From: a virus
Length of the DNA: 57,707 nucleotides
Virus record (IMG/VR): IMGVR_UViG_3300025276_000004
Span: 1-57,707 of that record
Direction: 5' to 3' (one strand)
The position numbers were made by a program, and so were the translations under genes. Numbering within the stretch: position 1 is the first letter of the stretch; every line of letters begins with the position of its first letter. This document shows positions 1 to 57,707 of this stretch, in pieces. The notes under the pieces are model-generated. The model saw only the letters and a program-made list of their open reading frames with translations, did not search any database and was not told the DNA's origin.

Positions 1-152
1 GTGGTGGCTAGTTTAGTAGCGTTGTTATATCTCAGTTGAACCTCTGCATTGTTATTACCTAAAATATACAATTCTGATCCGTCAGCATTACCTAGCCTGA
101 GGTTATTTCCATATATTAAAAGATCACCACTGCCGCTTTCTTTAATAAATGA
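1..152. repeat. Terminal direct repeat, left copy
   Basis: Identical base for base to 57556-57707. The repeat lies inside a fibre gene, and fusing the copies keeps that gene in frame (971 bases here plus 1009 bases from 57555 down to 56547 = 660 codons). This is the signature of a circularly closed assembly or a concatemer-joined genome. It does not by itself show physical terminal repeats, because an arbitrary cut in a permuted genome gives the same picture. Confidence 0.95.
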
Positions 153-971
153 CTGTGTACCATCAGTGTATATTTCAAGTTCAGCGCCAAAGATGGCTTT
201 GTTGTTATCGCCAAACGTCACGTTGCCTGTGACAGCGCCGCCAGACTTAGGTAAAGCATTAGTAGCTAACACACCATCGGCAGCAACATCTCGTCCATCA
301 AAGGTGGAGTTAGTTGTGATAGCCCCAGTCATAGCACCACCTGCTTTAGGTAATGCAGCGTTAGCTGTATTCGTAGTAGTCGTTAGTACAGCATTTCTAG
401 TAGCTATATCCACACCATCAAAGGTTGAGTTTGTAGTAATTGCACCAGTCATGGCACCGCCTGTTTTAGGTAATGCGGCTGTCGCTTTAGTTGTTGTGTC
501 CGTAAGCACAGCATCTCTGGCTCCAACGTCAACTCCATCAAATGTAGAGTTGGTGGTTATTGCGCCAGTCATAGCTCCCCCTGCAAGAGGAAGCTTAGTG
601 TTATCTAAAGTAGCATCTGTTCCCCATGAGAGAACCCCTGACCCATCTGTCCTTAAGAACTGACCTGAATCTCCATCATTGACTGGGAAAACAAGTGTGT
701 AGCTTGCACCTGCAGAGTGTGGTGGGCTTTTAAGTTTAATGCCATGTGAGTTTGCTGAACAGTTTAACTGAATATATCCATCAGTTGTCCCATCACTTTT
801 TGCAGTAAAACTTGGTACACTGCTTGTAGAGATTATAGGTATTGTGTCTAACTTAGTGCCATCTACAGATACATCTCGACCATCTACATTTCCAGTAACT
901 GTTATGTTACCCTCGACATTAGCTGCAGTAGTACTGAGACTGACTGCTTTTGATCCAATATATCCAGCCAT
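1..971 (-). CDS. Tail fibre protein A, N-terminal part (continues at 57555)
   Basis: Start ATG at 971 overlaps the stop of the upstream gene (TAATG). The reading frame runs off the window at position 1 and resumes at 57555, ending at 56547, for a 659-aa protein. The N-terminus has the VDGRDVSVDG and 'TKLPLAGGAMTGAITTN' type segments shared with the two fibres at 51866-54481 and 54540-56486, followed by about three tandem repeats of a roughly 40-residue unit (GGAMTGAITTNSTFDGVD then a short Thr-rich coil). Such repeats are typical of trimeric fibre shafts. Likely role: host-recognition fibre; the receptor is unknown. Confidence 0.85.
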   Translation of the reverse strand, partial: MAGYIGSKAVSLSTTAANVEGNITVTGNVDGRDVSVDGTKLDTIPIISTSSVPSFTAKSDGTTDGYIQLNCSANSHGIKLKSPPHSAGASYTLVFPVNDGDSGQFLRTDGSGVLSWGTDATLDNTKLPLAGGAMTGAITTNSTFDGVDVGARDAVLTDTTTKATAALPKTGGAMTGAITTNSTFDGVDIATRNAVLTTTTNTANAALPKAGGAMTGAITTNSTFDGRDVAADGVLATNALPKSGGAVTGNVTFGDNNKAIFGAELEIYTDGTQSFIKESGSGDLLIYGNNLRLGNADGSELYILGNNNAEVQLRYNNATKLAT

Positions 972-1279
972 TATGTTTGCTCCAATACACTCACGATTAC
1001 ATCACAAGAAGATGCAGTGTCGGATGTTATGACCACTGTGTCAGCGGCCTCTACTATAATTTTACCATCTAATACTGAGATTGCAGAACTGGCTGGCAGT
1101 GGTACTCCTTTAATAAGGAAGACACCTGCAATTTGTACATCTACTTTAATTTGAGCAGCTGTCCTGTTTGCAAGATTACACCCAATCACAACTGATGTTG
1201 TAGCATTGGGTACTGTGTAAGTTGTAGTAGCACCTGTCCCTACAGATGCACTCGTATAATTTTTAAAAATGTTTGCCAT
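971..1279 (-). CDS. Small virion-associated protein, beta-rich
   Basis: 102 aa, hydrophobic and rich in Val, Ala and Thr, with no charged clusters and no signal peptide. The pattern (NIFKNYTSASVGT, TTSVVIGCNLANRT, ending DVIVSVLEQT) resembles small structural proteins that sit next to fibre genes in marine phages; function unknown. Its stop overlaps the start of fibre A (TAATG), so the two are translationally coupled, which supports a role in the fibre or baseplate region. I see no strong ribosome-binding site; it starts 6 bases after the stop of the collagen-like gene. Confidence 0.7.
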   Translation of the reverse strand: MANIFKNYTSASVGTGATTTYTVPNATTSVVIGCNLANRTAAQIKVDVQIAGVFLIKGVPLPASSAISVLDGKIIVEAADTVVITSDTASSCDVIVSVLEQT

Positions 1280-1285
1280 GTGTTA

Positions 1286-2644
1286 TTACCCCAACGCAAT
1301 TGAAAGTGCTAATGATACTGACTCTGCTGTAGCCAACGTAGAAGTTATTGTAGGTGCCATAGCACCAGTAACCTCTGTTGAAAATGTAGCAGTTGCCGAT
1401 TGATTTGAACCGTTCCCTAAGAAGAACTTTCCGTTGTTTAAGTTTGGAGTAGCATTGTCTCGGCTAGGTCCAGTAACCATTAACACACCAGAAGATGAGT
1501 TTGACTTTATTACTTTAGCAATATTTTGAATTTCATTTGCTTCACCTGTCGGAGGTGTTGCAGTTAACCCACCAGATGACCCAACATAAAGCAAAGTTCC
1601 GGGAGGGTATGCAGATGTGTTTACACTTGATACAGTTCCTGTTATTACAACAACTCCTGAATCACCACTTGCTAATGTTGTAGCTAATAGTCCTATTGCT
1701 GGCATATTACTAGTTGATGCAGCCTGTACAGAGATAAGACTTCCAGATCCTGTAATACCACTTTGATATACAGGAGTACCTACTGCAAGACTTGCGCCTG
1801 ATACGTTCTTACAAATATTTTCTACATTACCAGATGCACCCTGTCCACCAGTCGCACCTTGGATACCTTGTATACCCTGTATACCTTGGATACCTTGTGC
1901 GCCTTGTACTCTGTAAACTACCCAACCGCCACCAGAAAAGTTACCAGTAGCTTGAGTTTGAGTTACAACAGCTGCCGCTACGTAAAGACCTTCTCCGCTT
2001 GAAACAGATGGGACAGTAGTTGTCCAATTTCCAGTAGCAGTTGCTGCACCTGTAGAAGTATTGAATCCAGCCCCACTCGCTATACCTGCAGGTGTGTTAA
2101 CACTAGAGTCGTAGAGATACAATGCTTTGTTTATATCACCATCATTACCAGTTGCGCCCTGTGAACCAGTTGCACCTTGTATACCCTGTATACCTTGAAC
2201 ACCTTGGATACCTTGTGGACCAGACGCTTGATAAAGTGTCCAACCTCCACCAGAATAATTACCAGTACTTTGAGTTTGTGTGAGAACAGCTACAGCTATA
2301 TATAAGTTTTGACTTGAACTGACTGTGGGAACAGTTGTTTCCCATGTACCTGTGTCGGCAGCTGCACCAGTCCCTACATTAAATCCAGCCCCACTTGCAA
2401 TAGCCGAGGGTGTTGAAGATCCAGCGTCATATAGATATACTGTTTTATCTTGATCACCAGAGTTTCCTTGTATACCTTGAGAACCTTGTATACCCTGTAT
2501 ACCTTGGACACCCTGAGAACCCTGATCTCCGGTATCTCCTTTTGGACCCCTAGCACCTTGTAAGATCTCATTAGTTCCTACACCTGTCCCAAAGAAACCT
2601 CCAGAAGCTACCGGAGCCTCTATCTTATTATAACTATCTGGCAT
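1286..2644 (-). CDS. Collagen-like virion fibre protein
   Basis: 452 aa. Three Gly-X-Y blocks rich in QGIQG triplets alternate with two copies of a 70-80-residue globular module beginning YLYD and ending SGGGW. The same module occurs in the fibre at 44261-46927, so the two proteins share a domain. The C-terminal 150 aa is Ser/Thr/Gly-rich. Collagen-like phage proteins form trimeric rods on tails or capsids; this position between adaptor and fibre genes suggests a tail or neck fibre. The DNA of the Gly-X-Y blocks is itself repetitive (ataccttg units), so its length may vary between relatives. Confidence 0.8.
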   Translation of the reverse strand: MPDSYNKIEAPVASGGFFGTGVGTNEILQGARGPKGDTGDQGSQGVQGIQGIQGSQGIQGNSGDQDKTVYLYDAGSSTPSAIASGAGFNVGTGAAADTGTWETTVPTVSSSQNLYIAVAVLTQTQSTGNYSGGGWTLYQASGPQGIQGVQGIQGIQGATGSQGATGNDGDINKALYLYDSSVNTPAGIASGAGFNTSTGAATATGNWTTTVPSVSSGEGLYVAAAVVTQTQATGNFSGGGWVVYRVQGAQGIQGIQGIQGIQGATGGQGASGNVENICKNVSGASLAVGTPVYQSGITGSGSLISVQAASTSNMPAIGLLATTLASGDSGVVVITGTVSSVNTSAYPPGTLLYVGSSGGLTATPPTGEANEIQNIAKVIKSNSSSGVLMVTGPSRDNATPNLNNGKFFLGNGSNQSATATFSTEVTGAMAPTITSTLATAESVSLALSIALG

Positions 2645-2656
2645 TCTCTATCTCCA

Positions 2657-3697
2657 TCAGATTAAATGTGAATTAAAGTTGACCTGAACATTACCACCGG
2701 ATGCAGCACGATTCTTATCTTCTTGATTCACTTCTATTATAGTGTTCATAAATTTCTGTTGATACCTTTGATACATTTCCATATCACCTAGGTAGTCATA
2801 GCAATGTACAAGAGCACCAAATAAAGCTATTCTTTCATTTTCATCTCTTAACCAATTAGGTGCAAGAGTTCCACGCATTACATAAGATGTTGTATAACCT
2901 GTTGCAGTTGCTGTCTTTGGAGTTAACTGTGGTGCAGGTAATGCTAGGTCTGCGGCTACCGCTGCTGCTGAAGTCCCTGTTGGGAAAAACAATGTTAGCT
3001 GTGTTGAAGCTACAGGTGTTTGATTTGCCTGTCCATCTATTATAACTGAAGTTGGTAAAATCTCTACTACCCTATGCGAGTAACCTGCTAGGGTTGGAGT
3101 GTATCTTGCAAACAATGCAGATAATCTTTTACGATAATGCAATTCAATTACATCATTCTCAGAAAAGTTTGGAGCAGCCAATAGTGTTTCTTTACCATGC
3201 CGTGTCCAAAAATGATCTGTACCTTTAAAAGCATATGCATCATAGAATGTTCTTAAATCTGTTTTGATATTAAACACTGATGCTTGACCTGCTGTCGCTT
3301 CTACATATTTAAGATAGCTACCTTGTGCCTCATAGTTACCAGATGCATCTAATGTAGCCGTACCTACTTTACGTATAAAAATATAAGTTACTAGGTCTGG
3401 AGGCACAGGTAGTGAAGCTTGTGCTGTAGAGTTTATTGCTGATGATCCTGTAAGCAGTGTGCCTTTGTACGTTGCACCTGCATTAGTAAAAGCAGCCGTG
3501 TTGTTTGCACCTTGCAGTACAAAGTAAGTTGTTTCTTCCATTGGTGGAATTTCTAGTTCACGATACGCAGTGTCTGCTGCATACCGTAAACCATCTTTAA
3601 TTAAATCTAATGGGAGAGCTTGTGAATCACGGTTTGACCAACTCCGCACTAGCGATACCATTGAGGCAGTTCCCTCATCGTAATTCTTAATTGACAT
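2657..3697 (-). CDS. Head-tail adaptor / tail tubular protein A-like
   Basis: 346 aa. The N-terminal segment LIKDGLRYAADTAYRELEIPP matches the helix found in adaptor proteins of marine podoviruses (the slot of T7 gp11), followed by an all-beta middle and a C-terminal helix with YDYLGDMEMYQRYQQKF. It would join the portal ring to the tail tube. It sits downstream of capsid and the two small neck-region genes, as in related phages. Preceded by a clear AAGGAGATATAA ribosome-binding region. Confidence 0.75.
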   Translation of the reverse strand: MSIKNYDEGTASMVSLVRSWSNRDSQALPLDLIKDGLRYAADTAYRELEIPPMEETTYFVLQGANNTAAFTNAGATYKGTLLTGSSAINSTAQASLPVPPDLVTYIFIRKVGTATLDASGNYEAQGSYLKYVEATAGQASVFNIKTDLRTFYDAYAFKGTDHFWTRHGKETLLAAPNFSENDVIELHYRKRLSALFARYTPTLAGYSHRVVEILPTSVIIDGQANQTPVASTQLTLFFPTGTSAAAVAADLALPAPQLTPKTATATGYTTSYVMRGTLAPNWLRDENERIALFGALVHCYDYLGDMEMYQRYQQKFMNTIIEVNQEDKNRAASGGNVQVNFNSHLI

Positions 3698-3707
3698 TTA
3701 TATCTCC

Positions 3708-4043
3708 TTAGTAAGACATTAAGTGAGCATAGTTTTGTTTAAAGATAGCCATGAACTTAGCCATTTGATCCTTATCTTGCATAGTAGTAGAATTATGCAG
3801 ATCTATACCCCATTTGTTCTTTATTTCAATAGCTACAATATCTGGAACTGTTGCAAACTTTTTAAAACCTTGATCCTTTTTATTCAAACCCATATCGTTA
3901 TTATCACGATCTTTCTTAGCGCTTTCTAAAAATGGTTTCTCATCTTGATATATTTGCCATTCACTACTACCATCGTTACTATAATCAATAGTACCTTTCA
4001 TAGTGTTATTTTCTGTTCCCGGTGTAACTGTCCAACGTGCCAT
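3708..4043 (-). CDS. Conserved small structural-region protein
   Basis: 111 aa, charged (many Lys and Asp), no membrane segment. The C-terminal half (ATVPDIVAIEIKNKWGIDLHN then a helical end) resembles a small protein encoded between capsid and adaptor genes in many marine podoviruses; I know no assigned function. A GGAGAAGAGG ribosome-binding site precedes ATG 4043. Probably expressed with the virion genes and perhaps a neck or decoration component. Confidence 0.7.
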   Translation of the reverse strand: MARWTVTPGTENNTMKGTIDYSNDGSSEWQIYQDEKPFLESAKKDRDNNDMGLNKKDQGFKKFATVPDIVAIEIKNKWGIDLHNSTTMQDKDQMAKFMAIFKQNYAHLMSY

Positions 4044-4058
4044 GTCCTCTTCTCCTTA

Positions 4059-4289
4059 TTATACAGCCATCTCAACAAACCTGCCAGACTTACCAATGAA
4101 ACCTAGGGTTGGTGCTGTGATTACTACGTTAGCTGTCGCTGACATAAAAAATGCCTTATCGACTTGATACCCACCAGCAGCTATTGTTGATAAAGTCCAA
4201 GCACATCTGTCTGCAGGTAAGTGCAGTATATCTCCAACTAAGTTGTTAGCCAATGTGTTAGCCGCCACTGTTCCTCTAATTACCATCAT
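4059..4289 (-). CDS. Small hydrophobic protein next to capsid gene
   Basis: 76 aa, rich in Ala, Thr and Val, beta-prone, no clear signal peptide. An AGGAGG site lies 8 bases upstream of the first of two adjacent ATG codons. The position directly downstream of the major capsid gene suggests a capsid decoration or head-fibre subunit, but no motif supports this. Confidence 0.65.
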   Translation of the reverse strand: MMVIRGTVAANTLANNLVGDILHLPADRCAWTLSTIAAGGYQVDKAFFMSATANVVITAPTLGFIGKSGRFVEMAV

Positions 4290-4352
4290 GTTCTATACCT
4301 CCTAATAGAATAAAAAAGGAGAGAGGATAATTCCTCCCTCCCATATTATAAT

Positions 4353-5426
4353 TTACTGTAAACCGTAGATTGCGCCACAGCCTTTTGGATTCTTAACTTC
4401 CAAAGACCATTCTTCAATAAACATGCCAACTGTTGAGTCACCTTTCTGACCAACTTCAACTTCTTGCATTGGACGGAATGTTGCCATTGCGAACCACTGT
4501 GGATCATAGATGAGAGCACATGAGTCTTTAGCTGCAAACTGAGTAGTTGTAGCGTCTGTTGTTGTGAAGGCCAAGCCCATGATGTAGTTTGGAACTACCA
4601 TCAAGTCACCAAAGTCTGACATGTAGATGTCTACTGACTGACGGAGTTTTCCGCTTTCGTCAATATTCCGCTGAACACCAGTAGCTCCGATCAAAAGATC
4701 TGAGAAGTCACGGCGAAGCTTTGGAGAGACCATTACGCGAGATGCTTTACCACCAGCTTCATAGATCTTCTGCATAACAGAGTCAATGTCTGTCAATGCC
4801 AAAGCTGCTTTAGTTCCCGCAGATGCTACAGTAACAGATGTTACTCCAGTGTTAGGAGTAGCTGGCTGTGTGAAAGAACCTTTGAATACACAAGTGTCAC
4901 TGCTGTTAATGAAAGATTGGTATCCACCAGTCTTACGAGCACCAGAAGTAGTCTGGACGTTATATGTATTAACTAAGTCCATCTCCATATCACGCCGCAT
5001 TTCAGTTCCACGCTTCTTCAACTGATAAGCATATTCGTCTGCTACACCAGCCTGATCAATAGCCCTACGGCTACCTGATACTGAGATCACTTTACTGTTG
5101 ATCTGAGTGTAGTTACCTAAACGTGTACGGAATGGGCCAACAATAGTTGAGGCTGCACCGTCACCACTAGCAGGTGATGTACCAGCTGTCAGGAAGTCTG
5201 TACCTTCAGCCACACGGGAATTGCCCGGAGCTTGGAGTTCATCAGTCTGCCATTCGTGGTAGATGTTTGTTGATTTTGTTTTGCCAATCGAAGCAAGGAA
5301 AGGAGTTTCGTCCCGTGTGATCATTCCGATAAAGTTCGCTAGATCTTCACGATTTGATACGTCTTTTCCTGTCTGATTTGATCGACCGGATGGGTTTGTA
5401 ATATTACGACCACCAGTTGTTGCCAT
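4353..5426 (-). CDS. Major capsid protein (DUF5309/SU10-type)
   Basis: 357 aa. Contains the SU10-family pattern: REDLANFIGMITRDETPFLASIGK near residues 26-50, then HEWQTD and an EGTDF segment, an 'RRDMEMDL' helix around residue 150 and a long C-terminal P-domain-like half. It forms the icosahedral shell with an HK97-type fold. An AGGAGG ribosome-binding site precedes the start, as expected for a highly expressed gene. It lies immediately downstream of the scaffold gene. Confidence 0.9.
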   Translation of the reverse strand: MATTGGRNITNPSGRSNQTGKDVSNREDLANFIGMITRDETPFLASIGKTKSTNIYHEWQTDELQAPGNSRVAEGTDFLTAGTSPASGDGAASTIVGPFRTRLGNYTQINSKVISVSGSRRAIDQAGVADEYAYQLKKRGTEMRRDMEMDLVNTYNVQTTSGARKTGGYQSFINSSDTCVFKGSFTQPATPNTGVTSVTVASAGTKAALALTDIDSVMQKIYEAGGKASRVMVSPKLRRDFSDLLIGATGVQRNIDESGKLRQSVDIYMSDFGDLMVVPNYIMGLAFTTTDATTTQFAAKDSCALIYDPQWFAMATFRPMQEVEVGQKGDSTVGMFIEEWSLEVKNPKGCGAIYGLQ

Positions 5427-5446
5427 TTTAAAATCCTCCTAGGATA

Positions 5447-6535
5447 TTAAGTATTGAGAGATTTAGAGGCATACTGGCGAAGATAGTCCATTTGGTCATC
5501 ATTTGATGCGCCTTCTTTAAATGCACGAGCCTTCACCATATTTTCTTTGTCTACTGCTTTCTTATTAACAGCGACTGGCTTTTTAGTTGGAACCTTTTTA
5601 GATGGGGTTACCTTACGCTTTGCAGCGCCATCAGTAATACCTTTCTTTAATCGTCTATAGTCATCAATGAATTTAACAACACTGGGATCTACAATCGCAT
5701 TTAAAAGTTCGTCTGCTATACCATGCTCAAGAGCAAACTCTCGAATTTCTACTGCAACCTTCTCACTAAAATCAGGAATTAACGTAGGAATCTTTTCCTG
5801 GAAAACCTTCATCTGTTCAGAAAACTGATCCTCATTAGCTTTTACTTTCTGTTGTTCAACAGTTTTTAATAAATTCTCACGAGTGTTTCTTGCAGTCCAG
5901 TAGTTTTGTTGAGCTTGTTCACGTTGATCTTTTAACTCACTAAGTTCATAGGTGTCCCCATTGTCCCTAGCTTCTTTAATCTTCGCTTCAATATCATGGT
6001 ATTTTTTAGCCATTTTTTGTTCGTCCATTGATAACATCGCACCTGCAGCATCAGACATCTTATTGATTTCTTCTAGCTTAATTATGCGTTCTTCATCAAT
6101 GGCCTTACGTGCCTCTCCGAGTTCACGACCCTTTTTAGAGAGTGAAGCATCTGTCTGATAACCTTTCAGTAAATCAGCAAACGAGACATCCATTTGTTTA
6201 CCATCAATCTTAACGGAAACTTTGGCATCTAAGTCTAAATCGTCTACAGAAAATACATCAGTGTCTTGGGTAGGGGCTTCCGCGCCATCCTCATCTGTTG
6301 TCTCTTCTGTCTCCTCTTCAGACTCTTCATCGCTAACGGCAGCATCTGTATCATCTGGGTCTTCTTCTACAGGTGCTTCCGAGTCCTCGTCCTCGACCTC
6401 CTCTTCTGGTAGCGGTATCTCGTTCTGAATAAAGTCAGACTTAGAGAGTACGGCATCTAGGAGTTCTTGTTCGCTTGGACCAGCAGAACTGGGAACATCA
6501 TCCGATACGGGTAGAGATTCATTTTGCTCTGTCAT
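5447..6535 (-). CDS. Scaffolding protein
   Basis: 362 aa. The first 110 residues are extremely acidic (runs of E and D with 'EEEVEDEDSEAPVEEDPDD'), the centre (about 140-260) is a charged helical/coiled-coil region, and the C-terminus is basic (KRKVTPSKKVPTKKP) and could contact capsid protein. This acidic-helical-basic layout and the place between portal and capsid are typical of podovirus scaffolds, which direct procapsid assembly and leave before DNA packaging. Confidence 0.85.
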   Translation of the reverse strand: MTEQNESLPVSDDVPSSAGPSEQELLDAVLSKSDFIQNEIPLPEEEVEDEDSEAPVEEDPDDTDAAVSDEESEEETEETTDEDGAEAPTQDTDVFSVDDLDLDAKVSVKIDGKQMDVSFADLLKGYQTDASLSKKGRELGEARKAIDEERIIKLEEINKMSDAAGAMLSMDEQKMAKKYHDIEAKIKEARDNGDTYELSELKDQREQAQQNYWTARNTRENLLKTVEQQKVKANEDQFSEQMKVFQEKIPTLIPDFSEKVAVEIREFALEHGIADELLNAIVDPSVVKFIDDYRRLKKGITDGAAKRKVTPSKKVPTKKPVAVNKKAVDKENMVKARAFKEGASNDDQMDYLRQYASKSLNT

Positions 6536-6541
6536 GTTTTA

Positions 6542-6748
6542 TTATCCTTCTTTTTTAGCCGCAGGTTTTGTAACCGTTGGCTTGGATGTTTCTATTTTTG
6601 CCATGTAAGTCTGCTTTAAACTATGCATAGCAACTAAATTTACACAATTCATTTTAGCTTTACCTGAAGATCTCATAGAGTCGTACTCTAAAAGGTTTAT
6701 CATATTCTCTAGGTTTACTATCAATTGTGAATAATCTATATCGTTCAT
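6542..6748 (-). CDS. Hypothetical small protein
   Basis: 68 aa; helical N-terminal 50 residues, then a Lys/Pro/Ala-rich tail ending KKEG. No recognised domain. Its start overlaps the stop of the gene upstream by 4 bases (ATGA), so the pair is coupled. Lies between scaffold and small basic genes; likely late expressed. Confidence 0.6.
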   Translation of the reverse strand: MNDIDYSQLIVNLENMINLLEYDSMRSSGKAKMNCVNLVAMHSLKQTYMAKIETSKPTVTKPAAKKEG

Positions 6749-7047
6749 TGTTCATTGTCCTCAATGTATGGTATGTTCTTACCGTAAGTTTCAAAGTTAA
6801 TTAATTTCTGTTTAACATCGCCCAACGATAACGCTGAGTTGTAAATAAACTCACGGGTTTTAACTTCATGTGGATCTGTGCTTAACCAAGATGTAAAGTA
6901 CTGTGTGAGTATGTCACCGTATGCTTCATTGAAAAACTCTTCTCTTTGCTGTGATGCAAATGTTGCTTTTAATAATGCTTCTTTAGCTTGCAGATCGGGA
7001 TGTATACCCTTCAGCACCTTCTCAGCTGAAGCTCGATATTTTTCCAT
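6745..7047 (-). CDS. Hypothetical helical protein
   Basis: 100 aa, predicted all-helical, acidic C-terminus (IPYIEDNEQ). Resembles by pattern a conserved podovirus protein encoded between portal and scaffold in marine phages, but I can assign no function. Coupled by a 4-base overlap to the downstream 68-aa gene. Confidence 0.65.
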   Translation of the reverse strand: MEKYRASAEKVLKGIHPDLQAKEALLKATFASQQREEFFNEAYGDILTQYFTSWLSTDPHEVKTREFIYNSALSLGDVKQKLINFETYGKNIPYIEDNEQ

Positions 7048-7056
7048 TTAATTTCC

Positions 7057-7293
7057 TTATGTTGATTTGGTTCTCTTTTTACCAGATGCTGTTGTAGACC
7101 AACTGACCCTCTTAGGTCCAGTCTTTTTTGCAGCTTCCTTTTTAGTAATCTTAGAAGCTACGCTCTTGGGACGGCAAGCAGGGTATGCCCGTTTAGACTT
7201 ACCCTTGGCACTTTTTCTACCACAGGGTTTACCAGTCTTAACATCAATCCATTCTTCGCCAAACCATTTACCTAAACCTCCTTTTTTCTTCAT
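7057..7293 (-). CDS. Small basic protein, DUF5872-like
   Basis: 78 aa, more than a quarter Lys/Arg. The pattern GLGKWFGEEWIDVKTGKPCGRKS...RAYPACRP is that of DUF5872-like proteins common in marine phages. Cysteines in 'KPCGRK' and 'YPACRP' may bind metal. The high charge suggests nucleic-acid binding, perhaps packaged with DNA; this is inference. Overlaps the next upstream gene by 4 bases. Confidence 0.7.
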   Translation of the reverse strand: MKKKGGLGKWFGEEWIDVKTGKPCGRKSAKGKSKRAYPACRPKSVASKITKKEAAKKTGPKRVSWSTTASGKKRTKST

Positions 7294-7472
7294 GATTTAG
7301 ATACTCGGTTGTCAGGCCCACTCCAACCACCACCACGTTTCTTGTACTCCTTAGAAGCCCAAGCATTTGCGTATGCGGATGGGTATACTTTAAATTTCTT
7401 TTTTGCTGCAGATTTAACCCTAGACCAAAGGGCTGGGTTGTTTGCTTTTGGGGATTTTGTTGACATTACCAT
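7290..7472 (-). CDS. Small basic protein, DUF5872-like
   Basis: 60 aa, strongly basic, with WSRVKSAAKKKFKVYPSAYANAW and a Gly-rich end (KKRGGGWSGPDN), a pattern widespread in marine phages. Overlaps both neighbours by a few bases, so the three basic genes at 7057-7759 form one coupled unit. Probably nucleic-acid binding or virion-associated; function not known. Confidence 0.7.
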   Translation of the reverse strand: MVMSTKSPKANNPALWSRVKSAAKKKFKVYPSAYANAWASKEYKKRGGGWSGPDNRVSKS

Positions 7473-7759
7473 TTCACCTTATCAGCCCAGTACGCTGCAC
7501 TGAGTTTTCCTTTAGCTATGTTCCTACCATGTCTAGCTTTAAATGAAGCCCGTTTAGCTTTCATCTTAGCAGACTCTCCAGCTTTAGGAGCACCTGCTGT
7601 AGATGCACCTTGTTCCCCAAACCTTATGGTCTTTATAGTGCTTCCTTCTTTAGCCACAACAACGTGTGACTTTGTAGCATGGCTTGGGGTACGTTTGGGT
7701 TGATTGAACCCTGACACCCCAGCTCTTGACAATCGTGGATCTTTTCCTTCACTTGACAT
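7466..7759 (-). CDS. Conserved basic protein, DUF6321-like
   Basis: 97 aa with motifs RLSRAGVSGFNQPKRTPSH, IRFGEQGAST and RASFKARHGRNIAKGKLSAAYWADKVKW. These match a family found in cyanophages and pelagiphages whose function is unknown. Basic and without membrane segments. First gene of the basic triplet. Confidence 0.75.
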   Translation of the reverse strand: MSSEGKDPRLSRAGVSGFNQPKRTPSHATKSHVVVAKEGSTIKTIRFGEQGASTAGAPKAGESAKMKAKRASFKARHGRNIAKGKLSAAYWADKVKW

Positions 7760-7773
7760 AATTTCTCCTCACG

Positions 7774-7962
7774 CTATGCGCTTTCACCAATTTTAAAACA
7801 TTTAGGTAACACAGCTATTCCATTTTCTGATAATTTAGCTATTACAGAAAGAGATTGTTTCTTACATTCTTCTTCAGAATACCATAGGTTTTTTGTATTA
7901 GCCACTATACTGCAACTAGATACATGGAGTGAACTACAAATTAAAAGTACTGATAAAAACAT
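7774..7962 (-). CDS. Small secreted or lipoprotein-like protein
   Basis: 62 aa when started at ATG 7962, which overlaps the stop of the upstream membrane gene (TAATG); a longer reading from 8052 is open but would run deep into that gene and is less likely. The N-terminus is a hydrophobic signal-like stretch (MFLSVLLICSSLHVSSCS) with a possible lipobox ending at Cys17; two more Cys lie near residues 32 and 54. Size, lipobox and coupling to a membrane gene would fit an outer-membrane spanin, but this is tentative. Confidence 0.55.
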   Translation of the reverse strand: MFLSVLLICSSLHVSSCSIVANTKNLWYSEEECKKQSLSVIAKLSENGIAVLPKCFKIGESA

Positions 7963-8435
7963 TACCACCTTCCTTGGGATTTCCCTACAAAATAAATCAC
8001 TACAGATATAAGCCCCAATGATATTGCAGCAACTACAATACCTAGCACCCAATTTATAGCAGTGTCTACAGCTTCTTGTTTACGATAGACAGCTTCTTTT
8101 TGTTCTTTACGCATCTGTCCCTCAATAATTACGAGTTCCTTCCAAGCGGATGGGCCGTACACAAAACTGATATGATTTTTTAATTCATTTCTTAATTCGT
8201 TAGCTTTCTGTTTAGCAGTCCAAGCTTCTAAAGCATGACTTTGAGTATTGGTAAACATTTTATATGCAGGGGGTTTACTTGCTTTTTCATGTGCAAAGTC
8301 TAAATCTGAAATAGCTTTAGACCAATTTTGAAGTTGGCTTCCCATAGATGTTAAATCCTTACCGACTTCTATGCCTTTCTTTATTCCGTTAAAGGCGGCA
8401 GTAGCTGCTGCGATTGCAGTAAATGGATCTATCAT
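7962..8435 (-). CDS. Membrane-anchored helical protein (possible lysis protein)
   Basis: 157 aa. Residues 1-30 are amphipathic (IDPFTAIAAATAAFNGIKKG), residues 30-125 form a charged coiled-coil-like region, and residues 128-150 form one transmembrane helix (WVLGIVVAAISLGLISVVIYFVG) with a short basic tail. Similar proteins occur in marine podoviruses near lysis or virion genes. Together with the flanking small secreted protein it may form a spanin-like pair; not proven. Confidence 0.6.
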   Translation of the reverse strand: MIDPFTAIAAATAAFNGIKKGIEVGKDLTSMGSQLQNWSKAISDLDFAHEKASKPPAYKMFTNTQSHALEAWTAKQKANELRNELKNHISFVYGPSAWKELVIIEGQMRKEQKEAVYRKQEAVDTAINWVLGIVVAAISLGLISVVIYFVGKSQGRW

Positions 8436-8444
8436 AAATGTACC

Positions 8445-8723
8445 TCACCTACCCGTAGGGTTAAACTTTTGCATATTTACTACAACTTCCCTTATGGCCT
8501 TAATGTTTTCATCTATACGACCTAGCATTACTGCTTGCATCTGAGATGTCTTTCCTATTTCGTTAATGCGTATCTCATGTCTTGCTATTTCACGAGCATT
8601 GATTGTTACGTTACTGTCCAGCGTTGACATGTACCACACTAACCCTAAGGTCTGTAATACAATTGCTAAGACAAACGTAGCAGGTAATGACTTAGATAAA
8701 TGCCACTGTTGTTTCTTTTCCAT
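8445..8723 (-). CDS. Single-pass membrane protein with coiled coil
   Basis: 92 aa: a short basic cytoplasmic end, a transmembrane helix at about residues 13-33 (ATFVLAIVLQTLGLVWYMS), then a long heptad-like helix. This topology fits an inner-membrane spanin or a haemolysin XhlA-like lysis accessory protein. Separated from the portal gene by a perfect stem-loop at 8749-8765. Confidence 0.6.
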   Translation of the reverse strand: MEKKQQWHLSKSLPATFVLAIVLQTLGLVWYMSTLDSNVTINAREIARHEIRINEIGKTSQMQAVMLGRIDENIKAIREVVVNMQKFNPTGR

Positions 8724-8748
8724 AATAACACCCCCATGAGGTAAGGCA

Positions 8749-8765
8749 GGGTTCCTTAAGAACCC
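8749..8765. other. Stem-loop between portal and membrane gene
   Basis: Arms GGGTTC and GAACCC around a CTTAA loop, in the 54-base gap after the portal stop codon. No T-run follows on the minus strand, so an mRNA processing or stability hairpin is more likely than a terminator. Confidence 0.5.
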
Positions 8766-8777
8766 CGCTATATTGAC

Positions 8778-10997
8778 TTACTGTTGAGGCATTCCCTCAG
8801 GTTGTGGCATACCACCTGCTTCAGGACTAGCCTGAGGCGCTGGTTGATCACCTGCTATCATAGACTTTGCAACTTCTATAATCTGACTGAAATCAGGACG
8901 CCTAGGTACAGGGGCTCCTTCTTTCATAGCTTTGATATCAATCTCAGCCCATTGTTGAAAGTGCTTATCTATAGAGATAGCTAACTGTTTAGTATTGTCA
9001 TCCACTGTATTTTTAGATTGTGCGTTAGTAAATGTAACATTAGCTTCTGCTAGACTTGCATCGGCTTCAAGTTTACGTTGAGCTAACTCACCATCTTTCT
9101 GAGATTTTTGAGATTGTTGTTGAATAGTTTGAATAGCTTTTTCTTTAAACTCTTCTGTTGTATAGTCTTCTAAATAATCGTTACTGTCCAACCCCATAGA
9201 TTCTAGTAGTTGCGTGGCGATTACAGCAGGTGCTTCAGGTTTTATTACAATACCTTGCCCCGAACTATTTAAACTTGGCAACACTTTACTACCTATCATC
9301 TCAAACTTCTTAATCATATTTTGATTTGAATTTTCTCCAATATCTAAAAAGACTTCTACATCCATCCTAGCTGGAAGAGACATAGGGTCAATATCTGAGA
9401 ACACTCCTTGATAGCTAAACTTTGCGTGAGTCTTTAAACATTTACGCATAGTTTTGTACACGCCTTCACAAAGTCTTTTAATTCCCGTTTCTGCGAAACG
9501 TCTAGCTATATGCTGTATACGTTTCTGAGAGGCAGACTGAACTGCTGCTAACTTCTGCTCACTGTTACCTGATACATACAAGGAATCGTTTAGACCCTGT
9601 GCAGCTTTAGACATACCAGTAGCTTGCTCTTTAATAGTCTGTAAGTGTGCAAGTAGTGGTACAGTCCCTGTGCTAATTGTTTCTGGTGGTAGTGCAGACA
9701 CAGCTCCATTAGGATTACCGTTGGTTGGTATGATTTGCTTTGGCTTCATGTTCTGAAGGGCAGAAAAATCTACAACATTTGGATCAGCTAATTTAGGAGA
9801 GTAGTTTGTTAGGTATGTATTCTCAACGAACCCACGTAAAATTGCAGTAGACGCAAGAGTAGATGACCTTGTGAAGTCAGCTATAGACAAACCATAAAAC
9901 TCATAAGGTATATCGATTGGGGATAGACAAGCAAGAGGTATCATCTCAACGTCTTGTTCGTATAAAATTGTATTTCCAGCAATTATAAAATGCTTAAGTT
10001 CTGCAACTCCATCACCATCCCTATCTACATTAATCCAACACTCTGTAATAGTTACTTCACGATTAGCTTCTAGCTCTGTTACGTCTTGTGTCATACGACC
10101 ACTTTGATAACTTTGACCAGTTACAAGTTTACGGGCTGCAATATCCCCAGCGTAGCTGGTATTACCATCCCATGTACTATCATCTCCAAGCTCATCCCAT
10201 TCATCTTCACCAATAGTACTCGCTACATCAGGCCACATCTTACGGATCTCTGATCTAGTAAGTATGTTTTGTATCCCTACGAAACTTGAATCTTCTATTG
10301 ATTTAGCATCACGAGATATTCTGAAAGCTTCTGGTGCAATGTTCTCAATCTTCACACGAGAGTTATCATTCTTACGGCGAATACGTACATTGACATAGAC
10401 TAGTGTAGCTTCTTGCTCACCTGTCTCTAGGTTTAAATCACCTAGGTCATTTTCATACTCTAGGTTCCCAATGATTTCTACTCCTTCTTCAGCAAGGAGG
10501 ATATCTAATTGCCCTTGAGAAATCTTTTCGTACTCTTCAAATTCGTAGTCAAACCCTTCTACATAGTCCCAACGTATGATACCATTCTTCCAGAGTAGTG
10601 CGCTTTTGATCCATGTTTGGATTAATTCCCACCCATTGTTCTGTTTGAAGATAGCATAGTTTGTAAGCAAAGACGCATCCTTAGAGTTCTTAAAAGCTCC
10701 GGGACTATCGTCATATGGTACAAACCTAGCTAACCTACCATTGTTTAGAAACAAATCTGTAAGGATAGCTGTGTATGCTTCTATAGTTTCTGTAGTTGAA
10801 GTATCTACAATACTAGACACACCCTGAGGTGCTAAGTGATCTGCAGCTACACCTGCGTACTCATACGTAGATCGTTGTCGTTCTAGTGTCATATCAGAAG
10901 AATTTAACCACTCTCCTGTAGACCCCTGTATCCCATAATCAATTAAATTAATTAAGCTTTCGTCAGATACTTTTTCTTTATAACCATTAGATGCCAT
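8778..10997 (-). CDS. Portal protein
   Basis: 739 aa, the size of podovirus portals. It has a long N-terminal alpha/beta wing, a central DKDGDGVAELKHF-like segment around residues 325-345 common in marine-phage portals, a helical 'LRGFVENTYLTNYSPK' stem region and a Gln/Pro-rich C-terminus. It forms the dodecameric DNA entry ring at one vertex and binds terminase and adaptor. Start is coupled by TAATG to a 48-aa gene upstream. Order terminase, portal, scaffold, capsid, adaptor supports the call. Confidence 0.88.
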   Translation of the reverse strand: MASNGYKEKVSDESLINLIDYGIQGSTGEWLNSSDMTLERQRSTYEYAGVAADHLAPQGVSSIVDTSTTETIEAYTAILTDLFLNNGRLARFVPYDDSPGAFKNSKDASLLTNYAIFKQNNGWELIQTWIKSALLWKNGIIRWDYVEGFDYEFEEYEKISQGQLDILLAEEGVEIIGNLEYENDLGDLNLETGEQEATLVYVNVRIRRKNDNSRVKIENIAPEAFRISRDAKSIEDSSFVGIQNILTRSEIRKMWPDVASTIGEDEWDELGDDSTWDGNTSYAGDIAARKLVTGQSYQSGRMTQDVTELEANREVTITECWINVDRDGDGVAELKHFIIAGNTILYEQDVEMIPLACLSPIDIPYEFYGLSIADFTRSSTLASTAILRGFVENTYLTNYSPKLADPNVVDFSALQNMKPKQIIPTNGNPNGAVSALPPETISTGTVPLLAHLQTIKEQATGMSKAAQGLNDSLYVSGNSEQKLAAVQSASQKRIQHIARRFAETGIKRLCEGVYKTMRKCLKTHAKFSYQGVFSDIDPMSLPARMDVEVFLDIGENSNQNMIKKFEMIGSKVLPSLNSSGQGIVIKPEAPAVIATQLLESMGLDSNDYLEDYTTEEFKEKAIQTIQQQSQKSQKDGELAQRKLEADASLAEANVTFTNAQSKNTVDDNTKQLAISIDKHFQQWAEIDIKAMKEGAPVPRRPDFSQIIEVAKSMIAGDQPAPQASPEAGGMPQPEGMPQQ

Positions 10998-11143
10998 TAT
11001 AATGAACCCCTGCCTGTAAGTATTTCTTTTGAGTCAGCCAAGTCTGCATAGTCGTAATCTTTGTTACCTGCTTTTATGACTGGCTTTTCCTTTTTAGGTT
11101 TTGGTTCTTTCTTATCTTGTGCTTCTGTTTCAATAAATCGCAT
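10997..11143 (-). CDS. Hypothetical 48-aa protein coupled to portal
   Basis: A small ORF with ATG at 11143 preceded by GGAGGGAG and ending TAATG on the portal start. The product is charged, with a Lys/Pro-rich centre (KKEPKPKKEKPVIK). No homology recognised. Strong ribosome-binding site and perfect coupling make it a likely real gene. Confidence 0.6.
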   Translation of the reverse strand: MRFIETEAQDKKEPKPKKEKPVIKAGNKDYDYADLADSKEILTGRGSL

Positions 11144-11201
11144 AGCTCCCTCCGTGGGTCTAACTAACTAACTATGGGGCCATGCCCTTAATTCCTTACT
11201 A

Positions 11202-11321
11202 TTAAAATAATTCCTTACCTTTTAAGTAATCGTTACATCTTTTACCTTTTAAATACTTAGGTATATTATTATCACTGTATCTATATGCTAATCTTTCAAG
11301 CCAATCTAGGATTCTTTTCAT
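11202..11321 (-). CDS. Hypothetical 39-aa basic protein
   Basis: ATG at 11321 has a GAGGGAG ribosome-binding site 4 bases upstream. The product (MKRILDWLERLAYRYSDNN...) begins with an amphipathic helix and is basic. No family recognised. The 58 bases between its stop and the next gene show no clear element. Confidence 0.5.
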   Translation of the reverse strand: MKRILDWLERLAYRYSDNNIPKYLKGKRCNDYLKGKELF

Positions 11322-11328
11322 TGCTCCC

Positions 11329-11640
11329 TCACTTCTTTTTTACTAAGTTTGAAACCCCCATGAACACAGAGACTACACCAGCGACAGATACAAAGTATAT
11401 AGAGGCCATACTTCCTATGATTTCTGATGCTTGGTTCAAACCAAGAGCACCAGTGCCAACAACCCCAAAAGGGTAGAGCAACATTCCCCATAGAGCAAAC
11501 CAAGCCATCTTCCTGATTTGATCTCTATGAGCGTCATCATCTTCTATACGCCTACGCTTATCATCTAAGAGTAAGGCATCCCATTCGGGTTTTTCAATTG
11601 CCCCTGTGTTGTTAGTATCTGCTTGAGCGAATGTGTTCAT
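11329..11640 (-). CDS. Putative holin-like membrane protein with EF-hand loop
   Basis: 103 aa. Residues 8-19 (DTNNTGAIEKPE) fit a calcium-binding EF-hand loop (D-x-N-x-T-G-x-I-x-x-x-E). An Arg-rich turn follows, then two hydrophobic helices (about 46-66 and 74-98, MAWFALWGMLLYPFGVVG and IYFVSVAGVVSVFMGV). Marine phages encode similar RR-then-membrane proteins of unknown function, sometimes called holin. Role in lysis is inferred from topology only. Confidence 0.6.
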   Translation of the reverse strand: MNTFAQADTNNTGAIEKPEWDALLLDDKRRRIEDDDAHRDQIRKMAWFALWGMLLYPFGVVGTGALGLNQASEIIGSMASIYFVSVAGVVSVFMGVSNLVKKK

Positions 11641-11667
11641 TTATTTTTACAGCTGTTATCACAGCAC

Positions 11668-11817
11668 TCACATCTTAGTCTTAGGCTTTTTATGAACCAG
11701 AAACTTACTGTTTTTGGTATGAGTAGCACCTGACATAACTTTTCCTTTAGCGTTTTTATGAGTTGGGCCTTTGTGTTCTTTACCGTTTGGTAGATAGTGT
11801 TTAGATGTAGCACCCAT
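11668..11817 (-). CDS. Small basic conserved protein
   Basis: 49 aa using ATG 11817, which has a perfect AGGAGGG site just upstream; the longer reading from 11868 would cross that site and is rejected. The product is Lys/His-rich with GATSKHYLPNGKEHKGPTHK, a pattern seen in marine phage small proteins. Probably nucleic-acid binding; function unknown. Lies about 90 bases downstream of a phage promoter. Confidence 0.6.
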   Translation of the reverse strand: MGATSKHYLPNGKEHKGPTHKNAKGKVMSGATHTKNSKFLVHKKPKTKM

Positions 11818-11901
11818 TATACCCTCCTGTTTGTGTGAATTAAGTGGTGGTTTACCTGCCGCGACCACCAGCGCGTTATGAGGACAATGCAGGAAACTTT
11901 G

Positions 11902-11923
11902 TTCTCTATAAGGAACTTAGAAA
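11902..11923 (-). promoter_or_regulatory. Phage RNA polymerase promoter, copy 1
   Basis: Minus-strand TTTCTAAGTTCCTTATAGAGAA, one of five near-identical elements whose TATAG(G/A)G end mimics the T7 initiation site. Predicted first base is at 11906. It would transcribe the 49-aa gene, small membrane genes and then portal and head genes. Confidence 0.65.
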
Positions 11924-11925
11924 AC

Positions 11926-12093
11926 CTAGGCATAACCATAGTATACCTTTGCGTATTCATTGTTCTCATCAATCTCTACCATGTCATGTGGAACTCTTCC
12001 ATCTACCCAGTACTCTAGTACTTCATCATGAAATTCTTCTTCTAAATCCACATAGTTTCGTCTGGTTCCCACTCTGATATTCGTTCTGTCCAT
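11926..12093 (-). CDS. Hypothetical acidic 55-aa protein
   Basis: Started at ATG 12093, which has an AAGGAAT site and lies inside the 3' end of the terminase gene (52-base overlap). The product is acidic (EEEFHDEVLEYWVDGR, EIDENNEY) with several Trp/Tyr. The longer open frame from 12147 would overlap terminase by over 100 bases and has a weaker start. Function unknown. Confidence 0.6.
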   Translation of the reverse strand: MDRTNIRVGTRRNYVDLEEEFHDEVLEYWVDGRVPHDMVEIDENNEYAKVYYGYA

Positions 12094-13694
12094 GATACAT
12101 TCCTTGTGTTTAATTTGTCCCAGTGTGTACGCAATACCTCTGCACATATAGCTAGAGCAATAACTGTATCGTCATAACATCCGGGAGCAGCCTCAGTTTT
12201 CCCACTTGCAGTGGCAATGTAATCTTTAAGTTCCCTTATTAATATAGGGGCTGGTATCATTATATCTTCATTATCTATGAGATTCTTTAAGTTGCCTATG
12301 ATTACTGGCTTAGACGCAGAGGTTGTCCTAAACCCTAGTCTCATACCTTCTTCATTAGACACATTAGCCATCTTGGTTTGTTTATACAAGTTAAGATAGC
12401 CCATCTGTTCTAGTTTCTGTAGTGTAGCTATACCCATCGAATTAGACTCTACTGCTAAGAAAGCATTGTTGTAGTATCTGCCTAGATAGAAAAGCAATTC
12501 ACCCCACATACTAGGATCAATCCTGTTATTGCGGTACACAGCTACAATTTCATAGCTATTGTTCATAACAACTGCAGCACTGTAGTCCTGACCTACTCCT
12601 AAAGAGACATCAGCTCCTATAACGTAGGGCTCTTCCCACTTTGGGTAGCTGTAGATAGAGAGATTACCCTCTCTGTTCTCATCAAACATCTTACTGGATG
12701 GGTCCCAATCACTACGCCTCTGTTCTGGCCTAGGTATTAGAGAGTTTAGTTTCTCAATATTAAATACATTAGAACCAGACACAATAAATGCTTCGTCTGC
12801 TGTAGCAGGGTACTCCTGTTGGAACTTAAGCTTACCACCCTCGGCAATCTTTAAGCGCCTCCAGTAGATTTGATCAACATCTAATCCGTAGTTCTCTACA
12901 ATCTCTTCTTCTTCTATCGTTAACTCCATCCCTTCAGGAGCTGTACGTCTATATTCACTTGTTATAAACCAAGGTAAGAAGATTGGTAGGTATTCATTCT
13001 CCCCAGCCACAGCTCCCTTCCATAATCTATAGAATTCTCCTTGAGCACCATTAGCAGTGGACTCTAGTATAACCTCTGTACCTTCAGCTTGTGAGATCCC
13101 TTGGAATAATCCAGCAAGTATCTTCTCATCGTGGGTCCAGAAGGCGATTTCGGAGAGGTGAGCGATAGTTGGGGTTGTACCTCTACCTGCCTCAGGTGAA
13201 CCAGCTGTATATAACCTATAAGAACCAACAGCATCCCTATCTTTGTATGCAGGTGATTGGATTTTAATCTCTTTAGCGTTAGACGTAATCTCATGTGGTA
13301 CTAAGTTACCCTCCATGTTTCTAATTAGGTTCTTTGACATACTGAATAGTGCATCAGACGTAGCTGAGTCATGTGCCATAACCACAGATCTAGAGTGAGG
13401 GGAGAAGTAGGACTTCCAAAAGACCCTACCAGCACAGTATGTTGATATACCTTGCTGCCTAGCCTTTAATATAATAGCCCTAACCCTACCAGTACGCTTG
13501 AATTGCTCATCCAAAGCCTCTGTTATCTGCTTCTGACACTCATTAAATGTAAAAGGTATGAACCCTAGGCTAGTATTCTTAGTAATTATCTTGATTTGTT
13601 CTTGAGCAAAGGAGGAGAAGTCCCCCTCGTACCCTTTTAGTTTATTCCTTTTCTCTTTTTCTTTAAGAAGAGACATTATCTCTTTGTTATCCAT
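12042..13694 (-). CDS. Terminase large subunit
   Basis: 550 aa. Walker A-like LKARQQGIST at about residues 77-86, Walker B region TIAHLSEIAFW near 184-194, coupling motif ESTANG near 216, then the RNase H-like nuclease domain with YVIGADVSLG (acidic Asp) and a second acidic cluster YDDTVIA near 520. It powers DNA translocation into the procapsid and cuts the concatemer. A T7-like promoter starts 26 bases upstream of its ATG, so it is probably late expressed as first gene of the leftward arm. Confidence 0.92.
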   Translation of the reverse strand: MDNKEIMSLLKEKEKRNKLKGYEGDFSSFAQEQIKIITKNTSLGFIPFTFNECQKQITEALDEQFKRTGRVRAIILKARQQGISTYCAGRVFWKSYFSPHSRSVVMAHDSATSDALFSMSKNLIRNMEGNLVPHEITSNAKEIKIQSPAYKDRDAVGSYRLYTAGSPEAGRGTTPTIAHLSEIAFWTHDEKILAGLFQGISQAEGTEVILESTANGAQGEFYRLWKGAVAGENEYLPIFLPWFITSEYRRTAPEGMELTIEEEEIVENYGLDVDQIYWRRLKIAEGGKLKFQQEYPATADEAFIVSGSNVFNIEKLNSLIPRPEQRRSDWDPSSKMFDENREGNLSIYSYPKWEEPYVIGADVSLGVGQDYSAAVVMNNSYEIVAVYRNNRIDPSMWGELLFYLGRYYNNAFLAVESNSMGIATLQKLEQMGYLNLYKQTKMANVSNEEGMRLGFRTTSASKPVIIGNLKNLIDNEDIMIPAPILIRELKDYIATASGKTEAAPGCYDDTVIALAICAEVLRTHWDKLNTRNVSWTERISEWEPDETMWI

Positions 13695-13715
13695 CTCTAT
13701 CCCCTATGTTGCATT

Positions 13716-13737
13716 GTCCCTATAAGGGACTTAGAGT
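13716..13737 (-). promoter_or_regulatory. Phage RNA polymerase promoter, copy 2 (terminase)
   Basis: Minus-strand ACTCTAAGTCCCTTATAGGG with predicted first base at 13720, giving a 26-base leader before terminase. Relative to the other copies T to C and A to G changes keep an inverted TCCC/GGGA symmetry around TATAA. Confidence 0.75.
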
Positions 13738-14041
13738 GAATACTGTAGTATTTTTTAGAATTGTAGGTATCTGTAGGAGGTTTGGGGACACCCTCGGAGC
13801 TGAGAGAGACATAAGAATGACTTATTATTTCAGGTATACCCTTATTTAATTCAGTACCCCCCTATTAAGCTCTGTTAATCATTCAATTCAATAGAGATCC
13901 CTAGTCGGGATCAGGTTTCTTTAGTCTTTCTTAAGGGTGGGCTCTTAGAGGCTCCCTCAGTTGTCTAATCAACGTAGGTACTGTGAGGTTCCCTGAGAGT
14001 ATTAGGGATCTGAGAGGATCTCTAAGGGAGTCTAAGGGGGG

Positions 14042-14051
14042 TGTGATCACA
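14042..14051. promoter_or_regulatory. 10-bp perfect palindrome TGTGATCACA
   Basis: Looks like a CRP/FNR-type half-site pair without spacer, adjacent to a tandem TACTGTAAGA repeat. Possible operator; length alone makes chance occurrence possible. Confidence 0.3.
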
Positions 14052-14113
14052 TAGACCTTAGCGAGACTGTTGGTGTACTGTAAGATACTGTAAGAGACAC
14101 TGTGGGGAACCTG

Positions 14114-14136
14114 TTCTCTAAGTTCCTTATAGGAAG
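14114..14136 (+). promoter_or_regulatory. Phage RNA polymerase promoter, copy 3 (rightward arm)
   Basis: Plus-strand TTCTCTAAGTTCCTTATAGG with predicted first base at 14132. It is the only copy on the plus strand and lies upstream of the whole early/replication arm, which it could re-transcribe once the phage polymerase is made. Confidence 0.75.
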
Positions 14137-14260
14137 AAGTCCTCCAGTCCCCCCATTAGGTTACTATATATCTATCTATAGTCTATCTCTTAGAACTCTC
14201 CCAGGGCTTGTAGCAACTGTAAGGGTAGACACAACACTAGTCTCTGTATGGATAGTCAGT

Positions 14261-14283
14261 AATCTGCCCACGGGGGTCAGATT
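14261..14283 (+). promoter_or_regulatory. Loop-conserved hairpin 1 (candidate hairpin promoter)
   Basis: Arms AATCTG/CAGATT enclosing CCCACGGGGGT, then an AT-rich flank with TTTAGGAAGAATT. First of four related plus-strand hairpins. It lies 39 bases before the first rightward gene, with no plus-strand gene before it, so a terminator role is unlikely. Confidence 0.6.
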
Positions 14284-14321
14284 TAGGAAGAATTAATTAT
14301 CTCTCTTGAAAGGAGAACACT

Positions 14322-14570
14322 ATGATTAAGCTTCCAAGACATACAACAGACTGGTTTGGCAAAACACTAACTCTCCAATGGACTGGTGGGTATGGACAAA
14401 TCTGCAACGAGAAGTTCTTCGTGGAATTCGAAGATCCATACTCACACTACGAAGGAATATGCTTCAGTGATGGTGAGGAATTAACAGAATCAAAGCTACG
14501 ATTCACTGCTATCTCAGAAGATAGTGAAATGATCACAGTGGTTTTGGTTGAAGATGGTAAAACATTCTAG
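14322..14570 (+). CDS. Early hypothetical protein
   Basis: 82 aa, acidic, beta-rich, no membrane segment; contains SHYEGICFSDGEELTESKL. First gene of the rightward arm, with a GAAAGGAG site 7 bases upstream. No family recognised. Early position suggests host takeover, but nothing in the sequence shows how. Confidence 0.7.
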   Translation: MIKLPRHTTDWFGKTLTLQWTGGYGQICNEKFFVEFEDPYSHYEGICFSDGEELTESKLRFTAISEDSEMITVVLVEDGKTF

Positions 14571-14583
14571 AAAGGAATGAACT

Positions 14584-14790
14584 ATGGTATACTTATGTAA
14601 ACCATCACCTATCTCTGGTGAAAGTACGTGCATGACATTCGATATCAGTCAAATGGTATTCGATGATTGCTATGTTTCATGGTCAGAAGGCGCACTAATA
14701 CAGGATGCCTTTCCTATGCTTAATGCAGACGAGCGTGAGTTCCTTATGACAGGAATGACTGTCGCTGATTGGGATAGGGTGTTGTCATGA
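14584..14790 (+). CDS. Conserved early phage protein
   Basis: 68 aa. The C-terminal half (ALIQDAFPMLNADEREFLMTGMT then a W) follows a pattern very common in small early proteins of many phages, where it is of unknown function. A GAAAGGAATGA site precedes the start. Its stop overlaps the next tiny gene. Confidence 0.7.
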   Translation: MVYLCKPSPISGESTCMTFDISQMVFDDCYVSWSEGALIQDAFPMLNADEREFLMTGMTVADWDRVLS

Positions 14791-14867
14791 TGGAACTATT
14801 ACTTCTCTTGGGAACCTTCGGGTTCTCAATCGCATGGTGCTTATTCTTATATGTACCTCTAGATTAA
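14787..14867 (+). CDS. 26-aa single-pass membrane peptide
   Basis: Starts ATGATG overlapping the upstream stop. The product is almost entirely a transmembrane helix (LLLLLGTFGFSIAWCLFLYV). Followed directly by a stem-loop. One of four such tiny membrane peptides in this arm. Confidence 0.5.
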   Translation: MMELLLLLGTFGFSIAWCLFLYVPLD

Positions 14868-14901
14868 ACTAGCAAAGGCAGTTGAGATTGCCTTTCGTAG
14901 T
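14868..14901 (+). other. Intercistronic stem-loop
   Basis: Outer ACTA/TAGT and inner AAAGGCA/TGCCTTT arms (11 pairs, two mismatches, 8-base loop) directly after a stop codon. Followed by TCTAATTTAA, not a T-run, so it resembles an mRNA-processing hairpin more than a terminator. Confidence 0.5.
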
Positions 14902-14932
14902 CTAATTTAACAACTCTTGAAAGGAGTAAACA

Positions 14933-15112
14933 ATGGCTAGTGAGGATGGCTACAGTATGACTGTGGTAATGCAAGAAATAGATGGAGGTAAAGTAACTAC
15001 TCTCTTCTATCGTCTTAATGATACTAACAATTTAATTGATCCAATCATTGAGGGTTGGAAAACTGCTGGGTATGACATTCTGTCTATCGGCTTTGTGAAA
15101 GGAAGTAGATAA
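14933..15112 (+). CDS. Early hypothetical 59-aa protein
   Basis: A clear AAAGGAG site lies 7 bases upstream of ATG 14933. The product (MASEDGYSMTVVMQEIDGG...) is a compact alpha/beta sequence ending AGYDILSIGFVKGSR. No family recognised. Confidence 0.6.
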   Translation: MASEDGYSMTVVMQEIDGGKVTTLFYRLNDTNNLIDPIIEGWKTAGYDILSIGFVKGSR

Positions 15113-15114
15113 TA

Positions 15115-15360
15115 ATGAAAGACATGAACAGATTACGACTCAAGCTAACTCGTAACTACGAACTTTCTATAATTCAACCTAAAGAAACTATCACTATTGA
15201 GATAGCTCTGATAAATCCAGAAGGAGACATTGAAGAATTTTCATCTGCGTTGTTTGAAGAACCTGATCAAGTACATCAGAATCTATCAGCGCAACAATTA
15301 ATTACAGCTATCCACAGAGCTGAAGACCATATCAGAAGGAGTAACACATATGGCAACTAA
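15115..15360 (+). CDS. Early hypothetical protein
   Basis: 81 aa, two bases after the previous stop, so translated by re-initiation (GAAAGGAAGTAG upstream). Beta-rich N-terminus, helical end (QQLITAIHRAEDHIRR). Function unknown. Confidence 0.6.
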   Translation: MKDMNRLRLKLTRNYELSIIQPKETITIEIALINPEGDIEEFSSALFEEPDQVHQNLSAQQLITAIHRAEDHIRRSNTYGN

Positions 15361-15460
15361 TAAAAACGAAGCTATTAAAGCTACTATGTCTAAGTATCCT
15401 GAAATGAATAAGGCAACTGCAACTTACTACGTTGAAGAAGTCTTGGGGTACTTCAAGTGA
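15350..15460 (+). CDS. 36-aa helical protein
   Basis: ATG 15350 has AGAAGGAG 9 bases upstream, inside the end of the previous gene. The product MATNKNEAIKATMSKYPEM... is helical. Ends AAGTGA, where the next gene's GTG start overlaps the stop. Confidence 0.5.
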   Translation: MATNKNEAIKATMSKYPEMNKATATYYVEEVLGYFK

Positions 15461-15555
15461 TAGGGTGGCTATTCATAACCGCTTGGTTGGTCTTTTGCAT
15501 ATGGTATGCTTGGGATCACTATCAGGAACTAATAGGCAATCGTCCTAAACACTAA
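15457..15555 (+). CDS. 32-aa membrane peptide with GTG start
   Basis: GTG at 15457 overlaps the TGA of the upstream gene. The product has a Trp-rich transmembrane helix (IGWLFITAWLVFCIWYAW) and a polar tail. Likely coupled translation; function unknown. Confidence 0.45.
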   Translation: MIGWLFITAWLVFCIWYAWDHYQELIGNRPKH

Positions 15556-15568
15556 AGGGATCTCTTGG

Positions 15569-15591
15569 AATCTGACCACAGGGGTCAGATT
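15569..15591 (+). promoter_or_regulatory. Loop-conserved hairpin 2 (candidate hairpin promoter)
   Basis: Nine-pair perfect arms AATCTGACC/GGTCAGATT around loop ACAGG, then TTTAAAAGATTTTTT. Lies 44 bases before the SSB start. The loop is identical to that at 20990-21012 while the arm differs by paired changes. Confidence 0.65.
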
Positions 15592-15635
15592 TTAAAAGAT
15601 TTTTTAATCTACATCCATATAAAAGGAATATAACT

Positions 15636-16139
15636 ATGGAATTCACTCCACGTAATTATTTGATCAAAGATGTTTATGCAGACTTCGCTAGGCTGTCCAC
15701 TCCTAAAGAGGGCTTAACTCCGGGCAAAAAGCAGTTTGAGGTAAAACTCCGCTTTAAGTCTAAGGAAGCAGCTGATGAAGCTGAGAAGCAACATCTTATT
15801 GTTAAGACTGATCCTCAAGGCGAACGCTATGTATCAGTCAAACGTAACGAGCTACGTGCCAATGGTGAGCCAAACGGGCCACCACGGGTTGTCAATGGTA
15901 ACAACCAAGAGATCGATTCCACAAAGATCGGCAATGGTTCTACTGTAAACGTCATCTTGTACCAGTTTGCTTACGATATGAATAACCGCAAGGGAATCTT
16001 CAGTTCTCTTACAGCTGTTCAAGTAACAGACCTCGTTGAGTACACTGGTGGTGCTAACAGCATGGACTTTGATATTGTCGGTGGTGGTACTGTTGCCCCT
16101 AGTGACAACGCTGGTGCTGGTGCTGACGAACTCTTCTAA
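15636..16139 (+). CDS. Single-stranded DNA-binding protein (T7 gp2.5-like)
   Basis: 167 aa. The core GNGSTVNVILYQFAYDMNNRKGIFSSLTAVQVTDLVEY (residues about 109-147, OB-fold strands) matches the phage SSB family that includes T7 gp2.5. The Asp-rich flexible C-terminus ends in Phe (ADELF), the usual polymerase- and primase-contacting tail. It coats ssDNA during replication. Own AAAAGGAATATA site and an upstream hairpin suggest independent strong expression. Confidence 0.8.
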   Translation: MEFTPRNYLIKDVYADFARLSTPKEGLTPGKKQFEVKLRFKSKEAADEAEKQHLIVKTDPQGERYVSVKRNELRANGEPNGPPRVVNGNNQEIDSTKIGNGSTVNVILYQFAYDMNNRKGIFSSLTAVQVTDLVEYTGGANSMDFDIVGGGTVAPSDNAGAGADELF

Positions 16140-16173
16140 CCCCTCAAGACCTGAGCAAGTCTATAAACTGCTT

Positions 16174-16295
16174 ATTTATTATTGTGAGTAGTCATCTAAG
16201 TACTTGTAGACCACATCCCAGTAGGGCAATGCTTCCAATAGGGAGATAGAACGTAGGTATCACACAAGATGTTCTGGCTACTCTCAATAGTAAAT
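16174..16295 (+). ncRNA. Candidate structured RNA with 21-bp closing stem
   Basis: Bases 16174-16194 pair with 16275-16295 (21 positions, one T-T mismatch, two G-T wobbles). Inside, ACATC 16213-16217 pairs with GATGT 16268-16272, and three small hairpins follow: CCC/GGG at 16217-16226 (sharing one base with the inner stem), CTTCC/GGGAG at 16232-16245 and GATA/TATC at 16245-16261. No convincing ORF. It sits 34 bases after the SSB stop and just ahead of a hairpin with T-run. Could be a small RNA, an RNase III target or an mRNA end element. Confidence 0.55.
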
Positions 16296-16303
16296 TCTCA
16301 TAT

Positions 16304-16371
16304 AAACCCTAGCTGACGCCTTTGAACCCTTCCTCCTTTCAGGTTCATAGTCCAGCTAGGGTTTATTTTTT
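16304..16371 (+). terminator. Rho-independent-type terminator after SSB
   Basis: Arms AAACCCTAGCTG (16304-16315) and CAGCTAGGGTTT (16353-16364) pair perfectly, with a second hairpin TGAACC/GGTTCA in the loop, followed by ATTTTTT. It would end transcripts carrying SSB and the structured RNA. Confidence 0.75.
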
Positions 16372-16382
16372 CTCAGAAAGGA

Positions 16383-16546
16383 ATCCCCAAGGGGGGATAC
16401 TATATTTAAAAAGTCTTCAAAAAGACTTTAGCAATTCGCCCACGGGGGGCGAATTTAAAAAGATTGCAGCTAAAGCTACTCTCTTTATTTCAAAAAGTTT
16501 CCATAGAAACTTTAAGGGTTCAAGGATCTCTAGAAGATCCTTGAAC
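16383..16546. other. Array of five stem-loops in a gene-free stretch
   Basis: Successive perfect stems: ATCCCC/GGGGAT (16383-16398), AAAGTCTT/AAGACTTT (16410-16429), AATTCGCC/GGCGAATT (16433-16455, described separately), AAAGTTTC/GAAACTTT (16494-16513) and a 12-pair stem GTTCAAGGATCT/AGATCCTTGAAC (16518-16546). The whole gap 16140-16697 contains no convincing gene; the rest, 16581-16697, shows only a ribosome-binding site (AGGAAAGG). Confidence 0.7.
16433..16455 (+). promoter_or_regulatory. Loop-conserved hairpin 3 (candidate hairpin promoter)
   Basis: Arms AATTCGCC/GGCGAATT enclosing CACGGGG, followed by TAAAAAGATTG. Same loop core and 3' flank as the other three family members. Lies 242 bases ahead of the gene at 16698. 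Confidence 0.6.
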
Positions 16547-16563
16547 TCAAAAAGCTGGTGATT

Positions 16564-16580
16564 ACCGACAAAAGGCACTT
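16564..16580 (+). repeat. 17-bp motif ACCGACAAANNGCACTT, copy 1
   Basis: Matches copies at 20502-20518 and 20535-20551 at all but two or three positions. All three are intergenic, on the same strand, near GCTGGT. Function unknown. Confidence 0.5.
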
Positions 16581-16697
16581 AGAATACCAGAGGCAATAAA
16601 TATTTCATATATAGTTTACTTACTAATGGCGCTGTACGTACTTATAGCAGTCATACTCAAACGACCATAACACAACTAGTCAGGAAAGGCTATCAAA

Positions 16698-16910
16698 ATG
16701 ACAACAGTAAATCCAATCGGACGTAGCAATTTACAATTTCGCCGCACAACAAAGCGGTATGGTAAACCAATAGGATCATTCTCTAATCACCAAGGATACC
16801 TTTCTGTCGCACGAGATGTAGCGTCAGGTCAATTCGTATCTCGGACTAAACTATCTATAGCTACTGTAGATCGTATTCGAAATGTAATCAAACTACGAGG
16901 TTTCAACTAA
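16698..16910 (+). CDS. Small basic hypothetical protein
   Basis: 70 aa, strongly basic (FRRTTKRYGK, RTKLSIATVDRIRNVIKLRG), suggesting nucleic-acid binding. AGGAAAGG site upstream. First gene after the hairpin-rich gap. No family recognised. Confidence 0.65.
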   Translation: MTTVNPIGRSNLQFRRTTKRYGKPIGSFSNHQGYLSVARDVASGQFVSRTKLSIATVDRIRNVIKLRGFN

Positions 16911-17074
16911 TGGACAAACAAAATATCTTCTGGACAGCAGAAGGTGAAGTTGTAATAGAAATAGCTGGAAGGGCATTGATACTAAAACGAGCAGAAGCAG
17001 AAGCTCTGTTCGTAGATCTTGGTCATGTTTTACAAGACATGGCTGTATCTAATGACAAAGTGAATGATGGGTGA
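16910..17074 (+). CDS. 54-aa hypothetical protein
   Basis: ATG overlaps the previous stop (TAATG). Product MDKQNIFWTAEGEVVIEIAG... has a beta hairpin followed by a helix. Overlaps the next gene by 11 bases, so this is a tightly packed coupled run. Confidence 0.55.
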   Translation: MDKQNIFWTAEGEVVIEIAGRALILKRAEAEALFVDLGHVLQDMAVSNDKVNDG

Positions 17075-17303
17075 CCTAGTAAACTTTGAAGATAGAAGAA
17101 GAGCTATTGAGTATCGTAGGATTGCCCAGCTCTTTAATGTTGTAGTCCACATAGGCACTAACGATGAATACGAAATCGACATGGAGTGCAATGAGGACTA
17201 CGACACATGGGCAGTCTTCATGGGTCTAGAATGTCTATACGCTAAATATGGAATCGAGAATGGGTTCCTTGGAGATGATGATGATAAAAAGGAAGATGAG
17301 TAA
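17064..17303 (+). CDS. Acidic hypothetical protein
   Basis: 79 aa ending in a poly-acidic tail (DDDDKKEDE), with EYEIDMECNEDYDTW in the middle. Two ATG codons in tandem; either could start. Acidic small early phage proteins sometimes mimic DNA, but there is no direct evidence here. Confidence 0.6.
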   Translation: MMGDLVNFEDRRRAIEYRRIAQLFNVVVHIGTNDEYEIDMECNEDYDTWAVFMGLECLYAKYGIENGFLGDDDDKKEDE

Positions 17304-17469
17304 CTTCGATGTGACAATAACAATTACAAACACATTTAAACTTCCAGCTATTGACAAGGAGTCTGCTGTTCATCAAGCTATCGCACTGGGTATAGACGAA
17401 GTAATAAAAAATGCAGACTTCAGTTCATCAGTCAAAAAATCGGAGACAGATAATGACGGTTATAATTAA
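17296..17469 (+). CDS. 57-aa hypothetical protein
   Basis: ATG 17296 follows AAAAGGAAG and overlaps the previous gene by 8 bases; this start removes an unlikely 16-residue extension read from 17248. Product MSNFDVTITITNTFKLPAID... looks alpha/beta. Function unknown. Confidence 0.6.
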   Translation: MSNFDVTITITNTFKLPAIDKESAVHQAIALGIDEVIKNADFSSSVKKSETDNDGYN

Positions 17470-17683
17470 TCCCGGAAGGGACGAAGTACAAGCAGTCTTC
17501 CTTAGGTCTGCACTAAAACTATCTCAAAAAGGTATCATGCCTAGTAAAGGTTTGACTAAAAAGAAACTAATGTCACTCGCATCTCACATCACAGGTAATG
17601 CTTACAAAAGAGGTCAATTAGATAATGCAATCTATGACCTGACATCTGTGATTGATGCAAACGAAACGGATATATATAACTAA
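17453..17683 (+). CDS. 76-aa hypothetical protein
   Basis: Started at ATG 17453 (after CGGAGACAG) rather than 17411, giving a 17-base overlap in keeping with neighbours. Product is helical and basic in the middle (KGLTKKKLMSLASHITGNAYKRG). No family recognised. Confidence 0.6.
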   Translation: MTVIINPGRDEVQAVFLRSALKLSQKGIMPSKGLTKKKLMSLASHITGNAYKRGQLDNAIYDLTSVIDANETDIYN

Positions 17684-17694
17684 AGGGGAACCTC

Positions 17695-18189
17695 ATGCCT
17701 AACCATTGCTACCAGCAAGTCTTCCTTGAAGGCCAAACAGAACTAATTAGAGAACTATACAACAGTCTGGCATATGTTCAGCCACAATTCTTACAGACTA
17801 TTATGCCAACTCCAATAGAATTGTTTACTTCAAAAGACTGGTCAGTATATGACTGGCGAGTTGAAAACTGGGGTACTAAATGGGAAGTCGCAGAAGTAGA
17901 AATAACAGATACTTCTTGGGATTACTCTGGTAATATCATGCCTAGTTACCTGATAGGTGATAAGACAAAAGAAGTCTTGCAGAACAATACAACTTCTACA
18001 ATCAACTTCAATTGCTGGACTGCTTGGGGACCACCCACACCAGTCTGGGATAAACTCAAAAATCTAGGTGTGTTCGTAGATGCTGACTATCAGGACGAAG
18101 GAGGGATGTTTGAAGGTACATGGTTAGATGGTGTCAACGACTCATGGAACCCTGATGATGGAGAGGATGTAGAAGATGATAACAACTAA
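17695..18189 (+). CDS. Api92-like ferredoxin-fold protein
   Basis: 164 aa. MPNHCYQQVFLEG at the start, 'WRVENWGTKWEV' near residues 54-65, and Trp-rich 'FNCWTAWGPPTPVWDKL' near 105-120 fit the Api92-like family (ferredoxin-like fold) found in phages and plasmids; biochemical role unknown. The C-terminus is highly acidic (DDGEDVEDDNN). Preceded by AAAGGGGAAC. Confidence 0.75.
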   Translation: MPNHCYQQVFLEGQTELIRELYNSLAYVQPQFLQTIMPTPIELFTSKDWSVYDWRVENWGTKWEVAEVEITDTSWDYSGNIMPSYLIGDKTKEVLQNNTTSTINFNCWTAWGPPTPVWDKLKNLGVFVDADYQDEGGMFEGTWLDGVNDSWNPDDGEDVEDDNN

Positions 18190-18376
18190 TCAATGGGATG
18201 AAACAGTTGTCAAAGTTGAAATAGATCAATTAGATAATGATCAAATAGCTATGGTAACTGGGATATGTAGAGAAACCCTAGATAGACTTGATATAAATTC
18301 ATACTTTGACATGGAACTATCAATCATCCTCTTAAATAGAGATGCATTAGAAACCAATATAACAGAAAGTAAATAA
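18176..18376 (+). CDS. 66-aa acidic hypothetical protein
   Basis: Overlaps the Api92-like gene by 14 bases. Acidic, helical (NDQIAMVTGICRETLDRLDIN). No recognised motif. Followed after one base by the Gp88-like gene. Confidence 0.55.
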   Translation: MITTNQWDETVVKVEIDQLDNDQIAMVTGICRETLDRLDINSYFDMELSIILLNRDALETNITESK

Positions 18377-18377
18377 C

Positions 18378-19007
18378 ATGGCTAAAGAGGCTGTACACAT
18401 ATCTGTAATGACAGGTAAACTACAAGGGCTGAGAGCAATCAGCACGAACACTAAAACAAATAAATATTGTAAGACACAGCACGAACAAGCTGTGGCTAAA
18501 GATTCAAATAATATTTGCAAGGTATGTTACAGTCACAAAATGCTAGATGGTTTCCGTAAGAATATGGCACCAGCCTTGCAACGCAACTCAGACCTTCTAT
18601 CATCAAGACCTCTAGAACGTAGAGAAATACCAAGGATCAATGACAGTATATTCAGGTTCGATGCACATGGTGAGTTAATCAACCAGCAACACTTCGATAA
18701 CCTGATGGCAATCGTCATAGATAATCCTTGGTGTGTCTTTACACTCTGGACTAAAAGACCACACTATGCGTCTAACTATATAGATAAACATGGTAAACCT
18801 AAGAACCTAATACTGGTGTTTAGTAACCCACTCATGGGAAGTATCATGAGTAAACGTCCAAAACACTTTGATAAAACCTTCAACAATGTAATGGAAGATC
18901 AACACCTTGATAAACAAAACTGTACTGGGCAAAAATGCCAAGACTGCAGATTGTGTTATTCTTTCAATGATGTTCATACAATAGTAGAAAAAGTTAAGAG
19001 GTACTAA
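18378..19007 (+). CDS. Gp88-like cysteine-cluster protein
   Basis: 209 aa. 'STNTKTNKYC' and CKVCYS (residues about 23-51), 'FRFDAHGELINQQHFDNLMAI' (92-112) and FTLWTKRP (120-127) match phage gene product 88-type proteins; CTGQKCQDCRLCY near the C-terminus supplies four more Cys. The layout resembles a truncated radical SAM-like barrel with an iron-sulfur or zinc cluster, but the classical CxxxCxxC is not obvious. Substrate unknown. Overlaps the next start (TAATG). Confidence 0.6.
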   Translation: MAKEAVHISVMTGKLQGLRAISTNTKTNKYCKTQHEQAVAKDSNNICKVCYSHKMLDGFRKNMAPALQRNSDLLSSRPLERREIPRINDSIFRFDAHGELINQQHFDNLMAIVIDNPWCVFTLWTKRPHYASNYIDKHGKPKNLILVFSNPLMGSIMSKRPKHFDKTFNNVMEDQHLDKQNCTGQKCQDCRLCYSFNDVHTIVEKVKRY

Positions 19008-19225
19008 TGAAAACAATAGTACACGTTAATCAACATATAATAAAAAGCAACAGCAAAACAGGTTCGAAAGATCCTGTCTTGACTGTGAAAACATATAACT
19101 CAAACACTTACACAAACAGAGTTAAAATAGATGGGCCATGCACTATTGTGTATAGCCCTGATAAACCTCTGTCATGTGGTGCAAAAGTATGGATAGAAAC
19201 ACAAGAAGAGGTAACCTGTGAATGA
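19007..19225 (+). CDS. Conserved marine-phage hypothetical protein
   Basis: 72 aa beginning MKTIVHVNQHIIKSN with YSPDKPLSCGAKVWIET near residues 49-65, a pattern I recognise from cyanophages and other marine phages as a conserved protein without known function. Coupled to both neighbours by 1- and 4-base overlaps. Confidence 0.65.
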   Translation: MKTIVHVNQHIIKSNSKTGSKDPVLTVKTYNSNTYTNRVKIDGPCTIVYSPDKPLSCGAKVWIETQEEVTCE

Positions 19226-19557
19226 CTATGTATATGAATCAATATCAAGAACAAGCAATGAAAACTGCAATCTTTCCAGATAGCACAGACAACGAAGCAC
19301 TATCATACTTAACTATGGGATTGTGTGGAGAAGCTGGAGAAGTTGCAAACAAAATCAAGAAATGTATCAGAGATGGTAATGACTACACTGGTATCTCAGA
19401 GGAACTGGGGGATGTCCTCTGGTATGTTGCAGTACTCGCACGTTATCTAGAATGGGACACAGCAAAATCTCTAGAAGAGATTGCCGCTGCTAACCTATAT
19501 AAATTAGATAAACGTGCTAAAAACGGAACCTTGCAGGGTTCAGGCGATAACCGCTAA
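19222..19557 (+). CDS. mazG: MazG-like nucleotide pyrophosphohydrolase
   Basis: 111 aa with the all-alpha NTP-pyrophosphatase signature: E37/E40 in LCGEAGEVANKIKK and E60/E61/D64 in ISEELGDVLWY, which bind the Mg2+ ions. It hydrolyses nucleoside triphosphates to monophosphates; phage MazG may trim unusual dNTPs, alter (p)ppGpp level or feed nucleotide recycling. It belongs with ThyX, glutaredoxin and the ribonucleotide reductase of this phage. Confidence 0.85.
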   Translation: MTMYMNQYQEQAMKTAIFPDSTDNEALSYLTMGLCGEAGEVANKIKKCIRDGNDYTGISEELGDVLWYVAVLARYLEWDTAKSLEEIAAANLYKLDKRAKNGTLQGSGDNR

Positions 19558-19619
19558 TGATGGGGGTTTTGTTTGGATTTTGCATACTAATAGTAATTCT
19601 AGCAGCAAACATGAGATAG
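19557..19619 (+). CDS. 20-aa membrane peptide
   Basis: ATGATG overlapping the mazG stop (TAATG). The peptide MMGVLFGFCILIVILAANMR is one transmembrane helix. Too short for homology; coupling is the only support. Confidence 0.35.
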   Translation: MMGVLFGFCILIVILAANMR

Positions 19620-19627
19620 GATAACCA

Positions 19628-19774
19628 ATGCAAAATAAGCTTAATATTCTTGAAGTAATCGTAGCAGTAATGGAAGATCAAATAGATAACCTACACGAAA
19701 GGATCAAGTCTATTGAGATAGAGCTAGGAATACAGAAGATCCTCACAAAACAAAAGGAAGATACTCATGGCTAA
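19628..19774 (+). CDS. 48-aa coiled-coil protein
   Basis: ATG 19628 eight bases after the preceding stop. Heptad-like sequence (ILEVIVAVMEDQIDNLHERIKSIEIELG). Overlaps the next start by 8 bases. Function unknown. Confidence 0.5.
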   Translation: MQNKLNILEVIVAVMEDQIDNLHERIKSIEIELGIQKILTKQKEDTHG

Positions 19775-20063
19775 AAATCTATTAGGTAAGTCAAGGAACA
19801 TGCAAGACCCATACGCTATCTATAAAGGTGATGGCTCATTCGGAGAAACTGAAATGAGACTGCTAAAAACTTATCAACTCCCAAAAAACGAATCAACAAA
19901 TCAATATGCTCGTTGGTTCATAGCAGTTAAAACAGATGCAACCTTTGGTAGTTTTGACATGGGTGACAGTTACATTAAAGAAGCAACAGATGGTCTGCTA
20001 CTTACCTATGCTAGTCCAGAGTTCAAAGAACAATATCAAGCAGAAACAGGGAACCATCCCTAA
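19767..20063 (+). CDS. Conserved marine-phage hypothetical protein
   Basis: 98 aa: MAKNLLGKSRNMQDPYAIY at the start and LLKTYQLPKNESTNQYARWFIAVKT in the middle, patterns shared with small proteins of cyano- and pelagiphages, function unknown. AAAAGGAAG site upstream. Confidence 0.65.
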   Translation: MAKNLLGKSRNMQDPYAIYKGDGSFGETEMRLLKTYQLPKNESTNQYARWFIAVKTDATFGSFDMGDSYIKEATDGLLLTYASPEFKEQYQAETGNHP

Positions 20064-20090
20064 ATTATAACATACAGAGGTAATAAAACA

Positions 20091-20201
20091 ATGACAGCAT
20101 TTATAGCAGCAATCGTACACGTAGGTATCGCCTTAGGAGTAGGTGTAGCCGTAATCGACATCAGTACAAATGTGATCACTACAATCTCGTCTGCCTTCTA
20201 A
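20091..20201 (+). CDS. 36-aa hydrophobic peptide
   Basis: AGAGGTAATAAAACA precedes ATG 20091. The product (MTAFIAAIVHVGIALGVGVAV...) is a single transmembrane helix with a Ser/Thr tail. Function unknown. Confidence 0.45.
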   Translation: MTAFIAAIVHVGIALGVGVAVIDISTNVITTISSAF

Positions 20202-20205
20202 AACA

Positions 20206-20451
20206 ATGCCATTTACAATTGAAGAAGAGTTTCACCAAACAAGAATAGTAGTCATGGATGACTCCGGTGACGATCTCGATGTCGATTTGATTATAGAAAA
20301 CGCTGGCGAATACGAGGGATATGTATCGTTACGTCAGTACAACAATGATACTGAGTGCTACGAGATAATAACAATGTCACCAGACATGTTTAAAGATCTA
20401 ATAAAATCCTGGGATTCCCCAGCAGGGTTCCACGGACTACTATGGGAATAA
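20206..20451 (+). CDS. Acidic hypothetical protein
   Basis: 81 aa, 20% Asp/Glu (DDSGDDLDVDLIIENAGEYEG). Four bases after the preceding stop. Last gene before a double terminator, so it closes the first plus-strand gene run. Function unknown. Confidence 0.6.
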   Translation: MPFTIEEEFHQTRIVVMDDSGDDLDVDLIIENAGEYEGYVSLRQYNNDTECYEIITMSPDMFKDLIKSWDSPAGFHGLLWE

Positions 20452-20455
20452 AAAA

Positions 20456-20490
20456 AGACCCCAGAGACTCACACAGAGTCTTTGGGGTCT
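20456..20490. terminator. Bidirectional terminator hairpin
   Basis: A 15-pair stem (AGACCCCAGAGACTC with GAGTCTTTGGGGTCT, one wobble, 5-base loop). On the minus strand it is followed by seven T, so it mainly ends the leftward transcript of the gene at 20570-20962; it may also stop rightward transcripts. Confidence 0.75.
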
Positions 20491-20501
20491 AATAGTTACT
20501 A

Positions 20502-20518
20502 ACCGACAAACCGCACTT
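20502..20518 (+). repeat. 17-bp motif ACCGACAAANNGCACTT, copy 2
   Basis: ACCGACAAACCGCACTT; compare 16564-16580 and 20535-20551. It overlaps the left arm and loop of the terminator at 20508-20531. Confidence 0.5.
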
Positions 20519-20531
20519 GCTGGTTTTTTTT
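20508..20531 (+). terminator. Short rightward terminator
   Basis: Arms AAACC/GGTTT with GC/GC inside, followed by an uninterrupted eight-T run. Ends the early plus-strand transcript in the convergent gap before the minus gene. Confidence 0.55.
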
Positions 20532-20534
20532 AAA

Positions 20535-20551
20535 ACCGACAAAGCGCACTG
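20535..20551 (+). repeat. 17-bp motif ACCGACAAANNGCACTT, copy 3
   Basis: ACCGACAAAGCGCACTG, 33 bases after copy 2. Confidence 0.5.
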
Positions 20552-20569
20552 GCAGTTTCTTGCAGAATC

Positions 20570-20962
20570 TTACACGATCCGCAAGGACTTGAGTTTACTG
20601 TCAAGCTCCTCATCAGAGAGAACTTCAGTGCCTAGCTCTTCTATTTGAAGCTCTCTGCGCTGTAACTTAGGTTGCTCATACTCTGCAATCTTTGATGCAA
20701 GATCACTAGCAGTATCAAATTCTTCCTCATCTAATGCTTTAAACATCAGGATCTTCAAGACATCTAAGGAGTTCATATCTACATGATCAAGTACATCTTC
20801 CTTATATTTCTTCCAGTCTCCCATGCTCATCTTCAAGGCTTGCCTAGCATCACTAGATGCTTTACGAGAAGCTGCGGATTTTAATTGCATCTCTTTAGCA
20901 TTGTCTTTAGTAAATGAGGGAGCTAAATTCTTGAGACTATTAGGATGTATTCCTTTGGTCAT
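20570..20962 (-). CDS. Putative terminase small subunit
   Basis: 130 aa, almost all helical. The start GIHPNSLKNLAPSFTKDNAKEMQLKSAASRKAS and the core SLDVLKILMFKALDEEEFDTASDLASKIAEYEQPKLQRRE resemble small terminase-type proteins of marine podoviruses, which recognise phage DNA for packaging. It is the only minus-strand gene in the rightward arm, has its own T7-like promoter (first base 21037) and its own terminator, so it appears timed with late genes, consistent with packaging. No HTH can be shown by eye; a regulatory protein remains possible. Confidence 0.5.
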   Translation of the reverse strand: MTKGIHPNSLKNLAPSFTKDNAKEMQLKSAASRKASSDARQALKMSMGDWKKYKEDVLDHVDMNSLDVLKILMFKALDEEEFDTASDLASKIAEYEQPKLQRRELQIEELGTEVLSDEELDSKLKSLRIV

Positions 20963-20989
20963 ATAAATTACCTCTTATAGTGCTAAATG

Positions 20990-21012
20990 AATTCGACCAC
21001 AGGGGTCGAATT
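20990..21012 (+). promoter_or_regulatory. Loop-conserved hairpin 4 (candidate hairpin promoter)
   Basis: Arms AATTCGACC/GGTCGAATT around ACAGG, then TTTAAAGAGAA. Same loop as hairpin 2 with compensatory arm changes. It lies 53 bases before the rightward gene at 21066 and, on the other strand, in the leader of the putative small terminase gene. Confidence 0.65.
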
Positions 21013-21032
21013 TTTAAAGAGAATAAGTATCT

Positions 21033-21055
21033 CTTCCTATAAGGAACTTAAAGAA
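21033..21055 (-). promoter_or_regulatory. Phage RNA polymerase promoter, copy 4
   Basis: Minus-strand TTCTTTAAGTTCCTTATAGG with predicted first base at 21037. The transcript would begin GGAAGAG and fold AAGAGA with TCTCTT, then run into the gene at 20570-20962. Confidence 0.72.
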
Positions 21056-21065
21056 AGGGCATAAA

Positions 21066-21311
21066 ATGTCAGACATAGTAAAAGAACCATCACATTACAC
21101 AATGTGGAAGATAGAACCTATAACATTCATAATGGATAACCACTTACCCTTCCATACTGGTAACATCATCAAGTATGCCATGAGGGCAGGTTACAAAATC
21201 TATGAGGGTGAAGACGAAATAGGTTCAGAAATAACAGACCTTCGTAAAGTCATGCGGTATGCAGAGATGCGTATAGAACAACTCGACAGAAACATGAAAG
21301 ATTACATCTAA
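21066..21311 (+). CDS. DUF3310 protein (T7 gp1.7-like)
   Basis: 81 aa. EPSHYTMWKIEPITFIMDNHLPFHTGNIIKYAMRAGYK then DLRKVMRYAEMRI is the DUF3310 signature (HY..ie.i.fi...GN.iKY..R...K...DL.K). T7 gp1.7, a nucleotide kinase, carries this domain, so a role in nucleotide metabolism is plausible. First gene of the nucleotide/replication run; AAAGAAAGGGC site. Confidence 0.75.
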   Translation: MSDIVKEPSHYTMWKIEPITFIMDNHLPFHTGNIIKYAMRAGYKIYEGEDEIGSEITDLRKVMRYAEMRIEQLDRNMKDYI

Positions 21312-21502
21312 TGGGTGAATTTAAGAAAATACAAACAGAAATTGATGAAATTGTAAGGCTAACGTACATGCTAGGTGACTTCTGTACATCAAAAGGTTTC
21401 ACAGAAATTGTGTATGCCAAATGTTTAGACGCAGATATTAACAGTGAGTACATGAATTACGCTAACAAAAGAATATCGGAGGTGTTATATGAATTGGATT
21501 AG
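21311..21502 (+). CDS. 63-aa hypothetical protein
   Basis: Coupled to the DUF3310 gene (TAATG). Helical with EIDEIVRLTYMLGDFC and ANKRISEVLYELD. No family recognised. Overlaps the DUF1127 gene by 14 bases. Confidence 0.6.
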   Translation: MGEFKKIQTEIDEIVRLTYMLGDFCTSKGFTEIVYAKCLDADINSEYMNYANKRISEVLYELD

Positions 21503-21767
21503 CAAAGTAGCAGAAAAACTACGTAGACGAGTAAACATTAATGCAACAGTTCGTGAACTGCACATGTTAAATGACTATCAGCTTAAAGATTTAGGCATAA
21601 TGCGTGGTCAAATTGACAGTGTAGCTAGAGGAATCATAGATTTCCACAGATTAGTAAGAGATAAGTCAGAAGAAGAGCAAGTAGAAAGCATTCTAAGCTC
21701 TCCTGAAGAAACCTCTGAGGGTCTGAGTGGGTTCAAGGACATACAAGGGTCAAGGGATAAGGTATAA
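21489..21767 (+). CDS. DUF1127 (YjiS-like) protein
   Basis: 92 aa. Residues about 18-45, NATVRELHMLNDYQLKDLGIMRGQIDSVARG, follow the DUF1127 pattern (tRELxxLdDreLxDiGisRxdI). These small Arg-rich proteins are frequent in alphaproteobacteria, where members bind RNA or act in RNA turnover and stress physiology. The 45-residue acidic C-terminal extension (SEEEQVESILSSPEETSEG) is not usual for the short family members. Start has CGGAGGTGTTAT upstream. A host-derived regulator is likely. Confidence 0.75.
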   Translation: MNWISKVAEKLRRRVNINATVRELHMLNDYQLKDLGIMRGQIDSVARGIIDFHRLVRDKSEEEQVESILSSPEETSEGLSGFKDIQGSRDKV

Positions 21768-21770
21768 ATC

Positions 21771-21968
21771 ATGTGGATACTAATGTGGATGCAATTATTA
21801 TCAGGATTGCAGGTAGAACACTACCAATTAGGGTCTTACACACAGAAAGATGAGTGTAAGAAGGCAGAATCTCGTGCTCAAGTAATGAAACAGAACAATG
21901 GAACAGCTATCTTTTGTGTAAAGGTAGATATAGAAAGGTTTTTAGATGATAATCGCAACGTATATTGA
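21771..21968 (+). CDS. 65-aa secreted or membrane-tethered protein
   Basis: The N-terminus MWILMWMQLLSGLQVEHYQLG is a short signal-like stretch; two Cys (in DECKK and IFCVK) could form a disulfide. Overlaps thyX by 23 bases. Function unknown. Confidence 0.5.
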   Translation: MWILMWMQLLSGLQVEHYQLGSYTQKDECKKAESRAQVMKQNNGTAIFCVKVDIERFLDDNRNVY

Positions 21969-22608
21969 TCATATGGGCAGTGACCTGTCAGTAGTTAATG
22001 CTGCAAGAGTTAGTTTCGGTAAGAAAAGTGAGTGGATAACTACTGGGCCTTGTGAAAATGGCAGTGCTGAACATAAAATACTAAGTCCTAGAGATCAAAA
22101 GCTAATACAGTATCTTGCTAAACACAAACATACATCACCATTCGGTCATTGCTTTGCGTCATTCCACATAAAGGCACCTATCTTTGTAGCACGACAGCTA
22201 GTCAAGCATAAGTTCCTACGCTGGAATGAGATCAGCCGCCGCTATGTAGACAGTGAGCCTGAGTTCTATAAGCCTGTTGAGTGGCGTGGACGTAATGAAG
22301 ACAAGAAACAAGGCAGTGATGGTGTAGTAGAAGTTGAAAAGATAGGTGACATTAGCTTAACTAGTAAGGTTCTTTATAACAGCTTACTTGATAGAGGTGT
22401 ATGTCCAGAGCAAGCACGTATGGTACTGCCGCAGTCTACCATGACTGAGTGGTACTGGTCAGGTAGTCTTGACGCCTTTGCAAGTATGTGTAGACTACGT
22501 GTAGCCCCTGATACACAGGAAGAGACACGACAGGTTGCTGAACAGATTGACACAACCATGCATGAAATATTCCCAGAGTCTTGGAATGCATTAATGTGGA
22601 CTGTGTAA
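21946..22608 (+). CDS. thyX: Flavin-dependent thymidylate synthase ThyX
   Basis: 220 aa. The signature region reads VKHKFLRWNEISRRYVD at residues 86-102: the canonical RHRx7S appears as KHKx7S (K87, H88, K89, S97), with NExSxRY intact. 'HTSPFGHCFASFHIKAPIFVARQL' and the C-terminal 'REEV/TREETRQVAEQI'-like helix complete the fold. It makes dTMP from dUMP using methylene-tetrahydrofolate and NADPH via FAD, supplying dTTP for phage DNA. Sits with glutaredoxin and DNA polymerase. Confidence 0.9.
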   Translation: MIIATYIDHMGSDLSVVNAARVSFGKKSEWITTGPCENGSAEHKILSPRDQKLIQYLAKHKHTSPFGHCFASFHIKAPIFVARQLVKHKFLRWNEISRRYVDSEPEFYKPVEWRGRNEDKKQGSDGVVEVEKIGDISLTSKVLYNSLLDRGVCPEQARMVLPQSTMTEWYWSGSLDAFASMCRLRVAPDTQEETRQVAEQIDTTMHEIFPESWNALMWTV

Positions 22609-22745
22609 TGAGTATGTCTGGAGAAATAGAAAATGTACAACGTGAGATCAACAAGAAAGAAGAAGCGTTGTACAAGTTAGCCAAAGAAATAACTGAATTA
22701 GAACAAAGAGAAGAGGAGTTACTAAAACATGTACGAGATATATAG
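22608..22745 (+). CDS. 45-aa coiled-coil protein
   Basis: ATG overlaps the thyX stop (TAATG) and the end overlaps the glutaredoxin start by 17 bases. Sequence MSMSGEIENVQREINKKEE... is a continuous charged helix. Function unknown; perfect coupling on both sides supports it. Confidence 0.55.
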   Translation: MSMSGEIENVQREINKKEEALYKLAKEITELEQREEELLKHVRDI

Positions 22746-22950
22746 CGTAGCCAACTGTCCATTTTGCCTGAAAGCTAAGGATCTTATAAGAGAAACTGGA
22801 AAAGGTTTCACTGAATACGCTATTGATTTAAAACCTGAGATGCATAAAAACATAATGAAGAAATCTTTAATGAATACTGTACCTATCATCTACTACAAAG
22901 ACGAACTAATAGGTGGGTACAATGACTTAAAGATGTACTTAAACAAATAA
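22729..22950 (+). CDS. Glutaredoxin
   Basis: 73 aa with redox motif CPFC at residues 10-13, the cis-proline segment NTVPIIYY near 49-56 and GGYNDLKMYL at the end; full glutaredoxin fold length. It reduces disulfides with glutathione and is the likely electron donor for the phage ribonucleotide reductase at 48715-50469, although the two genes are in different transcription units. Confidence 0.88.
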   Translation: MYEIYSVANCPFCLKAKDLIRETGKGFTEYAIDLKPEMHKNIMKKSLMNTVPIIYYKDELIGGYNDLKMYLNK

Positions 22951-22964
22951 AGAAAGGACGCATC

Positions 22965-24803
22965 ATGCGCCTATGTTATGATATAGAATGTAATGGACTT
23001 ACACCAGACACTATCTGGATGATCGTTGCAAAAAATCTAGACACTGATCAAATATATAAATTCTCTGATCACGATAACCTACATGGTTCTATCGCGGATG
23101 GAGCTGCACTGTTGCAGAACGCAGAGTTACTGGTAGGCCATAACATCATAGGTTTCGACAATGTGGTGATGGACAAGCTATGTGGTACTACACTCAATGA
23201 GAAACGCTTACATGATACGTGGGTAATGTCTCAGGTGTTGAGGTACAAGCGTAACCATCGTCATGGTCTAGCAGGTTGGGGTGAAAACCTTGGCAACAGC
23301 AAGATAACCTATGAGGACGGATGGGATGCATACTCAAGGGAGATGCTTCGTTACTGTGTACAAGACGTTAAGGTTAATGTTGATGTGTACAATGAACTAC
23401 TTACAGAGTACAAGAAGGTAGCTTCAGTAAACCCAAAGATCAAGATCGGTATGCAAGCGGAACATGAAACAGCTAGGTTCAACGCATTCTGTAAGACTAA
23501 AGGCTGGTACTTTGATATGGAGGAAGCTAAGGAGTTACTGGGAACTATGCAACAACGCATGGCTGAGATATCTAACACTATCGAACCCAAAATGGGTACT
23601 AAGGTTGTGTTCATAGATAAAGAACCTAAGACTCCTAAGTACAAAAAGAATGGTACATATACCGCGACAACTGCCAAGCTCCTTAGTGAATATTTTGAAA
23701 CGAAAGTCGGCATCGAAGATACCCATCTCGCGGGACCAGCTTTCACATTCCAACGAACTACTAAGGAACAAGCTAAACTTGGATCGCAAGAAGCGGTCAA
23801 GGATTGGTTGGGAACAATCGGATGGAAACCCGATGAGTACAACAGAAAGAAAGTAGGCCGAGAGTGGATTACTACTGGACCTAAACTTACAACATCGTCA
23901 CTAGCTAAACTGGGAGAAGTTGGCCTTATGGTTGATGAGTACTATGTACTACGTCACAAGGCTTCTCTTATGGAAGGTTGGGTAGAACGAGTGGAGAATG
24001 CAGATGATAAGAGACTTCATGGTAATATGTGGACTATTGGCACTCCTACCTTTAGAGTACGTCACGAAGTTATTGCTAACCTTCCGGGAATTGAAACTCC
24101 TTGGGGTAAAGAAATTCGTGGTATGCTTAAGCCTGATCCGGGAACGGTGATAGTAGGGGCTGACTCAGCTGGTAATCAATTGCGTGGCCTGTGTCACTAC
24201 GTTGGTAACGATGAGTTCACTAATGAGGTACGCTATGGTGATCAACACCAGCGTAATGCAGATGCACTTGGGTGTAGCAGAGGCGTAGCTAAAGGCTACC
24301 TCTATGCTTATCTATTTGGTGCAGGTGATGCTAAACTTGGTCAAGTACTGACAGGTAAAGCCAACAGTGAAGCAGGTCGTAAGTCTCGTGCTAACTTCTC
24401 TAAGGGCATTAAAGGTTTAGAAGAACTTAAGAAGAAGCTGTTAGCTATATGGAACAAAACATCCCACAACCAAGGTGATGGATGGTTCCCTGCACTTGAT
24501 GGACGCCCAGTATTCTGTGGTTCAGGCCATCAAACACTTAACTACTTACTCCAAGCTGCTGAAGGTGTGACCTGTAAGGCTGCACTAATGTGGGCATGGG
24601 ATAAGATTAAAGAAGAGAAACTACGTGCCGAACCTCGTTTGTTCTACCATGATGAGATGGCATTCCAATCGCACCCTGATGACGCTAAACGTGTTGGGGA
24701 AATACTAAAAGAATCTTTCACTGCTGGTCCAGAGTTGTTCGGTGTAACATGTATGGATGGTGGTGACTATGTAATCGGAGAGAGTTACGCAGATGTTCAC
24801 TGA
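22965..24803 (+). CDS. Family A DNA polymerase with 3'-5' exonuclease
   Basis: 612 aa, T7 gp5-like but shorter (T7: 704). Exonuclease motifs: D6/E8 in YDIECNG, HNIIGFDN, and YCVQDVKVNVDVY. Polymerase motif A ADSAGNQLR (D400), motif B RGVAKGYLYAYLFGAGD, motif C HDE (D563). In E. coli Pol I numbering position 762 is Tyr, as in T7, and position 766 is Phe instead of the near-universal Tyr. The shorter length suggests a reduced thumb insertion, so thioredoxin binding is uncertain. Replicates the genome with the primase-helicase and SSB. Confidence 0.93.
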   Translation: MRLCYDIECNGLTPDTIWMIVAKNLDTDQIYKFSDHDNLHGSIADGAALLQNAELLVGHNIIGFDNVVMDKLCGTTLNEKRLHDTWVMSQVLRYKRNHRHGLAGWGENLGNSKITYEDGWDAYSREMLRYCVQDVKVNVDVYNELLTEYKKVASVNPKIKIGMQAEHETARFNAFCKTKGWYFDMEEAKELLGTMQQRMAEISNTIEPKMGTKVVFIDKEPKTPKYKKNGTYTATTAKLLSEYFETKVGIEDTHLAGPAFTFQRTTKEQAKLGSQEAVKDWLGTIGWKPDEYNRKKVGREWITTGPKLTTSSLAKLGEVGLMVDEYYVLRHKASLMEGWVERVENADDKRLHGNMWTIGTPTFRVRHEVIANLPGIETPWGKEIRGMLKPDPGTVIVGADSAGNQLRGLCHYVGNDEFTNEVRYGDQHQRNADALGCSRGVAKGYLYAYLFGAGDAKLGQVLTGKANSEAGRKSRANFSKGIKGLEELKKKLLAIWNKTSHNQGDGWFPALDGRPVFCGSGHQTLNYLLQAAEGVTCKAALMWAWDKIKEEKLRAEPRLFYHDEMAFQSHPDDAKRVGEILKESFTAGPELFGVTCMDGGDYVIGESYADVH

Positions 24804-25542
24804 TAACGCAGTAGTACTAGTAGATTCGGATTCAATATACTTCCGAATGGCATGTGTTACGAAGAAGCAAAAGGATATCCGAGTAGGTATCGACAATACT
24901 ATGAGAGAGATCAAACAAAATTGTGGATCTGATAAACTACTTGTAGCAATCAAAGGAAGGGGTAATTTCCGAAAGGAGATCTACCCCTCCTACAAATCAA
25001 CAAGGAAGGAACTTGATGCAGATGTCAAGAAAGCATTAAACTATGGACATGATTTCATGGTGGATAAGTATGGCGCTGTCATGGCTGACGATATGGAAGC
25101 TGATGATCTTGTTAGTATTTGGGCTAGTGAGTGCCGAGATTCTGATAGGGACTATACAGTGGCTGGGATCGACAAGGATCTTTTACAAATCCCAGGAACC
25201 CACTACAACTTTGTCAAGAAAGAAATCCAACAGATTTCTGAAGACACTGCTAACCTTAAGCTTATGTTGCAATGTCTTACTGGTGATCGGTCTGATAACA
25301 TTCCGGGAATCAAAGGAATTGGCCCTAAGAAAGCAGAGAAGCTTTTATCTGGAGTACCTATGCAACGCAGGTGGAATAGGGTGCGAGCTGCTTGGCGAGC
25401 AAACGAGTCGGGAGATCCTGACATTGCCAAGCGTCTATTAACAATGATAACATCTTGGGAAGAATTAGATGACATTAAAGAACAAATCAAGAAGCATAAG
25501 TCGGAAAAGCAAGCGCAAGTTTATAGGGATGTTAAAGACTGA
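24793..25542 (+). CDS. 5'-3' exonuclease (FEN/T7 gp6-like)
   Basis: 249 aa. N-terminal VVLVDSDSIYF (D11, D13), ADDMEADDLVS and GIDKDLLQIPG give the metal-binding carboxylates; GDRSDNIPGIKGIGPKKAEKLL from residue 164 is the helix-hairpin-helix-type DNA-binding region. It removes RNA primers and degrades host DNA. Overlaps DNA polymerase by 11 bases and the HNH gene by 74 bases. Confidence 0.9.
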   Translation: MFTDNAVVLVDSDSIYFRMACVTKKQKDIRVGIDNTMREIKQNCGSDKLLVAIKGRGNFRKEIYPSYKSTRKELDADVKKALNYGHDFMVDKYGAVMADDMEADDLVSIWASECRDSDRDYTVAGIDKDLLQIPGTHYNFVKKEIQQISEDTANLKLMLQCLTGDRSDNIPGIKGIGPKKAEKLLSGVPMQRRWNRVRAAWRANESGDPDIAKRLLTMITSWEELDDIKEQIKKHKSEKQAQVYRDVKD

Positions 25543-25822
25543 CCTAGGTTGCACTGACTGTGGATACAATAAACACCCTGACGCTCTTGCGTTTGATCAT
25601 TTACCTAAGTACGAGAAGCTACATGATGTTTCTCGTATGGTATCTCAAGACAGAGACATAGGTGCAGTGCTTGAAGAAGTGTTTAAAACAGAGGTAGTGT
25701 GCCATAACTGTCACGCTATCAGAACAGCGGAGCGTAGAAATGGAAATACTATTCCAGATCAAACCTTTATCAGCAAACAAAATGTTTGTGAGGAAAGGGA
25801 GAACAACTTACAAGACAGCTGA
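25469..25822 (+). CDS. HNH endonuclease
   Basis: 117 aa from ATG 25469 (97 aa from ATG 25529). CTDCGYNKHPDALAFDHLP and CHNCHAIRTAERR form the zinc ribbon and the beta-beta-alpha HNH core. The basic N-terminus (SRSISRKSKRKFIGMLK) supports the longer start, although 74 bases overlap the exonuclease; the shorter start sits exactly at the exonuclease stop. The last 83 bases overlap RusA. Could be a packaging-associated or homing-type nuclease. Confidence 0.8.
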   Translation: MTLKNKSRSISRKSKRKFIGMLKTDLGCTDCGYNKHPDALAFDHLPKYEKLHDVSRMVSQDRDIGAVLEEVFKTEVVCHNCHAIRTAERRNGNTIPDQTFISKQNVCEERENNLQDS

Positions 25823-26138
25823 CTACAAGCGTTTCCAAGAGGACATGGCAAACATGCTGTTAGGAGAAACATGGAACTTTAAAGACAAGCCTGTCCTCTT
25901 CATTGTTTATGCTGGGCTATCTAACAGAGCCTCTGACTTAGACAATGTAATTAAACCTTTACTAGATACATACCAAAATATATTCGAGGAGTTCAATGAT
26001 AAAACAGTACAAGGAATTATCCTCCAACGCGACAGAGTTAAGCGAGGAGGAGAGTACCTCTGGGTACGAGTTGCAGAAGCAAAAGAACTTGAAGTGGGCT
26101 TCAAAGAACTCAAAGACTCGGAAGAAACGAAGCATTAA
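25740..26138 (+). CDS. RusA-like Holliday junction resolvase
   Basis: 132 aa. 'IKPLSANKMFVRKGRTTYKTADYKRF' and SDLDNVIKPLLDTYQNIFEEFNDKTVQGI carry the RusA Asp residues in the LDN..KP.lD pattern, then a basic end (RDRVKRGGEY). It resolves branched DNA before packaging, the task of gp3 in T7. GGAGCGTAGAA site inside the HNH gene. Confidence 0.88.
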   Translation: MEILFQIKPLSANKMFVRKGRTTYKTADYKRFQEDMANMLLGETWNFKDKPVLFIVYAGLSNRASDLDNVIKPLLDTYQNIFEEFNDKTVQGIILQRDRVKRGGEYLWVRVAEAKELEVGFKELKDSEETKH

Positions 26139-26165
26139 CAGAGAGATAAAAGAAGAAAGGGATTT

Positions 26166-27797
26166 GTGGTGAAAACTAATTGTGAAAGTTGTGGTAGCTC
26201 TGATGCAAACCACGTATACAATGACGATAATCCAAGAACACACTGTTTCTCATGTGGGAAAACAGTATTCAAAGAAAGTAGAAATAACATGAATGAGTTA
26301 ATTGACACAGACGATATAATTGAAAGATCATTTGGCCCTTCAATAGAACAGATTAAAGATTACAGAAGCTATCCTATAACATCTCGTGGTATATCCCAAG
26401 AGATCGTAGATCATTTTAAAGTTAAGATGTCTGTGGATACGAATGGTAAACCTGAATCACACTATTACCCTTGGACAGTTGATGGTAACACTGTTGCCTA
26501 CCAAGAACGTAAGTTGCCAAAGTCTTTCAAAACTTATGGAGACTTTAAGAATGTTGAATTATTCGGACAAAGACAAGCAACATCAGGATTTACGTTGGTC
26601 ATCTGTGAAGGAGCCATCGACACGATGTCAGTTGCCCAAGCCTACAAAGAGAAGTACGGACGTATGTATTCTGTTGTCGGTGTTAGTACTGCTTCTTCTA
26701 CCGCTGCTGCTTTGGCTCAAAGGGATTGGATAAATAGTTTCAAGAGCGTCATCATTATGATGGATCAAGATGAAGCTGGAAAGAAGATGACTGACTTCCT
26801 AGGTAAGATGATAAAGCCGGGGAAAGCAAAGGTCGCAAAGCTACCAGAGAATGACGCTAACGATACACTGCTAAAGCATGGTTGGAAGACACTGATAGAA
26901 TGCATATGGAATGCACAGAGTTGGAACCCATCAGGTATCGTTACTGGTGAACCTATCTGGAGTCAATTCATACAGCGTCAGAACGTAGAGTGTGTCCCAT
27001 ACCCTGATTGTCTCAGTGGTTTAAACAAAAAGCTAAAAGGAATTAGACATGGTGAGATTACTCTATTCACTTCTGGAACTGGTAGTGGTAAATCTACTGT
27101 TATCAAAGAGATCATCTTGGATCTTCTCTCGAAAACAAATGATAGGATTGGGCTTATCAGTCTGGAAGAAAGCGTTGGAGATACGGCAGAGAAATTTATT
27201 GGTATGGCCCTCAAGAAACCTCTTAATGAGGATTCACAGCCATCAGAAGACGAGCTTAGACAGGGTTTTGATCAGGTATTTGGAGACGAAAGACTCGTCC
27301 TCCTTGACCACCAAGGATCTGTAGGTGATGATAGTCTTATAGATAAGATAGAGTACATGGCCCTCATGGGTTGTAAGTACTTGGTACTAGACCACATCAC
27401 CATTGCTGTATCAGAGGGTAGTGATGGACTGTCTGGTAACGAAGCTATCGATAAGTTTATGTCAGACTTACTTAAGATTGTTAAGAGACATAACATCTGG
27501 CTAGGGTTGATCTCACACTTGCGTAAAGCACAGGGTGGTAAAGCTTTTGAAGATGGTAACATTGCCTCCATCGATGACATTAAAGGTTCTGGTTCTATCA
27601 AACAGATCTCATTTGATATCATTGCATTCTCTAGAAACCTAGTAGCTGTTGATGACTACGAGCGTAACACAGTTACCTTTAGAGTTCTCAAGTCTAGGTT
27701 CACTGGACAAACAGGTGATGCAGGTAGCGCATCATACGACACTAAGACCACCCGACTCATAGCTAAAGAGGAAGGTTTTGATTACATAACTAAATAG
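26166..27797 (+). CDS. Primase-helicase (T7 gp4-like)
   Basis: 543 aa. Zinc finger C6xxC9...C27xxC30, TOPRIM E148 (CEGAID) and D200/D202 (MDQDEAG), linker, then RecA-type helicase with Walker A GTGSGKST (K309) and Walker B YLVLDHITI. Start is one of two adjacent GTG codons (26166 or 26169) after AAAGGGA. It unwinds DNA as a hexamer and primes lagging-strand synthesis. Methionine at about residue 42 after the finger could give a helicase-only form as in T7. Confidence 0.93.
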   Translation: MVKTNCESCGSSDANHVYNDDNPRTHCFSCGKTVFKESRNNMNELIDTDDIIERSFGPSIEQIKDYRSYPITSRGISQEIVDHFKVKMSVDTNGKPESHYYPWTVDGNTVAYQERKLPKSFKTYGDFKNVELFGQRQATSGFTLVICEGAIDTMSVAQAYKEKYGRMYSVVGVSTASSTAAALAQRDWINSFKSVIIMMDQDEAGKKMTDFLGKMIKPGKAKVAKLPENDANDTLLKHGWKTLIECIWNAQSWNPSGIVTGEPIWSQFIQRQNVECVPYPDCLSGLNKKLKGIRHGEITLFTSGTGSGKSTVIKEIILDLLSKTNDRIGLISLEESVGDTAEKFIGMALKKPLNEDSQPSEDELRQGFDQVFGDERLVLLDHQGSVGDDSLIDKIEYMALMGCKYLVLDHITIAVSEGSDGLSGNEAIDKFMSDLLKIVKRHNIWLGLISHLRKAQGGKAFEDGNIASIDDIKGSGSIKQISFDIIAFSRNLVAVDDYERNTVTFRVLKSRFTGQTGDAGSASYDTKTTRLIAKEEGFDYITK

Positions 27798-27805
27798 GAG
27801 ATTAC

Positions 27806-30100
27806 ATGTCAGCACTCCAAGAGATAGTTGACTACCTTGTTAATCGCGTAGATGGGGTAAGTCCAGCAAGACGCAGACCTCACTTAGCAGGTCTTCTCTT
27901 GCGACTATCAGTAGACTACAGTGAGCGCATGGAAGATTACGTTCTCAAAAGCATCTCAATATTACAGATGCAATTTACAAAAGATACTAGCTCTAGTCCA
28001 GCAGGTACTACAACACTGACCAATGCATCTACAAAGATAGGTCAGAGTGTTGGACGAGAGTTAGATCGGGAACCCCTACCTTGGGGTTCTCAAGTATCCA
28101 TAGGTGACTTGTTTATAGAAGCCTTATACAACTTAAACTTCATAGAACTATCATATGCCAAGACTAGGAACAGTTGTCACGTTGTGTCAGCTGCCCCTCG
28201 TTGGTTTGAGTTAGGCTCTATACCACCTAAAGGAACTAGCTTCCCTTTGGCTGCAACCACTACTGAGAAGCCTAAGGATATCACCAAGATGTTTCAAAAC
28301 ATTAATGGTTCTAACAGGCCAGTCATTAAAGGGAGACTTGAAGGTGACTCTATCAACAGGTATGCTCCTTGGGTGCAAGCAATAAACAAACTACAGCAGA
28401 CAGCGTGGACTATTAACAAGCCAGTCTACGAAGCAATGGTAGCTAACAGAGATGTGTTTATCTCTGAGGAACCAGTGGATGACAACGATGCCAAGGAACT
28501 TAAACGTAGAAGTAAAATGGTTGAGTGGGCATTCATATCTGAGAAGGCACGTAAACTGTCTGAGTTAGATGAGTTCTACCAGTACTTAGATGTAGACTAC
28601 AGAGGTAGGTTCTATTACTGTGAAAGCTTTATGAACTACCAAGGATCTGATTTAGCTAGAGGCTTGTTTAAATTCAAACACGCCAAGCCAATGACTGAGA
28701 GTGGGCTACAGTGGTTAGCTATACACACTGCATCTGTGTTCAACATGTCTTATGGCATCGATGAGATACCTGACTGGTGTGAAGCAGACTATCGAAGCCA
28801 CTTAGAAAGTGAGGGGTTAGATAATATATCTGTTGATAAGATGACACTGGAAGATAGGATCGCTTGGACTAATGAGTACATGAGTGAAATTAAAGACGCA
28901 GGTAAACAACAACAGTTCTCTAGTGATGCTGAGAAGAAAGTATCTTTTCTAGCTGCTTGTGTAGAATGGTATGAGTTTGACTGTGCCTTCAAGGACAATC
29001 GTATACACATGACATCCCTGCCAATACCTATAGATGGTAGTAACAATGGGTGGCAACACCTAGGAGCTATCTCAAAGGATGAACAGACTGGAGATCTTGT
29101 AGGTTTAATACCCTCCAATATACAAAAAGATTTCTATGTTCAGACTGCAAAGGAGATGATCAACCTGTGTAAGGATGAAAGACTAAGCTCCATACTTGCA
29201 TCTATGCCTATGAAAAACATACGCAAAGGTATATCTAAACGTGGCTCAATGACTAGGGCATACTCAGCAGGGTCTAAGAAGATAGCTGAGAACATGTTCT
29301 TTGATTGTAAGTCTGAGGATTACCACACCCTGTATGGGATTACCCAAGACGATTGTACTAAGCTTGCAAAGCTTCTTATAAAAGCAATCGACAAGGTATG
29401 CCCCGGACCTCTCTCTACTATGAGCTACCTACAGAACCTATCAATGTATCAACTAGGCTCACACGTTAAGGTAGACTCTAATGGTTACGAAGCTAACTCT
29501 GAGTACAGAGAGTACTCTCAGCTACGTGATGACCTGATGAAGAAAAACTTCAAGACTGATGAAGACCTAGAAAAACTAAATGATGTTGTTATAAAACTGA
29601 AAGAGTTTACCACTAGGCTTAAACATGGTAAGGGAGATGATAAGGTTACGTGGAGTACTCCTTCTGGATTCAATGTTATCTATGAGAAATGGATAATGCA
29701 AGACAGGAAAGCAAGGGGTCGCATCAAAGGCTATGGTAACAAGACAGGTCAAGTCACCCATGTTGCTTTAGTTCCTACACGTATGCCTGATAGGCGAGGG
29801 TTTATCTGTGGTATGTCACCTAACTACATACACTCTATGGATGCTAGTCACATGGCTCTCGTTATATCCGAATGGAATGGTTGCTTTGCAGCTGTACACG
29901 ACAGCTTCAGTACTCATGCATCAGATGTAGACAGACTACTAGGACTAACAAAACAAGTGTTTATACGTATGTATAACTACGAAAACTACTTTGAAGTCAT
30001 ACGTAACTTCATAACAGATGCCGAGGATGATGTTGAACAACCTTCACTCGGCACCCTAGATATAAAGGAGATTGAAAACAGTGACTACTTCTTCGCGTAA
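27806..30100 (+). CDS. T7-type single-subunit RNA polymerase
   Basis: 764 aa (T7: 883). Motif A IDGSNNGWQH with D410; motif B SKRGSMTRAY with K478 and Y486; segment MSPNYIHSMDASHM; motif C VHDSFSTH with D699. The N-terminus is shorter than T7 and the B-C interval about 40 residues longer. In motif B the usual Arg four residues before Lys is Lys, and the Gly after Tyr is Ser. It should recognise the five TCTAAGTTCCTTATAGGGA promoters. Its place at the end of the replication run, not at the start of the early region as in T7, is unusual. Confidence 0.92.
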   Translation: MSALQEIVDYLVNRVDGVSPARRRPHLAGLLLRLSVDYSERMEDYVLKSISILQMQFTKDTSSSPAGTTTLTNASTKIGQSVGRELDREPLPWGSQVSIGDLFIEALYNLNFIELSYAKTRNSCHVVSAAPRWFELGSIPPKGTSFPLAATTTEKPKDITKMFQNINGSNRPVIKGRLEGDSINRYAPWVQAINKLQQTAWTINKPVYEAMVANRDVFISEEPVDDNDAKELKRRSKMVEWAFISEKARKLSELDEFYQYLDVDYRGRFYYCESFMNYQGSDLARGLFKFKHAKPMTESGLQWLAIHTASVFNMSYGIDEIPDWCEADYRSHLESEGLDNISVDKMTLEDRIAWTNEYMSEIKDAGKQQQFSSDAEKKVSFLAACVEWYEFDCAFKDNRIHMTSLPIPIDGSNNGWQHLGAISKDEQTGDLVGLIPSNIQKDFYVQTAKEMINLCKDERLSSILASMPMKNIRKGISKRGSMTRAYSAGSKKIAENMFFDCKSEDYHTLYGITQDDCTKLAKLLIKAIDKVCPGPLSTMSYLQNLSMYQLGSHVKVDSNGYEANSEYREYSQLRDDLMKKNFKTDEDLEKLNDVVIKLKEFTTRLKHGKGDDKVTWSTPSGFNVIYEKWIMQDRKARGRIKGYGNKTGQVTHVALVPTRMPDRRGFICGMSPNYIHSMDASHMALVISEWNGCFAAVHDSFSTHASDVDRLLGLTKQVFIRMYNYENYFEVIRNFITDAEDDVEQPSLGTLDIKEIENSDYFFA

Positions 30101-30362
30101 ATCGTATAATCATTTGGCATTACGAGGTGTCCAAGTGGATGATGATGAGTTCATATTAGACTGGAACTCTAACCCACTTACTAAAACACCACTGACTGAT
30201 GATCTAGCATACACAAAAGATCTTATGCCACGAGTAATTGACATTGGTATATCAGAAGATCTAGCTGCTGGAGAGATCACTGATCAGGCAGCTAAGAAAC
30301 GAAAGCATGATCAAATGAAAGACTACAGAGAGCTACTCGCTAAACGAGGAATGCTTAAATAA
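30081..30362 (+). CDS. Hypothetical protein after RNA polymerase
   Basis: 93 aa from GTG 30081, which has AAGGAG 10 bases upstream; a TTG at 30072 is too close to that site. Acidic middle (VDDDEFILDW) and helical C-terminus (DQAAKKRKHDQMKDYRELLAKRG). Overlaps the polymerase gene by 20 bases. Last gene of the rightward arm. Function unknown. Confidence 0.6.
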   Translation: MTTSSRKSYNHLALRGVQVDDDEFILDWNSNPLTKTPLTDDLAYTKDLMPRVIDIGISEDLAAGEITDQAAKKRKHDQMKDYRELLAKRGMLK

Positions 30363-30369
30363 AAATTAA

Positions 30370-30416
30370 AAACCCCCAAGGTATCATATAGATATCCTTG
30401 GGGGTTTATTTTTTTT
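30370..30416. terminator. Strong bidirectional terminator between convergent arms
   Basis: A 16-pair GC-rich stem (AAACCCCCAAGG... with ...CCTTGGGGGTTT, one bulge) with ATTTTTTTT after it on the plus strand and TTTAATTTTT on the minus strand. It ends the replication arm and the long leftward virion transcript. Confidence 0.9.
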
Positions 30417-33400
30417 AGTGTCCGAAATACTGCATTGCGATAACCTGACCATTAGGTAGCGTGTAACCAAACTTCTTCAAGTCTTTCTTAAGCTGAATCT
30501 TGTTGGCGTTGGTTTGCTTAATCATCCTATTAAGTCTTGTGTTTAAACTGCCACCGTATTCTGGATCAGCTGAACCAAAGTAATAATCCATCTCACGAAC
30601 GAACATCCTAAGCTGCCTCACATTAGGTTTTGCAGGTGGGTTATGAACATTATACCCAACAACTTGCATCTTCAATCTAAGATCATTAGAAACGTCACTG
30701 GTGCTTACGCTATCACTGTTCATAAACTTACCGATACGAGATACTATATTAGCCATCTGTTTCTTACCAGTTTTTTTATTAACAGATACCTTTAGCATGT
30801 GTTGCATATACACAGCCTCATTAGCTGTAACCTCTGCGCTGTCATCTAATTTCGACATCTTCTCGTTGAACCTTTTAGTAGCAGCTTCTAAAGATATCTT
30901 AGCTTGCTCTAGATAGCTCCAATTGAGTGTAGCTTTCTCCCAGTTCTTGTTGACTTCCTCTAACATAACATCATAACCATTAGCATCCATCTTGAATGCG
31001 TCATAGATTGTATGCATATAAGGGAGTCCACCAGAAGCAGCTGTTAATCTTTTAAAAGACTCACCACTAGCCGTCATCATGACCACCGCCGCATCAATAG
31101 CTTGGATAGGGGCAACCGCAGAGCCACCATACGCAAGCTCTCCGGGAATCTGTTTACCATCTTGGTTTTTTGGTGCAGCCGCAGTAGCTTCTTTATTGTA
31201 AGATGCAACTGTAACTTTTTCAAACTCACCTTCTGATAAACTCTGAGGGCTTAACTTGTAAGTGGACATGTCAGCATTGTCATATCCTGTAGAAGCTTCT
31301 CCACCTATATGTATTTGCATACCGCTAGGTCCAGTTATTATAAAAGGCTCATTCATCATTGCGTGTTTAGCAGCGATAGCCCTCATAAGAGATCTGGCTT
31401 CTATCGGTTCATCACCTAATACTTCTTTAATAGATTTAGCATACCTTGAGTTTAAGGCACCAGCCAGTTCAGGTAATCCACTGTCAGTATCAGATTGTTT
31501 GTAAGCTTCTGCCGCATTCGCTAAATCTAATTCAAACTGAGTTGGACCTACCAACCCTGCTTCCTTATTCTGTCGAATATTCGTCTGCCTAATTACCTCA
31601 ATAACTTCTTGGATATATTTACCAAAGCTTTCAATCTCTTTACCATACCCAAATGTCATGATAGTATACTTGGCTAAGTCACGATTAGCAAAAACTTCCA
31701 TAGCTATATTGTCCATAGACGATATCTTTTCTGGAGCTAAACTCCATCCCTCCGTAAAGATACTCTCAGAGGCAAGACCTATAAGCCTGTCCCTCATGTC
31801 ACCATTGTCTAAATTAGATATCCCTTGTGATCTCATGACACCTGTTAAGAATGCTGTATCAGACTTGCCCAATAGCATAGCATTACTTGCAGGTCCATTG
31901 GTCTTACCATCTATGTAAGCGTTCAAGTAAGTTGTAAAGCCTGTGTTAGTCACACCATTTTTAAAATCCATATACTTTTTGAATTCCATAAGAGCATCTA
32001 TATAAATAGTAGCATCATCACCATTCTTTGTGATCAACTTAATAAGACGCTGGTCTGATTCAGACTCTGGATTAAGATTAAACCCATTGACTTTTGGAAA
32101 CGCAGGGTTGTCTAAAGGTACACCATTAGTTATTGCTTCTATAATATTATCATAGTCAGTGTCTGATATTGCCATCAACGATGTCAACCTAGCACCATAC
32201 CCATATAACTCATTTGATTTTTGAGTTAATAAAAAGTCCCTTTGATCTGGTAGGTAGGTATCACCAGCTTGATTTAAAACTGTAGCAGTCTTACCTTTAA
32301 TCTCCGCTTGTGTTGAGCCAGCTACAAATGTCTGAGGGATTAAAAGCATTGCGAACATTTGACGTAGGTTTCTTTCTTGCCGACTACCAATCTTTATATT
32401 AACTGGATTAACACCCCTTGTCGCAAACCTAACTTGCTTGGAAGTTGTAGGATTGAAATGTGACTGTTGTGGTGTAAGTCTTCCTTGATAACCTTGTATG
32501 TTCCAAGACAAATAGTTTGCACTAGCATGGTCTTGAGCTAAAGCTCTGACCTCATTAGCTAACTTGTTACGCTTCATGTTCATGTTACCTTCAGGATCAT
32601 ACACTCTTTCCTTAAGCTTTAACCTTGCGTCAGCTTGGAACCTACGATCTTGCATGGATTTAGACGCTGCAAACTTATCCAACGCAGTTGAACCAACACC
32701 ACTGATCTCAGCCTCCCAAGCTTGTGTATCATTACTTGCTAAAATATTTAGAGAAGTTGCCATAAGTATTTTCATTCTCTGCTTGTCAACTACTTGAGCA
32801 ATACTGGAAAGATTTTTTATAGCCTCTTGCATCATGAAGCCCATCTTCTGACCTGACTTACCACCAGATATGTATCTAGCTACGTTACGTCCTACGTCAG
32901 TCTTACTGATATCATTCTCGTTCTTAGCTTTCAAAGGTCTGACCAGCTGCCTAGGAAAAAACTTCTTCCTTTCTAATGAACCCAACTCCATAACAGCTTC
33001 CCCTTGAGGGGTCAGTGCGTATACAGTTTGCCTATCTTCTCCTGTAAACTTTCTAACTAACTCAGGGTTAGCCTCAGCCCACAGGTGTTTGAACGCTGCA
33101 CCTAATGTCTCTGCTTCCCTAGTCTCTATCCTCCTAGCCTCTTGATACAGAGGGTCTCCTTCTGGAACCCCTTGAGCTTTAAGTGTAGCGTTCTTCGCAC
33201 GGATGTATTCAAGATGTATCTCTTGACCTATCATGTTATTGCCAGTTGTTTGCGTAACCTTAGAGAGTGCCGCAATAGGCGCTCCCTTTTCTAGTAACGA
33301 CTCCTGACCCATAGCTTCTTCAAGGGCATCCTTAGTCTGTTGTGACTCATTACCTAAGATATTGAACATAGCGTTCTCAACTACAAGTGATGCAACCTCA

Positions 33401-34116
33401 GTATACATGGGGTTAGGTATCTTAAATCCAGAAGGGTTAGTAGTAATGGAGTCATTACCTGCCCGACTAATAGCTGAAAGTAAATCACCTTCAGAGTATT
33501 TAGATATCTCAGTAGATAACTCAGGGCCTACCACACCAGCCTTAACTGCTGTGTAAGCTGATGTACCATGCCCACTAAGACCTATACCTAAGATACCTTG
33601 TTCAACTAAAGATGTCATTTTGTCAGCACGTTTCTGAATGCCACCATCTGTGTATGTCTCAGAATTAGCAGGGACTCTCCTAAATATCTTAGGCTGTAGG
33701 ACAACCAGTCCATCTTCATCCCGCTGAACTTCTTTCCTGTCGTACTCATCCCTTGTCGCACTCTTAACGTAGTCGAGAGGTCTGTTAAAAACATCCCTAA
33801 CTTCAAACCTAGGGTCAGAAGCAGGTCCTGTCACTATCTCTGTATCTAACGCATCGACTGCTATATCTTGACCAAGCGCATCAGCTGCTTCCTCTGGAGA
33901 AAAATTTGTAATAGCCTCACTGAGGGACTGTTGAGGGGTAGGTTGAGAGGTAGGTTGAGATTGCTCTACCATATCATCAGCAACTTTCTGAGAGAAATTA
34001 AAAGAGCCTTGAGAGTTACCCCCCTCAAGACCCTCAAGACTACTCTCTATCATACCTCTCTCTTTTAACTTCTCTACTGGAGTTAGTATTTTTGAAATAC
34101 TGGGTATAGCCATCAA
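30415..34116 (-). CDS. Putative virion RNA polymerase (N4 vRNAP-like)
   Basis: 1233 aa. Three ordered motifs of the T7/N4 single-subunit RNA polymerase family are visible: motif A YIDGKTNGP (D736); motif B NRDLAKYTIMTFGYGKE (R812, K816, Y824; exact RxxxKxxxMTxxYG); AVAPIQAIDAAVV near 1010 in the place of T7 APNFVHSQDGSHL; motif C TIYDAF (D1039, with Tyr where T7 has His). The N-terminal 500 residues are helical without known domain. The gene is in the ejection-protein cluster, overlapping the next by 4 bases, so the enzyme is probably packaged and injected. N4 vRNAP is about 3500 aa; this is near the size of its catalytic core. Confidence 0.8.
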   Translation of the reverse strand: MMAIPSISKILTPVEKLKERGMIESSLEGLEGGNSQGSFNFSQKVADDMVEQSQPTSQPTPQQSLSEAITNFSPEEAADALGQDIAVDALDTEIVTGPASDPRFEVRDVFNRPLDYVKSATRDEYDRKEVQRDEDGLVVLQPKIFRRVPANSETYTDGGIQKRADKMTSLVEQGILGIGLSGHGTSAYTAVKAGVVGPELSTEISKYSEGDLLSAISRAGNDSITTNPSGFKIPNPMYTEVASLVVENAMFNILGNESQQTKDALEEAMGQESLLEKGAPIAALSKVTQTTGNNMIGQEIHLEYIRAKNATLKAQGVPEGDPLYQEARRIETREAETLGAAFKHLWAEANPELVRKFTGEDRQTVYALTPQGEAVMELGSLERKKFFPRQLVRPLKAKNENDISKTDVGRNVARYISGGKSGQKMGFMMQEAIKNLSSIAQVVDKQRMKILMATSLNILASNDTQAWEAEISGVGSTALDKFAASKSMQDRRFQADARLKLKERVYDPEGNMNMKRNKLANEVRALAQDHASANYLSWNIQGYQGRLTPQQSHFNPTTSKQVRFATRGVNPVNIKIGSRQERNLRQMFAMLLIPQTFVAGSTQAEIKGKTATVLNQAGDTYLPDQRDFLLTQKSNELYGYGARLTSLMAISDTDYDNIIEAITNGVPLDNPAFPKVNGFNLNPESESDQRLIKLITKNGDDATIYIDALMEFKKYMDFKNGVTNTGFTTYLNAYIDGKTNGPASNAMLLGKSDTAFLTGVMRSQGISNLDNGDMRDRLIGLASESIFTEGWSLAPEKISSMDNIAMEVFANRDLAKYTIMTFGYGKEIESFGKYIQEVIEVIRQTNIRQNKEAGLVGPTQFELDLANAAEAYKQSDTDSGLPELAGALNSRYAKSIKEVLGDEPIEARSLMRAIAAKHAMMNEPFIITGPSGMQIHIGGEASTGYDNADMSTYKLSPQSLSEGEFEKVTVASYNKEATAAAPKNQDGKQIPGELAYGGSAVAPIQAIDAAVVMMTASGESFKRLTAASGGLPYMHTIYDAFKMDANGYDVMLEEVNKNWEKATLNWSYLEQAKISLEAATKRFNEKMSKLDDSAEVTANEAVYMQHMLKVSVNKKTGKKQMANIVSRIGKFMNSDSVSTSDVSNDLRLKMQVVGYNVHNPPAKPNVRQLRMFVREMDYYFGSADPEYGGSLNTRLNRMIKQTNANKIQLKKDLKKFGYTLPNGQVIAMQYFGH

Positions 34117-37100
34117 TCGTTCTCCTTATAATTCCAGCCACCACCAGTTAAGAAACTGGCTGCTCGTTTGTTATTGTCAGTCAACGGCCCAATTAAAGGT
34201 GCTGATTTCAAGCCTTGGTAGACAGCTCTTTCCACATCTCCACCAGCAAGATTCATTCCAGCATCGGCAAGCCTTCCAACGTACCCTAAACTAGGACTCT
34301 CTCCAGTTGCTTGATTGTATATCCAATCTCCAATACCATTAGACCTTTGACCATAAATGGGGGCAACCATGTCAATAAGTCTTTCACCTGTACCAGCTAA
34401 TCCTGATGCAAAAACACCACGCCTAACGTACTCTGGGGTATCCAAGTATGGGTTACCTAACGTACCTTGATCGTCATCATCATCGTCAAACTTTATTAAG
34501 TCCTTCATAGCCTGAGAGAAAAACCCTAGAGCTATCATAGTAGACATGAGTACAAATGTATTGTACTTCATTTGAGGTGTACCACGTTTAAGATAATCAT
34601 TCCACATACGAGGCAATTGATTTGCTGTGAATGTAGATATGAAACCTTGGAACTGTGTGAACAAAGCATACCTAGGATCTTGGTACAACAGTGGTCTATT
34701 AGCAGCTCCGGGAATTGGGATAGCTTGGTTAATAAAATTAAATGTAGCTTCCTTAATTGTTTGTTCCCAAAGTGCCTTCTCTTCAGGTGTTAAACTGTTA
34801 ACTCCACCTTTAGCGTTCTCAACTTTGTATTGAATGGCAACGAACTGTTCTACTGGGACACCTAAAGATCTTAATTTCTGTTCAGCCTCTTGAGCTTCAC
34901 GAGTAAACTTATTATTCTTTTTGTTACCACCATTAGATTCCCTTTCTATAACTATTCCAGTCTCAGGATCAAACAGTGTACTCTCAGCGTACTCCGTATC
35001 TCCAAGGATCTTAGCGTTTATCTGTATGAAATCGTAGGCCATTGCCCCACGAACCGCACGAGTGAAGTCTGTCCATGCTGTTAAACCAGTAACCCTAAAG
35101 AACGCTTCCATAGCTGTTCGTCTATTGTCATTGACCTCACTAACACCTGCAACAGTTGCGGCACCTACGTCCCATTGGTAGTAGCCAAGCTCAACCATCA
35201 TCCTTTCACCTTCAGTCCCAGGATTCCTTTGCATAAGAACATCTTCAATGTCAGCTTCAACTTTTTCTAGTTGAGGTATAAACTTCTCAACAAACTCCCT
35301 AGTTATAGACTTAATGCTTCCATTCTTACCAAAAATCTGTTCATTACTAAGTGCGCCTTGCGTCATAGCCAACTCAGGTAGAGATGAAAATGTAGCAAGA
35401 GGTAATGCAGATAAAGTCATCCAGAACATAGCACTCTTTTGAAACCTCATAAGTTTCTTTCCAGCGTCTGTCTTAGGTCTATTGTAGTTACCTGATACTG
35501 CTTCTAGAATATCTCTAGTTTTAAAAGCAACCTTCGCAACCAACTCCCTAGACACGCCTTCTTCTAACATGTTGTTTAATATTTCAGAGAAGACTTCCCC
35601 ATCCTTACCTACATACTGCATCTGAGTAGTGTATCGTGCAGCAGACTTAGCTGCGTTAGCTACATTAGCAAAGATATCTCTGTTATAGAAGTCCTTGAAA
35701 GCATCTTTCTCTGAAAGGTTCATAGTTCTTTTCTGATGAGAAGACGGGTTCAAAGATCCGACATTAGATTGCATAGCTTCACCAAGGCTAGTGACTGTAG
35801 GGTTATCTATAATGTTGTCAACTATTCTCTTAGCTTCTGCAGAGTCTATGTTACTAAACTCTGACATAAGGGCTTGCCTAAATCCTTCTTGATTAGCTTG
35901 AACAGCTCCTTTATCTAGCGACTTAAATTTGTGCAGATAGTTAGTAACATTCCCCATCTCAGAGCCAGCATTAATCTGATCATCTCTCATCTTGTTGCCA
36001 AGCTTTATTAACTCATTACCAATAAGGACTATCTCAGCTCTTTGTGCAGTACCTTCAGGTATCAAATCACTATTAAACTCACCTGTCTTAGAGTCTGTTG
36101 CCTCATTAAGAACACTGTAAATCCTATCACTTATCTCAGCTTTTTTCCTAGTGCTGTGGATACCAAGGAATGATTTTAAACCAAACCTTTTATAAACCTT
36201 TGAAGGTAAGGGAACCATATTCTTATACTCAGTTACCTTATGATGTTGAGCCGCTTCTAATCCAGCCCCACCATGAAGCGGAGTTAATAGTCCACCTAAT
36301 ATAGAAGCACCTGCTCTAGCAGATGCAGATATCTTAACAGCTTCTTTCCATGCATTTGTAACACCCCCTTGCCAAAGACCTGAGATGTTCATTAATTTAT
36401 TTGTTCCAATCTCTGAGAAAGGCTTACTGGATTCATTGGCTACATGTTCTTCTGCAAGATCATTGATAGTTATAGGTCCATCATTAGGCACTTGCATACC
36501 ACTACCTACAAGCATAGAGTCATACGCTCTCTTACTAAGTGAATTATTTTCACGTTTCCTGTTGGCTATCTTGTCTCTCAAACCTGACAGAACTTGAGGA
36601 ATACTCCTTACAGTACCATACTTCTGTATCTCGTCTTGTTTATATTGCTCTGTCTCTGTATCACTAATAGGATCTCCGAACCTAGCTGCAGCGTCCATCC
36701 ATCCAACTTGATTAGTAACACTTCCGGGAATACTAAACGTACCACCTAATGCAGTACCAGCGACAGCTGCGTTAGCTAACCTGTCTTGAAACTCTTCCAT
36801 GTCAAAGACTTTATCTGAGCCTAATACAGCAGCACTGTATCCAATAGCTTCCTGACCTACCTCGGTAAGTCCTTCAGTTACAGAACCAACACCAACACCA
36901 CCCATAATTCTTTTAGATGCTGCTTTAAATGTTAACTGTTTCTTTGCAATGCTTTCAGCTTCTTTTGCAAAAGCACCCACACTTTGATCAGCTGCCTCAC
37001 GAATTATTTGCTTGGCCTCATTGAGAGTTACTTGGTTTAGTAGGGCATATTCTTTTGGAATATCTTCTGCTATAGCTTTTGCTGGGTTCTTTCGGAACCC

Positions 37101-38240
37101 TCCAAGACCCTTGAGTCCAAACCTATCAAGGATAGATTGAGCAATACCAGATCCAATGGCTAGTGCTGCAGATTTATTATCATTGTCACCCTCCATGTCA
37201 TTCCATGTCTGACCTGCGTAAAGGCCCATTGGAAGGGAGAAAGATAATCCCATAGTAGGTGCAGCTGTAAGAGCTGCGGCGGCTGTAGCTGCCATGTAGG
37301 GCAGTGAGAGAGCCATCGTACTTCCTAGGTATTCAAATGCATTAGAAATACTTTCAACATCCTTATAGTCATTAATTATATAACCATAGTCTTGCATCTT
37401 AGCATTCTGTCTTGCTACTCCATCTTCACCCCAAGACTCTAACCCTTCCAAGCCTGTCCTTGCACCTAGGAGATTTGCAATCCCATATGCACTTTCACCT
37501 ACACTCATCCAGCCTTGTTCCCAAGCATCTGAAACAGGATTAAGCGACTTGTTGTTGAGGCTCACACCATAATGCTCTGTGTCTACAGAACGTATAAAGT
37601 ACTTGTCTATTTGAGCTTCAGCTTGTTTACGTGACATGCCTTTACTATCCATGAAGTAATCTATGTAACGCATACGCTCTGCTTCGTTAGACAATGCAGA
37701 CCTCATACCACGTTGCTTAGATCCTTCAGCTCGTTCTGCATTCTCAATATCAAAAGCTGCTTTATCAAATGCAGTGGTGTTATAACTACCTCCATAGAGT
37801 TGGCTATCTCTTTCACCTTCAGCTTGAAGGGCACGAATTCTATCATCCTTAGATGTAAAAGCTGTGTTCTCTACAGCACCGGACTCAAGTAGTCGAGTAG
37901 TAAAGCTGTGACCACTACTGTTCACAAGCTGAACCATCTGACGATTACCTTGACCTTTAGCTAACTGAGGAGACCCATCAGGGTTAAACAGGGGCTTAAC
38001 ATTAGTAAACCCCTGTTCATTTGCAAGCTTAGAGATTATATCAGTAGTCGCTTGACCACCAGCAGTACCTTCAGAGAACCCATTGTTACCTAAATACTTA
38101 GATACCTCTGCGCTGTTATACCCCTCAATCCGATAGTTTGGGCCATCGGGGTTGTTAAGAGTGTCACCATCTATAAATGTATAGTTAGTTCCAGCTAAAG
38201 TATTGGGTTGGTATGACTGAATACTTTCACGTAATCCCAT
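34113..38240 (-). CDS. Giant internal virion (ejection) protein with nuclease-like N-terminus
   Basis: 1375 aa. Residues about 18-120 resemble staphylococcal nuclease: FIDGDT (D24, D26), YRIEGYNSAE with R37 and E45 at the family spacing, and GNRQMVQLVN (R100) in the place of the third catalytic Arg. The rest is ejection-protein-like: helical, with hydrophobic stretches near 310-350 (YMAATAAAALTAAPTMGLSFSLPMG), 455-500 and 985-1010. It probably enters the cell envelope with the DNA, like T7 gp16. Coupled to the polymerase-like gene by ATGA. Confidence 0.75.
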   Translation of the reverse strand: MGLRESIQSYQPNTLAGTNYTFIDGDTLNNPDGPNYRIEGYNSAEVSKYLGNNGFSEGTAGGQATTDIISKLANEQGFTNVKPLFNPDGSPQLAKGQGNRQMVQLVNSSGHSFTTRLLESGAVENTAFTSKDDRIRALQAEGERDSQLYGGSYNTTAFDKAAFDIENAERAEGSKQRGMRSALSNEAERMRYIDYFMDSKGMSRKQAEAQIDKYFIRSVDTEHYGVSLNNKSLNPVSDAWEQGWMSVGESAYGIANLLGARTGLEGLESWGEDGVARQNAKMQDYGYIINDYKDVESISNAFEYLGSTMALSLPYMAATAAAALTAAPTMGLSFSLPMGLYAGQTWNDMEGDNDNKSAALAIGSGIAQSILDRFGLKGLGGFRKNPAKAIAEDIPKEYALLNQVTLNEAKQIIREAADQSVGAFAKEAESIAKKQLTFKAASKRIMGGVGVGSVTEGLTEVGQEAIGYSAAVLGSDKVFDMEEFQDRLANAAVAGTALGGTFSIPGSVTNQVGWMDAAARFGDPISDTETEQYKQDEIQKYGTVRSIPQVLSGLRDKIANRKRENNSLSKRAYDSMLVGSGMQVPNDGPITINDLAEEHVANESSKPFSEIGTNKLMNISGLWQGGVTNAWKEAVKISASARAGASILGGLLTPLHGGAGLEAAQHHKVTEYKNMVPLPSKVYKRFGLKSFLGIHSTRKKAEISDRIYSVLNEATDSKTGEFNSDLIPEGTAQRAEIVLIGNELIKLGNKMRDDQINAGSEMGNVTNYLHKFKSLDKGAVQANQEGFRQALMSEFSNIDSAEAKRIVDNIIDNPTVTSLGEAMQSNVGSLNPSSHQKRTMNLSEKDAFKDFYNRDIFANVANAAKSAARYTTQMQYVGKDGEVFSEILNNMLEEGVSRELVAKVAFKTRDILEAVSGNYNRPKTDAGKKLMRFQKSAMFWMTLSALPLATFSSLPELAMTQGALSNEQIFGKNGSIKSITREFVEKFIPQLEKVEADIEDVLMQRNPGTEGERMMVELGYYQWDVGAATVAGVSEVNDNRRTAMEAFFRVTGLTAWTDFTRAVRGAMAYDFIQINAKILGDTEYAESTLFDPETGIVIERESNGGNKKNNKFTREAQEAEQKLRSLGVPVEQFVAIQYKVENAKGGVNSLTPEEKALWEQTIKEATFNFINQAIPIPGAANRPLLYQDPRYALFTQFQGFISTFTANQLPRMWNDYLKRGTPQMKYNTFVLMSTMIALGFFSQAMKDLIKFDDDDDDQGTLGNPYLDTPEYVRRGVFASGLAGTGERLIDMVAPIYGQRSNGIGDWIYNQATGESPSLGYVGRLADAGMNLAGGDVERAVYQGLKSAPLIGPLTDNNKRAASFLTGGGWNYKEND

Positions 38241-38263
38241 TATAATCTCCTTGAAGTTTGTCT

Positions 38264-41200
38264 TTAGTCAGTTAAGCCTTCTAGTAAGTATAGCATCATA
38301 CCACTTTTACGATCTTTAGGTGGTAAATTCTTAGAACCCCTGTCGTTGTATTCTTTCTGGTCTTCGGGGTCCATGTCTACCCACTCCAAATAAGCATCTT
38401 GCTTCATTAACCAAGTAGAGAACTGGGTGTCATTCATAATCTCTATTCCATTACCTTGACCAACATTCCTTAGAGTGTCAAAGAAACTCCTAACATTAGC
38501 AACAGGTACTGGGGTTGTCTGATCTGCTAACATAAAGGCTGATGCATTCTTAGTCTTAGATTCAATCCATGATCGTTGGAAGTATCCTTCGATAGCACTT
38601 TCATTTATGTTCTTTAGCTTACCATCTTTAGCATCAGTAACCATTTCATTATAAATGTTTGACATGATACCAGTCATTGCTTGCTCTTGAACTCCATTAG
38701 CTAACATGTATGACACAGCCTGATCGGCAAAAGAAGATGGCGTAATCTGCAGGTGAGGGGTACGCTCTGCTTTAGTTTCACCTGTAGTCCTGTTCTTATC
38801 AAGTTCTTGAAACTCAGTTACACGAGTTGCAAATGACTTAACCAACCTAGTATTGTAAGCATCATTTTCTACAGATCCTTGAGCATACCTAGCATCTGTT
38901 GTTGATGTTTGGAAATTAACTGGAGTAACCCCATCAGGCATCATCAATCTAATACTACCAGTTGTAGGGTCTTTCATCTTCATGCCTGTAAATCTTTGAC
39001 CAGTTGCTACATCAAACCTTTCTTCAGTCACTCCTGTATTAACAAGAGAAACTCCCTTAAGGATTAAGTCATTTGGGTTCATAGATTTTTTATAGAGAGC
39101 TAAAGTTTTCTTTGTGTGCTTACCTGCCAATGCTACTTTTTGATAAGTGTTTTCTTTAGCGTCTGATCTAGATATGTATTGTTTACCAGCAAAAGCTAGA
39201 GCTTGATTACCACTAAGACCAGTTGCTCTTGCACCTAAGTACATAACAGCTGCCCTCATTAGCTCCTTCTTATCAAATATGTCCCCAAAGAAATCCTTTA
39301 AAGCACTCTTCGCTTCTGGTATTTCTGAAGAATTTTCAGGTACATCCGGTAAGTCTTTTACCTTAGGGTTAGGTTTATTAGATCCTTCTGCCGCTATTAT
39401 ACCATCAAGTTTTTGATTCATAGTCTGAACCATCTGCTTGTTACCTAGTTTCTTAGCAGCGTTTCTTTCAGCCTCAGTCCTAGGTTCTTCAGCACCTTTA
39501 ACAGTGTCTACTAATGGAGGAGATTCTATTGTTAATCTACTATCTAGTGTAGGTGCATTGATTGGGGCCATATAAGGAGGTGTTAAGTCCTTAGTTATTT
39601 TATTTTGATCTAACAGAGATTGTCCTACAACATTTGATGTCTCAACTAAAGGTTGTATATTAGTTCTAATGTCATCAATTGCCCTTAACATATTGTTACG
39701 CATGTCAATTGGAAGTTCAGGATTATCATTTAAGAATTTTTGAATACCATCAATCTCAGATTGCTTCTGATTTATCTCACTATTAATTGGAGCTAATTGT
39801 AAATCCATAGCTTCAGATTTATTAATATTTTGGTCAACTTTAAATTGATCTATTTCAGATAATATCCTAATGTCTTCTTCGGTTCTAGGTCCACCTCTCT
39901 CATCCATACGCCGCCTCATATTCAACTGTCTCTCAGTTAGTTGATTATCTAGTTGAGTTGAAAAGTAATCAACTGGTAGATCTCTAAAGTCCCTATCACC
40001 ATTAGGTAACTGCGGGTTAATATCAGGTAAATCAGGATCAATATTATTAAGTTTAAACCGCCGAGTATAAACTTCTTGAGCTGTTAGATTTCCGGGGGCA
40101 GTAGGTAGAGAGCTTTGTATATACCTTTCTAACTCTAATTGTGTCATCTGTTCAAATGGACTTGAATAAGAACTCAAATCTGGAGGTGCATTCTGATAGG
40201 GTACTCCACGATCAGACTCATTATAAGAAATTGGTACAGGGTTACGCACCTCTTCATCAATTTTAGAAACTCTCATATCATGATCAGTTAGGGCCTTCCT
40301 TTCATCCTTTTTAAAAGTCGCGCTCTCCATATTGTTCACTAGCTCCTGACGTTTAGCTGGCTCTGAGTACATAGGAGGGGGCAACATACCTTGATCAAAC
40401 TTAGTTAGCTTATCACGAGCATCACGTTTAAACCAAGAGTTGTTAACGTCTTCTTGAAGACTCTGACGGGCCATCTCATCTATACTTTGAGAGGAGTTGT
40501 TTAAAAGCGCTTCGTCATCAACTTCTGGGCTATTCATACCAAGTGCGTTTTTAACCCAATCACCAAAGTTAAGATGTTGAATACTTCCTCCAGAGTTAGC
40601 AGTCGTTAGCGACTCTTCTTTCAAGTCAGTACTATAGTCCTTGCCCTGATAAGAAAATACACCACCACCACCACCATGAGCAGCCCTACCTGCAGAGAAT
40701 GCTTCACCAAAAGATTGCTCTCTTGGTAATGGGGCTGGATTAGGTGCGTCTGGATTAGGTGCGGCTGTATTAGGTGCGGCTCCATAGTTATTTGGGGCCA
40801 TAGGCTGGAAATCTCTTCCATAGTTATTTGGGGCCATAGGCTGGAAATCTCTTCCATAGTTATTTGGGGCCATAGGCTGGAAATCTCTTCCATAGTCCCT
40901 TGGGTTTGGAGGAGCAAGGCTTTGTTCGGGGACAGAAAGGGGGTCATTTGCAAGGGAGCTTGGTAGAAAGGTGGTTTGTATCGGTGATACAGGTCCTCCT
41001 TGATACGGAGAATCTTGTAAAGGGTTCACTATAAGTTCAGCCGATTGATTACTCGGAGGACGTGGATTATTTAAAGAGTTACCTGTGCCAAATGCTTCAA
41101 CACCATATCCTTGTCCGGGCCTTGGTACATCAAAATTAGATTGAACTGGATTTTGAGCTAAGAAAACATTAACCAAGTCTTCAGAACGAACATTAGTTTG

Positions 41201-41842
41201 CTCAGACCAATCGCTATCATCTGCCTCAAAGGCAGCTTTAGTGTAGTCACCTGCTTCAACAGCTTCCCGCATCTTTTTAAATTTAGATTGACCAGCACCA
41301 CCAAGTTGAAATGCCATGTTAGTCAGTCCATCTTGAACAGGTACTGGTAATTCATTCCAGTTAGAAAAGTTCTTTTCTGCAGCAGATCTAGCAGTACTTA
41401 AATCGTTTTTAAGCATCTGATCTAACTCAGCTTTAGTGTATGGCTTATGCTTTGTACTTTCGCTTTTACCATCCCATGCATATTTTTTAAAACTAGCTGG
41501 GAGTTTGTGACCAGTACCTATAGTGGCATGTCCTTCGCTATCTATATACACGTAGTCTCGAAAACCTTCACGATTTTCAAGATTCTGTATCCAAGGTATA
41601 GCTTGAGACTGTTCAGTAGATATCCTACCTCGACCACTGGTTTCACCACCTAAGTTTAACTCCCTAGGAGGGATACCTTGTAACCCTATATTTTTAATTG
41701 CACGTTTCTGAAGACCTGCATCATTCATTTTTTGGATAGTAGGACCATACATTTGAGATGCTTCCTTGTTGAGAACAAATTCTCCCGGAGTAAGCATAGC
41801 GGGTACAGTATCCCTGTTAGTTGGATCTGTTTTATCAATCAT
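38264..41842 (-). CDS. Giant internal virion protein with lysozyme (GH24) domain
   Basis: 1192 aa. N-terminal RDTVPAMLTPGEFVLNKEAS (11-30) is a motif found in tape-measure and internal virion proteins. Residues 88-235 are a T4-type lysozyme: E92, D101 and T107 in NREGFRDYVYIDSEGHATIGTGH have the E-9-D-6-T spacing of T4 lysozyme. A Pro/Asn-rich linker with a tandem 12-residue repeat follows (about 318-367), then a long helical C-terminus. It likely opens peptidoglycan locally during DNA entry. Confidence 0.85.
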   Translation of the reverse strand: MIDKTDPTNRDTVPAMLTPGEFVLNKEASQMYGPTIQKMNDAGLQKRAIKNIGLQGIPPRELNLGGETSGRGRISTEQSQAIPWIQNLENREGFRDYVYIDSEGHATIGTGHKLPASFKKYAWDGKSESTKHKPYTKAELDQMLKNDLSTARSAAEKNFSNWNELPVPVQDGLTNMAFQLGGAGQSKFKKMREAVEAGDYTKAAFEADDSDWSEQTNVRSEDLVNVFLAQNPVQSNFDVPRPGQGYGVEAFGTGNSLNNPRPPSNQSAELIVNPLQDSPYQGGPVSPIQTTFLPSSLANDPLSVPEQSLAPPNPRDYGRDFQPMAPNNYGRDFQPMAPNNYGRDFQPMAPNNYGAAPNTAAPNPDAPNPAPLPREQSFGEAFSAGRAAHGGGGGVFSYQGKDYSTDLKEESLTTANSGGSIQHLNFGDWVKNALGMNSPEVDDEALLNNSSQSIDEMARQSLQEDVNNSWFKRDARDKLTKFDQGMLPPPMYSEPAKRQELVNNMESATFKKDERKALTDHDMRVSKIDEEVRNPVPISYNESDRGVPYQNAPPDLSSYSSPFEQMTQLELERYIQSSLPTAPGNLTAQEVYTRRFKLNNIDPDLPDINPQLPNGDRDFRDLPVDYFSTQLDNQLTERQLNMRRRMDERGGPRTEEDIRILSEIDQFKVDQNINKSEAMDLQLAPINSEINQKQSEIDGIQKFLNDNPELPIDMRNNMLRAIDDIRTNIQPLVETSNVVGQSLLDQNKITKDLTPPYMAPINAPTLDSRLTIESPPLVDTVKGAEEPRTEAERNAAKKLGNKQMVQTMNQKLDGIIAAEGSNKPNPKVKDLPDVPENSSEIPEAKSALKDFFGDIFDKKELMRAAVMYLGARATGLSGNQALAFAGKQYISRSDAKENTYQKVALAGKHTKKTLALYKKSMNPNDLILKGVSLVNTGVTEERFDVATGQRFTGMKMKDPTTGSIRLMMPDGVTPVNFQTSTTDARYAQGSVENDAYNTRLVKSFATRVTEFQELDKNRTTGETKAERTPHLQITPSSFADQAVSYMLANGVQEQAMTGIMSNIYNEMVTDAKDGKLKNINESAIEGYFQRSWIESKTKNASAFMLADQTTPVPVANVRSFFDTLRNVGQGNGIEIMNDTQFSTWLMKQDAYLEWVDMDPEDQKEYNDRGSKNLPPKDRKSGMMLYLLEGLTD
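40782..40889 (-). repeat. Three tandem 36-bp repeats in the lysozyme-virion gene
   Basis: Three identical 36-base units encode NNYGRDFQPMAP-type 12-mers, flanked by degenerate copies; shorter GGTGCGGCT-containing repeats lie at 40740-40785. In-frame and contiguous, so a coding minisatellite and not a CRISPR. Confidence 0.9.
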
Positions 41843-41855
41843 GTTGTTCTCCTAA

Positions 41856-42770
41856 TTATCCAAAGAGTGCTGCAAGGAATGGTCCCACTACAGGTATTGA
41901 CCCCATAGCAGCTTTCATTGCCACACTCCCAGCCATCTTACCCAATGCTGTATCTACACCTTTACCAGCAACTTTCATACCTATTGCATTCCCAATCTCT
42001 GCTAATGGCCCTTGACCTTGAGAAAATTGAGCTTGTTGCATTTGACGTTGTTGTAATTGTTCTTCAGGTAGCATACTTCTAGCAACTTGGCTTACACCAC
42101 CTACGTTATACCCTACAGGGCCATCCATAGTACCCATGTTATAGCCAACAGGTTTTTTCATGCCACCCATGTTGTATCCTATGGGGCCACCATAGTTAAA
42201 TCTACTGTTAATATACCCATCATCATCAGATAAATTTGATGCATTTGTTTTTTCCTTAGCCTTTGGTTTACTAAACACTGCATCTTTTATACCACCAAAG
42301 TAATCGCCAACTCTACCAAAGTTACCAACACCATCAGCACCTCCACCAGAAAAAAGTGGTTCCCTTTCACTTGTATAACCTTGAAAAGAACTATCAGCAC
42401 CTGAGTAATCATAACCAGCACTATCATCATAGTACTCATTATAAAATGGTTTATACAGATCACCACCGGGTTGATTTCTTTCTTCCATCTTGTCTTCACC
42501 AGAAGATGTATTACCTGCATTTTTAATTTGAGATTGAAGTCCAATTAATGCAGCAGCTTCTCTTAGTTTCTTTTGTTCTAAAGCTAATGCATGATAATCA
42601 GGAACCCCTTCACCACCACCAGTATACGAGAGTGTTGCAGCATTAGCTGACATCGGACCCATCATATAATTAGCAATCGCAGAAGCAGCATTACCCCCAG
42701 CTGGTAGACCAGTAGCAGTAGCAGGTTGCACTGTACCACCTTCCTGATACCTTTGTATAATACGTTGCAT
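41856..42770 (-). CDS. Internal virion protein, Gly-rich
   Basis: 304 aa, Gly/Ala/Met-rich, with three GYN(M/V)G units near residues 197-225 (GPIGYNMGG, PVGYNMGT, PVGYNVGG), a Gln-rich helix (EQLQQRQMQQAQ) and a hydrophobic C-terminus (MKAAMGSIPVVGPFLAALFG) that could insert into membrane. It fits the slot of T7 gp14/gp15-type ejection proteins. Function inferred from place and composition. Confidence 0.65.
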   Translation of the reverse strand: MQRIIQRYQEGGTVQPATATGLPAGGNAASAIANYMMGPMSANAATLSYTGGGEGVPDYHALALEQKKLREAAALIGLQSQIKNAGNTSSGEDKMEERNQPGGDLYKPFYNEYYDDSAGYDYSGADSSFQGYTSEREPLFSGGGADGVGNFGRVGDYFGGIKDAVFSKPKAKEKTNASNLSDDDGYINSRFNYGGPIGYNMGGMKKPVGYNMGTMDGPVGYNVGGVSQVARSMLPEEQLQQRQMQQAQFSQGQGPLAEIGNAIGMKVAGKGVDTALGKMAGSVAMKAAMGSIPVVGPFLAALFG

Positions 42771-43456
42771 TACTTCCCTCCACCCGTTCTTGTAGAAGTG
42801 CTACCTATAGCTGGAGATCCATAAAGACCAAACAATCTTTGAACTCCTTGATAAGCAGCGTCACCTTCGTTTTGATTCTGTTGTTGTAGAGCTGTACCTA
42901 CTTGTCCTAGTGTGTTAGCACCAGCACCAAACTGTTGCTGTAAAGTATTACCTGCACCTAGTACACCACCAGCACCTGATAAAGCTGCCGAGCGTCTATT
43001 GGCTAATTCTGCAGCTGCCATATCACCACCTACCTTCATAGCAGATGAGTCCATAGACTGTTGTGCTCTAGCACCACCGAGGTTGCCTGTACGTGTAAAC
43101 TGACCTTTCTGTTGACCTATGATGTCACCTACTGCAGTTCCAATAGAATCTTTCATAGCTGTAGTCTGTTGACCTAATGCATCTGCACCAAAGATACCAG
43201 TACCAGAAGCAGCATCTCTGTAAGCTTGAGTAGCTCCGTAACTGTCTGCTGCAACTTGATCGTAAACACCACCTGCACCACCAAGTTCTTTCTGTCTTTC
43301 AAAAGCAGTTACTTGTTCTGGAGTTAACCCCGATACATTCTCATACGCTCCCGATTTGTATAAATCTACAGCACTACCTAGACTGTCTTCAACATAGGGT
43401 TGAGCCCACGCTGGCAAACTTGTTGAAGTTGTTTGTGAATTTCCACCACCGCCCAT
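42770..43456 (-). CDS. Internal virion protein
   Basis: 228 aa, small-residue-rich, with LPAWAQPYVEDSLGSAVDLYKSG and 'GLTPEQVTAFERQKELGG' at the start and repeated Gln/Ala helices after it, a pattern of ejection-type proteins in pelagiphages and other marine podoviruses. One-base overlap with the next gene (start/stop coupled). Confidence 0.65.
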   Translation of the reverse strand: MGGGGNSQTTSTSLPAWAQPYVEDSLGSAVDLYKSGAYENVSGLTPEQVTAFERQKELGGAGGVYDQVAADSYGATQAYRDAASGTGIFGADALGQQTTAMKDSIGTAVGDIIGQQKGQFTRTGNLGGARAQQSMDSSAMKVGGDMAAAELANRRSAALSGAGGVLGAGNTLQQQFGAGANTLGQVGTALQQQNQNEGDAAYQGVQRLFGLYGSPAIGSTSTRTGGGK

Positions 43457-43458
43457 AA

Positions 43459-43851
43459 TTAAACCTCCTTGATGAGCGTTATAAACGGCTCATAATATCC
43501 ATATTTCTTTAAGGCTTTCGCCCAACCTTTACGCCCATACACTACAGTTCTTTTACAGTTAGTAGATTGTGCGAACTCTTCTAGTATTTTTAATAACTCT
43601 GGCCCATGTGTGAACCACCCCGGAGATGTACAGGCAACAACAGCTAACTGCCGCCTACCTTCTATTTCTTCAAAGCGAGTTATGCAAACACCACCTTCTT
43701 CTCTCACCCAACACTGACCTACTGCGCCTAGACACTGTAAGAATAATCCATGAGATGTAACAACACCACTACCATGTACTATAGCTTCTTCTATTTGTGG
43801 TTTTATTATATGCCATTGATCAGCCAACTCAGGGCCACTTAATAATCTCAT
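43459..43851 (-). CDS. GNAT-fold protein (T7 gp13-like)
   Basis: 130 aa. The C-terminal part 'TVVYGRKGWAKALKKYGYYEPFITLIKEV' and central beta strands match the acetyltransferase-fold proteins that occupy the T7 gp13 position and are needed for virion assembly. A canonical acetyl-CoA loop (Q/RxxGxG/A) is not seen, so catalytic activity is doubtful. Confidence 0.65.
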   Translation of the reverse strand: MRLLSGPELADQWHIIKPQIEEAIVHGSGVVTSHGLFLQCLGAVGQCWVREEGGVCITRFEEIEGRRQLAVVACTSPGWFTHGPELLKILEEFAQSTNCKRTVVYGRKGWAKALKKYGYYEPFITLIKEV

Positions 43852-43862
43852 TTATTATTTCC

Positions 43863-44249
43863 TTATGTTGGTTCAGTAGGCCATGTTACAGTGTGTGGAA
43901 ATCCAGATGACTCTGGAAGATCTAGGAGAGCCCTTCTATAGACTCTCCATTCTTCTTGTTTATCTAAAGATAATTCTAACCAACGTAAATTATTACTAAC
44001 TACAGGGTCAACTTTTCTAACTAACAAATACTTACGAGTAAGTCTAACACGAGATGCTTCTAAATCATAAAGCCATTGATCTGTAGGTGCTACCCAGTCA
44101 GTTCCATTATACGTGTAACCTTCGCTAGGCTGAATAGATACAGGTGTTGTACCATCTAGGTAAGAATTTAATGTATTTAAATCAGGAGGCTCATTTGTTT
44201 CCCAGTATCCTATATCAGGATGGTAAAAACCTCTGTGGTTATCTTTCAT
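43863..44249 (-). CDS. Tail fibre assembly chaperone-like protein
   Basis: 128 aa. 'SRVRLTRKYLLVRKVDPVVSN' and the ending WRVYRRALLDLPESSGFPHTVTWPTEP follow the phage tail assembly chaperone pattern (R..lL...D......YR..LrdlP......v.WP..P). It directly follows the 888-aa fibre gene, the usual place for a fibre chaperone. Confidence 0.7.
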   Translation of the reverse strand: MKDNHRGFYHPDIGYWETNEPPDLNTLNSYLDGTTPVSIQPSEGYTYNGTDWVAPTDQWLYDLEASRVRLTRKYLLVRKVDPVVSNNLRWLELSLDKQEEWRVYRRALLDLPESSGFPHTVTWPTEPT

Positions 44250-44260
44250 AATTTAACTCC

Positions 44261-46927
44261 TTACCAACATTCTAAAATTCCAGTATAAGAATGGATTGAA
44301 TTTAATCTTGCAAATCTATAATAATGTTTATTAGGAATCATCCATACAGATCTTCCATCATTATCACTATCTCCATCATTAAAATTAACTTCAACATAAG
44401 AATTTATATTTACACCTGTTGACATTTGCATACCACCACTAAAATTTGTATATGATATAAACATAGCTGTTCCTTTTAAGTTTTGATAATGAGCAGTAGT
44501 ATTGTAAGTTCCATTTGCAATTTGTCTCCACCTTCCTGATCCTAAAGCTATATCACCAACAGTGTATTGCTGTGTTCCTCCTAAGATAGAAGAGAATTGA
44601 ACAGCACCAGCTCCACCAGCTCCACCAATAAAATCACCATTACCAGTACCATTACCAGTAAGGGTAGGTGTCGCACCTGCACCTATTGCAGTAACTTTAA
44701 CATAAATTTGTTTAAGTCCAATATAAGAAGAAGTGTCAAAAACTTGTGTGACTTTTTGACCTGCAAGTCCACCCATGCCAGCTCCACCTGAGCTATCAAG
44801 GATTTGATCTTGATCTCCCCCAGCTCCTCCTCCTCCAGAAGAAAAACCTGTAGCAGCTGACCCCGATTGGCGTTGAGATGGTGCTCCTGACCCAGCTCCA
44901 CCAAACTCTGAGGCTTGACCTACAGCTCCTGACCAAGGTGTTCCTAGTAGTGCATTTCTACCACCAAGTCCACCAGCCGCACTAATTGAAGATCCTATTT
45001 GAACAGAACCACTAGCACCCGGAACCCCTGCCCACACTTGAGCAGTTGTAGTTCCACCACTGTTGTTAAGACTAATTGATTGATCTAAATAGCCATCATC
45101 TCGTCCAAAACCACCAGCGCCACCTCCACCATAAGCAGTTATAGTAATACTAGCACCAGCATCTCCAGAATTAACTGAAGTAACAGTAGAAATAGTAGAA
45201 GTTCCTCCTGATGCTGATCCACCTGAAATTAATGTTGGATTTAATATTTGAAGACCAGTGTCTTCAGCATGGATAATTCCATGAATTTGACTATCAACAG
45301 ATGTGTGACTAACTTCAAATCCAATTTCTTGTACTTGACCACTACCAGAAAGAACTCCTTGAGTATTTCTAAATACAGTCCCAACAGTATTTGATGATGC
45401 TCCTGTGCTCGTAAATTGAGAACTACCAACAGCATATATTCTGTATTCTACACCAACTGACATAGAACCAGCTGCGATTATAGTAGGTCTTATTTCTCTA
45501 CCTACAAAAAATCCATCTGTATTGTATGCAGATGAGCTAACCCTACCTGCAATAAAACCAGAGTCACTACCAGATAATCTTAAATTTCCATCAATATCTA
45601 TTTGATTAGTTTTAATACTATTAGTAGTTATATTACCGCCATCAATAGCTGTAATTGTATTACCATCTAATGTGAAATCACCACCACTGAATGTAACAAG
45701 TCCTGAAAAAGATGTACTTTGAACAGGGGTAGATCCAGTCGCATTTGATGCTCCAGCAAAACCTGATGTATCTATAAAAAACAAATCTGAAGACCAAACT
45801 AAAGTTGTTGAAGAAGCTTGTTGAACACTGGGGATTAATGACCAACCTGAAGTAATCCCAGCAAGAGCACCTGTTGACCAAGTTAAAGTAGCGGATGGAG
45901 CAGACCCTTGGCTTCCAGCAACTGCAGATTTATATAAACGCTTTGTAGCAAACTTAGGTCCATTAGCTCCAGCATTCCCTGATGCTCTGTATATTGTCCA
46001 ACCTCCACCTGCAAATGATCCAGCATTATTGGTTCTAGTTATATTAGCAGAAGCAACCCAAAGACCTTGACCACTGCCAACATTTGGTACAGTTGTTGTC
46101 CATGTACCAGTGTTAGAAGCATTACCTGTCGATGAGTTAAAACCAGCATTATTTGCAATAGCAGAAGGTTGATTTATACTTGCATCATATAGATATAATG
46201 TTCGAGATACATCACCATTAGTTCCATTAGTTCCATTAGTTCCAGAACTTCCTGTAACTTGAGGAGTACTAAACTCAGACGAAGCTACTGTATCAGTTGT
46301 AGTGGTAGCAGATGCAATAGCAGATGAACTAAATAGAAACTCACCAATAGATAATGAAGGTGCAGTCTGTGTCCATCCATTGAGCGAACCACCTGACAAC
46401 GCTCCTGTAGAAAACGTATACGTAAATGTACCGCTGAACAATGAAGGTGCCGAACTAGATGAGTTTTTATTATGAAGCAATACAGTAGCATTATTTAACC
46501 CTGCTGGACCTGTTGGTCCCTGACCCCCCGGATTTCCATCATCTCCATTAGACGCAAGTAACACAGGTGTGTTCCAAGTGTTTGAATTTGTAATAGTATC
46601 AACTAGTTTAGATACATACCTAAAGGTAACCCATAGATATTTTAGAGTAGTTCCGGGTACAGCGCCAGTCCAACCGTTGTTAGCAGTAACTGTAACATCA
46701 TCTAAATCAGAGTAGTCATAAGATACAGATGTAGGTGCAGCTGGTGCAGTAGCACTAGCAGTTTTTTGATAAAGGTAAATTGTTGTATTACCATTAGCAC
46801 CAGCCCCATCAGAACCAGAGGGTGTGTTAACTCCCGGAAGCAGACCAATATTTAAATACTGTGTTATCTGATTTGTCCAAGAGTCTAAGACAGGATCACC
46901 TGTATAGGGTGGTCTTATAATAGACAT
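44261..46927 (-). CDS. Large tail fibre / host-recognition protein
   Basis: 888 aa. A short N-terminal attachment segment (MSIIRPPYTGDPVLDSWTNQI), several beta modules beginning YLYxK/YLYD, a Gly-X-Y insert (DGNPGGQGPTGPAGL, near 130-145), the TITAIDGGNITTNSIKTNQI segment typical of fibre tips, and a Gly-rich loop array (GGGGAGGFGRDDG, 'GGAGMGGLAGQK') like sugar- or protein-binding adhesin tips. One base overlap with the tail-tube gene. Likely the main adhesin. Confidence 0.8.
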   Translation of the reverse strand: MSIIRPPYTGDPVLDSWTNQITQYLNIGLLPGVNTPSGSDGAGANGNTTIYLYQKTASATAPAAPTSVSYDYSDLDDVTVTANNGWTGAVPGTTLKYLWVTFRYVSKLVDTITNSNTWNTPVLLASNGDDGNPGGQGPTGPAGLNNATVLLHNKNSSSSAPSLFSGTFTYTFSTGALSGGSLNGWTQTAPSLSIGEFLFSSSAIASATTTTDTVASSEFSTPQVTGSSGTNGTNGTNGDVSRTLYLYDASINQPSAIANNAGFNSSTGNASNTGTWTTTVPNVGSGQGLWVASANITRTNNAGSFAGGGWTIYRASGNAGANGPKFATKRLYKSAVAGSQGSAPSATLTWSTGALAGITSGWSLIPSVQQASSTTLVWSSDLFFIDTSGFAGASNATGSTPVQSTSFSGLVTFSGGDFTLDGNTITAIDGGNITTNSIKTNQIDIDGNLRLSGSDSGFIAGRVSSSAYNTDGFFVGREIRPTIIAAGSMSVGVEYRIYAVGSSQFTSTGASSNTVGTVFRNTQGVLSGSGQVQEIGFEVSHTSVDSQIHGIIHAEDTGLQILNPTLISGGSASGGTSTISTVTSVNSGDAGASITITAYGGGGAGGFGRDDGYLDQSISLNNSGGTTTAQVWAGVPGASGSVQIGSSISAAGGLGGRNALLGTPWSGAVGQASEFGGAGSGAPSQRQSGSAATGFSSGGGGAGGDQDQILDSSGGAGMGGLAGQKVTQVFDTSSYIGLKQIYVKVTAIGAGATPTLTGNGTGNGDFIGGAGGAGAVQFSSILGGTQQYTVGDIALGSGRWRQIANGTYNTTAHYQNLKGTAMFISYTNFSGGMQMSTGVNINSYVEVNFNDGDSDNDGRSVWMIPNKHYYRFARLNSIHSYTGILECW

Positions 46928-48687
46928 TACTTGAATCCTCCTTTACTTAATTCTATTTGATATCCTGAGAGATCCCAATCTAAGGTCACTTCACCAGTTT
47001 GATTTGTAATTTTATAATTTAAAAACCTACCATTAAACCTAACGTCTGCTTTATAGTTCAGAGTTGTGTCAAAGTTGAGAGAAGGTTTAGATGAATAGTC
47101 TACAGACTGACCAACCTTGTCAGTACCATCATATGTAATAGTTGCCTTTGAAGGCCCATCAAATAACAATACCATACCAGCTACACTCTCAGTGTCAAAC
47201 TCAGGTGTTAAGGCTAGTCGTTGACGCTCAAGGAATGCACCATCCATAAAAGAACTCCCATCTACTCCTACAACTTTAGTAGGTGCAGCAAATAAAAGGT
47301 CATCTCTTGAAGGGTTAGCAGATATTGAGCCTGTTGGTAAATCTCTTTTTGTCCACACGTTGTTACGATAGTTCCAAACATAGATTGCAGAAGTAGACCA
47401 GAACCAAATCTCATCATACTTGTTGAACCTTACTTGTTTAATTGTAGTCCCATTCCTAAAGAAACTCCTTACTCTTCCACCGGATATGGAAGATATAGAT
47501 CCCGGATGTCCACCAAATGAATAGCAGTCATTACTACCATACACAATATGTTTACCATCTACTTCAAGAACACCATCAGTGTTGTTTACACCATAGTTAT
47601 TTGTAACAGTTGCTATTTGAAACGGTATGAGGGGTGAGCTTGTTTGTTGAATAGAGTGTATCGAAGAGTCTGTATATACATACAGAACACCTTGCAACTC
47701 TGCCATGTCTTTTATTGTACCAGTTGAGGCCAAGATGAACTCGTCAGCTGTGTTAGCTCCATTCTTAAACGGATTCCAATTCTCAGGGATTACTCCGGGA
47801 GCTGCAACATCTGATGTCCTAACTGTACCTGTAAGAGTACGTCCACCTGTCTCTTTAAGATTACCTGCAACTAGCAAGTTACCATAAGACCTGACAACAC
47901 CACAAGTTACTACAGCAATTGGAGCTGTTGTGACAAACGCTTTATACACAGTACCACCTGATGATGTATCTGGTGTAAAGCTAAATTGATTTGCTGAAAA
48001 ATTAACAGATGAAATTGTACCTATATTAGCTAGTGTTGCATCCGGTGATATAGCACCAGCTGAATTTATAGTCACTGTTTCTGTCTGTATAGGAGATGCT
48101 GTGTTTCTAGGCAGTGCTGTTATTTTAATAGATATAACATTACTACCAGTAGGTGCTGTAAAAACAGTGTTCTTTATTACTTTTGCTCCAGTAGAACCAT
48201 CATGTTCAAAAGAAGTCATCTCTTCTTCTACAGCATAGGAGTCCCATCCTGGGAGTTGAGTCACTGTTGTAATATCATCTTGTAGAAATACGGGGGTAGA
48301 GTTACCATTATTAAATATAATATGGTATCCACCATTAAATAGAGTGTGCTGCCAACTACCACCAGTAACATTACCAACGGGGTATGCACCACCAATTCCA
48401 TTAATAACATTAAAAGAACTGTCATATACAGAAAAGGTACAAGTTGTATTATTGTCTGTAATAACTACGTACCTATCACCAACTGTTGAAGGCCAATAGG
48501 CTATGTACTTTACATTTGAAAGTGAGGTTAGTTTGTTTACATTAGAGGGAAACCTTTTAATAGACCCATTTCTAAAACGTACATTGTTAACATCTGAGAA
48601 TACATTTGGAGGTAGCGACACTGCTGGAGTATCTAGCACAAGACCTGCTGATGCAAGGTCTGTGATTGGTATAATCTGTTGTGGCAT
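46927..48687 (-). CDS. Tail tubular protein B-like / tail needle-hub protein
   Basis: 586 aa, beta-rich. LPPNVFSDVNNVRFRNGSIKRFP at residues 24-46 is the typical start of gp12-type tail tube proteins in marine podoviruses, followed by beta-propeller-like repeats (GNLLVAGNLKETGGRT, 'VYTDSSIHSIQQTS', ISGGRVRSFFRNG). Forms the distal tail tube. Confidence 0.8.
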   Translation of the reverse strand: MPQQIIPITDLASAGLVLDTPAVSLPPNVFSDVNNVRFRNGSIKRFPSNVNKLTSLSNVKYIAYWPSTVGDRYVVITDNNTTCTFSVYDSSFNVINGIGGAYPVGNVTGGSWQHTLFNGGYHIIFNNGNSTPVFLQDDITTVTQLPGWDSYAVEEEMTSFEHDGSTGAKVIKNTVFTAPTGSNVISIKITALPRNTASPIQTETVTINSAGAISPDATLANIGTISSVNFSANQFSFTPDTSSGGTVYKAFVTTAPIAVVTCGVVRSYGNLLVAGNLKETGGRTLTGTVRTSDVAAPGVIPENWNPFKNGANTADEFILASTGTIKDMAELQGVLYVYTDSSIHSIQQTSSPLIPFQIATVTNNYGVNNTDGVLEVDGKHIVYGSNDCYSFGGHPGSISSISGGRVRSFFRNGTTIKQVRFNKYDEIWFWSTSAIYVWNYRNNVWTKRDLPTGSISANPSRDDLLFAAPTKVVGVDGSSFMDGAFLERQRLALTPEFDTESVAGMVLLFDGPSKATITYDGTDKVGQSVDYSSKPSLNFDTTLNYKADVRFNGRFLNYKITNQTGEVTLDWDLSGYQIELSKGGFK

Positions 48688-48714
48688 CGCTACCTCCTAT
48701 ATTAGTCTAACAAT

Positions 48715-50469
48715 TTACGCGCATTCTCGTTGCCCAGTATTCGGGTCAAAAAAACACGCCTCCGCTTTCGGAGTACTCTCCTCTGCAGGGATTTCAATCT
48801 CGCTCGTTGACGCCGCTTCTTCTTCCACGGCCTCATTAAAGATTCCGTACCTTTTTCCAGAGAGCCTAAATGTGGTACAGCCCTTGGCTCCCTCTTTCCA
48901 TGCCGTTTCGTAAACACGTTTGAAATCATCATATGTTACATCATCCCCTACATTACAGGTCTTAGAACATGCACTATCAATGTAGTGCTGGGCTAGAGTT
49001 AAAACAGCTAAGTGTTCATAAACGGAAATGTCATCTGCCTTTCGTCCAGAAACTCCTTTCGCGTAAGCGTAGTCCTCAACATCTTCGTAACGTGGTCCGT
49101 CAAAAGTCTGGATGGTACGCTGATACGAATGTGAAAACACTGGTTCAATTCCTCCACTGATATTATCCGCCACAAGGCTAATTGTACCCGTAGGAGCGAT
49201 AGAGGTAAGGTGCGAGTTACGAATTCCATGTTTGCGAATCTCCTTCTGTACGAATGCTGGGAGTGTACGAATGAAGTTACCCTTAAGGTACTCTTCACGA
49301 TACAATGGGAAGGCCCCTTTTTCTTCTGCTAGTTTAGCTGATGCAAAGTATGTGTTGTCTCGTAGACATGCAAATACTTTTTCCATCCATCGGAGAAAAG
49401 ACTTAGACCCGTATTCAAACCCAAGCATCTCACCTGCATTTGCTAGACCTGTTATCCCAAGTCCCATCCTACGTTTATCCTTTGCCTCATTCTCTTGCTC
49501 ACGTAAAGGGTATATAGTTCTGTCAACTACATTGTCTTGAGCCCGAACTACGTGTGGTATATCTTCTTTGAATTGATCAAAATTAAATGTGTACTTACCA
49601 CTGTCAGATTTATCTAGGTATCTTGTAAGATTAAAAGAACCTAAGAGACAAGCTCCGTAAGGTGGTAGTGGTTGCTCACCACATGGGTTAGTAGCTGCGA
49701 TGTCTTCACAGTAGTAAAGATTATTCATCTCTTGTATCCGGTCTATAAACAAGACTCCGGGTTCAGCCCAATCCCATGTAGACTCCATAGCTAGATCCCA
49801 TATCTCATTTGCAGAAACTGTATCATGTACAATACCATCAAAGATAAGATCAAAGCTATCATCCTCTTTAGACAATGCTTCCATAAATTCGTCAGTGATT
49901 CCTAGAGATATGTTAAAACCAGTAAGCTTATCAGAGTTACGTTTAGCAGTAATGAAGTCAACAATATCTGGGTGGTCAATACGTAAGACACCCATTTGAG
50001 CACCACGCCTGTGACCGCTGCTACTAATGGTCTGGCATACTGCATCAAAGATAGACATAAAAGATATAGGCCCAGATGCTTGGCTCTCCAAGGATTTAAT
50101 TGTATTTCCCTTAGGGCGAACTTTAGAGAAATCATAACCGATACCTCCTCCTCTTCTCATAGTCTCTGCTGCTTCTTTAGCACGATCCATAATAGAATCC
50201 ATACTATCCTTTATCTCCCCTGAGACAAAACAATTATAAGCAGTAACTAACTTGTTGGCTCCCATAGCAGATTGTACTCTACCAGCTGGGAGAAATCTCA
50301 TGTTACCAAAGATATCTTCTAGAATCCATTGGTGTTCTGCACTATCACATAGGGACCGAGCAAGACGTTTCACCTTACCATCGAAAGTCTCTCCTTGTTG
50401 TCTGTACTTCATTGCATCTAATTCTTCAGACAGAGGTGTAGATGGCCCCTCATAAGTGATGTTTCGCAT
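48715..50469 (-). CDS. nrdJ: Class II (AdoCbl-dependent) ribonucleotide reductase
   Basis: 584 aa, a short phage NrdJ. 'TAYNCFVSGEI', RRGGGIGYDFS, SSSGHRRGAQMGVL and the active-site NPCGEQ (N261, C263, E265) are class II signatures; no separate radical subunit gene is present. The C-terminus ACFFDPNTGQRECA carries a Cys pair for re-reduction, likely by glutaredoxin. It makes dNTPs with adenosylcobalamin, so the host must have or take up vitamin B12. It is the first gene of the leftward block behind its own phage promoter, separated from other nucleotide genes. Confidence 0.92.
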   Translation of the reverse strand: MRNITYEGPSTPLSEELDAMKYRQQGETFDGKVKRLARSLCDSAEHQWILEDIFGNMRFLPAGRVQSAMGANKLVTAYNCFVSGEIKDSMDSIMDRAKEAAETMRRGGGIGYDFSKVRPKGNTIKSLESQASGPISFMSIFDAVCQTISSSGHRRGAQMGVLRIDHPDIVDFITAKRNSDKLTGFNISLGITDEFMEALSKEDDSFDLIFDGIVHDTVSANEIWDLAMESTWDWAEPGVLFIDRIQEMNNLYYCEDIAATNPCGEQPLPPYGACLLGSFNLTRYLDKSDSGKYTFNFDQFKEDIPHVVRAQDNVVDRTIYPLREQENEAKDKRRMGLGITGLANAGEMLGFEYGSKSFLRWMEKVFACLRDNTYFASAKLAEEKGAFPLYREEYLKGNFIRTLPAFVQKEIRKHGIRNSHLTSIAPTGTISLVADNISGGIEPVFSHSYQRTIQTFDGPRYEDVEDYAYAKGVSGRKADDISVYEHLAVLTLAQHYIDSACSKTCNVGDDVTYDDFKRVYETAWKEGAKGCTTFRLSGKRYGIFNEAVEEEAASTSEIEIPAEESTPKAEACFFDPNTGQRECA

Positions 50470-50509
50470 GTATATCCTCTTACTATTTTTATTGTTAAGT
50501 TAACTTGAA

Positions 50510-50529
50510 GGGAGATCATAAGACCTCCC
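50510..50529 (-). other. 5' leader hairpin of the nrdJ transcript
   Basis: Starting at the predicted first base 50529, GGGAGGTC pairs with GATCTCCC (one wobble) around TTAT. A hairpin at the extreme 5' end usually protects phage mRNA from decay. Confidence 0.6.
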
Positions 50530-50547
50530 TATAAGGAACTTAGAGAA
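50525..50547 (-). promoter_or_regulatory. Phage RNA polymerase promoter, copy 5 (nrdJ/tail block)
   Basis: Minus-strand TCTCTAAGTTCCTTATAGGG, the best match to a T7-type start (TATAGGGAG). First base 50529, 60 bases before nrdJ. No other copy lies between here and the terminator at 30416, so it could drive about 20 kb of virion genes including the two polymerase-cluster neighbours. Confidence 0.8.
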
Positions 50548-50550
50548 TTC

Positions 50551-51066
50551 TTACTTTGAGTTGTAAGGATTTCTAAATTTAGCTAGTGATCCACCAAAGT
50601 AGAATGATACAATAGCAATCATTGTTTCACTCATCACAGCAAACCAAGTCAATGGGATACCACTAGATGTGATCACTGTCTTTACGTTCTGAACAGTTGC
50701 ACCAATCCCTAAGAACCCACCAGAAGTTTCCTTCGTATCATAGATCTCAAACCACACTATGTCAGGTTGTAAAGCTAAGAAGTAGGCTACCAGCACAAAG
50801 GATGTTATTACAGCATACACTATAAACCTTCGCGTAGTAGACCTGTGCGGGTCTGTCTTTGAGACTGCCTTTTCAAACTTAGCTTTAGCCTGTAGTAATT
50901 GTATTTCTTTATCTATCTTTAAGACTTCGTTGTTAGATTGCTTTGATAGCATATCCATTGTGTGCTTACGTTCAGCTGCAGCTATCTCATTTCTTTGTGC
51001 CAGAAACTTAAAGAGAAAGCCAGAGATGGCAGAGACTCCCCCAGTTATCATTGTTGTTGAAATCAT
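50551..51066 (-). CDS. Putative holin (3 membrane segments)
   Basis: 171 aa. Hydrophobic helices at about residues 1-20 (weak), 87-105 (FIVYAVITSFVLVAYFLAL) and 138-160 (PLTWFAVMSETMIAIVSFYFG), with a charged coiled coil at 25-75. The pattern RRFIVY...W and '..FYFGGSLAKFRN' resembles the 3-TM holin family of gene-transfer agents and marine phages. Likely forms the inner-membrane lesion at lysis. Confidence 0.65.
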   Translation of the reverse strand: MISTTMITGGVSAISGFLFKFLAQRNEIAAAERKHTMDMLSKQSNNEVLKIDKEIQLLQAKAKFEKAVSKTDPHRSTTRRFIVYAVITSFVLVAYFLALQPDIVWFEIYDTKETSGGFLGIGATVQNVKTVITSSGIPLTWFAVMSETMIAIVSFYFGGSLAKFRNPYNSK

Positions 51067-51084
51067 TCTACCATCTCCTCTTAA

Positions 51085-51327
51085 TTAACTTTCGTCAGGT
51101 TCGTCAGATAACACTGCATCTTCTGGTTCGTTTGACATATCGGATGTCAACATATCAACAAAAGCTTTCTTGCCTACCGATAGTTGATCAAGGTTAAATT
51201 GAGTAGAGTTAATCTTACGATCTAAATCTGATATATGATTAACCATCATCTTTTGATTATCTGTTAGTTGATCCTCAGTGTAGTCTACATCGTTAATAGT
51301 AATGACTTGTGTTTTTTTCTCGGTCAT
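51085..51327 (-). CDS. DUF6447-like small acidic protein
   Basis: 80 aa: ITINDVDYTEDQLTDNQKMMVNHISDLDRKI then a helical, acidic end (SNEPEDAVLSDEPDES). The pattern (ItInd..Y....L......v.hi..Ld.k) is shared with small proteins near fibre or tail genes in marine phages; possibly a fibre-related chaperone. Function unknown. Confidence 0.6.
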   Translation of the reverse strand: MTEKKTQVITINDVDYTEDQLTDNQKMMVNHISDLDRKINSTQFNLDQLSVGKKAFVDMLTSDMSNEPEDAVLSDEPDES

Positions 51328-51344
51328 ATTATTTTCCTTTTAAA

Positions 51345-51803
51345 TTATATTGTTGATGGTGCTTCTGTAAAAGCTTTGTATGCGTCTTTAACTGCATCAG
51401 TCCAAGCTGCGTTTGCTATAGCTTGTACCTGTGCTGCTTCACCACTAATGTCAGTCGCTGTGTGCGCCCAACTTTCTGCAACAGCAACTACAGCTTCTAC
51501 TGCCGCTACTGCTTCTACTGCAGCCTTCGCCTCTGTGGTAACATTACCATCAGAATCTTTCACTTCCTCTACTGCATCGGCAGCTTCTACTGCTTCTACC
51601 GCTTCTACAGCAACTACAGCTTCTGTCTTTGCTGAAGAGAAAGGTTGTAGTACGTGCCTATGAAAGCTTCGAGATAGCTCTGTCTTAGAACCATCGGCCT
51701 TTTCTTCGCTGACTATACTTGCGGCTCTCACCTGTATATGCCACGAATTAACGACCTCGATTTTATCATAGTCTATTGTTTTAGTTAAGTCTCCGTTTGC
51801 CAT
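51345..51803 (-). CDS. Fibre-adjacent protein with Ala/Val/Glu repeat
   Basis: 152 aa. An ordered N-terminus (SWHIQVRAASIVSEEKADGSKTELSRSFHRHVLQPFSS) and C-terminus (VQAIANAAWTDAVKDAYKAF) flank 50 residues of AVEAVEA-type repeat encoded by near-tandem GCTTCTACx units on the plus strand. The repeat looks like a slippage-expanded linker. Function unknown; small tail-associated proteins of marine phages look similar. Confidence 0.6.
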   Translation of the reverse strand: MANGDLTKTIDYDKIEVVNSWHIQVRAASIVSEEKADGSKTELSRSFHRHVLQPFSSAKTEAVVAVEAVEAVEAADAVEEVKDSDGNVTTEAKAAVEAVAAVEAVVAVAESWAHTATDISGEAAQVQAIANAAWTDAVKDAYKAFTEAPSTI

Positions 51804-51839
51804 GTTGGCCTCCTGTTTTTACCGTGGCGTAATTGCCAC

Positions 51840-51865
51840 CTGTCTGACCCTGCTATCCTACAGAG
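51840..51865 (-). other. Fibre-linker hairpin, copy 1
   Basis: Diverged copy of the element after the other two fibre genes: GGATAGCAGGGTCAGACAG just after the stop of the 871-aa fibre. Stem CTCTG/CAGGG is weaker than in the other copies. Confidence 0.5.
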
Positions 51866-54481
51866 TTAAGGTGTTGTGTATTGACCAGCTACCCTAAGTT
51901 GTTTGCCTGAATAATTAGCATTTGTAGCACCTTGATTAAGGTTGTTTTGAACGAATAAGTACTGAGTATTTCTACCCACAGCAACTGAATCATTTCTTCC
52001 AGAAGTAGTTGTTGTAATAGCTCCACCACCTGTATTATCGCCACTGCTTTTTGCAACAAATGGAATTCTTAACTTTATATCAGCCGTGTTACTTGTTGTT
52101 GGAAAAACTATACCAAACTCAAAGAAAACTTGGTTTCCAATTTTGGTGTAAGTAGCAACATACACAGTAATTGACAGCCCTGCTCCAGATTGGTCTGATA
52201 ATGTATAAGTGCCTTCTTCGTAGTCATCCAGCGTGTTTGCTGCTACGTTAGTTGTAGCTCCTAAGACAACGCCCTTACCAGCTGTGCCGAATATAAGATC
52301 ACCTGTTTTTACGGTAACATCACCGCCTGATGCTATGTTAAACCGTTCTACACGCCCAGTGTACAACTGATCAGAAGGTAAAAAACCAGTGTCAAAAGAG
52401 ATTTGTCCCTTTGCTGATATAGTCAGTGCGCCATTGTCAACACCAATTCCAGCGTGACCAACATTGCCGTTACCTTGATCAGAAATAATACGTATGCCCG
52501 TTGCATCGGTATTTTGTATAACTAGCCCGTCAAATTGCAAAGGCGTAACTATAGCCGCTGATCCTTTTCTTATATTAACCTGTCCTAAATTACTAAGCCG
52601 CATACGTTCTTCATTATTTGTATGGAATAACATATCAGCGTTTTCAAACTGAGTAAGTGAACAAGATTTATCTCCATTAGCAGCATTCGGAGTGACTTGA
52701 ATTGCAAAGCCATTGTTGGCACCAGCTCCAGTTTCATTGCTAGTTAACTGTATGGCCGCCCTACCATTATCTGTTGTGTTGTGTACCTGAAGTTGTCCAC
52801 GAGCAGAGGGAGAAAAAACACCAATCCCAACTTTTCCATCTGCTTTTACAGCTAGACCAGACGTATTCCCAGCATTTGACCTAACTGTTAATGCATAGTC
52901 TGCTGCTGCGGTACTGCCTACTACGATTGATACGCCATCACCATTTGATGTATTCGATTGTGTAAATTCAGCCGCAAAAACATTGTCGTTAGTTACTACA
53001 TCGATCTTGGCGCTCGGTGAGTTTGTGCCAATCCCAAGATTACCGCTGGTACTTAGTGTCATTTGGGGTGCAGCATTGTTAGTAGCAAAGCCTAAGTTGT
53101 GGTTGGTCTCTGTAAAGATAGAGCCAATGCCACCTTCTTCACTGCGTATCCAAGTCTTGACCACAGTACCATCAGACTTCTTGGAAGAAGAGAGATAACC
53201 AGCCCGAGTGTTGTTATTTGTGGATGTTACAGTAACGTAATTGTTAGCCGCTGTACTGACCCCTAGGGTGCCACTAAAAGTAGCCGCACCAGCAGCGTCT
53301 ATTGTTAATCTATCATTATTGCCACCTGTACCAAAAACTAAAGAATCTGAAGTACCTGTGTGCATAATTACTTGATTAGCAGTATCATTTCTTATTACTA
53401 AAGAGCCTGAATTAAGACCACTAAATCTAGCTACATCATTTCCTGTTGCGGAAACATCAAAAAACCCTGCTGAGTCAATTACTAATCTTTGTGTTCCAGC
53501 AGTTGATATTGCAATAGAATTGATGGCTGGAAATGATATGCCTGTGTCAAGATCACCTGTGTTTGCAATTGAAGGCGAACTAACAGAGCCATCTGAAACA
53601 CTCAGGACACCAGTCATCGCACCGCCAGCTTTAGGTAATGCAGCGTTAGCTGTGGTAGTCGTACTGGTTAATACTGCATCACGGGTGGCTATATCCACAC
53701 CATCAAACGTGGAGTTAGTTGTCACTGCGCCTGTTAAGGCACCTCCAGCTTTAGGGAGTGCAGCACCAGCTGTGGTAGTAGTGCTTGTTAACACAGCGTC
53801 ACGAGTAGCCACATCCACTCCGTCAAACGTAGAGTTTGTGGTAATCGCACCAGTCATTGCCCCACCTGCTAAAGGTAGTTTTGTAGAGTCTGTAGTTGAA
53901 TCTGTTGCCCAAGACAACACACCTGATCCATCAGTCTTTAAGAATTGATTAGCATTACCATCATCATTTGGGAAAGTTAATGTGTAACTTGCGTTAGCCG
54001 AATGTGGGGGTGCCTTAAGTTTAATACCATGAGAGTTCTGAGAGCAATTTAATTGTATGTAACCATCTTGGGAACTACCATCACCTTTAGCTGTAAAGCT
54101 TGGGGTGCTACTAGTAGATACAATTGGTATCGTATCTAGCTTTGCACCATCTACAGATACATCCCGACCATCTACTGTGTTGGTAACAACTAGTGTATCA
54201 ACAGTAGTAGTACCAGTGAATGATTGATTGGCTATAGTAAAAGTTTCAAAGGCTACCATCTCTAAGATATCATTAAGTGCAGCACCAGTAGCTAATACAA
54301 TATCGCTACCATTAGTTGCGGTAAAGTCAGCTGCTGCTAATTTTACACCATTCAGGTACACATCTAAATGATCTATCTGATAACCAGAAGTACCAAAAGA
54401 TGTTTGACCATTGGTAGCCGTAAAGCTCTCCCTTGTTTGTGTTGTTTGTGGGACTGGCAGTACGCCTATATATCCTGACAT
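51866..54481 (-). CDS. Tail fibre protein B
   Basis: 871 aa. The N-terminal 90 residues (QTTQTRESFTATNGQTSFGT, 'IDHLDVYLNGVKLAAADFTATNGSDIVLA') match the particle-binding domain of many marine podovirus fibres. VDGRDVSVDG follows, then three GGAMTGAITTN-type repeats and beta-structured modules (LTIDAAGAATFSGTLGV and similar) ending in a DDYEEGTYTL distal domain. The only one of three fibres with a tail-binding head, so the others may attach through it. Confidence 0.85.
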   Translation of the reverse strand: MSGYIGVLPVPQTTQTRESFTATNGQTSFGTSGYQIDHLDVYLNGVKLAAADFTATNGSDIVLATGAALNDILEMVAFETFTIANQSFTGTTTVDTLVVTNTVDGRDVSVDGAKLDTIPIVSTSSTPSFTAKGDGSSQDGYIQLNCSQNSHGIKLKAPPHSANASYTLTFPNDDGNANQFLKTDGSGVLSWATDSTTDSTKLPLAGGAMTGAITTNSTFDGVDVATRDAVLTSTTTTAGAALPKAGGALTGAVTTNSTFDGVDIATRDAVLTSTTTTANAALPKAGGAMTGVLSVSDGSVSSPSIANTGDLDTGISFPAINSIAISTAGTQRLVIDSAGFFDVSATGNDVARFSGLNSGSLVIRNDTANQVIMHTGTSDSLVFGTGGNNDRLTIDAAGAATFSGTLGVSTAANNYVTVTSTNNNTRAGYLSSSKKSDGTVVKTWIRSEEGGIGSIFTETNHNLGFATNNAAPQMTLSTSGNLGIGTNSPSAKIDVVTNDNVFAAEFTQSNTSNGDGVSIVVGSTAAADYALTVRSNAGNTSGLAVKADGKVGIGVFSPSARGQLQVHNTTDNGRAAIQLTSNETGAGANNGFAIQVTPNAANGDKSCSLTQFENADMLFHTNNEERMRLSNLGQVNIRKGSAAIVTPLQFDGLVIQNTDATGIRIISDQGNGNVGHAGIGVDNGALTISAKGQISFDTGFLPSDQLYTGRVERFNIASGGDVTVKTGDLIFGTAGKGVVLGATTNVAANTLDDYEEGTYTLSDQSGAGLSITVYVATYTKIGNQVFFEFGIVFPTTSNTADIKLRIPFVAKSSGDNTGGGAITTTTSGRNDSVAVGRNTQYLFVQNNLNQGATNANYSGKQLRVAGQYTTP

Positions 54482-54505
54482 GTCATGCCTCCTTTATAAT
54501 TTGTT

Positions 54506-54533
54506 CTGTCCGACCCTGTGATCTAACAGGGCT
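54506..54533 (-). other. Fibre-linker hairpin, copy 2
   Basis: Minus strand: CCCTGT and ACAGGG arms around TAGATC, followed by GTCGGACAG, seven bases after the 648-aa fibre stop and before the next ribosome-binding site (AAAGGAGG). Confidence 0.65.
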
Positions 54534-54539
54534 AATTTG

Positions 54540-56486
54540 TTATGAATTTGTAACGTATGTACCTGAGACCATTAAATATTTAGAGTTGCCATTAACATAG
54601 GTTGAACTAGCTGTTACTCCGGGATTGTTAAATACCACAGTTGTTCCGTTTGGGCCATGATAACCCATTGTCCCTACAGTAGTTGACCCGCCAAAGTAAG
54701 TATTGTGTGCAATATTAATAGGTGTATAAGCGGAAACATCATTATAAACAGTAAATGGAAGTCCCGTAATTGCGGCGGTTCCACTTGCACTAGAAATATT
54801 AGATGCTTCACTGTAAAAAGTCCAAAACACCATAGAGCCAACCTTAATATAATATCCCCTAGTACTTCCACCGCCAATAGTAGCACCACTGTATCCAACT
54901 GTGAAAGAACCTTTTTCATAATCATCCAGCTTATTAGCAGTCCCATTGCCGCCAAGGAAAACACCGCCTGATAGGTATAGGTCTTTGAAGCGGTTGTTAG
55001 TAGCACCTAATGTTACTTCATCATCACGAGTAGATCCATTTCCAGCACTGGGATATAAAGTATTAGTACCAAAAGCTATTCCGCCATGACCGCTGGCACC
55101 ACGAATAAATAGGTTATCACTAAACTCAACCCCAAACTCCCCCACAGCGTTGCCAGCTTTTTCGAATAACTGAATAGTACCATCATTACTGCCTAAACGA
55201 TTGATTATTGAACACGTAGTATTGTTTACAGTTGTAAGATGTCTACCACTTGCAAGAAATTCATTACCCACTACAGCCCCATTAGAAGTTGCTTTGCCCG
55301 CCAGCACGTTAGAAGAGGAGTCAATATATAACGCGCCTGATGCACCACCTGCACCACGTTCTATTTCTATTCCAGTAGAGTTTGTGGTATCATCTCTTAT
55401 TATGAAGTTACCATTAGCATTTCCCCATCCTGAAGTACCACCTGCCGCAGCTAAATGCCACTGTGATTGTACTGATGAATGATTATTTTTAAGCATAAGA
55501 GCTGTTTGATATGCACTTACACCCTCAATTAAAGCGATAGCCTGTCCTGTTGAATACAAATGTAACTTTTGTGCTGGGGCAGCTATGCCAACCCCAACAT
55601 TTCCTGTGGGGAAATAAGAGACAGTTGGGCTTAACCTTAATGTTTCTGTTACAGCATTATTATAAAATCTAAAAGAAGTGTCAGGGTGATTGTAGACTAG
55701 CTGACCTGATATGTAGCTATTTCCACTTGATGACCCGTCAGAAAACATAACAGCGCCATCTTGGTTTGAGGCAGAGACAACAGTCATACCACTTCTTTGA
55801 TTAGTGCCAGTTCCTCCAATTATTAACTCATTGGCATTGGGGTGGGCGTTTCCGCTAGTAGCAGAGCCAATAATAACAGTTCCTGTCACAGTGCCACCAG
55901 CCTTTGGCAAGGCAGCATTAGCAGTATTTGTAGTAGTCGTTAGCACAGAGTCACGAGTAGCAATATCTACTCCATCAAATGTAGAGTTAGTCGTAATAGC
56001 CCCAGTCATTGCACCACCTGCTTTAGGTAATGCAGCGTTAGCTGTGGTAGTTGTAGATGTTAGGACTGAATTCCTGGCTCCCACATCTACCCCATCAAAC
56101 GTAGAGTTAGTAGTGATGGCACCAGTCATGGCACCACCTTCTCTAGATAAAGCACTGTTCGCATTGTTTAAAGCGGCAGTCGCAGTAGTTGTCGTAGATG
56201 ATAGTATTCCATCTCTTGTTGCTATATCTACCCCATCGAATGTAGAGTTAGTTGTGATAGCCCCAGTCATAGCACCACCTGCTTTAGGTAATGCAGCTGT
56301 CGCTTTGGTTGTTGTATCCGTAAGTACAGCATCCCTAGCAGATACATCTACACCATCTACTAGGTTAGTTCCCATAGCCAGATTACCTGTCATGGTTCCA
56401 CCAGCTCTAGCAAGTGCTGCATCTGCAGTGGTGGTAGTGGATGTTAATGTCACACCACTGCTTGCTAAGTCTCTTGCTTTAGTCAT
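54540..56486 (-). CDS. Tail fibre protein C
   Basis: 648 aa. Lacks the tail-binding head of fibre B; begins MTKARDLASSGVTLTSTTTTADAALARAGG and has four or five GGAMTGAITTNSTFDGVD repeats, then a beta module region (APAQKLHLYSTGQAIALIEG) and a distal DDYEKGSFTVGY domain. The C-terminal tip differs from fibres A and B, so each may read a different receptor. Confidence 0.83.
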   Translation of the reverse strand: MTKARDLASSGVTLTSTTTTADAALARAGGTMTGNLAMGTNLVDGVDVSARDAVLTDTTTKATAALPKAGGAMTGAITTNSTFDGVDIATRDGILSSTTTTATAALNNANSALSREGGAMTGAITTNSTFDGVDVGARNSVLTSTTTTANAALPKAGGAMTGAITTNSTFDGVDIATRDSVLTTTTNTANAALPKAGGTVTGTVIIGSATSGNAHPNANELIIGGTGTNQRSGMTVVSASNQDGAVMFSDGSSSGNSYISGQLVYNHPDTSFRFYNNAVTETLRLSPTVSYFPTGNVGVGIAAPAQKLHLYSTGQAIALIEGVSAYQTALMLKNNHSSVQSQWHLAAAGGTSGWGNANGNFIIRDDTTNSTGIEIERGAGGASGALYIDSSSNVLAGKATSNGAVVGNEFLASGRHLTTVNNTTCSIINRLGSNDGTIQLFEKAGNAVGEFGVEFSDNLFIRGASGHGGIAFGTNTLYPSAGNGSTRDDEVTLGATNNRFKDLYLSGGVFLGGNGTANKLDDYEKGSFTVGYSGATIGGGSTRGYYIKVGSMVFWTFYSEASNISSASGTAAITGLPFTVYNDVSAYTPINIAHNTYFGGSTTVGTMGYHGPNGTTVVFNNPGVTASSTYVNGNSKYLMVSGTYVTNS

Positions 56487-56512
56487 ATGTTAAGTCTCCT
56501 TTATAATTTGGA

Positions 56513-56540
56513 CTGTCTGACCCTGTAATCCAACAGGGTT
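56513..56540 (-). other. Fibre-linker hairpin, copy 3
   Basis: Minus strand: arms CCCTGT/ACAGGG around TGGATT, followed by GTCAGACAG, just after the fibre A stop. Together with the following CAAATTATAAAGGAG it is nearly identical to copy 2 over about 50 bases. Confidence 0.65.
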
Positions 56541-56546
56541 ATGTTA

Positions 56547-57707
56547 CTAAGATGCTGCTAGGTAGGTTACTGCAAAATGAATATCAACACCAGAATTGTT
56601 AAAATCATTGTGTTTCATTGTATCATAGGCAGCATCACTTGGGTTGTTATAAAAAGTAAGAGTGGTTCCACCCCCATCAGTATAAACTGAATAACCGGGG
56701 TTATCTATATATCTGCCTATTATAGCTCCTACTGATGATTTACCACTCGATACCGCATAAGGTAGCGTTCCAATTATCACTGTTGCACTAGAACTTCTAT
56801 TAGAAAAACTATAGATATTGCCAGCAACAGTAACTAATCTTCCTACTTTCGTATACCAAACATTGCTAGTGCAACTCCCAGTAGTTGGGGATGCTGTCCA
56901 TGTGCCAACTTCGTAATCGTTAAGAAACTCACCATTAGTATCAAATCTAACACCGCCTGATAGGTAGAGGTCTCTGAAGGTTCCCGAAGAAAAACCTAAA
57001 TCAACAGTGCCATTCGCAGCCGAACCATTTTTAAATGGTGTTAGACTAACGCCATCAAAGCGTAGACCAGTGGCATCGCCTGAGCTTCTTATTAAAACTC
57101 TATCTGAGCTTATATCAATTTGACCTCTGGGAGTCCCTGCCTCATAAAGCTCTATTATACCCCCTTCTGCTGTTCTGTTTATTTTTAAAGGTATACCTGC
57201 ACGACTTATACCTACCATTCCATCAGAAAGAAGATTAATACCTGCTACGTTGTTGCCGACTACGTTCGCATTAGTTGTGCCAATGCCAACAGTTCCGCTG
57301 CTGTTTATAACAAGAGAGTTTGCTGGGGCTTGCTGAATGTAAATAGGTGTGACAAAACCAGAAGCCCGATCATCATTTGCTCTGACGATGTTAAGGTCAC
57401 CGCCAGAGATTTGAAATCCCCAGTTCTTTTGGTTACTTGCTGCGTTTGTGTCTCGCAGCCAAAGTTGGGTTGTGCCTGTGCTGTCAAAGGTTGTGCCACC
57501 AGCATGTGTTGTTGAAGTTCCAAGTACTTGACCTGTGACCGAAACTCCTGTGGCAGTGGTGGCTAGTTTAGTAGCGTTGTTATATCTCAGTTGAACCTCT
57601 GCATTGTTATTACCTAAAATATACAATTCTGATCCGTCAGCATTACCTAGCCTGAGGTTATTTCCATATATTAAAAGATCACCACTGCCGCTTTCTTTAA
57701 TAAATGA
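56547..57707 (-). CDS. Tail fibre protein A, C-terminal part (continued from position 1)
   Basis: 387 open codons to the window edge; positions 57556-57707 duplicate 1-152. It holds the distal modules: 'LRLGNADGSELYILGNNNAEVQLRYNN', GTTNANVVGNNVAGINLLSDG and a LNDYEVGTWTASP C-terminal domain similar in style to the tips of fibres B and C. A methionine at 57626 is internal and not the real start, since the frame is open through the join to the ATG at 971. Confidence 0.85.
   Translation of the reverse strand, partial: SFIKESGSGDLLIYGNNLRLGNADGSELYILGNNNAEVQLRYNNATKLATTATGVSVTGQVLGTSTTHAGGTTFDSTGTTQLWLRDTNAASNQKNWGFQISGGDLNIVRANDDRASGFVTPIYIQQAPANSLVINSSGTVGIGTTNANVVGNNVAGINLLSDGMVGISRAGIPLKINRTAEGGIIELYEAGTPRGQIDISSDRVLIRSSGDATGLRFDGVSLTPFKNGSAANGTVDLGFSSGTFRDLYLSGGVRFDTNGEFLNDYEVGTWTASPTTGSCTSNVWYTKVGRLVTVAGNIYSFSNRSSSATVIIGTLPYAVSSGKSSVGAIIGRYIDNPGYSVYTDGGGTTLTFYNNPSDAAYDTMKHNDFNNSGVDIHFAVTYLAAS
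57556..57707. repeat. Terminal direct repeat, right copy
   Basis: Exact copy of 1-152; see the left copy. Confidence 0.95.

Follow-up and report, generated by a model that had tools for sequence, protein, structure and literature searches.

What is the structured stretch that follows the single-stranded DNA-binding protein (SSB) gene in this viral genome? The whole stretch of DNA analyzed here (the window) is a 57.7-kb viral record of 57,707 nt, whose large terminase is 63% identical to that of Roseobacter phage CRP-7. Its gp2.5-like SSB gene ends in a TAA stop codon, and the region at the structure gave no blastn match against named phages. An earlier sequence-only reading had proposed an undescribed structured RNA at this site, a long rod formed by a 21-position pairing with one mismatch, and had suggested a small non-coding RNA, the long rod recalling 6S RNA, or an RNase III processing site.

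The long pairing was borne out by the minimum-energy fold of positions 16174–16297, in which 11 bp (16174–16184 with 16285–16295) and 8 bp (16186–16193 with 16276–16283) flank a U-U mismatch (16185/16284); one extra pair (16194/16275) is possible and completes the 21 positions. An inner stem and three hairpins had been described inside the rod, and this was close, but the predicted fold contained four small hairpins. The folding energy was −36.9 kcal/mol compared with a mean of −24.0 in shuffled controls (z = −4.0), a value matched by 1 of 200 shuffles. When the flanking hairpin was included (16150–16380), z was −4.96 and none of the 200 shuffles was as good. No ORF explained the stretch, as had been claimed: a TTG ORF of 51 aa overlaps the rod 5' arm and another of 79 aa starts within the 12-bp hairpin. 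This hairpin, described earlier as perfect and followed by a T-run, was found as such, with arms AAACCCTAGCTG (16304–16315) and CAGCTAGGGTTT (16352–16363). The structured rod was therefore confirmed, but it had been treated as the whole story, and a 27-nt H-type pseudoknot lying directly 5' of it, 7 nt 3' of the SSB stop codon, had been overlooked. The knot surfaced when the regions behind SSB genes were compared.

Table 1. Features of the window behind and including the SSB gene
Feature	Position	Strand	Basis
gp2.5-like SSB gene, 167 aa	15636–16139	+	PHROG 112, E = 1.7e-17
H-type pseudoknot	16147–16173	+	Strict descriptor; free-stem pairing tests; covariation in close relatives
Pseudoknot stem S1, AGAC/GUCU	16147–16150/16159–16162	+	
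Pseudoknot stem S2, GAGCA/UGCUU	16153–16157/16169–16173	+	
Pseudoknot loop L1, CU	16151–16152	+	
Pseudoknot loop L2, A	16158	+	
Pseudoknot loop L3, ending AAAC	16163–16168	+	
5' arm of the long stem	16174–16194	+	Fold, covariation, tail composition
Branched top of the rod	16195–16274	+	Four small hairpins in the predicted fold
3' arm of the long stem	16275–16295	+	Fold and covariation
Terminator-like hairpin and T-rich run	16304–16370	+	12 perfect bp; compact counterpart in relatives

To assess conservation, diverged relatives were found by scans with the portal protein and the downstream 70-aa protein, two record copies that were 99.8–99.9% identical to the window being uninformative. A near-identical rod was present in locus L118. 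In five distinct sequences (L097, L104, L129, L139, and L202), the rod had diverged but shared this outer stem, with little kept in the top between the two subtypes apart from GGTAYCACAC. In the alignment of seven distinct sequences, 96.4% of the cells of the pseudoknot and the 19-bp core stem were paired and six pairs were changed on both sides, whereas pairing fell to 32–46% in a slid control in which the partner was moved by 1–3 columns. The earlier reading had named unpaired arms in relatives as the observation that would speak against it; the arms were conserved as pairs, with compensatory changes, and so this test came out in its favor. For the stem alone, covariation drawn from few lineages may be regarded as good but modest evidence. 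In a pattern scan, the rod was limited to 8 contigs, which all belong to the phage group of the window. The rod is a separate structured RNA specific to one phage group. It is also a possible, putative RNase III processing site; the length of its helix (19–20 bp paired, with one mismatch) suits a substrate of this enzyme.

The order behind the SSB gene in this group was stop codon, pseudoknot, insert, and terminator-like hairpin. The insert consisted of the window rod (rod A), of a second type, rod B, in L087 and L092, of rod B plus a tRNA-Tyr-like gene in L088, or of nothing in L093; other relatives carried further elements and more knots behind SSB. Since this slot was filled by either rod, by a tRNA-like gene, or by nothing, the rod is a cargo RNA adjoining the knot, in a placement comparable to that of a tRNA. 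The long stem of rod B (ATTTGTGGATCTAAGT..ACTTAGATCCACAAAT; L087 2408–2640 and L092 2454–2640) showed, by eye, a compensatory change between both loci. Also by eye, the tRNA-Tyr-like gene of L088 (about 2540–2630) has an encoded CCA and lies between rod and terminator. In L097, L104, and L116, a highly conserved intergenic stretch of about 260 nt with multiple hairpins (ATACAACACACCTCCC...GTCAGGGTTCAT), RNA-like in appearance, was located downstream of the final knot that precedes the 70-aa gene, following a pseudoknot copy in the relatives read.

A compact hairpin with a T-run occupied the equivalent place of the 12-bp hairpin in L092 and L087. In the window, the hairpin loop contains CCTCCTTTC (16332–16340), which resembles an anti-Shine-Dalgarno sequence and complements the GAAAGG ribosome sites of neighboring genes, and relatives kept TCCTTTCA in a comparable loop. 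A role of CCTCCTTTC as an anti-Shine-Dalgarno sponge was set aside, because L087 and L092 carry a plain terminator there. Further downstream (16376–16556), short GC hairpins were clustered with A-rich linkers between them, a cluster kept by relatives with changed stems, and ACCGACAA (16564–16571) was conserved 3' of it and was also found behind SSB in distant relatives. The cluster together with ACCGACAA is possibly an origin or promoter region. On the other side of the SSB gene, a hairpin, AATCTGACC-CACAG-GGTCAGATT, followed by TTAAAAGA, precedes the gene in the window (15569–15591); this hairpin was found after SSB in L018, L012, L097, and others, and is therefore a moving intergenic hairpin.

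The pseudoknot was defined in a general form: S1 of 3–4 bp, a CU loop, S2 of 5 bp ending in CA/UG, one A or U, and a loop of 6–9 nt ending in AAAC. A strict descriptor of this form gave 107 matches in the window plus 155 loci (1.75 Mb) and none in the reversed sequence, with a single copy in the window. A loose pseudoknot scan that left out the conserved loop letters gave noise, with real match counts similar to shuffled ones, and for this reason the strict descriptor alone was used. One stem was left free in each search pattern to avoid circularity. Leaving S1 free gave 138 distinct matches, of which 130 paired at 3/3 positions, with 19 pair types, where about 5% would be expected by chance; with S2 free, 66 of 81 distinct matches paired at 4/4. 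Over 177 distinct copies, each pair was formed in 91–100% of cases, and the optional fourth S1 pair in 74%. The stem sequences varied freely among copies and only the loop letters were constant. The knot of the window is a single instance of an RNA element that is widespread among phages.

The element was present in more than 140 phage contigs, a count of sequences and not of independent events, with loci taken without phylogenetic weighting. Among the matches listed from an IMG/VR pattern scan, 76 of 80 loci fitted the full descriptor, with 117 matches in the listed loci compared with 3 in reversed sequence. One fully specified variant was found in at least 120 stretches of IMG/VR, whereas 85,000 genomes of bacteria and archaea yielded 28 loci; hence, this is mainly a phage element. 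The named phages that carry it infect cyanobacteria, Actinobacteria, Firmicutes, and Proteobacteria, and crAss-like phages carry it as well. Copies fitting the descriptor were found in phages of Nostoc, Mycobacterium, Paracoccus, Staphylococcus, Lactobacillus, Moorella, and Synechococcus, in the thermophile phage D6E and in crAss-like phages; a Vibrio phage copy fitted with a lower score, and those of Arthrobacter phages, Erwinia phages, and S-EIVl were read by eye. The knot was absent from the head-gene stretch examined in Staphylococcus phage phi11.

Several individual loci were of note. In the crAss-like phage cr7_1 (L384, 2466–2534), two different knots lie in tandem, 15 nt apart, upstream of a primase gene. 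In Staphylococcus phage B166 (L496, 1506–1542), the annotated BPROM-predicted promoter P5R overlaps the pseudoknot, and this promoter call is likely a misreading of the element. Three knot copies were located between GTCTCAATTCCACTATGGTTCAATTCAAA repeats in the Ignavibacteria sequence CP054675 (L351, 1773–3060), an arrangement that resembles a CRISPR array, with phage pseudoknots as the apparent source of its spacers. Finally, uncultured bacteria carried a micro-ORF of about 20 aa (MKRFxxPRxAHCxEGCxxxS*) with its own Shine-Dalgarno sequence and often a terminator behind it (L284, L289, L291, L329, L333, L336, L339, L343, L344, and others). In this chromosomal subgroup, the knot itself contains the UGA stop codon, almost always at an identical place; these loci gave no Rfam match.

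The position of the knot was analyzed in 201 distinct viral copies with enough flanking sequence. In this set, 115 copies start 4–19 nt after a stop codon on the same strand (mode 5 nt, none closer than 4, typically 5–9 nt), whereas the opposite-strand control gave 8 of 201; about 40% of copies had no stop codon within 20 nt, and some of these cases will reflect missed small ORFs. Same-strand ORFs of at least 100 aa enclose only 1 of the 201 copies. The result was repeated with new loci (30 of 61, mode 5 nt). The preceding stop was TAA in 88 of the 115 copies. Distances to the next start were broad (quartiles 27, 60, and 170), and therefore the upstream gene is the one to which the element is linked. 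The upstream genes were of many kinds, with PHROG 1221 in 14 of 103 and head proteins or SSBs among the others. In the first set, a tRNA begins 3–14 nt 3' of 16 copies and was found 5' of none; 11 of these 16 tRNAs were Asp, possibly from few lineages. No tRNA was detected within 150 nt of the knot in the 61 new copies, so the association is lineage-bound. The order SSB stop, pseudoknot, tRNA-Gly was observed in Arthrobacter phage Molivia. The 9-nt tail 3' of the knot was U-rich and contained mostly 2–11% G compared with about 20% in the control, and its G-poverty was repeated on the 61 copies from new loci. The first 10 nt of the rod 5' arm lack G, which fits this tail.

The comparison with known systems supported the claim of an undescribed structured RNA, since none of the Rfam 15 families attained its cut-off in the window; when E values up to 10 were allowed, only weak matches appeared, far below their cut-offs. 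Rfam searches of a second knot copy and of 20 bacterial loci gave nothing relevant. The proposed likeness to 6S RNA did not hold: no Rfam 6S match was obtained at the gathering score or at E up to 10. 6S RNA is a single rod with a large central bubble, whereas the window rod has a branched top and adjoins a pseudoknot.

As for the knot, STAXI pseudoknots have been reported near genes for single-stranded DNA-binding proteins, integrases, and antirestriction proteins (PMC2864571). The likeness lies in the proximity to SSB genes; however, STAXI (RF01728) is a family of 153 positions from Enterobacteriales with two or three tandem knots and frequent UUCG loops. When its model was run at E up to 10 on the window and on six further records, some of them known carriers of the knot, nothing was hit, and this identity was rejected. 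Type III antitoxin RNAs are H-type pseudoknot repeats of 36–45 nt (PMC4627078). ToxI and CptI share the compact H-type fold with the phage knot but are repeats beside an RNase toxin gene; the identification as ToxI, CptI, or TenpI was rejected given the single copy in the window and the lack of an Rfam match, and none of the 10 window proteins scanned matched a toxin family. The preQ1-I riboswitch (RF00522), likewise a small H-type knot whose 3' loop is rich in A, sits in the 5' leaders of queuosine genes, unlike the phage knot, and has a ligand-binding loop for which the one-nucleotide L2 leaves no room; with no Rfam match at E up to 10, it was discarded. The T4 gene 32 leader has an H-type knot linked to an SSB message, placed in the 5' leader and involved in gp32 binding, whereas the window knot lies downstream of SSB and most copies of the element have a different gene before them. 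Retroviral and luteoviral recoding pseudoknots are H-type and lie 5–9 nt downstream of the decoding site. In contrast, the phage spacer is not in one frame, ordinary TAA stops precede it, and no downstream extension was identified behind the knot; a readthrough or frameshift role was rejected on the stop spacing of 4–19 nt across all three frames. REP and terminator hairpins and the L17 downstream element (RF01708) are, like the knot, structured 3'-UTR elements behind stop codons, but they are hairpins or host-specific elements, whereas the phage knot is common to phages of many phyla.

Structured 3'-UTR elements have been described as highly unusual in bacteria (PMC2864571). The open-access literature on phage pseudoknots and STAXI contained no description of this element, and there is a modest chance that one exists elsewhere in the literature. 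What appears to be new is the element with its reach and position; the fold type is already known. We know of no structured 3'-UTR element common to phages of cyanobacteria, staphylococci, mycobacteria, and Bacteroidetes (crAss-like).

Our preferred reading, held tentatively, is that the knot may act within the 3' UTR to mark or protect the 3' ends of the upstream phage mRNA, here that of SSB, after processing. We infer this because the knot clears the terminating ribosome and needs no terminator, and because a few nucleotides separate its end from tRNA 5' ends, at which RNase P would cut. The knot would fold just outside the terminating ribosome, and the transcript would be cut or trimmed downstream by RNase P at a tRNA, perhaps by RNase III at the window rod, or by 3' exonucleases. 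Degradation would then stall a few nucleotides 3' of the knot and the upstream message would survive without a transcription terminator, while downstream tRNA or capsid genes would still be transcribed. In the window, rod and terminator would form a structured RNA unit that comes apart from the SSB message at the knot boundary or close to it. Several observations stand against this reading. The stop codon lies inside the knot in the chromosomal subgroup, so that clearing the ribosome is not universal; two stems of 3–5 bp are weak and might not stop exonucleases such as PNPase or RNase R; about 40% of copies are at least 20 nt from a stop; and the tRNA cases are mostly of one kind.

The knot could instead be a processing signal, although we regard this as unlikely: a host or phage endoribonuclease would recognize the knot with its U-rich single-stranded tail and cut operon transcripts between genes, and such a cut, equally doubtful, would separate the upstream gene from the downstream tRNA, capsid gene, or structured RNA. 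The knot does sit between genes of different demand. Scaffold proteins were the commonest named PHROG class downstream, and knots precede scaffold genes in S. aureus SA13, Lactobacillus phiEF-1.1, and D6E; the loop letters CU and AAAC are conserved, and the tail is A/U-rich and G-poor. Nevertheless, there is no obvious candidate for a single conserved nuclease that would act on phages of hosts as varied as cyanobacteria, Firmicutes, Actinobacteria, and Proteobacteria. The ribosome, by comparison, is common to all hosts, and a knot that meets it at termination might alter termination, recycling, or re-initiation and insulate the next gene. The sharp onset 4–5 nt after the stop codon and the constant place of UGA inside the micro-ORF knots agree with such a role, which we nonetheless judge improbable, since the 5–9-nt spacing is not in one frame, the next start lies at no fixed distance, and what follows is sometimes a tRNA and not a gene.

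Still less probable is that the knot replaces a terminator hairpin as a transcription pause or terminator-like signal, its 9-nt U-rich tail forming a weak RNA-DNA hybrid. The tail length equals that of the 9-bp hybrid in RNA polymerase, but C is not depleted in the tail, and tRNAs and head genes that need transcription lie directly downstream. Canonical terminators were no commoner after the knot (12/201) than after other stops (13/200), and a classical terminator role is unlikely and was not supported by these counts. Lastly, an anti-defense decoy that mimics ToxI-like type III toxin-antitoxin RNA and soaks up host RNase toxins, which phages do face, would share the H-type topology of the antitoxin repeats (PMC4627078), but it is very improbable for a non-tandem element with freely varying stems, kept loop letters alone, a fixed position behind stop codons, and no Rfam ToxI match.

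Considered as a class, the element, a knot of about 27 nt with constant loop letters and a G-poor 9-nt tail, placed directly behind stop codons in phages of most bacterial phyla, may define or guard mRNA 3' ends independently of terminators, a possibility for which we would claim somewhat less than an even chance on sequence comparisons. The novelty would lie in the RNA element as a class and not in the fold, and the mechanism would resemble that of known 3'-end protecting structures. If the knot does guard or create 3' ends, it would explain how long uninterrupted operons have their own message level for each gene, and it would provide a short tag with which phage transcripts could be annotated and synthetic ones stabilized. 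If its role were in processing or at the ribosome instead, the element would still indicate a host factor that most bacteria share.
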